Positions 1 through 24,404 of a stretch of DNA of 24,404 nt are shown in pieces. Source of the DNA: a virus. The translations under genes and the position numbers were made by a program. The notes beneath the pieces were generated by a model, which was not told the origin of the DNA, made no database searches, and was given only the letters and a program-made list of their open reading frames with translations. The stretch spans positions 1 to 24,404 of the IMG/VR virus record IMGVR_UViG_3300020395_000097, one strand, 5' to 3'. Numbering within the stretch: the stretch's first letter is position 1; every line of letters starts with the position of its first letter.

Positions 1-288
1 ATTTTCTAAAGTATCGAAAGATTTTTGTTCTTGTTCTAAATCTTTTTGAAGTTGTTGAAAAGTTAAATTAGGATTACGTTTAACTCTTTTATAAATCCAT
101 TTAAGAGAATAAGCACTGAGTAAAAACTTTCTGTTTGCATATATATGTGTTTGGTCAGAAAGATAAGACTCAATATTGTCAACAGTAATTTCTTTTTTAT
201 CTTCTTCGTTGGGCAATAAAGAATGCAGCCATTCAACTAACAAACTTTTACCTTTCTTACGTAGCCTCTTAACTTTTTTTCCATTCAT
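1..288 (-). CDS. Conserved hypothetical phage protein, 3' end cut by window
   Basis: An open frame runs from ATG at 288 to the window edge without a stop, giving 96 residues. A good Shine-Dalgarno (AGAGG, 6 nt before ATG) fixes the start, and the gene overlaps the end of the exonuclease gene by 20 nt, so it is the next member of the replication operon. The N-terminus is strongly basic (NGKKVKRLRKKGKS), followed by a mixed helical region and a Lys/Arg-rich KWIYKRVKRNP stretch. I see no catalytic motif. The basic start and the operon position suggest a nucleic-acid-associated role, but that is inference only. Confidence 0.75.
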   Translation of the reverse strand, partial: MNGKKVKRLRKKGKSLLVEWLHSLLPNEEDKKEITVDNIESYLSDQTHIYANRKFLLSAYSLKWIYKRVKRNPNLTFQQLQKDLEQEQKSFDTLEN

Positions 289-1147
289 GTGTTACCTCTT
301 TTACTCGTGGAAGTTTTACAACATTTGTCAAGTATTCTAATTTCTTAGAATATTTAAAAACTCTTAAGCCTTCGCCATCGTTTGCATCTGAGTGACAAAC
401 AAACTTATGTCTACACCAAGTACAACCTCTAGCAATTTTCATGTTGCCAGCTTTACCATCAGGTACTGGATTATAACACAATTCAGGCGGTGTGTCTTTC
501 TTTATTTGAGCTTTAAGTGTTTTAATTCTTTGTTTGATGTTAGGCTTGTCTAACTCTTGTGGTCTAAATAAAGCAAGTTCTCCGCTTTCTTTGTTAAGAG
601 TAAGGAAGCCACCATGCTCTGTACCTTCTGCTTCTTCGTAACCTGCAATCTGTGCCATATAACCAAAAGGATCATCATCAGGTAATGTACCTTCCTTGAA
701 TTTCTTAAAAGCAAAACCTGAAGCAGTTTTAATATCTACAACTTCACCATCAATCTTACAATCCATGTGACCTTTTATCCCGGACACAGTAATTTCTTTT
801 TGTTCATCAGTTACTTCGTGGCCTGCTAAACGAGCTAAGAATAAAACAACTTCTTCTAAGATATGTCCATATAAAAATCTAATCTGTACTGGTGCAGTAA
901 AATTATTCTTTTTATTTTCAGACTTCATGTCATACCAAAGCTGACGATTGGGTTTACCTACATTTGACATTCTTAAAGTAGGTTTATCAACAGGATGTTC
1001 TGCTGACCAGTGCAACAAAGCTTTCTTCATTGCTTCACCAAATGCATCGGCAGTTTCTTCTGAAACATTTAATGATTTGCCTTCTGTAAGGGTATCAAGT
1101 TTGTCGTATATATCTTGTACGAGTGTGTCTAATGTTTTCTTTTTCAT
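269..1147 (-). CDS. Cas4/RecB-like PD-(D/E)XK exonuclease with Cys cluster
   Basis: 292-residue nuclease of the PD-(D/E)XK superfamily. Visible motifs: GHILEE (94-99), the metal-binding core with Asp129 in GHMDC and VVDIK (136-140, Asp138 and Lys140), and Gln166 in AQIAGY (motif IV of RecB-type nucleases). Four cysteines (224, 242, 245, 251; last three in GCTWCRHKFVC) match the arrangement that holds a 4Fe-4S cluster in Cas4 and AddB nucleases. By family it should resect DNA ends or degrade DNA for recombination, replication or recycling of host nucleotides. It takes the place T7 gene 6 exonuclease has next to the polymerase. Its ATG overlaps the stop of the upstream endonuclease as ATGA, implying translational coupling. 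A pure phage recombination exonuclease is the main alternative. Confidence 0.85.
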   Translation of the reverse strand: MKKKTLDTLVQDIYDKLDTLTEGKSLNVSEETADAFGEAMKKALLHWSAEHPVDKPTLRMSNVGKPNRQLWYDMKSENKKNNFTAPVQIRFLYGHILEEVVLFLARLAGHEVTDEQKEITVSGIKGHMDCKIDGEVVDIKTASGFAFKKFKEGTLPDDDPFGYMAQIAGYEEAEGTEHGGFLTLNKESGELALFRPQELDKPNIKQRIKTLKAQIKKDTPPELCYNPVPDGKAGNMKIARGCTWCRHKFVCHSDANDGEGLRVFKYSKKLEYLTNVVKLPRVKEVTHEWKKS

Positions 1148-1431
1148 GTCTTATGTCTCACAAAATTTAATCTTCTTGTATTAGGATTGTAATTTAATAA
1201 TACAACCCCCAACTCTTTTTGTTTATCTGATCGTACTCTTCCTGATCTTCCTGATTTTGTTTTAACATCTATGAGTTTTGTTTTACCATCTTTGGTAGCT
1301 ATTAAATCTGCTGGTCCACTACAACCACAATTTTTAAAAACTTCATATCCATTATCCCATAACCAAGTGACTGCATAATACTCAGCCATGTCTCCTTTTC
1401 TATTATCTTCTGAATGATTAATGTGTTTCAC
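1144..1431 (-). CDS. Small PD-(D/E)XK endonuclease (Holliday-junction-resolvase-like)
   Basis: Compact nuclease, 95 residues from the start chosen here. The frame can be opened at TTG 1440, but the GTG at 1431 has AGGAG 9 nt upstream and gives an N-terminus (NHSEDNRKGDMAE) like that of PD-(D/E)XK resolvase/endonuclease families. Another possible start is ATG 1389. Numbered from GTG, the likely catalytic set is Glu17 (GDMAE), Asp42 (GPADLIA), Asp55 and Lys57 (IDVKTK). The position directly after the polymerase, overlapping its last 14 nt, suggests it substitutes for T7 endonuclease I in resolving branched replication intermediates. Substrate specificity cannot be read from the sequence. Confidence 0.75.
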   Translation of the reverse strand: MKHINHSEDNRKGDMAEYYAVTWLWDNGYEVFKNCGCSGPADLIATKDGKTKLIDVKTKSGRSGRVRSDKQKELGVVLLNYNPNTRRLNFVRHKT

Positions 1432-3184
1432 TCCAATCAACTCCTATCTTGTATTCACCATCCAAAGGACAGTTCATGTTAAAATAATTACCTGCATCTT
1501 TAAGTGCTTGTACTGCAATCTTTCCAAACTCTTCTGCATGTTCGTTCTTTACTTCCACTTGCCATTCATCATGTATGTTGGCAACAAACTTATAATCTAA
1601 ACCTTCATCTTTGGCATTCATATCCAATAGAATCAATGCCTTCTTCATTACGATTGAGCCACCGCCTTGAAGTAAACTGTTCAAAGATGCGTGTGCATTT
1701 CTAATATATATCTTACGACCATCTAATCCTTTGATGAAGCCTTTCGCTGCAGTTCTCGTAACTTTCTCTCTAAGTCGCTTAAATGAAGGTTGATTAGCAA
1801 AGAAGCGTTCCTTAAGTCTTGCTCCATCTTTTTTGCTTCCTCCAACCACTTGTCCAATCTTTGCATCTCCTGCTCCGTACAAGAGTGCATAGATGAAAGT
1901 CTTTGCCTGATCTCTTGATTGAAGTCCTGCAGTTCTTTGATTCCTCGTGTGGATATCTCCGTTAATAATTTCATTTGTAAATTCCTCGTCTTTCATATAA
2001 TGTGCTAACATTCGTAGCTCCAAACCTGAAGCATCAATGCCTACTAATTTGTATCCTTTTTTTACAGTCCAACAAGCTCTACATTCTTTACCATATGGAC
2101 TCTTTAATGATGGAACTTGTGCCATATTAGGCGCTCTGTGGCTCATTCTGCCTGTGATTGTACCATTAGGTATCACAAAACCATGTACTCTGTTGTCTTC
2201 TCTTACTGCTTCAATCCAAGATTCTATCTGTGCAATTCTTTTCTGTAGTAATAAGAACTCAGCGATAAGCTGCGCTTCAGGAATATCTGTAATACGACTG
2301 AGCATTTTTTCATCTACAACAGGCTGTCCTGTAGGTGTAAATTTGTAAGGTTTCCAACCAAAGTCTTGTAAGTATTCTCCTATCTGTTTGCGTGATCCTA
2401 AGTTAAAAGGTTCTTCGTGTGTACGAATAATCTTCTTCTCTCCTTTTGCAAACATATCTTTTTCTTCTAAAGAAAGATGTACTCCTTTTCTTGTATCTAA
2501 GTTAAGGCCCAACTTAGATAATGCACCTTTCTGTGTATACTTAGGTACAATTTCTTCACGTACTGTTTTAGGTTTGAATGTTTCGTGTACTTCTGTTTCT
2601 ACTTCAGCCATTCGTTTGTATAATTCAGCCAATAGTTTCTCAGCTTTAAGTTTGTCAAATTCAAAACCATTTACTTCTTGTTGTTTAACAATGTCTCCGA
2701 CTAGGTGTTCTAAATCTATAGATTCTTTGGAAAATCCTCTTGCTTCTTTTCTAAGAACATTAAGAACAAGAGTATTAACTTGAACATCTCTAACACAGTA
2801 GTCCATCATTTCTTGTGAGTACTTACTGTAATCATCGAAGTCTATCTTAGGAAGATTAATATCAGGATGATATCCCCACATGTTTAAACTGTGTCCACCT
2901 TCTCTGATTGGATTAAATAACCTAGAAAGAATTAAAGTATCTATAAGTTTCTTATTAGAAAGATCGACATTCATTAATCTTTTAACAACAGGAACATCGA
3001 AGCCTATAATATTGTGGCCTATCAATGTGTCTGCTGATTGGAGTAACTCAAGACCTGACTCTAGTTGGTGAGGAGCAAACTTATATATTTGACCAGAATC
3101 AGCATCTTGAGCTACGATGCACCATACTTTGGTAGCATTTAAATCATCGGTTTCAATGTCGAATACTAATCTAAGCATAGTCAT
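1418..3184 (-). CDS. DNA polymerase A family, T7-like with 3'-5' exonuclease
   Basis: 588-residue replicative polymerase. Exonuclease domain: FDIETD with Asp9/Glu11 (exo I), GHNIIGFD with Asp63 (exo II), Tyr129-x3-Asp133 (exo III); all carboxylates are present, so proofreading should be active. Polymerase domain: TGRMSHRAPNMAQVP (354-368 region), motif A GIDASGLELR (Asp384, Glu389), motif B RDQAKTFIY (Arg424, Lys428, Tyr432) and motif C HDE (538-540). It aligns by eye along its length with T7 gp5 (704 aa). The region matching the T7 thioredoxin-binding loop (about 190-262 here) looks shorter, so processivity may be achieved differently. Tyr432 matches T7 Tyr526, the dideoxy-tolerant residue. 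Two in-frame ATGs (3184, 3178) compete for the start. It overlaps the primase-helicase stop by 14 nt in one operon. Confidence 0.97.
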   Translation of the reverse strand: MTMLRLVFDIETDDLNATKVWCIVAQDADSGQIYKFAPHQLESGLELLQSADTLIGHNIIGFDVPVVKRLMNVDLSNKKLIDTLILSRLFNPIREGGHSLNMWGYHPDINLPKIDFDDYSKYSQEMMDYCVRDVQVNTLVLNVLRKEARGFSKESIDLEHLVGDIVKQQEVNGFEFDKLKAEKLLAELYKRMAEVETEVHETFKPKTVREEIVPKYTQKGALSKLGLNLDTRKGVHLSLEEKDMFAKGEKKIIRTHEEPFNLGSRKQIGEYLQDFGWKPYKFTPTGQPVVDEKMLSRITDIPEAQLIAEFLLLQKRIAQIESWIEAVREDNRVHGFVIPNGTITGRMSHRAPNMAQVPSLKSPYGKECRACWTVKKGYKLVGIDASGLELRMLAHYMKDEEFTNEIINGDIHTRNQRTAGLQSRDQAKTFIYALLYGAGDAKIGQVVGGSKKDGARLKERFFANQPSFKRLREKVTRTAAKGFIKGLDGRKIYIRNAHASLNSLLQGGGSIVMKKALILLDMNAKDEGLDYKFVANIHDEWQVEVKNEHAEEFGKIAVQALKDAGNYFNMNCPLDGEYKIGVDWSETH

Positions 3185-4889
3185 TGAACTCTAAATCGTT
3201 ATCATCACCTTCGAAATCTTCCAAAGGTTTTTCTTTTAATCTTCCTGTTTCTCTGTCGTAGACTAACTTAGCAGCCAAACCAACATCACCTGTATATCTA
3301 GATTTTAATACTCTAAGTTGTGTAGTGTTGGCTTCTTCAGGATCATCTGCTTGTTGGTTTCTTTCTAAGGCTATGACACAATCACTAAGCTGTGCTATGG
3401 ATTGAGATCCTCTAAGGTGACTAAGACTTACTTGTATTCCATTCTCGTGTCCTTTGTTACCATCGACTCTTCTCAAGTGAGATACAAGTATCATTCCTGC
3501 ACCTGTTTCTTCACATATAGATCTTAGTCTAGTCATAATTGAATCGATGGCTCTACGCTCATCTCCTTCTACTGTGGCTGAGACTAACATGTGTAAGTGA
3601 TCAACAACTATCCACTTACATCCACAACCAACAATCATGTATCTTAGTTTAGAAAAGATATCTTCGATAGAGTTAGCGCCAAAGTGTGCATGAATCCATA
3701 CACGATTCTCGTTATCTCCGTTGTAAAGTATATCGAAGTAGTTATCTAATTCTTCTTTTGAAAATCTTTCTAGCTCTTGATCAATGTACAATCTTGCGTT
3801 GGCTTCAATGGATAAGATACCACTGATGGTTCTGTTAGGATCTTCCTCAAGTGCAATGATACCTACATTATCTTCTGTGTTTTTAATGAGCCAATGTTCT
3901 AGCTCACGAGTGACTGAAGACTTACCCAAACCTGTACCACCTGTAAAGGTGACAAGTTCTCCTTGTCTTAAGCCATATAATTTCTTGTTCAATCCTGCAT
4001 AAGGATAAGGAACACTCGGTTTCTTTTCCCTGTTCATAAACTTATTCTTAAAGTCAGAGACATTGATTACACCTGATGGTGTATATGTCTTAGCTTCCCA
4101 CCAAGATTGATTGTATGCGCTCTTAGCTCCTTCAATGAGCATATCATTGGCATCTTTGTATCCATTAGGAATACGCATGATCTTAGCTTTGTTAGGTGTA
4201 AGTAATCTAGCTACCTTCTTTGCTGCCTCTTGACCTGCTTTGTCTCTGTCAAAACATATTACAACAGTGTCAAAGCTTTCAACAAACTCTAAACTATTTT
4301 TAATATCTCTGACTGCACCTGCTGCACCTGTCTTGATGCTGACTACAGGCCACTTAGATCCTAGCATTTCGTATGCAGCTAGAGCATCGAACTCACCTTC
4401 AACGATGGTAAGATACTTACCTTTGCTTTTGAATAACTGTTCACCGAACAAACCACTCTCAGAAATTTCACCTGTGATGCGGAAATCTTTCTTAGTTCCC
4501 GGCGGTGTTTCTGTTTTAACTTTGGTTGCAGTTAGTTTGTTATCAGAGTAGTACGGAAAGACTTGTGATTTTATTACAGACTTTCCTTTGTGATCGTGAC
4601 CATTGATTACTTTAACACCATACTTCCTTGCTGTTTTCTCAGCTATATTTCTGTGGTCTATCTTAGAGAAGACACCATTTCTAGGTACTTCTAAAGCATA
4701 GTGTTTGTTGTCTTTTAATTTTGTAACTGTTGCTTCCATTCCTTTTTCCTCACCTGTTTTATTGTAGTAGTCTTGTATAAAAGTATCACAACTAAAACAC
4801 TTAGCTGATCCATCTTCATTAACTGAACAAGCATCACTACTATCGCAAACAGGACAAGGTTTATGAAATTCTACAAATTCTGTATTCAT
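3171..4889 (-). CDS. DNA primase-helicase, T7 gp4-like
   Basis: 572-residue bifunctional primase and replicative helicase. Order of domains: zinc ribbon with Cys12-x2-Cys15 and Cys31-x2-Cys34; TOPRIM primase with Glu164 (IVEGEFDA) and Asp214/Asp216 (CFDRDKAG); linker; DnaB-type RecA helicase with Walker A GGTGLGKS (317-324), Walker B IVVDHLH (427-433), sensor His471 region in ILVSHLRR, and LRGSQSIAQ (492-500). The length is close to T7 gp4. The C-terminus is acidic (DFEGDDNDLEFNDYA), like the T7 gp4 tail that contacts the polymerase. The start is set by AGGAG 8 nt before ATG. It sits between the SSB-side genes and the polymerase, in a leader that carries a repeated motif (see 4890-5020). Confidence 0.97.
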   Translation of the reverse strand: MNTEFVEFHKPCPVCDSSDACSVNEDGSAKCFSCDTFIQDYYNKTGEEKGMEATVTKLKDNKHYALEVPRNGVFSKIDHRNIAEKTARKYGVKVINGHDHKGKSVIKSQVFPYYSDNKLTATKVKTETPPGTKKDFRITGEISESGLFGEQLFKSKGKYLTIVEGEFDALAAYEMLGSKWPVVSIKTGAAGAVRDIKNSLEFVESFDTVVICFDRDKAGQEAAKKVARLLTPNKAKIMRIPNGYKDANDMLIEGAKSAYNQSWWEAKTYTPSGVINVSDFKNKFMNREKKPSVPYPYAGLNKKLYGLRQGELVTFTGGTGLGKSSVTRELEHWLIKNTEDNVGIIALEEDPNRTISGILSIEANARLYIDQELERFSKEELDNYFDILYNGDNENRVWIHAHFGANSIEDIFSKLRYMIVGCGCKWIVVDHLHMLVSATVEGDERRAIDSIMTRLRSICEETGAGMILVSHLRRVDGNKGHENGIQVSLSHLRGSQSIAQLSDCVIALERNQQADDPEEANTTQLRVLKSRYTGDVGLAAKLVYDRETGRLKEKPLEDFEGDDNDLEFNDYA

Positions 4890-5020
4890 CTTGTTTGCTC
4901 CTTTAAAAATTGCCTACCACCTACCGAAGTTTAAAAGGTACTTCCTACCTGTGTTTCTATGGCTTGAGTTTTAACATGTCTCATTTAACTCACCACGTGA
5001 ATCAGTGAGTACCATAGTTG
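4890..5020 (-). promoter_or_regulatory. Structured leader before the primase-helicase gene
   Basis: 131 nt between genes. Read on the minus strand: a 6-bp CTATGG/CCATAG inverted repeat encloses an inner ACTCAC/GTGAGT hairpin (4988-5010), followed by a GGTAGG-rich stretch and then the SD of the helicase gene. The plus-strand block 4911-4928 (TGCCTACCA-CCTACCGAA) recurs at 8476-8496 upstream of another minus gene. A 14-codon frame with a good SD (AGAGGA, 9 nt before ATG near 5007) lies inside and could be a leader peptide. No promoter is evident here. Function is unknown. Confidence 0.45.
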
Positions 5021-5311
5021 TTAGTCCTCTTCAGGAGGAAAAGCATCTGTCTCTTCGATGTCAACTTCAGGTAGTGCTACTTCACCAGAAGGTACTTCAA
5101 CACCTTCATTATCGTTGTTGACTAACTGTACAATTCGACTGGAAAAGAAATTGATACTTGCTTGTATCTCTTCCAAATCAAGAGTCATGTTTGCTTTCTT
5201 TTGATTGAGTCTTTGAAGTCTACCAAAGATGGCTTGTCCTTCTTCAGGTAAATCATCTACGTTTAGTTGTACTCCATCGATCTCAATGTAAGGTTTTTGT
5301 TCTTCGTTCAT
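5021..5311 (-). CDS. Small conserved phage protein (DUF6447-like)
   Basis: 96 residues. The N-terminal part (YIEIDGVQLNVDDLPEEGQA, then a helical stretch with Leu/Gln heptads to about residue 63) resembles from memory the DUF6447 type of small proteins: a short beta-hairpin IDG-x-x-x-VDDL followed by a coiled coil. The last 30 residues are acidic and proline-rich. AGGAG lies 6 nt before the ATG. It lies between the SSB and primase-helicase genes, 12 nt after the SSB gene. No enzymatic motif is seen. A structural or regulatory helper in replication is only inferred from its place. Confidence 0.7.
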   Translation of the reverse strand: MNEEQKPYIEIDGVQLNVDDLPEEGQAIFGRLQRLNQKKANMTLDLEEIQASINFFSSRIVQLVNNDNEGVEVPSGEVALPEVDIEETDAFPPEED

Positions 5312-5323
5312 TACTGACTCCTA

Positions 5324-5752
5324 TTAAAATTCAATATCATCAGCACCATCAAGCACATCAAACTCATCTTCACTTCCATCACTGTATGGAACGTGATCTA
5401 TGACTTGTATTGCTTGAAGGTCTAAACGATTAAAAGTTCCGAACTTATTCTCAACAGTCTTAGGTTGAAACTGAACTTTTATTTTAGAACCATTACCTAT
5501 TGGCTGATCAAAAGGATTCTTAGCTGCATCCACAACACGTACTGGTGGATTAGTAGAACCATCAGGCCTTAGGTAATACTTTTTGAAGAACAACGCAGGT
5601 TGCTCGTCAATTTCTTTGATCTTATGACCATCAGCTTCATACTTAGCAGCAGTTTCTTTGTCTACTACTAGAGTACACTGATAGGTAGGCGGATCAAAGG
5701 TGTCGTTGGGTTTTGTTGCGCTTACCCAATAAGCGATTCCTTCTTCTATCAT
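5324..5752 (-). CDS. Single-stranded DNA-binding protein, T7 gp2.5-like
   Basis: 142 residues. The core (AYWVSATKPND..., TCTLVVDKE-type strands, FFKKYYLRPDGS, GSKIKVQFQPKTVENKFGTFNRLDLQAIQVID) has the alternating beta pattern of phage SSBs with one OB fold. The tail is strongly acidic and ends in Phe (SDGSEDEFDVLDGADDIEF), as in T7 gp2.5, where the acidic tail and terminal Phe bind the polymerase and helicase. It is shorter than T7 gp2.5 (232 aa). GGAGG 7 nt before ATG sets the start. It is the first gene of the replication operon, about 40 nt downstream of the predicted start of a consensus promoter (5801-5829). Confidence 0.85.
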   Translation of the reverse strand: MIEEGIAYWVSATKPNDTFDPPTYQCTLVVDKETAAKYEADGHKIKEIDEQPALFFKKYYLRPDGSTNPPVRVVDAAKNPFDQPIGNGSKIKVQFQPKTVENKFGTFNRLDLQAIQVIDHVPYSDGSEDEFDVLDGADDIEF

Positions 5753-5800
5753 ATAAGGTCCTCCATATTAAAGAAGTTATTGTCGTTAAACATTAGGTGG

Positions 5801-5829
5801 ATTATACAGGAATCCAATGCTAATGTCAA
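5801..5829 (-). promoter_or_regulatory. Consensus sigma70 promoter for the replication operon
   Basis: On the minus strand TTGACA (5829-5824) is followed by exactly 17 nt and TATAAT (5806-5801): 12 of 12 consensus positions. Transcription should start near 5794, about 40 nt before the SSB ATG. It is the proximal of two promoters for this operon. Confidence 0.9.
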
Positions 5830-5849
5830 GCACTAAATGAAATATAATA

Positions 5850-6018
5850 GAGAAAGTTGTGAGGGTTTATGGAGTCACGAATGCCCTCACGCACTCGCCT
5901 GTTGTAGAAACAGGTGTATCTAAGCGACCTGTGTATAGGTATTGTGTTGTGTTGTGTTGCTTATATTACACGACTCGTAGTGAGTATACACTTCTCATCA
6001 TTTATATTTCTTTTCGTA
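5850..6018 (-). ncRNA. Candidate non-coding RNA between two promoters
   Basis: A stretch of about 170 nt downstream of the promoter at 6025-6053 with no credible gene on either strand. It contains two clear hairpins: 5898-5914 (CCTGTT, 5-nt loop, AACAGG) and 5859-5890 (GTGAGGG, 18-nt loop, CCCTCAC). The second is followed on the minus strand by a pyrimidine-rich stretch that might end transcription. A 5-base tandem repeat (TTGTG, 3.6 copies, 5942-5959 on plus) lies near its 5' part. An 11-codon frame with no SD is the only ORF seen. The call is inference: it could equally be a long leader feeding into the SSB operon. Confidence 0.4.
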
Positions 6019-6024
6019 TATAGT

Positions 6025-6053
6025 ATTGTAGGTACAGATTTAAAATCTGTCAA
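6025..6053 (-). promoter_or_regulatory. Sigma70 promoter with operator palindrome in its spacer
   Basis: On the minus strand TTGACA (6053-6048), 17 nt, then TACAAT (6030-6025): 11 of 12 consensus positions. Its start near 6018 lies about 270 nt before the SSB gene, so it either makes a long leader or a separate small RNA. A perfect palindrome covers the end of the -35 box and most of the spacer, so regulation by a bound protein is likely. Confidence 0.85.
6034..6050. promoter_or_regulatory. Operator-like 17-bp palindrome
   Basis: ACAGATTT-A-AAATCTGT is a perfect inverted repeat with one central base. It overlaps the last three bases of the -35 box and most of the spacer of the promoter at 6025-6053. 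An imperfect copy sits in the same phase in the promoter at 15320-15348. This is the geometry of a repressor site; no repressor gene is recognised in the window. Confidence 0.6.
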
Positions 6054-6056
6054 GTT

Positions 6057-6554
6057 TTATTTTCTGTTATCCATTACAACAATCATCAATGGTCTAAGAT
6101 AACCAGTCTTAGGTTCTATTCCATCGTCTGTTGCAAATTTAAAACCATATAATCCTTTTGGTTTTTCTAAAAATCTAAGTTGTATGTTATCTCTTGATCT
6201 AAAGTTTTTAGTATCCCAAAAATATTGATGGAAATAAACAGAGTTTGTCGAAGCAGGTAGCAAGAAAACACATAAACAATTTGATTCATAAGCTTTCTTA
6301 ATAAAGTTAGGTATGTTTCTATCATACATTGGATGACAATAAATAATCTCACCATCCCAATCTTGATTCAAGGCATTGTTTTCTTTTGTCCAATACTTAT
6401 CTACCAAATGATTCTTGTCAGATGCACAAGCATCCACAGTAAAATCAAACTCATCTGATAATTCTTTCCATATTTCTTTTGGAGTTCTAATGTATTCCAT
6501 TTTCAATTCTTTTTTAGAATCGAATGAATATAAATTTAAATGTTCTTTTGTCAT
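6057..6554 (-). CDS. Dam-like DNA N6-adenine methyltransferase (phage type), motif altered
   Basis: 165 residues matching the pattern of small phage N6-adenine methyltransferases: TPKEIWKELSDEF (24-36), FTVDACAS (38-45), YWTKENNALNQDW (54-66), the motif IV position at 74-77, FIKKAYE (84-90) and LLPAST (98-103), then IQLRFLEKP. The family normally has NPPY or DPPY at motif IV; here it is HPMY, so the base-binding Asn/Asp is His and the second Pro is Met. Activity is therefore uncertain. The start has GAGG 8 nt upstream and overlaps the preceding gene as ATGA. It would methylate adenine in phage DNA, perhaps against host restriction. Confidence 0.7.
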   Translation of the reverse strand: MTKEHLNLYSFDSKKELKMEYIRTPKEIWKELSDEFDFTVDACASDKNHLVDKYWTKENNALNQDWDGEIIYCHPMYDRNIPNFIKKAYESNCLCVFLLPASTNSVYFHQYFWDTKNFRSRDNIQLRFLEKPKGLYGFKFATDDGIEPKTGYLRPLMIVVMDNRK

Positions 6555-6790
6555 TTTTTATTCCTCTGTGTATAATCATAAAAGAATTTCTTTGGATTCT
6601 CTAATCCATTTATGATCTTTATTCTTTTAAGGCCATGCATCTTGAACTTAGCCTTCGTTAGCAGCTCGAAGTCTTTAAGATTGTCAAGACGAATCACCAC
6701 TGACATATCTTTAAACTGTCTCAAGTACTCTCGTGCTTCTACAATGCCTTTGAGTTTAAGATTCAAACCATTCCAAATGTAATCAGTCAT
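6551..6790 (-). CDS. Hypothetical protein
   Basis: 79 residues, not recognised. It has a mixed alpha/beta pattern (VVIRLDNLKDFELLTKAKFKM, then LKRIKIINGL) with a basic C-terminus ending in RNKK. No Cys cluster, membrane segment or catalytic motif. AGGAG is 4 nt before ATG. It overlaps both neighbours (8 nt upstream, ATGA downstream), so it is translationally coupled to the methyltransferase-like gene; a joint role is possible but unproven. Confidence 0.7.
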   Translation of the reverse strand: MTDYIWNGLNLKLKGIVEAREYLRQFKDMSVVIRLDNLKDFELLTKAKFKMHGLKRIKIINGLENPKKFFYDYTQRNKK

Positions 6791-6995
6791 CTTTCTCCTT
6801 CCATACGTCTACTAAATTTCCATCAACCTGATAAATGTATTGAGGATAATCTAAATTAGGATCATTCCACAAAGCACTAGAACAATGGTCATCAACAATA
6901 CCTTCCATGTGTAAACGTCTTATTTCTGCATTGTCCTTTGCCTCAATCTCAATAGTAATAGTTTCTATTCTTGTGATTTTATATTTCTTAGTCAT
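6783..6995 (-). CDS. Hypothetical protein
   Basis: 70 residues from the ATG at 6995, chosen because GGGAG lies 7 nt upstream and because longer readings would run far into the next gene. The sequence begins MTKKYKITRIETITIEIEAKDNAEIRRL and ends VWKEKDD. The pattern (beta strands, then A-x-x-x-x-A helix) recalls the short small-protein fold also seen at 7556-7738 and 12115-12303. No function is recognised. It overlaps the upstream gene by 8 nt. Confidence 0.7.
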   Translation of the reverse strand: MTKKYKITRIETITIEIEAKDNAEIRRLHMEGIVDDHCSSALWNDPNLDYPQYIYQVDGNLVDVWKEKDD

Positions 6996-7485
6996 CTTTT
7001 TTCTCCCACCAATTAGGCTTGGCTCTGCCTTGTTCCCATTTAGCATAATGTTTCTCGTTGATACAGTAGTCACGATAGGCTTTGATAGGATCATCGTCTT
7101 TGTATTGATCGGGCATAGCCTGTGCAACTGGTGTTTGTTCAGTTGAAATTTCTATATTATCAGGCCATTTAGATAAAGGGTTTCTTAGTTTAGTTATACT
7201 TGCATGTTCTTTCCCATATCTATATTTGTATTCATTACCTAATTCTAAAAAATGTAAATACAACCATAAATAATTAGCACTACATTCTCTTGCCCAAACA
7301 GTACAAGGATGATTCCAGTAAGCTCTTTTATATAGGCCTACCTCATCTGCATAGTCATCACCATCTAACTCTCGATGTGCTGTGCATAACATCTGAGCAG
7401 TTTCAAGCGGCATCTTGACTAACATCTTATCAGGCTGTGCTTGTGCTGAAACGATTGGGCTTTCATCAAAATAAAATATGTTCAT
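6988..7485 (-). CDS. Conserved phage protein, function unknown
   Basis: 165 residues of a type I recall as common in marine and other phages: N-terminus MNIFYFDESP, then DKMLVKMPLETAQMLCTAHRELDG (19-42), NHPCTVWARECSANYLWLYLHFLELGNEYKYRYGK (58-92), and a C-terminal TPVAQAMPDQYK...AYRDYCINEKHYAKW. The dense conserved His, Trp, Arg and Tyr suggest an enzyme or nucleic-acid binder, but I know of no established function. The start overlaps a tiny membrane-peptide ORF as ATGA. It ends in WWEKKDD, resembling the end of the following gene (VWKEKDD) because both encode the next start region. Confidence 0.85.
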   Translation of the reverse strand: MNIFYFDESPIVSAQAQPDKMLVKMPLETAQMLCTAHRELDGDDYADEVGLYKRAYWNHPCTVWARECSANYLWLYLHFLELGNEYKYRYGKEHASITKLRNPLSKWPDNIEISTEQTPVAQAMPDQYKDDDPIKAYRDYCINEKHYAKWEQGRAKPNWWEKKDD

Positions 7486-7556
7486 TGAGTTACTCCAATA
7501 ATTAAAATGATCATTAGTAGAATCACTGAAAGAATATGAAACGAATACTTAATCAT
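7482..7556 (-). CDS. Tiny single-pass membrane peptide (24 aa)
   Basis: A 24-residue frame fills the only gap between two genes. Its ATG overlaps the stop of the upstream gene (TAATG) and its TGA overlaps the ATG of the downstream gene (ATGA). GGAG lies 8 nt before the start. After MIKYSFHI the sequence is almost wholly hydrophobic (SVILLMIILIIGV), enough for one membrane span. The exact fit to both neighbours and the SD argue for a real gene; its small size is the reason for caution. Function unknown: small phage membrane peptides can act in lysis timing or host takeover, which is inference here. Confidence 0.55.
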   Translation of the reverse strand: MIKYSFHILSVILLMIILIIGVTQ

Positions 7557-7738
7557 TATCCTTTCTCCACTTCAATAACTTCTCTTTCATTACCGAGATG
7601 ATCAGAAGCTTCAATCCAATCACCATCATTCCAACGATCTCTTGCATCGTCTTCTGATTCTGCTTCGACTTCATATCTTTCTTTCCATTCGCCTTTGACT
7701 TTTACATCTACGAAATAAGTTTCTAATTCATTGGTCAT
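7556..7738 (-). CDS. Small hypothetical protein (VxA-eeA-dGDW type)
   Basis: 60 residues: YFVDVKVKGEWKERYEVEAESEDDARDRWNDGDWIEAS. The strand, then V-x-A-x-s-x-x-x-A helix and GDW resemble the gene at 12115-12303 (KVKANNKEEAIKKVNDGDW) and small phage proteins of the DpnD/PcfM-like fold, a resemblance from memory. GGAG upstream gives the start. It overlaps the upstream gene as ATGA and the next tiny ORF as TAATG. Function unknown. Confidence 0.7.
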   Translation of the reverse strand: MTNELETYFVDVKVKGEWKERYEVEAESEDDARDRWNDGDWIEASDHLGNEREVIEVEKG

Positions 7739-7968
7739 ACCTTCTCTCCTTTAGGTTCTTCGTAACGATAAACATCTCTGTTCCATTCTAATTTCAAAAG
7801 TCTTGAAAGAAAAAACTTAATACTTGATAGCTCAGATAAGTCACTTAAATATATATCATGCACCTCTGAAGTGTGTTCAACAATACTATCTAGTTTGTTT
7901 ATCTTATCGATAAGCTCATGATATTTTTTTTCAGTCATCTTAATTGTTTTCATTTTTTGTTTGGCCAT
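7735..7968 (-). CDS. Hypothetical helical protein
   Basis: 77 residues, Lys/Glu-rich, with a long predicted helix from about 10 to 62 (KMTEKKYHELIDKINKLDSIVEHTSEV..., SSIKFFLSRLLKLE). Probably a coiled coil. A very strong SD (GAGGAGG, 7 nt before ATG) lies inside the end of the preceding gene. No known family recognised; the downstream overlap is ATGA. Confidence 0.7.
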   Translation of the reverse strand: MAKQKMKTIKMTEKKYHELIDKINKLDSIVEHTSEVHDIYLSDLSELSSIKFFLSRLLKLEWNRDVYRYEEPKGEKV

Positions 7969-7970
7969 TA

Positions 7971-8204
7971 TTATTCCTCCTCATTACTAATGGTTTGTAC
8001 TTTTAATATTTCAAACAAGTGCTTGGTAGGCAGCAGATCATCAAGATCATTCTCTTGAGCTTTACGAGTTGCTATCTCTATAGCTTCTTGTTCATTCTTT
8101 GCATCGACTACAAGAGTATAATTCTTCCAGTCTATAAAGTCTATAAAATATGTATGTCTTTTAGATTTTATAGAGTCTTTAATACTTATAACATTATTGT
8201 TCAT
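7971..8204 (-). CDS. Small hypothetical protein
   Basis: 77 residues: HTYFIDFIDWKNYTLVVDAKNEQEAIEIATRKA, again the strand-strand then V-x-A-x-x-x-x-A helix of the genes at 7556-7738 and 12115-12303, suggesting a small paralogous fold family. The C-terminus (ISNEEE) is encoded by the region that also holds the next gene's SD. First gene after the promoter at 8254-8282, with a modest SD (AAGGA, 11 nt). Confidence 0.7.
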   Translation of the reverse strand: MNNNVISIKDSIKSKRHTYFIDFIDWKNYTLVVDAKNEQEAIEIATRKAQENDLDDLLPTKHLFEILKVQTISNEEE

Positions 8205-8253
8205 AGTTCTTATAATCCTTATATTAATTATATATATTATATACTATATATAG

Positions 8254-8282
8254 ATTGTACCACACGAACATATTGATGTCAA
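8254..8282 (-). promoter_or_regulatory. Sigma70 promoter
   Basis: Minus strand TTGACA (8282-8277), 17 nt, TACAAT (8259-8254): 11 of 12 consensus positions. The -35 box overlaps the stop codon of the 55-residue gene at 8279-8446. Expected start is near 8247, about 40 nt before the gene at 8204, in a very AT-rich leader (TATATA repeats). Confidence 0.85.
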
Positions 8283-8446
8283 CTAAAATCTAATTCTTTA
8301 GTTTCATTATCTTGTTCGATCTCAACATCATCATTAGGGTTCAAGGGTTCAGGACTTATGTACAATCCAAAGTTATTTACATCTAATGTGTTGCTAAACT
8401 TATCAAACAAATCATCGATCTCTTTGTGTATGTCTTTGTTTTTCAT
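8279..8446 (-). CDS. Small acidic hypothetical protein (55 aa)
   Basis: A frame of 55 residues from ATG 8446 to TGA 8279. AGGA is 7 nt before the start. It begins MKNKDIHKEIDDLFDKFSNTLD and ends in an acidic stretch (NDDVEIEQDNETKELDFS). It fills an otherwise empty stretch in line with its neighbours and has a structured leader carrying a motif shared with the primase-helicase leader. No family recognised. Confidence 0.65.
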   Translation of the reverse strand: MKNKDIHKEIDDLFDKFSNTLDVNNFGLYISPEPLNPNDDVEIEQDNETKELDFS

Positions 8447-8540
8447 AGTGTTTTCCTATATAAGTTTTAGTTATATGCCTACCACATCCTACCGAAACTT
8501 CAGCTACTTTATAGCTTGGTGTTCTAACCAAGGGTTATAA
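8447..8540 (-). promoter_or_regulatory. Structured leader with repeated GGTAGG motif
   Basis: 94 nt ahead of the 55-residue gene. It holds two hairpins that share bases, so only one can form at a time: 8515-8532 (CTTGGT, 6-nt loop, ACCAAG) and 8502-8516 (AGCTA, 5-nt loop, TAGCT). These are followed on the minus strand by TTCGGTAGG-x3-TGGTAGGCA (8496-8476), nearly the same block as in the leader at 4911-4928. Mutually exclusive hairpins plus a conserved block are typical of RNA control elements, but no known riboswitch class is recognised. Confidence 0.45.
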
Positions 8541-8726
8541 TCAAACAACTTTAATGGTGAAATATCTTCTACCGAATTGGAACTCAGTTCCTAATCCAGT
8601 GCGCAATACTTGCCACCTGCTACGATAGATTCTTTTACCATACTTACCTTTTACAAGGCCAAGCATGTTATAGAACTTACCATAGTTTTCGTTTCTTGTT
8701 TGATCGACTTGTACTATATTAGCCAT
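8541..8726 (-). CDS. Small basic hypothetical protein
   Basis: 61 residues, rich in Arg, Lys, Tyr and Phe (YGKRIYRSRWQVLRTGLGTEFQFGRRYFTIKVV), mostly beta-like. A strong SD (GAGGAG, 8 nt) sets the start. The charge suggests nucleic-acid or host-protein binding, an inference. No family recognised. Confidence 0.65.
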   Translation of the reverse strand: MANIVQVDQTRNENYGKFYNMLGLVKGKYGKRIYRSRWQVLRTGLGTEFQFGRRYFTIKVV

Positions 8727-8749
8727 AATACTATCTCCTCACTATTGTT

Positions 8750-8777
8750 TGACAACAAATCAAAAGGTGTGTTGTCA
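8750..8777. repeat. 8-bp inverted repeat in an intergenic gap
   Basis: TGACAACA (8750-8757) and TGTTGTCA (8770-8777) are perfect complements with a 12-nt loop, lying in the 52-nt gap between two minus genes. No U-tract follows on either strand, so it is not a classical terminator; a processing hairpin or protein site is possible. Confidence 0.5.
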
Positions 8778-8778
8778 T

Positions 8779-9039
8779 TCACCTATCTAAATCATAGCCG
8801 TATATTTCCTGCATAACGTAACGATGTGCAGCAAATTCTACAGCTTCACTATCTGCTAAAGGATGGTTCACGTCTTTCAATAATTGAACAACATTCCTTA
8901 TAAACTTTTCAACGTGGTTAGGTTTAGGTTGACCTGTCCAAAAGATAGGTAGATCATCTTTAACCTTATCCCATGCATCATCAGCTACATGCAGCACTGC
9001 ATTCTCAGCATCCAACATTATTGCTTTTAGCTTTGCCAT
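8779..9039 (-). CDS. Conserved hypothetical phage protein
   Basis: 86 residues. The C-terminal part (VVQLLKDVNHPLADSEAVEFAAHRYVMQEIYGYDL) has a His/Asp/Glu-rich conserved look and I recall similar segments in other marine phage proteins; function unknown. GGGAG 7 nt before the ATG. It overlaps the preceding gene by 13 nt. Confidence 0.7.
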   Translation of the reverse strand: MAKLKAIMLDAENAVLHVADDAWDKVKDDLPIFWTGQPKPNHVEKFIRNVVQLLKDVNHPLADSEAVEFAAHRYVMQEIYGYDLDR

Positions 9040-9233
9040 TTTATTTCTCCCATTAAGTCATCAATTCTTTGGTGTATAAATGCATGGTAGTCATCGCTAT
9101 CTTTACTGTAGCTCTCGTGTGCTTCAATCATAGCAAGTTTAATACATTTAACACGTTTCATATCTTGAAGTATCTTTACTTCTTTATTGATATCTTCAAT
9201 ATATTTTTGAAGTTGTTCTTTTTCAGACATCAT
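9027..9233 (-). CDS. Hypothetical coiled-coil protein
   Basis: 68 residues, highly charged and helical (EKEQLQKYIEDINKEVKILQDMKRVKCIKLAMIEAHESY). Two adjacent ATGs; AAGG lies 9 nt before the first. It overlaps the preceding gene by 11 nt and the following gene by 13 nt. No known family. Confidence 0.65.
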   Translation of the reverse strand: MMSEKEQLQKYIEDINKEVKILQDMKRVKCIKLAMIEAHESYSKDSDDYHAFIHQRIDDLMGEIKWQS

Positions 9234-9450
9234 AAGTGTACACCTTTCCTTTAGGACTAGTATATTCAGTCTCTTGTACAGTCACTAGGTACTGTGTACC
9301 ATACATATCTGTTAGCTCTATCTTCTTTTTGAATGGTCCTCTAACAATATCGGACTCGCTTGAATCAACATAACCAACTTCAGCGACAATTTTAGAATCA
9401 TCTTTTAAAGTTTTCTGTATAATCGAAGCTATATAATCAGAATAAATCAT
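9223..9450 (-). CDS. Hypothetical protein
   Basis: 75 residues with an N-terminal helix (MIYSDYIASIIQKTL) followed by beta strands (KKIELTDMYGTQYLVTVQETEYTSPKGKVYTYDV). GGAG 8 nt before ATG. It lies 21 nt downstream of the cytosine methyltransferase stop, so is probably cotranscribed with it. No function recognised. Confidence 0.65.
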   Translation of the reverse strand: MIYSDYIASIIQKTLKDDSKIVAEVGYVDSSESDIVRGPFKKKIELTDMYGTQYLVTVQETEYTSPKGKVYTYDV

Positions 9451-9471
9451 ATCTTTTTCTCCTTTGTTTAT

Positions 9472-10620
9472 TTATTTAATATTACTTAGTATATGTGAAA
9501 TCACATCGATTGTCCACCCATTTCCGAGCATCTTGTATCGCTGTGTGTTTGAGACTCCTTCAGTGTAGTTATCAGGCACTGTCTGTAGTCTCTCGCATTC
9601 TAGTGGTGTAAGCTTTCTCCACCTCATCTCTTGATCTACCACCACGTTATCTTTCTGTACTGTCGTAAGAGTATTGGTCTTATCATCTTTGCGTAACTCT
9701 AATTTCTGTGTGGTTGATCCATCTTTGTTGTACCTACCTCGCCATGCACCTGTCACAACCTTCGGTTCTCTATTACCGCCTCCCATTGTATTAAGAGTAG
9801 GTGACTTACCATCAGGTGAGTAGACTCTCTTGAGTATATCGTGTCCATTGACATCCACTGCTGTACCTACATGGTCAGGCTTCGTCATTGGTACAAGTGT
9901 CATACCATTATTACCTGCACCTTTGTACATTGTGGCCGTCATACATAAACTCTTATCATCAGGATTCTTGTAGTGTCTGCGATTCCTCTCAGTATCTTTG
10001 ACAGGATTCTCATTGTGATGATCTTCTAAGATATCTCTCAAGACTATACCTCTATCTTCAGGCTGTTGAACATTTGGTATGTTTGTCCAATAGTATCTCA
10101 GTCTGTTCTGTGCGCTGACTAAAGCACTGTTGATCATTATTGGTTCAAATCTTACATTACCAAACATATCTTTGAACTCATCATCTACTTCATCAGGAGT
10201 ATAACAAGATGATACTTGCTCAGTGATCACATCAAGATACTCTTTCTTCATACGCACGTTCTCTAGTAGAAAATACTTAGGCTTTAGCTCTTTCAACATC
10301 CGTATAAACTCAAAGAACAACATTGATCTTGGATCATCGAATGCCAATTGCTTACCTGCAAAACTAAATCCTTGACATGGTGAACCTGCCAAAAGTAAAT
10401 CTACCTTTGGCAAGTCTTTGGCCACCACACCACAAACATCTCCTACTTGTATCGTATCAGGGTAGTTCTTCTGAGTTATCTGTATTGCAGGTTTGTCAAT
10501 CTCTGCCGACAAATACATTTTTACAGGTATCCCTGCTCTTTCAAGGGCAATCATACCACAGTTCATTCCATTGAACATACTGTAAGTTACTATACCCTCT
10601 TCTTTATTTTCTAAGCTCAT
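9472..10620 (-). CDS. DNA (cytosine-5) methyltransferase
   Basis: 382 residues with the motif order of C5-cytosine methyltransferases: motif I FNGMNCGMIALERAG (16-30), SAEID (38-42) for motif II, motif IV SPCQGFSFAG with catalytic Cys82, motif VI ENV (120-122), motif VIII QNRLRYYW (171-178), and motif X LGNGWTIDVI near residues 366-375. The stretch between about 190 and 330 is the target recognition region; the target site cannot be read. Methylation of phage DNA against host restriction is the usual role. GGGAGG 6 nt before ATG; it overlaps the upstream gene by 17 nt. Confidence 0.95.
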   Translation of the reverse strand: MSLENKEEGIVTYSMFNGMNCGMIALERAGIPVKMYLSAEIDKPAIQITQKNYPDTIQVGDVCGVVAKDLPKVDLLLAGSPCQGFSFAGKQLAFDDPRSMLFFEFIRMLKELKPKYFLLENVRMKKEYLDVITEQVSSCYTPDEVDDEFKDMFGNVRFEPIMINSALVSAQNRLRYYWTNIPNVQQPEDRGIVLRDILEDHHNENPVKDTERNRRHYKNPDDKSLCMTATMYKGAGNNGMTLVPMTKPDHVGTAVDVNGHDILKRVYSPDGKSPTLNTMGGGNREPKVVTGAWRGRYNKDGSTTQKLELRKDDKTNTLTTVQKDNVVVDQEMRWRKLTPLECERLQTVPDNYTEGVSNTQRYKMLGNGWTIDVISHILSNIK

Positions 10621-10984
10621 CTATTGCCTCCCTTAGACTCTCTTGCCTTTGCATAAGTTCACGAACCTCGTGCTGTTTATCCCAAAGATTACGAGTCAAC
10701 CTATACAGTTCCTCGTTGATCCTATCTATTTTCTTAGCTTTGGTTCTGTAATCAAAGTAAAGTGTCACTCTCTCTGCATGTTCAATAGGTAAATCCTGAT
10801 CATATGATCTAGGTCTGTACCCATCTTTTAATGCAGGTAAAGTTCTTGGACCTCTCGCTCTGACTCTTGCAAGTCTATAAGGTGAATCCTCTAGACCTTT
10901 CTTGAGAAGATCAATGATTTTATCTGATGCTTCTCTCTCTTTACCTTTCTTATAAGGTATATTTTTTATTGACATTATTGACAT
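10604..10984 (-). CDS. Hypothetical basic protein with C-terminal coiled coil
   Basis: 126 residues. The N-terminal half is basic and includes RLARVRARGPRTLPALKDGYRPRSYDQD; the C-terminal half (KIDRINEELYRLTRNLWDKQHEVRELMQRQESLREAIDELRK) has heptads of a coiled coil. A second ATG lies three codons in. SD GGAGGAG 8 nt before the first ATG, overlapping the end of the previous gene. Not recognised; coupled to the cytosine methyltransferase by a 17-nt overlap. Confidence 0.7.
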   Translation of the reverse strand: MSIMSIKNIPYKKGKEREASDKIIDLLKKGLEDSPYRLARVRARGPRTLPALKDGYRPRSYDQDLPIEHAERVTLYFDYRTKAKKIDRINEELYRLTRNLWDKQHEVRELMQRQESLREAIDELRK

Positions 10985-10999
10985 AATATTAGCTCCTCC

Positions 11000-11212
11000 T
11001 TATGGGCCTTCATTCATTGTTGTTTCAAAAAGATGATCAACTATATATTCATCTTTCAGTTCATCCATATCTACCAAGCGGAAGATATATTTGAATATTA
11101 AACTAATACCTAGTTTGTTTTTTATAATATAGCTAAAGACTTCTAATGTTTCCATCTCAGCTAGTTCACTCTCTACTCTATCAACGATAGCATCTTTACT
11201 CCAATGTGACAT
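11000..11212 (-). CDS. Hypothetical protein
   Basis: 70 residues, mostly helical (IVDRVESELAEMETLEVFSYIIKNKLGISLIF...). No motif recognised and hydrophobicity is not enough for a clear membrane span. AGAGAG immediately upstream and GGAG at 11 nt could serve as SD. Its stop codon merges with the SD of the next gene (TAAGGAGG). Confidence 0.65.
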   Translation of the reverse strand: MSHWSKDAIVDRVESELAEMETLEVFSYIIKNKLGISLIFKYIFRLVDMDELKDEYIVDHLFETTMNEGP

Positions 11213-11218
11213 AACTCT

Positions 11219-11410
11219 CTATGCTCCTATCTTTCTAATGATTCTAATTGCATGGATCACATCTAGTTCTAAGATATCAACCCACTCTTCTTTACTGTCT
11301 GAATAATAAAATTGTCGATGAAGTTGGTTATACTGATATTCTTCTGACATGTCAACAGGTATAGTCTTACCTAAAGCTTTCATTATTGCTAATACTGTTT
11401 TTAGTTTCAT
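11219..11410 (-). CDS. Small hypothetical protein
   Basis: 63 residues from ATG 11410 (AGGA 9 nt upstream). A TTG further up at 11437 would add nine residues but has no SD. Sequence: basic helical start (MKLKTVLAIMKALGKT), then YQYNQLHRQFYYSDSKEEWVDI and a C-terminal helix. No family recognised. It is 16 nt downstream of the GP88-like gene. Confidence 0.65.
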   Translation of the reverse strand: MKLKTVLAIMKALGKTIPVDMSEEYQYNQLHRQFYYSDSKEEWVDILELDVIHAIRIIRKIGA

Positions 11411-11426
11411 AACTTTCTTTCCTATA

Positions 11427-12125
11427 TTAATTATCAATTACAAAGCCTGAGTCATCTAACTTGGCTTTACCTTTTGCTTTCAGACCTACTACTACATTAG
11501 TCTCATCTAAAAATCTCATATCGTGCTTGTCTCCATCTATAACCTTAACACCTTTGAAGGTAGAAGGCAAGTCTTTATTACGGAACACTACAGCTTTATT
11601 ATAAGGCACACTATCAAACAACTTAGCATACTTTTCTGCAGCTTCACTATAGCTCCACGTTAAATGATAGTTAGATATGTGATCTACTTTTCTTGTAGGT
11701 ATCTTAGTGTAGTCATAGAACTGCACCTGTGGAAACATCTCAAATATATTTTGGCCACACTCAACCATAATCTTTTCCCATTGTATATCACTCGTGCCAT
11801 TCAATCTAATACAAGGCTTCTTACCTTTACGATCACAAGCACCGATAAACTTTATAATATCCAACACTAGTTGAGACATAAACTCAGCCCTATCATTTAA
11901 GAATAGATCAGTCTTTCTCTGCCTAGCATTTTGAATACTAGGATATACACCGCCTAATCCTGCTGTATTTAAACAAGCATCCTTACAACCTGCAATATTT
12001 TGATACGGACATATCTTAGTATTAACAGGTCGCATATGTAGAATACACGACCAATACTCACCTTGTATCTCATTGCTCTTATCAATCTTAGGATTGCTGT
12101 TTACTGATAGTAGTTTATAAGTCAT
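11427..12125 (-). CDS. GP88-like phage protein with Cys cluster
   Basis: 232 residues. I recognise the pattern of the phage GP88/DUF7227 type from memory: Cys39, Cys47, Cys51 (KICPYQNIAGCKDACL), a nearby RQRKTDLFL, PCIRLNGTSDIQW (104-116), FPQVQFYDYTKIP (131-143), YHLTWSYSE (153-161), AVVFRN and VIDGDKHDMRFLDE...VVVGLKAKGKAKLDDSGFV. The repeated strand-loop units look like a barrel, and the three spaced cysteines could hold a metal or Fe-S cluster; neither is proven. The molecular function of this family is unknown to me. It is the last gene of the repeated-start cluster, overlapping the preceding gene by 11 nt. Confidence 0.8.
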   Translation of the reverse strand: MTYKLLSVNSNPKIDKSNEIQGEYWSCILHMRPVNTKICPYQNIAGCKDACLNTAGLGGVYPSIQNARQRKTDLFLNDRAEFMSQLVLDIIKFIGACDRKGKKPCIRLNGTSDIQWEKIMVECGQNIFEMFPQVQFYDYTKIPTRKVDHISNYHLTWSYSEAAEKYAKLFDSVPYNKAVVFRNKDLPSTFKGVKVIDGDKHDMRFLDETNVVVGLKAKGKAKLDDSGFVIDN

Positions 12126-12303
12126 CAGACACCTCCTCTACATCACCTGTTGTTTCACGAATTACTAATTCAGAAGAAACAATATCTTCATCAGTCCAAT
12201 CACCATCATTTACTTTTTTTATTGCTTCTTCTTTGTTGTTAGCTTTTACCTTAACCCATTGTCCATAACTTGCGGACTGTAATACATTATAAGTTTTACT
12301 CAT
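12115..12303 (-). CDS. Small VxA-eeA-dGDW protein of the EVSDE cluster
   Basis: 62 residues: YNVLQSASYGQWVKVKANNKEEAIKKVNDGDWTDED... ending EEVSDDL. Same short fold pattern as the gene at 7556-7738. Its last codons (GAG GTG TCT GAT GA) are also the SD and start of the GP88-like gene. Its own start is preceded by the same block GGAGGTGTCTGATG. Confidence 0.75.
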   Translation of the reverse strand: MSKTYNVLQSASYGQWVKVKANNKEEAIKKVNDGDWTDEDIVSSELVIRETTGDVEEVSDDL

Positions 12304-12493
12304 CAGACACCTCCAATTTTAATTTACATTTTTGGTCGTTTATTGAAGTGTATGCTATTTTTCCTACACCACCACAATCTTTACAATCTATCCGATGCTC
12401 TCTGCCGTCATAATCGTATGATGGTACATATTTATCATAATTACCACGACCATCACAAGTTTTACACCATTCTAATTCTATTTCAATTTTCAT
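12296..12493 (-). CDS. Small CxxCxGxG zinc-type protein
   Basis: 65 residues with two DnaJ-type repeats, CKTCDGRG (10-17) and CKDCGGVG (37-44), spaced to form one zinc site. There is no J domain. Such stand-alone modules occur in DnaJ zinc regions and in small regulators such as anti-TRAP; which applies is unknown. The C-terminus LEVSDE is encoded by the SD and start of the next gene. Confidence 0.8.
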   Translation of the reverse strand: MKIEIELEWCKTCDGRGNYDKYVPSYDYDGREHRIDCKDCGGVGKIAYTSINDQKCKLKLEVSDE

Positions 12494-12686
12494 CAGACAC
12501 CTCTATTACTTGTACATCATCAGGATGTAATCCGATATAATCAAACATTGAAGATTCATTATCTGCTTCTTCAAACTCAACATCACTAACCCAATCTAAA
12601 GCATTAGACCAACTACTCGCTTTAACTATAGCAGTAGAAACATTTAAGTCCTTATCTGTTTTTATTAACATCCATTTACTACTCAT
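12483..12686 (-). CDS. Small hypothetical protein of the EVSDE cluster
   Basis: 67 residues from ATG 12686, the start marked by the repeated block GGAGGTGTCTGATG. An upstream reading is possible but would lie inside the neighbouring gene. The sequence MSSKWMLIKTDKDLNVSTAIVKASSWSNALDWVSD again shows strand, V-x-A, then helix; it ends IEVSDEN. Function unknown. It overlaps the upstream gene by 8 nt and the downstream one by 11 nt. Confidence 0.75.
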   Translation of the reverse strand: MSSKWMLIKTDKDLNVSTAIVKASSWSNALDWVSDVEFEEADNESSMFDYIGLHPDDVQVIEVSDEN

Positions 12687-12927
12687 CAGACACCTCCTTC
12701 CAATTTTTGTCATAAACACCTGTAGATGTTGGATGTTTCCAATCCATATCAGGCTCAAAATGAGCTTCATATTCATCCCAAGTTCCATCTTTGTAGCGAA
12801 TATGTAGCGTTCCATAATTTACCGAATAACCCTCGACATCATCCCAATCTATTCCATAGGCTTCTAAATTAAATTGAATTGGTTTTGCATATATAGCTTC
12901 AATATATTTTGGTTTGTTGTTGTTCAT
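12679..12927 (-). CDS. Hypothetical protein, first of the EVSDE cluster
   Basis: 82 residues, acidic and aromatic (YGIDWDDVEGYSVNYGTLHIRYKDGTWDEYEAHFEPDMDWKHP...), ending KEVSDE. Looks like a small beta-rich fold. No family recognised. Its SD lies in the loop of a hairpin (12930-12944), so its translation may be controlled, and with it the four coupled genes downstream. Confidence 0.7.
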   Translation of the reverse strand: MNNNKPKYIEAIYAKPIQFNLEAYGIDWDDVEGYSVNYGTLHIRYKDGTWDEYEAHFEPDMDWKHPTSTGVYDKNWKEVSDE

Positions 12928-12944
12928 CAGACACCTCCTGTGTC
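12928..12944 (-). promoter_or_regulatory. Hairpin presenting the SD of the EVSDE cluster
   Basis: On the minus strand GACAC-AGGAG-GTGTC forms a perfect 5-bp stem with the Shine-Dalgarno exactly as its 5-nt loop, 4 bases before ATG 12927. The four downstream copies of GGAGGTGTCTGATG lack the GACAC arm, so only the first start has this structure. Confidence 0.55.
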
Positions 12945-13293
12945 TTTGTTTAAAAATTTTTAAAGTGGCTAGAAAAAAGATGCTTCTCTTTCTCTCTCAA
13001 GCAAGTCAGCTTTATATAGTAAAGACTATCTCATCTATACTCTAACTCTTTATAGTTTTCTAATTACTATGTGATCTGATTTTCTTTATGTTATCACTCA
13101 TCACATACCACAAAAACTAATGGGTAGTTGGGTTAAAACTTAATGATAGTTCATTAACTACTAATTTCTCTATCAACCCTCGCATTAGTTATATATCTAT
13201 CCGTCTGCGACCATCTTAGCCCTGCTTAACTCTTATGCAGCTTTTATTGTTAGCGTTGGCTCTCATGGATAGATATATCTTTCTCTCTCTCTC
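12945..13293. other. Non-coding stretch with a long inverted repeat
   Basis: About 350 nt with no credible gene on either strand. It contains pyrimidine runs (CTCTTTCTCTCTC), the 12-bp inverted repeat at 13191-13278, and a small hairpin TAGTT-CATT-AACTA (13148-13161). No consensus promoter is visible, although some promoter should drive the cluster at 12927; TATAAA-like boxes without -35 partners are present. Confidence 0.5.
13191..13278. ncRNA. Candidate structured RNA closed by a 12-14 bp stem
   Basis: ATATATCTATCC (13191-13202) and GGATAGATATAT (13267-13278) are perfect complements; on the plus-strand RNA a G-U and a U-A pair extend the stem to 14. Inside, AGCC/GGCT (13218-13221 with 13258-13261) and CTGC/GCAG (13222-13225 with 13237-13240) could form a stacked inner helix, leaving unpaired conserved-looking stretches. 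The inner 62 nt are richer in G and C than the flanks. No tRNA T-loop is present. No known ribozyme or riboswitch recognised. Confidence 0.4.
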
Positions 13294-13467
13294 TTACAAT
13301 TCCACAGGCTTATGACCTTCAGCTAAATATTCTTTATATAGCTCATCATCTACCCAAAAAGAATGTCTCTTTCCTACTACCAATGGTTTAGTTCTAGCTA
13401 ATCTTCTACCATTAACTATAACTATTTCCATATTGTAGAACCTTGATCTTTCTCTATATGGTTTCAT
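13294..13467 (-). CDS. Small basic hypothetical protein (57 aa)
   Basis: 57-residue frame from ATG 13467 with AGGAG 7 nt upstream. Sequence: MKPYRERSRFYNMEIVIVNGRRLARTKPLVV, then GKRHSFWVDDELYKEYLAEGHKPVEL. It is basic with a beta-hairpin look at residues 13-25. No family recognised. A TC microsatellite lies between this gene and a TTGACA box upstream. Confidence 0.65.
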   Translation of the reverse strand: MKPYRERSRFYNMEIVIVNGRRLARTKPLVVGKRHSFWVDDELYKEYLAEGHKPVEL

Positions 13468-13507
13468 TTTTTTACTCCTATATTTGTAGGTTTATAAAAT
13501 ATCTTTG

Positions 13508-13532
13508 TCTCTCTCTCTCTCTCTCTCTCTCT
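13508..13532. repeat. (TC)12 microsatellite
   Basis: Twelve uninterrupted TC units plus one T, read as (GA)n on the gene strand. It starts immediately after a perfect TTGACA (13537-13532, minus) and ends before TATAAA-type boxes (13496-13491). Shorter GA-type runs also occur at 13281-13293. Dinucleotide tracts of this length are unusual in a compact phage genome and can change length by slippage. Confidence 0.85.
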
Positions 13533-13567
13533 GTCAATTAAAAATTAAAAATAAAAAAATAAAAAAA

Positions 13568-13607
13568 AGAGAAACTATTTTACGTTTGAATGTAAGATAA
13601 TTTCTCT
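13568..13607 (-). terminator. Strong intrinsic terminator of the two-gene cassette
   Basis: A 15-pair hairpin (13568-13583 with 13592-13607, one C/A mismatch, 8-nt loop) follows the stop of the gene at 13626. On the minus strand it runs straight into a long T-rich tract (eight T, then A, then more T runs). Its core, 13576-13601, is the left copy of the 26-bp inverted repeat whose partner is at 14870-14895. Confidence 0.8.
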
Positions 13608-13625
13608 TTGTTTTAATTTTTATTA

Positions 13626-13841
13626 TTAAGATTTTTCAGGGATTCCATAAACAAATCTATTAGATTCTTTATCGTAATAATACTTATGATTTCTTTTATT
13701 ATAAATTTCTATTATTTCTTTTTTGTATTGTTCTATAAGTTCTGAAAATCCATTGTCTGTAAGATGTCCATCACTATAAGATAAAATAATATTATTCATA
13801 TTTTTAGTCATTCGGTTTATTTGTTTTTTATGCCTTTCCAT
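13626..13841 (-). CDS. Hypothetical protein of the flanked cassette
   Basis: 71 residues, basic and Tyr/Asn/Lys-rich (MERHKKQINRMTKNMNNIIL..., ELIEQYKKEIIEIYNKRNHKYYYDKESNRFVYG). GGAG 6 nt before ATG. It is the distal gene of a two-gene unit, ends 19 nt before an intrinsic terminator, and has no recognised family. Weakly helical with no membrane span. Confidence 0.65.
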   Translation of the reverse strand: MERHKKQINRMTKNMNNIILSYSDGHLTDNGFSELIEQYKKEIIEIYNKRNHKYYYDKESNRFVYGIPEKS

Positions 13842-13910
13842 TTTTTACTCCAATTATAAAGATTGATTTTTTAAAGGTTATTAAATGCTCATCAACTGTT
13901 ATTAGATCAT

Positions 13911-14633
13911 TTATTTTTCTTTCGATTTCTTATTCTTGGCGGTGGTTTTCGCATTGCTTTTTGGAGCAAGTGAGAATTGCAATCTAAGATCATTTAAAGC
14001 TTTATCTAACTGCTTCAGTTTTTTCTGATCGTTTGATCGTTCCGCATGATTAAGAAAGGATTTAATCAATTTAATATTCTGTTCTGAATGATTATATTCC
14101 TCAGATTTAGAATTTATCAATTGATCTCTTAGAGCTTTTCGAACATCACCGATTGTTTCAAATTCAGACAATATATTTTTGTATATGGTTGTTCTGTTAT
14201 TCGTTCCAACGATGTGATCTTTTAATGAATCGTTGTATTCAAAATCAACATCAACAATTCCATTATTAAAAGCTCTTTTTATATCGGAAAAGAATTGACT
14301 GAATTTCTTTGGCTGTTGCCGTCTATTAGAAATTTCATCTTGCTTTCCTTTTCCTTTTCTTTTAACAGTCCATTGGAAAGAATCTGCAATTAGTTCTCTA
14401 ATCAATTCAGCCTGATCAACTGTTTGAATATCGAATGTTTTACGGATTTCATTCCATAGGTAATCGTCAAAAGATTTAACCTTCTTTTCAGCATTTTCAA
14501 AGTCTATTGAATCCTTTGTAAATGCTTCAATGATTGGGCGGATTCTTTTGAGGAATCCTGTCTTTTTTTGCTTGGTTGTGGTTCTGATATTTCTATCAAT
14601 TTTAAGTGCTTCAGAAGCTGTTTTAGTAGCCAT
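13911..14633 (-). CDS. Hypothetical basic protein of the flanked cassette
   Basis: 240 residues from ATG 14633 (AGGA 9 nt upstream); a further ATG at 14660 would add nine residues with a poor SD. Highly charged: the first 30 residues (KTASEALKIDRNIRTTTKQKKTGFLKRIRP) and the tail (KTTAKNKKSKEK) are basic, the middle is helical. Segments such as QFFSDIKRAFNNG and TIYKNILSEF give no known domain. The basic ends suggest DNA or RNA binding, an inference. Its flanks (inverted repeats, own promoter candidate, terminator downstream) suggest an acquired gene. Confidence 0.65.
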   Translation of the reverse strand: MATKTASEALKIDRNIRTTTKQKKTGFLKRIRPIIEAFTKDSIDFENAEKKVKSFDDYLWNEIRKTFDIQTVDQAELIRELIADSFQWTVKRKGKGKQDEISNRRQQPKKFSQFFSDIKRAFNNGIVDVDFEYNDSLKDHIVGTNNRTTIYKNILSEFETIGDVRKALRDQLINSKSEEYNHSEQNIKLIKSFLNHAERSNDQKKLKQLDKALNDLRLQFSLAPKSNAKTTAKNKKSKEK

Positions 14634-14818
14634 AATATATATTCCTATATTGAGGATCATTAAACAGTCTCAAAGCATCTAACAACCTTTAAAGAATCAA
14701 TCTTAATAATATGTTGGTCATTGTCTTGTATGGTTTTTTTAATCTACTGATGCTTTATGACAAGTCTTAATCAGCCGTTCCCTTTAGTGTCGTTCAATAA
14801 CCTATTCCGACTATTAGT

Positions 14819-14846
14819 ATTATCCATACCTAGAAATGTATATCAA
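14819..14846 (-). promoter_or_regulatory. Candidate promoter of the cassette
   Basis: Minus strand TTGATA (14846-14841), 16 nt, GATAAT (14824-14819): five of six matches in each box. It lies just inside the right-hand inverted repeat and about 185 nt before the gene at 14633, with no ORF between. Weaker than the other promoters in the window. Confidence 0.45.
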
Positions 14847-14869
14847 TAGTTTCGAAATATGAATATCAG

Positions 14870-14895
14870 ATTATCTTACGTTCAAACGTAAAATA
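14870..14895. repeat. Right copy of a 26-bp inverted repeat
   Basis: This block matches the reverse complement of 13576-13601 at 25 of 26 positions. It is itself nearly palindromic (TTACGTT-CA-AACGTAA at its centre), so it can also form a hairpin. Together the two copies bracket 1.27 kb with two genes. Confidence 0.75.
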
Positions 14896-15319
14896 ATTAT
14901 TTCATAAACGATTGTTTGTATTGGGAATATGACAAGGCTTTCAAGTATATATTTTGAAGATTTTAAATGGGTTTCTTACTTGTAAACTTGATAAATTTGG
15001 AAAGGTTTCAAGTTGTGCTGCACGTGCCTAATTTTATATATAACTAAAAGTTATAACTTTATAACCTTATAGTTATATAGTAGGTTTATAACACTTGGGA
15101 ATATGTAAAGAATGAAAAGTTATAAAGAGGCATGGGCAGGTGGCCACCCCCCTCTCCCCTATATATATATAGATGTCGAACATTTTAAGAAACTTTTAAC
15201 TCGTTAACTTGATAAATGCGGCATACCTTATAATATATATATGCGCTATTCCGCTATATATTGAGATATCAAAGGGGAGGTAGTTAGTTAGGTATTTAAC
15301 CCCGGGAGGCTTAAAGAAT
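14896..15319. other. Non-coding switch region with palindromes and repeats
   Basis: No credible gene. Seen in order: repeated words TTGGGAATATG (14919 and 15094 regions) and AACTTGATAAAT (14986 and 15205 regions); the 14-bp palindrome AAAGTTATAACTTT (15047-15060) with three TTATAAC words (15051, 15059, 15086); a GC-rich spot with palindrome GGTGGCCACC (15139-15148) running into a C-rich stretch; and a hairpin at 15237-15261 (ATATAT-GCG, loop, CGC-T-ATATAT). These features fit a regulatory, origin or packaging region. Confidence 0.5.
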
Positions 15320-15348
15320 ATTATACATACAGATTTCAATTTTGTCAA
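15320..15348 (-). promoter_or_regulatory. Consensus leftward promoter with operator-like site
   Basis: Minus strand TTGACA (15348-15343), 17 nt, TATAAT (15325-15320): 12 of 12. An imperfect copy of the 17-bp operator palindrome lies at 15329-15345, in the same phase relative to the boxes as the perfect one at 6034-6050. Transcription would begin near 15313, far from the nearest leftward gene (14633). Confidence 0.85.
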
Positions 15349-15396
15349 GCATTATTTAATTTGTGAAATTTTACAAAGAAATAGTTACAAAAAGAC

Positions 15397-15425
15397 TTGA
15401 CAAGTTCGTTAACTAGACCTATAAT
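15397..15425 (+). promoter_or_regulatory. Consensus rightward promoter of the head operon
   Basis: TTGACA (15397-15402), 17 nt, TATAAT (15420-15425): 12 of 12. It diverges from the leftward promoter at 15320-15348, the two -35 boxes being 48 nt apart. The expected start (about 15432) coincides with the ATG of the small terminase gene at 15433. Confidence 0.92.
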
Positions 15426-15432
15426 ACAAACT

Positions 15433-15876
15433 ATGGCTAACACATACTTACAAGAAACAAACAATAAAGATAGAACTTTAACAAACAAACAACAAAAGTT
15501 CTTAGATTGTTTAATAGAACACAATGGTAATGCAAAACTAGCAGCCAAAGAAGCAGGTTATAGCGGTAATCACTATCAAGTTGTAAAGTCTTTAAAGAAT
15601 GAGATCATAGATCTCGCAACGGACATCTTGGCCAACAGCGCACCACAAGCAGCCCTCAAGATGGTAGACATAATGAATACTGATATGCCGATACCACAGG
15701 TAGCTAATAAGCTACAAGCAGCTCAAACAATCCTAGATCGTGTAGGTGTTGTTAAAAAAGAACGAGTAGAAGTAGATCATAAAACAAATGGTGGTGTATT
15801 TATACTACCAGCAAAGAAAGAAGTAGTAACCGTAATTGAAGGAGAATATACAGAGCAAGACGATGATGAAGAGTGA
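15433..15876 (+). CDS. Terminase small subunit
   Basis: 147 residues. LTNKQQKFLDCLIEHNGNAKLAAKEAGYS (16-44) is the HTH-containing N-terminus typical of small terminases, followed by helices and an acidic tail (GEYTEQDDDEE). It should recognise the packaging site and feed DNA to the large subunit. An upstream TTG (15397) keeps the frame open, but that codon is the -35 box. ATG 15433 has no Shine-Dalgarno and sits at the predicted transcription start, so the mRNA is probably leaderless. First gene of the rightward operon, 2 kb before the large terminase. Confidence 0.8.
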   Translation: MANTYLQETNNKDRTLTNKQQKFLDCLIEHNGNAKLAAKEAGYSGNHYQVVKSLKNEIIDLATDILANSAPQAALKMVDIMNTDMPIPQVANKLQAAQTILDRVGVVKKERVEVDHKTNGGVFILPAKKEVVTVIEGEYTEQDDDEE

Positions 15877-16045
15877 TGATTATGACATGTTTAGAAGATG
15901 GTGTAGAAACCTATACGATGAGAATTGTTTAGAACGACACCGAAGCGGACTACCACCTTACGAAGACTTTGAAGATTATTATCACTTACACCTAAATTGG
16001 TTAGAAAGAAAATACAACAATGAAGAAACCAGACATAAACTTTAA
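15863..16045 (+). CDS. Small hypothetical protein
   Basis: 60 residues from the double ATG at 15863/15866 overlapping the terminase stop. Rich in Tyr, Asp and Trp: YDMFRRWCRNLYDENCLERH...YEDFEDYYHLHLNWLERKYN. Aromatic/acidic helical pattern; no family recognised. No strong SD, so it probably relies on coupling to the small terminase gene. A later ATG at 15887 is possible. Confidence 0.6.
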   Translation: MMKSDDYDMFRRWCRNLYDENCLERHRSGLPPYEDFEDYYHLHLNWLERKYNNEETRHKL

Positions 16046-16250
16046 ACACTTAGACGAAGCCAACGAAAAATATCTTGAGCATATGGGAGTTGCTATATGG
16101 TATGCTATTCGTTTAGGTTGTTTGGCTTTACGTGTAGCTGTACATGCTTTGTTTCCTTTTATATGGTATAATGAAGTTGATCCTACGTTACGAAGACTCA
16201 ACCAAGACAGACACGATAGAGCTTGCCTAAGAAGCAGATACTTAAACTAA
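16020..16250 (+). CDS. DUF6356-like protein with hydrophobic segment
   Basis: 76 residues. FKHLDEANEKYLEHM (8-22), then a hydrophobic stretch (VAIWYAIRLGCLALRVAVHALFPFIW, in two parts around an Arg and His) and a basic tail. This matches from memory the DUF6356 pattern (HL-x-E-x-x-E-x-Y-x-x-H, then HA-x-FPF). Probably membrane-associated; function unknown. It overlaps the preceding gene by 26 nt and has only a weak SD. Confidence 0.7.
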   Translation: MKKPDINFKHLDEANEKYLEHMGVAIWYAIRLGCLALRVAVHALFPFIWYNEVDPTLRRLNQDRHDRACLRSRYLN

Positions 16251-16252
16251 TC

Positions 16253-16450
16253 ATGCCCACTAAGTTCAAACCCACAGAAAAGAGTTACGACAGACGTACA
16301 GGCAAGACAGCTACAATACGGCACTACATGAAGGCAACACCAAAACAAGAACTTATAGATTACTTAAATAAAGAGTCTTCGCCTAAAAAGAAAAAACACA
16401 AAGTAATTAAAGAACTAGAACGCAGAGGAATCAAGCTCGTATGGAAATAG
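16253..16450 (+). CDS. Small basic conserved phage protein
   Basis: 65 residues from ATG 16253, two nt after the previous stop; the frame can open earlier at TTG 16223, but that lies inside the previous gene. MPTKFKPTEKSYDRRTGKTATIRHYMKATPKQELIDYLN then KKKKHKVIKELERRGIKLVWK. I recall similar MATKFKPS-type proteins near terminase genes of marine phages; function unknown. Very basic, so DNA or RNA contact is likely. Confidence 0.7.
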   Translation: MPTKFKPTEKSYDRRTGKTATIRHYMKATPKQELIDYLNKESSPKKKKHKVIKELERRGIKLVWK

Positions 16451-17160
16451 ATCAAGAGAAGTTAAACATGCAGGTACATAATCTTCCTGCAGTAATTATG
16501 TTAGAATGTCAATTACCAGACGAAATAGTATCTAATTTAAACGAATACTTAGACGAATACAAAGAAACAGCAGAAAAGAAATCACTTGCAGGTACATTGG
16601 TCGGACAAATACATCAAGGTGAACAACTGCTCATGGATCACACACATCCATTATTGATGGACTATTATCGCTTTATAACATCAATGGGTGCAAATTACGT
16701 CAATGCATTTATGAATATTACAGGCTTACAGTTTGAATCACGTATAATAGACATCGATGAACTATGGTCCGTACACAGCTTTGAAGGAGACTACAATCCA
16801 ATACACGATCACGGCACTAAAACACTTATGGGAATTAGCACAACTTGCTGGACAATGGTTCCAGAACAAATAGGAAAGTTTGGAGAAGTAAACAAAGGCA
16901 ACGAAAGCAACTACAGTCTATACAATGACTCAGGTGCTTGCGATGGCTTCTTGGCTTTTACTTATGGTCGTAACGAGATTATGAACACCGAGAGACTGCG
17001 ACCACCACAATCAATTTCATTACAACCTAAAGTCGGCAGACAGTTAATGTTTCCTTCGTGGATGCAGCATATGGTCTATCCGTTCTTTGGTAAAGGAGAA
17101 AGGCGAACTGTCGCTGCAAACTTAAACTGTTGGAAACAAGAGGAACTAAAAAATGACTAA
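16441..17160 (+). CDS. 2-oxoglutarate/Fe(II)-dependent oxygenase
   Basis: 239 residues. The pattern fits the putative 2OG-Fe(II) oxygenase family: NPIHDHGTKTLMGI (119-132) with the metal set His122/Asp123 or His124, a long insertion, then GRQLMFPSWMQHMVYPFFGKGERRTVAANLNCW (199-231) with the distal His210 and the 2-oxoglutarate-binding Arg221/222. The substrate is unknown; phage members might hydroxylate a head or host protein or modify nucleotides. It overlaps the previous gene by 10 nt (start inside CTCGTATGG), so is coupled to it, and lies between the terminase genes. Confidence 0.8.
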   Translation: MEIDQEKLNMQVHNLPAVIMLECQLPDEIVSNLNEYLDEYKETAEKKSLAGTLVGQIHQGEQLLMDHTHPLLMDYYRFITSMGANYVNAFMNITGLQFESRIIDIDELWSVHSFEGDYNPIHDHGTKTLMGISTTCWTMVPEQIGKFGEVNKGNESNYSLYNDSGACDGFLAFTYGRNEIMNTERLRPPQSISLQPKVGRQLMFPSWMQHMVYPFFGKGERRTVAANLNCWKQEELKND

Positions 17161-17422
17161 GAAGAAAAAAGATTCAAGACTAACAAGAGCAGGAGTAAGC
17201 GGTTATAACAAACCCAAACGTACTCCAAAGCATCCTACTAAGTCTCATGTGGTTGTTGCCAAAGAAGGCGACAAAATAAAATTAATAAGATTTGGACAGC
17301 AAGGAAAGACTGGTGACAGAACAAACACAGCACGTTCTAGATCTTTTAAAGCTCGACACGCTAAAAACATTAAAAAAGGAAAAATGTCTGCAGCGTATTG
17401 GGCAAACAAAGTAAAATGGTAA
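17153..17422 (+). CDS. Conserved basic phage protein near terminase
   Basis: 89 residues, strongly basic: RLTRAGVSGYNKPKRTPKHPTKSHVVVAKEGDKIKLIRFGQQG (9-51), then SFKARHAKNIKKGKMSAAYWANKVKW (64-89). I remember close relatives next to terminase genes in marine phages; the function is not established. The conserved RHAKN and YWANKVKW end suggest a nucleic-acid-binding or head-associated protein. GAGGA 8 nt before ATG; it overlaps the oxygenase stop by 8 nt. Confidence 0.75.
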   Translation: MTKKKKDSRLTRAGVSGYNKPKRTPKHPTKSHVVVAKEGDKIKLIRFGQQGKTGDRTNTARSRSFKARHAKNIKKGKMSAAYWANKVKW

Positions 17423-17439
17423 ACAGAGGTAAAATAAAA

Positions 17440-17631
17440 ATGAAAGATAATTTTAACAGAACAATGAACTTTTGGAACATAGGATTAACAGATTGGTTTA
17501 AGACGAAGTTTCTTGGTTACGAAGAAGTAAAGGTTCGAGCTAGAAATAAAAAAGGACATTTTGTTAAAGATGATCCTAAAACTAAAAAGAACGAAGCGTA
17601 CAAAAAATCAGTAAGAAAAAAGAAAAAATGA
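17440..17631 (+). CDS. Small basic conserved phage protein
   Basis: 63 residues from ATG 17440, chosen for its AGAGG 10 nt upstream; earlier in-frame starts (TTG 17398, ATG 17416) lack one. MKDNFNRTMNFWNIGLTDWFKTKFLGYEEVKVRARNKKGHFVKDDPKTKKNEAYKK with a poly-Lys tail. Similar VRARxKKGxFxKDDPxT segments occur in my memory of marine phage proteins upstream of terminases. Function unknown. Confidence 0.65.
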   Translation: MKDNFNRTMNFWNIGLTDWFKTKFLGYEEVKVRARNKKGHFVKDDPKTKKNEAYKKSVRKKKK

Positions 17632-17933
17632 CACAAATAAACAGCAGTCTTTTAAATAAAACAATTCCTGATTTAAAAAGAAGAACAAGTTCAACTGTTC
17701 CTTTTGGATATGAATTGTCTAAAACAGACGAGCATTATTTAGAGCCTGTTCCTAAACAATTAGAAGCATTAGAAGCAGTTGAAGAAATGATTGTTAAAGA
17801 ACAGATATCTCTTCGTGATGCTTGTTATTGGTTAGAAAACCACACTGGTCGTAGCATAAGTCATGTAGGTTTAAAAAAAATCATAGATAAAAAGTATGGA
17901 ACAAGACAAGAAAGATTGGGAACTATATCCTGA
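17628..17933 (+). CDS. HTH-like protein upstream of large terminase
   Basis: 101 residues. VPFGYELSKTDEHYLEPVPKQLEALEAVEEMI, then SLRDACYWLENHTGRSISHVGLKKII (61-86), the pattern of a recombinase-like or homeodomain-like HTH that I recall as common just before terL in marine phages. There is no catalytic serine recombinase domain. It overlaps the preceding stop as ATGA and the large terminase by 38 nt. A role with the terminase in DNA recognition is inferred from position. Confidence 0.7.
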   Translation: MTQINSSLLNKTIPDLKRRTSSTVPFGYELSKTDEHYLEPVPKQLEALEAVEEMIVKEQISLRDACYWLENHTGRSISHVGLKKIIDKKYGTRQERLGTIS

Positions 17934-19599
17934 ACGATACGAAACCGAAGAAGATGGAGTTACGTTTAAGTTAAAAAAAGACGGAACACCTCGTAAAAAG
18001 AAAGGTAGGCCTAAAGGATCAAAGAGTAATTACAATTACCACTCTAAGACTAAAGCAAAAATGAATGCTAGAAAGTCTATGAGTAAAAAGAAAAAAAGAA
18101 TTAAACAACTTCAAGGTCAGATTAATTCTTATAAATCTAATTTAAAAAAACAAAAAGAAGTTTATAAAAAACTTGACAATGTTTCAGATAATCAAGTTAT
18201 ATTAGATACAGAAATCGAAGAACTCATTCCGAGTGTTCAAAAAGAAATACAAGACAAGCCTGAAGAAAATGTAGTTTTTCATCCCAATGAAGGACCACAA
18301 ACAGAGTTTCTTGCAGCAGGCGAAAAAGATGTATTATATGGTGGAGCAGCAGGAGGCGGTAAATCATACGCAATGTTGGTTGATCCTCTTCGCTATGCAC
18401 ACAAGTCTGCTCATCGTGCTTTAATACTTAGAAGGTCTATGCCTGAGTTACGTGAACTAATAGATAAATCAAGAGAACTTTATCCTAAAGCATTTCCCGG
18501 ATGTAAATTTCGGGAAGTAGAAAAGTTGTGGAACTTTCCAAGCGGTGCAAAGATAGAGTTTGGTTTCTTAGAAAGAGATGCAGATGTTTATCGTTATCAA
18601 GGCCAAGCATATAGTTGGATAGGTTTTGATGAAATTACTCACCTTCCAACTGAGTTTGGTTGGAACTATCTTGCTTCAAGACTACGAACAACAGATTCTG
18701 AAATAGAGCCTTACTTAAGATGCACAGCTAACCCCGGAGGTGTTGGCGCACATTGGGTTAAAAAAAGATATATTGAACCTGCTGAACACAATAAATCTTT
18801 TACTGGTGCTGATGGACTTACAAGAAAATTTATTCCTGCTAAATTAGATGATAATCCATATCTTGCACAAGATGGAAGATACGAACAAATGCTTAAAGCA
18901 TTGCCTCCAATACAACGTAGACAACTCTTAGAAGGTAATTGGGATGTTGCTGAAGGCGCTGCCTTTGTTGAGTTTGATCCTACAGTTCATGTTATCGAGC
19001 CTTTTTTCCTTCCTGTTACTTGGGAAAGGGTAAAAGGTATTGACTATGGGTACTCTTCAGAGAGCTGTTGTCTATGGGGAGCAATAGATAGAAGTGATGG
19101 AACTTTAATAATTTACAGAGAATTATACAAAAAAAACTTGACAGGACTCGATTTAGGTCGTATAATAACGGAAATGGAAGTAGAAGATCCGTTTTCAGTT
19201 CAAGGAGTCTTAGATACGGCAGCTTGGGCAAGAACAGGAACGACTGGTCCTACGGTTGGTGAAACTTTACAGCAACTAGGACACAAGCTCAGAAGAGCAG
19301 ATAAAAATAGAATACAAGGTAAAATTCAAATTCACGAATATTTGAAAGTTCAGAATAGTGGGAGCCGACCTAAATTACAAATTTTTAACACTTGTCCTAA
19401 CTTGATTCGAGAACTACAAAGCATTCCTTTGAGTAAGACTAAACCTGAAGACGTAGACACAAATGCATCTGATCATGCATACGATGCGCTACGTTATTTA
19501 ATTATGAGCAGACCAAGAATTAATGATCCTTTACAGCGCATAAGAGAATTAAAAAAAGAATCTATCTACAAACCTGTAGATCCAGATTTCGGATATTAA
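17896..19599 (+). CDS. Terminase large subunit
   Basis: 567-residue packaging motor. ATPase: Walker A GGAAGGGKS (149-157), Walker B WIGFDE (241-246, Asp245/Glu246), coupling CTANPGG (276-282). C-terminal RNase H-like nuclease: Asp383 (GIDYGY), Asp440 (VLDTAAW) and Asp526/Asp530 (SDHAYDALRY). The first ~125 residues are an extra basic extension with an AT-hook-like RKKKGRPKGSK (33-43) and a coiled coil (64-92), not typical of minimal terminases. The start ATG lies inside the preceding gene with only a weak AAAAAG SD. A perfect sigma70 promoter lies within the nuclease-coding part (19138-19166). Confidence 0.96.
   Translation: MEQDKKDWELYPERYETEEDGVTFKLKKDGTPRKKKGRPKGSKSNYNYHSKTKAKMNARKSMSKKKKRIKQLQGQINSYKSNLKKQKEVYKKLDNVSDNQVILDTEIEELIPSVQKEIQDKPEENVVFHPNEGPQTEFLAAGEKDVLYGGAAGGGKSYAMLVDPLRYAHKSAHRALILRRSMPELRELIDKSRELYPKAFPGCKFREVEKLWNFPSGAKIEFGFLERDADVYRYQGQAYSWIGFDEITHLPTEFGWNYLASRLRTTDSEIEPYLRCTANPGGVGAHWVKKRYIEPAEHNKSFTGADGLTRKFIPAKLDDNPYLAQDGRYEQMLKALPPIQRRQLLEGNWDVAEGAAFVEFDPTVHVIEPFFLPVTWERVKGIDYGYSSESCCLWGAIDRSDGTLIIYRELYKKNLTGLDLGRIITEMEVEDPFSVQGVLDTAAWARTGTTGPTVGETLQQLGHKLRRADKNRIQGKIQIHEYLKVQNSGSRPKLQIFNTCPNLIRELQSIPLSKTKPEDVDTNASDHAYDALRYLIMSRPRINDPLQRIRELKKESIYKPVDPDFGY
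19138..19166 (+). promoter_or_regulatory. Perfect sigma70 promoter inside terL
   Basis: TTGACA (19138-19143), 17 nt, TATAAT (19161-19166), 12 of 12 consensus, on the coding strand of the large terminase. Transcription from about 19173 would serve the portal (19603) and downstream head genes independently of the operon promoter at 15397. Confidence 0.75.
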
Positions 19600-19602
19600 A
19601 AT

Positions 19603-21777
19603 ATGGCAGAAAACGACAATACATTTATAGACAACGCAGATAATCTTTTCTTTGAAGATATTGAAGGCGAGCAAGGTAAAGCACTTTTACTTGAAGAAGA
19701 TCAAAAACTAAACTTAGTTGGAATTATTCAAAATCGTTTTTCAGATTCAGAAACTGCAAGAATATCACATGAACATAGATGGTTAAAAGCTTATCGTAAT
19801 TACAGAGGTCTTTACGATAAACGAGTAAAATTTAGAGAGTCTGAAAAGTCTAAAGTCTTTGTAAAGATTACAAAAACTAAAGTTTTAGCAGCCTTTGGTC
19901 AATTAGTAGATGTTGTTTTTGGAACAGGTAAATTTCCAATAGGTGTTAAAGAAACAAAAATACCTGAAGGTATATCTGAATATTTACATTTAGATCTTCA
20001 AAATCCTAATCCCGGAATAGAAACAAGCATCCCAGAACAACAAGAAGAAACAATAGATAATCCTTTTGATGTAGGTTTTGAAGGAGATGGTAAAGTTCTT
20101 AAGCCCGGAGCTACTTTTAGTAACGGTAAGTTTTTAGAAGAAGAGGCAGAAGAAATACTATCAGATGGTCCTAGTCCAATGCCTGAAGCTATTGAGATTA
20201 AACCTGCTCAAAGATCTGCTAGACGAATGGAAAAATTAATTCACGATCAAATTGAAGAATCAAGTGGATCGTCTGAAATAAGAAATGCATTACTTGAATC
20301 TGCATTACTAGGAACAGGAATAGTTAAAGGTCCTTTTAATTTTAATAAAACTTTAAACAGATGGGATGAAGGAGAAGAAGGAGAAAGAACTTACGCTCCT
20401 GTAGATGTTAGAGTACCTAGAATAGAATTTGTCAGTGTTTGGGATTTCTTTCCTGATCCTGCAGCAACCAATATAGATGAGTGTGAATACGTATTTCATA
20501 GACATAAATTAAACAAAAGTCAGTTACGTGCTTTGCGCAAAATGCCTTATTTTGATAGCGATGCAATTCGTGAATGCTTAATGATGGGAGCAAACTACGA
20601 AGAAAAGTATTATGATACACAATTACGTGACGATGAAAACGATAAAGAATATGGATCAGAAAAGTACGAAGTATTAGAATATTGGGGAATAATGGATGCT
20701 GAGTATATGCGAGAAGCAGGTGTTGATGTTCCTGACAGCGTAGATGATTTAGATGAAGTTCAAGTTAATGCTTGGATATGTAATGGTAAACTACTAAGAG
20801 TAGTAGTAAATCCATTTACTCCACATAGATTACCTTACCATTCTTTTCCATATGAGCGTAATCCATACAGTTTCTTTGGTATAGGTGTTGCTGAAAATAT
20901 GGATGATGCACAGCAAATTATGAATGGGCATGCACGTATGGCTATAGATAATCTTGCACTATCAGGATCATTAGTATTTGATGTAGATGAGTCTGCTCTT
21001 GTAGGTGGACAATCTATGGAAATATATCCCGGTAAGATCTTTAGAAGACAAGCTGGAATGCCCGGACAAGCAATACACGGATTAAAGTTTCCTAATACAT
21101 CTACAGAAAACATGATGATGTTTGACAAGTTTAGACAACTTGCAGATGAACAAACAGGAATACCTTCGTACTCACACGGACAGACAGGTGTTCAAAGCAT
21201 GACAAGAACAGCTTCAGGTATGTCAATGTTACTTGGCGCTTCTAGTTTAAATATTAAAACAGTTGTAAAAAATTTAGATGATTTCTTATTAAAGCCTTTA
21301 GGTGAATCATATTTCCAATGGAATATGCAGTTTATGGAAGGTAAGATAGGAATCGAAGGAGATTTAGAAATTAATGCTATGGGTACAAATAGCTTGATGC
21401 AAAAAGAAGTAAGAAGTCAAAGGTTGACTATGTTCTTACAAACTGCACAAAGTCCTGCTATTGCACCGTTTGTTAAGATTTCTAAATTGGTAAGTGAACT
21501 TGCCTACAGTTTGGATCTTGATCCTGAAGAAATACTCAATGATCCAGAGGAAGCAGCTATTATGGCACAAATTATAGGAATGCAAAATGTTGGACAAGAA
21601 ACTGGCAGTGAAGCTGGTACCGTTGGTGAACAACCGAATCCTATGGGAAGCCCTGAAGGAACACCTGAACAACCGCAAGAACTTGGAGTTACAGGCACTG
21701 GTGGCGGCAACATCGGAATTGGAAGTGTACCGCAGTCAGGGGAAGATCAATTCTCTGGTAATGTTGGAACAGCTTAA
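19603..21777 (+). CDS. Portal protein (head-to-tail connector)
   Basis: 724 residues, three nt after the large terminase stop, as expected for a portal. The core has the look of P22-like podoviral portals: RWLKAYRNYRGLYD (60-73), KVFVKITKTKVLAAFGQLVDVVF, VDVRVPRIEFVSVWDFFPDPAATNIDECEYVFHRH, YSFFGIGVAENMDDAQQIMNGHARMAIDNLALSGS, and SYSHGQTGVQSMTRTASGMSMLLGAS. The C-terminus is Gly/Pro-rich and ends DQFSGNVGTA, similar to other marine phage portals I recall. It would form the dodecameric ring through which DNA is packaged. The SD is weak (GGATATT). Confidence 0.9.
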   Translation: MAENDNTFIDNADNLFFEDIEGEQGKALLLEEDQKLNLVGIIQNRFSDSETARISHEHRWLKAYRNYRGLYDKRVKFRESEKSKVFVKITKTKVLAAFGQLVDVVFGTGKFPIGVKETKIPEGISEYLHLDLQNPNPGIETSIPEQQEETIDNPFDVGFEGDGKVLKPGATFSNGKFLEEEAEEILSDGPSPMPEAIEIKPAQRSARRMEKLIHDQIEESSGSSEIRNALLESALLGTGIVKGPFNFNKTLNRWDEGEEGERTYAPVDVRVPRIEFVSVWDFFPDPAATNIDECEYVFHRHKLNKSQLRALRKMPYFDSDAIRECLMMGANYEEKYYDTQLRDDENDKEYGSEKYEVLEYWGIMDAEYMREAGVDVPDSVDDLDEVQVNAWICNGKLLRVVVNPFTPHRLPYHSFPYERNPYSFFGIGVAENMDDAQQIMNGHARMAIDNLALSGSLVFDVDESALVGGQSMEIYPGKIFRRQAGMPGQAIHGLKFPNTSTENMMMFDKFRQLADEQTGIPSYSHGQTGVQSMTRTASGMSMLLGASSLNIKTVVKNLDDFLLKPLGESYFQWNMQFMEGKIGIEGDLEINAMGTNSLMQKEVRSQRLTMFLQTAQSPAIAPFVKISKLVSELAYSLDLDPEEILNDPEEAAIMAQIIGMQNVGQETGSEAGTVGEQPNPMGSPEGTPEQPQELGVTGTGGGNIGIGSVPQSGEDQFSGNVGTA

Positions 21778-21817
21778 AGAACAAGTAGAAGAAGCCACAA
21801 AAAGAATAGAGGAATAA
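21761..21817 (+). CDS. Possible 18-residue ORF at portal end
   Basis: MLEQLKEQVEEATKRIEE, read from an ATG inside the last codons of the portal gene to a stop just before the next gene. It is an ideal amphipathic helix and lies in the right strand and place, but no good SD precedes it. Its upstream frame is open and has no support. Weak call. Confidence 0.25.
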   Translation: MLEQLKEQVEEATKRIEE

Positions 21818-21822
21818 TAAAA

Positions 21823-22455
21823 ATGCCTAATACAAAAAAAAGTATTACAAATATGAAATATGCATACGCAGAAGGCGGTGAAGCAGTAGAAGATCAGATG
21901 GGTGATCTTATGATGATGCCTGAAGAAGAAATGGTTCCTACTGAAACTCCGATGGAGTCAGACGAAGAAATGGAAAATAACTATATAGATTTTATAGTCG
22001 GTGAGTCTTTGACTCCTGAAGACGAAGAATATTTGCTGACTGCACTTGAACAAGATGATCGACTAAGTATGATCTTTGATCAAGTTGTAGAAACAGCTTC
22101 AGAATTTGCAGGTTCTGGACCCGTTGAAGGTCCGGGAACTGGAATGTCCGATTCGATACCTGCAAGGTTATCGGATGGGGAATTTGTTATAACATCAAAA
22201 GCCACAGAAGAAATTGGTCCTGATAAGCTACAAGGCATGATGGAACAAGCTGAAATGGATGCTGATGATAGACAAATGAGACAAGCTGGTGGATATGTAA
22301 CAGAAACCGAGGAAGAACAAGAAGAACAAGAAATAGTTCGTGCTGTTCAGCCTAAAGAAACACAAGGTAGATTAATGCCTCGTTCTTTAGCTGATAAAAA
22401 AGTAAACGAATCTATGATTGCTTTAAATCCTCGTAACTCTTTATTCGCCACTTAA
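21823..22455 (+). CDS. Conserved head-region protein with SDSIPARLSDGEFV motif
   Basis: 210 acidic residues. The clear landmark is GPVEGPGTGMSDSIPARLSDGEFVI (around 98-122), a motif I know from many marine phage virion-region genes that follow the portal; its function is not established. The N-terminal part is very acidic and Met-rich (MMMPEEEMVPTETPMESDEEMENN). The C-terminus (RGRLMPRSLADKKV-like) is basic. GAGGA 9 nt before ATG. The position between portal and scaffold suggests a head or virion-assembly role. Confidence 0.8.
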   Translation: MPNTKKSITNMKYAYAEGGEAVEDQMGDLMMMPEEEMVPTETPMESDEEMENNYIDFIVGESLTPEDEEYLLTALEQDDRLSMIFDQVVETASEFAGSGPVEGPGTGMSDSIPARLSDGEFVITSKATEEIGPDKLQGMMEQAEMDADDRQMRQAGGYVTETEEEQEEQEIVRAVQPKETQGRLMPRSLADKKVNESMIALNPRNSLFAT

Positions 22456-22612
22456 TTAACCGTAGAGCCACCTGTTCTAGTCAAACAGCCCTCTACATTT
22501 TAAAAAAGTAAAATACCTTTTGATGCCACCTTATTTAGGCAAGCACTTATTTAGAAGACGTTCTTGGAATAAGCCACCTTGGTAGAGTAAGCACAAAGGA
22601 AGGAGAGTAAAA
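22456..22612 (+). promoter_or_regulatory. Structured leader of the scaffold/capsid genes with repeats
   Basis: 157 nt. A compound hairpin 22462-22496 (GTAGAG/CTCTAC outer, CTGTT/AACAG inner) is followed by ATTTT and might slow or end transcription. A second hairpin 22546-22573 has CTTATT/AATAAG outer and AGAA-GACG-TTCT inner stems. Three imperfect copies of GCCACCT-x-x-T... occur at 22467, 22525 and 22574. The scaffold SD (AAGGAGAG) ends the region. Likely tuning of late gene expression, by inference. Confidence 0.5.
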
Positions 22613-23512
22613 ATGACTGATAATGAAAATGTAGCTTCTACAGAAGAAGCACAAAACGAACCAGTACCTAATCCGTACAACATGAGAAAATCATGGCATA
22701 CGGATGATGTTATGCCTAAAGAAGGTTTAAGTGCTGACAGTTTATTTGTTCCACCTGAAAGAAAAACTCAAGAAGTTACTGAAGGCCAAGAAGAAATAAA
22801 AGAAAACCCAGTAGAAAAAACTAAACCTTATTCAAAGCCTAACTATAAAAAAAGGTACGATGACTTGAAAAAGCATTACGATAGTAAGCTTAACGAGTTT
22901 AGAAGCAGAGAGCAAGAACTTATTCAAGAAGCTACGGCTTTACGACCTGAGTATACTGCTCCTAAAACTGTTGAAGAACTTGAACAATTTAAAGCACAAT
23001 ATCCTGATGTTTACGATGTGGTTGAAACTGTTTCACACTTACAAAGTGAAGCTAAAGTCGAAGAATTAAATTCTAAGATTGCAGTTTTACAAGAAAGAGA
23101 ATCAGCAGCCCTAAGAAAGGAAGCAGAGTCAGAGCTTTATAATAAGCATCCTGATTTTGCAGAACTTCGAGATAGTGATGAATTTCACGATTGGGCTAAA
23201 TCTCAACCAGAAGATATTCAAGCATGGGTTTATAACAATCCTAATAATGTTGGTTTAGCAAGTCGAGCAATTGATTTATTTAAACAGGACATGGGATTAG
23301 CTTCTAATGAGAAAACACAGGCTCAACAGAAGTCTAAGAGTTCAAGCTCAACGGCTGCGGACATGGTATCTACAAAGACTACAACGATAGATGCTACAGC
23401 AGAACCGAAAATTTGGACTCAAGAGGAGATTGCCGCCTTACCTATGGATGAGTTTGATCGTCTCGAATCCGAGATAGATAAAGCTCTTGAAGAAGGTAGA
23501 GTGCGTAATTAA
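22613..23512 (+). CDS. Scaffold (capsid assembly) protein
   Basis: 299 residues, acidic at the N-terminus, then KPNYKKRYDDLKKHYDSKLNEFRSREQELIQE (coiled coil, about 76-107), VEELEQFKAQYPDVYDVVETVSHLQSEAKVEELNSKIAVLQERES (second coiled coil), a globular YNKHPDFAELRDSDEFHDWAKSQP, and a Ser/Thr-rich linker before an acidic helix. This composition and the position directly before the major capsid gene are those of a scaffold that shapes the procapsid and leaves it. A strong SD (AAGGAG, 7 nt). Confidence 0.85.
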   Translation: MTDNENVASTEEAQNEPVPNPYNMRKSWHTDDVMPKEGLSADSLFVPPERKTQEVTEGQEEIKENPVEKTKPYSKPNYKKRYDDLKKHYDSKLNEFRSREQELIQEATALRPEYTAPKTVEELEQFKAQYPDVYDVVETVSHLQSEAKVEELNSKIAVLQERESAALRKEAESELYNKHPDFAELRDSDEFHDWAKSQPEDIQAWVYNNPNNVGLASRAIDLFKQDMGLASNEKTQAQQKSKSSSSTAADMVSTKTTTIDATAEPKIWTQEEIAALPMDEFDRLESEIDKALEEGRVRN

Positions 23513-23545
23513 AGTATAACTATTAACATTTAAAGGTGACTTAAA

Positions 23546-24404
23546 ATGGCTTATAATCAATCGGACGCTTTATTCGAGCAATCGACTGATACTAATGGTA
23601 ACTTTGCGAACTCCGAAAGTGGACAAACTAATGCATTCTTCATGCCTAAGGTTTATTCCAAGAAGGTACTTAACTTTTTTAGAAAAGCCTCAGTAGCAGA
23701 AGCAATCACTAACACTGATTATGCAGGTGAAATTACCGCTTACGGAGATACTGTACGTATCGTCAAAGAACCTACGATTACTGTTTATCAGTATGAAAGA
23801 GGTGCTGACGTTACTCAGACCAAACTTACTGACGTGGAAGAAACCCTTACTGTTGATGTAGCAAACGCTTTCAAATTTAAAGTAGATGACATTGAGAAAT
23901 CTATGTCTCACGTAAACTGGAAAGAGGTAGCATCCTCTTCTGCAGCTTACGCTCTTAAAGATGCTTTTGATGAAGGTGTTATTGCCGAATTGTTTAGTGG
24001 AGTATCTAGTTCTTCACCTGATCACGTATTAGGTGCAGACGCTGCTGCTGCTACTCAAACAATGGGGCAACATCAAGGCGGTTCTAACTCTATCGACCTT
24101 ACTGGTTCTGATGGTACTGGAACTGATCCTCTTGATGTAATGGCATTTATGGCTAGATTGTTGGACGAGCAAAACATTCCTGAAGAAGGAAGATGGTTTG
24201 TAGCTCCTCCTTCTTGGTACGAGCAACTGTCTCAATCTGGTTCAAAATTAATGTCTGTTGACTTCAACGCAGGGCAAGGTTCTATCCGTAATGGACTAGT
24301 ATCAAGTGGAAAGCTGCGTGGTTTTGATATGTACAAGTCTAATAACATTGCTGCTGCTTCTACAGCTAGTGGTAAATGTATAGCTGGACATATTTCTGCC
24401 TGCG
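23546..24404 (+). CDS. Major capsid protein, 3' end cut by window
   Basis: Open from ATG 23546 (AAGG 9 nt upstream) to the window edge, 286 residues. FFMPKVYSKKVLNFFRKASVAEAITNTDYAGEITAYGDTVRIVKEPTITV, then KVDDIEKSMSHVNWKEVASSSAAYALKDAFDEGVIAELFSG, and RWFVAPPSWYEQLSQSG resemble P22-coat/HK97-fold capsid proteins of podoviruses. It builds the icosahedral shell. It follows the scaffold gene by 33 nt. Higher GC and codon regularity than most neighbours would suit a highly expressed gene. Confidence 0.92.
   Translation, partial: MAYNQSDALFEQSTDTNGNFANSESGQTNAFFMPKVYSKKVLNFFRKASVAEAITNTDYAGEITAYGDTVRIVKEPTITVYQYERGADVTQTKLTDVEETLTVDVANAFKFKVDDIEKSMSHVNWKEVASSSAAYALKDAFDEGVIAELFSGVSSSSPDHVLGADAAAATQTMGQHQGGSNSIDLTGSDGTGTDPLDVMAFMARLLDEQNIPEEGRWFVAPPSWYEQLSQSGSKLMSVDFNAGQGSIRNGLVSSGKLRGFDMYKSNNIAAASTASGKCIAGHISAC

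Follow-up and report, generated by a model that had tools for sequence, protein, structure and literature searches.

Complementary leader and trailer arms enclose the first early protein gene in a subset of HTVC103P-related marine phages

The 24,404-nucleotide stretch of viral DNA analysed here (the window) contains an early protein gene whose ribosome-binding site, open reading frame (ORF) and stop codon are enclosed by two complementary arms, and in related phages the pairing of such arms is maintained in RNA across diverged modules. In part of this set the arms are associated with boxA. We consider it somewhat better than an even chance (a probability of about 0.58) that the main gene of this first early unit is expressed from an mRNA whose coding region is clamped by an rRNA-like leader-trailer helix. 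Leader-trailer helices and the rrn boxA have hitherto been treated as features of stable RNAs, and a search of the open-access literature yielded no paper on leader-trailer helices around phage protein genes. The same layout around such genes would show phages protecting or processing their first mRNAs via the host rRNA machinery. It would also provide a genomic signature to look for in other phages, namely ORF-hugging arms with a G-U bias, preceded by boxA.

The early unit and the helix around its main gene

The window encodes a DNA polymerase, a primase-helicase, the small and large terminase subunits and a portal protein. By large terminase, its closest isolates are the Pelagibacter phages HTVC103P, 104P and 115P (64-66%); HTVC103P and HTVC115P, which are HMO-2011-related, likewise have early genes divergent from terS. 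In this HTVC103P-related marine phage, the two-gene unit studied here comes first among the leftward early units and lies back to back with the terminase small subunit gene terS (15433-15876, plus strand), which served as the anchor for locating the locus in relatives. The best promoter for the unit's strand is a strong sigma70-type sequence at 15348-15320 (minus strand; TTGACA-17-TATAAT, 12/12), a consensus match only, which points away from the divergent terS promoter (15397-15425, plus strand, 12/12 consensus). A preliminary description of the unit had credited it with its own promoter at 14819-14846. This weaker candidate is indeed there (minus strand; TTGATA-16-GATAAT, 10/12), but promoter-like sites number 11 in the region against 12.9 in shuffles. 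The same description also gave the unit an intrinsic terminator. The left copy of the outer repeat does lie within a long A+T-rich, terminator-like hairpin followed by T-runs (13564-13611, minus strand), an arrangement that recurs in L004 and L105, but a terminator scan omits the hairpin because it has too few G-C pairs.

The main gene is an ORF of 240 codons (13911-14633, minus strand) for a basic protein (net charge +15) with homologues in L004, L015, L114 and L105. It is a real gene, with a dN/dS of 0.17 against a relative and changes by codon position of 18/6/48. A 71-aa ORF (13626-13841, minus strand) lies between the trailer arm and the outer palindrome. Both proteins were previously described as unrecognised, and neither has a family match: Pfam, PHROG, PDB-sequence and fold searches returned nothing for the module proteins. 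Homologue searches with the 240-aa protein found few members and gave only noise among isolate phages. AlphaFold predictions were of low to modest confidence (pLDDT 52 and 63); the model of the 240-aa protein (pLDDT 63), which the preliminary description had proposed as a check, is mainly helical, and no fold match was obtained.

The central feature of this unit, overlooked in the preliminary description, is an RNA-level helix around the ORF. Nested within the outer repeat is an inner inverted repeat of 48 nt (81%; 13853-13900/14663-14710), whose two arms sit precisely around the ribosome-binding site, the 240-aa ORF and its stop codon. The leader (5') arm (14663-14710, minus strand) pairs with a trailer (3') arm (13853-13900, minus strand) that begins 11 nt past the stop codon, through 39 Watson-Crick and 4 G-U pairs of 48; in the folded window transcript, 43 of the 48 arm bases are paired. 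Part of the trailer arm is repeated perfectly over 13 nt after the 71-aa ORF (13621-13633, minus strand); this copy can pair with 14699-14711 and may be due to chance. A group I or II intron or a known RNA family in the leader was also considered and rejected, as Rfam gave no relevant match.

Helices in related phages and selection on RNA pairing

We scored 1254 distinct ORFs from 177 loci for the best ungapped helix between the 150 nt before the start and the 150 nt after the stop, taking the flanks of different ORFs as the null. Ungapped scoring was chosen because whole-flank RNA duplex energies had no discriminating power. The 11 top scores (44-70) all belonged to module genes, namely those of the window, L004, L015, L021, L084, L024/L096, L036 and L051 and two genes of L117. 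The 99.9th percentile of the null was 38, with rare values above it (maximum 77) that we attributed to the pairing of one module with a related one. The sense score equalled or exceeded the antisense score in 11 of 11 top genes. Direct inspection added two more helices: that of L105 (53 nt, 7 G-U, 0 A-C) had been missed because its gene starts with TTG, and that of L114 had scored only 35.

In these relatives the first early gene, divergent from terS, carries an ORF-hugging repeat of quite different letters. Helix lengths range from 33 to 53 nt, and in the scored modules the distance from the stop to the trailer arm is 2-34 nt. The enclosed proteins belong to at least three families with little or no mutual sequence similarity; the modules of family A are homologous and thus not fully independent events. 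In L117, two neighbouring genes each have a private helix. That the clamp is kept in relatives despite near-complete change of both letters and protein suggests that it matters more than the 26-base outer repeat. The helix is a trait of a subset of related phages, found in only about 11 of the approximately 72 with enough upstream sequence. No ORF-hugging helix was found in the examined stretches of HTVC103P, HTVC115P, HTVC033P, CRP-235, CRP-1 and HMO-2011.

The mismatches within the arms indicate the level at which pairing is selected. Arms were chosen by strand-neutral alignment, and over eight modules the transition mismatches read in mRNA sense were 28 G-U against 2 A-C (p = 8.7e-7), or 23 to 2 without L117. 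A repeat selected at the DNA level, such as transposon ends, would give equal counts, and the G-U excess therefore argues that pairing is selected in RNA. The window by itself contributes 4 G-U against 1 A-C, and the case for RNA rests on its relatives. Within family C, both sides have changed in 4 of 37 pairs, and both pairing and covariation are lost when the partner is shifted by one to three columns. Minimum-energy folds of the transcripts include the helix.

Two further loci show related arrangements. In L010 (4986-6376), two genes form a unit within nested inverted repeats that are nearly perfect (43 and 37 nt), and the leader contains several additional long hairpins. This nested repeat is of a different kind, and a terminator precedes its trailer arm, which speaks against the leader-trailer reading; L010 was left out of the helix members. 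L117 (2900-4430, minus strand) carries an array of tandem small genes (94, 56 and 210 aa), and every one of them has hugging arms and a 3' hairpin of its own. The 210-aa protein of this array is SprT-like, and two units have identical arms around unrelated ORFs.

boxA and the likeness to rRNA precursors

The known model (PMC10250234) combines boxA with leader-trailer helices that surround the 16S and 23S rRNAs and are cleaved by RNase III; the boxA consensus is GYTCTTTAANA (PMC5725501). An exact rrn-type boxA, TCTTTAACAATTT, occurs in the leaders of L114, L024, L036 and L051, 101-106 nt before the start codon and shortly ahead of the leader arm. L015 and L007 match at 11 of 13 positions. The window leader has no clear boxA (best 9/13, p about 0.5), nor do those of L105, L021 and L084, and any step involving Nus factors is therefore not general. 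Module leaders account for five of the six exact 13-mer occurrences in 1.68 Mb (including L096, which is nearly a copy of L024); the sixth is elsewhere in L117, apparently inside a coding region. The rRNA operons of a Coxiella-like endosymbiont, Marinifaba and a marine gammaproteobacterium contain the extended 18-mer TTCTTTAACAATTTGGTA.

As a test of prediction, viral contigs were searched with a boxA 16-mer alone, giving 56 hits that were followed by an ORF. Apart from the members already known, these included two unrelated phages with the helix, each with an exact boxA. The helix of L318 spans 36 nt (32 Watson-Crick, 3 G-U, 0 A-C) and overlaps its boxA, and that of L293 spans 24 nt (22 Watson-Crick, 2 G-U, 0 A-C). 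In L293, complementarity also flanks a tRNA-like unit that follows another boxA.

As in rRNA precursors, long-range complementary arms tightly flank the product region and are selected as RNA, the duplex has a length that suits RNase III, and several modules place an rrn-type boxA shortly before the leader arm. Unlike rRNA precursors, the phage module wraps a protein-coding ORF with its ribosome-binding site, its arms diverge freely and the window copy has no clear boxA. Under the leader-trailer reading, the leader arm would pair co-transcriptionally with the trailer arm as the latter emerges. In the modules with boxA, bound NusB/S10 might tether the leader to the polymerase and counteract premature termination within it. 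By analogy with rRNA, RNase III could then trim the long duplex, or the duplex itself may shield both ends, and the outcome would be a stable, separately translated first mRNA, with the outer palindromes presumably in a regulatory role. A stronger version is possible, though we hold it only tentatively: that these phages copy the architecture of the rRNA precursor outright, with boxA loading the Nus complex and the helix folding and trimming the transcript around one early protein gene and, as it appears in L293, around a tRNA-like unit too. The first mRNA would then be self-contained and stabilised, with arms that are free to evolve as long as they remain paired.

Two observations on boxA leaders extend beyond the modules. 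The L293 contig is rich in tRNAs (21 by ARAGORN), and from 843-1300 and beyond it carries boxA, a tRNA-like unit, boxA, a 65-aa ORF and boxA in series; both boxA units have flanking complementarity. L225, L248 and L256 share a common boxA leader, TTCTTTAACAATTTGGAAAGTCGRAAYAGCATACC, without a strong ORF-hugging helix, and this looks like a widespread phage leader.

Outer palindromes, block exchange and other explanations

The 26-nt inverted repeat reported in the preliminary description is real, with 13576-13601 matching the reverse complement of 14870-14895 at 25 of 26 positions, and it extends to 29 nt at 93% (13573-13601/14870-14898). It is the only pair of its class in the window (26 nt, at most one mismatch, arms within 3 kb), and none of 40 second-order Markov shuffles has one. 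The arms are dyads in their own right, TTACGTTYRAACGTAA (16/16 in the right one, 15/16 in the left), and 'inverted' and 'direct' are hardly distinct for arms that are each palindromic. The 26-bp repeat is thus two copies of one palindrome and most probably not a pair of transposon ends. Neither copy has a strand of its own. The upstream copy (14870-14898; TTATTTTACGTTTGAACGTAAGATAA in gene sense) precedes the -35 hexamer of the weaker promoter candidate (14846-14819) by about 24 nt and forms the right boundary of the exchangeable module, while the downstream copy (13573-13601) is the core of the terminator-like hairpin. The alternative offered earlier, that both copies are terminator-like hairpins of one origin, is therefore half right, since one copy is in such a hairpin.

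The palindrome sequence is specific to each module type. L004 and L015 retain TTATTTTAC-N8-GTAAGATAA at the upstream palindrome, with a different centre. The two copies are inverted in the window and direct in L105, and their relative orientation is not fixed. When their mismatches are counted as for the inner arms, the outer repeats show no G-U bias; the lack of such bias and of a fixed orientation is what would be expected of DNA dyads. We suggest that these palindromes act as DNA-level regulatory dyads, one upstream of an internal promoter and the other reused as a terminator stem. Their sequence differs from module to module, and the factor that recognises them is probably either the encoded protein or a regulator of the host.

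Comparison of relatives shows that the module is swapped as a block, with its palindromes travelling along. L004 and L005 carry the same module without the 71-aa ORF, their protein being 88% identical. The L015 homologue of the 240-aa protein is more distant (28.6% identity, E 3.5e-20), and against the family profile those of L114 and L105 reach E 1.6e-56 and E 1.8e-10, respectively. L105 DNA is approximately 86-96% identical to the window outside the module, with a protein that is 27% identical and every cis element swapped for a different sequence on the same plan. Its upstream palindrome, TTATCACTTTCAAAAGTGAyAA, recurs inside a terminator hairpin with eight T, and a second small ORF of 64 aa, unrelated to the 71-aa ORF, occupies the equivalent place. 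On the right side, homology between the window and L105 resumes at the outer palindrome, which bears out the earlier view of a separate two-gene unit with ends marked by repeats. L007, whose terS is 99% identical, has a 195-aa protein related only in a short motif and three copies of its own palindrome. It is the presence in L105 and L007 of other proteins with their own palindromes that points to exchange as a block.

Such exchange could suggest the mobile cassette of the preliminary description, in which the 26-bp repeats are the ends of a small transposable or site-specifically exchanged element with two cargo genes. The clean right edge at the palindrome where the window and L105 differ, the yet different block in L007 and the coming and going of the 71-aa ORF are all in its favour. 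However, the module keeps one locus and one orientation, antisense to and upstream of terS, in all relatives found, and its repeats differ between modules with unconserved orientation. No recombinase-like protein was recognised in it, no target-site duplication lies beside 13573 or 14898, and instead of the clean presence or absence once anticipated we found no empty site, the closest relatives holding other modules. Ordinary homologous recombination in the conserved flanks explains the block exchange, and of the explanations weighed here we give a mobile element the least credence. The ultra-small mobile elements of mycobacteriophages (MPMEs) resemble the module in being small phage units that have inverted repeats and a functionally uncharacterised ORF; the module differs from them in its fixed locus and in repeats that are unconserved in sequence, and no empty sites were found for it. 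Inverted repeats flanking phage genes need not mark mobile elements.

Three other readings retain some appeal. The 240-aa protein may bind both palindromes as DNA, perhaps looping out its gene, with drifting specificity and a secondary role for the inner helix. Palindromes that change with the protein (window, L015, L105 and L007) while keeping their positions upstream of a promoter and in the terminator are consistent with this, as are conserved half-sites with a variable centre and the unbiased mismatches. Nevertheless, it leaves the RNA-level inner helix unexplained and no DNA-binding fold was recognised, which makes it unlikely as the main account. We find antitermination of the lambda N/nut kind somewhat harder still to accept. 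Here a fast-evolving basic RNA-binding protein would act at boxA and at cognate hairpins repeated in the early operon. Like N, the module protein is basic, strongly diverged and encoded first in the early operon, with boxA in several leaders and module-specific hairpins that co-vary with it; L021 and L084 even have same-orientation, boxB-like hairpins (CTTTCC-N6-GGAAAG) before and after the gene. Yet the protein is unrelated to N, twice its size and without an arginine-rich motif; the window has no clear boxA; its palindromes are inverted, lie partly at DNA positions and include one within a terminator; and lambda has no counterpart of the ORF-enclosing helix. Fold-back control as in hok mRNA, in which pairing over a long distance holds the full-length mRNA in an inactive or stable state until processing, seems slightly less plausible again. 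In both systems an mRNA pairs through its own 5' and 3' untranslated regions, and the leader arm meets a trailer arm just past the stop in predicted folds. The module helix is, however, much longer (33-53 nt), and its arms end about 15 to 50 nt upstream of the start, leaving the ribosome-binding site and start codon free and unmasked in the loop. The 240-aa product is also no toxin-like short ORF.

Several features beyond the left end of the unit may also be of interest. A (CT)n tract lies just past the unit's terminator (13505-13533), and L004 and L105 have (AG)n there on the gene strand. The non-coding stretch at 13189-13275 is conserved in L007 (103-169), where the region is otherwise different, and is possibly a structured RNA; ARAGORN detected no tRNA in it. 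Further along, 11427-12125 encodes a 232-aa protein of PHROG 1617 (unknown function), and homologues of the same family occur in several related phages.
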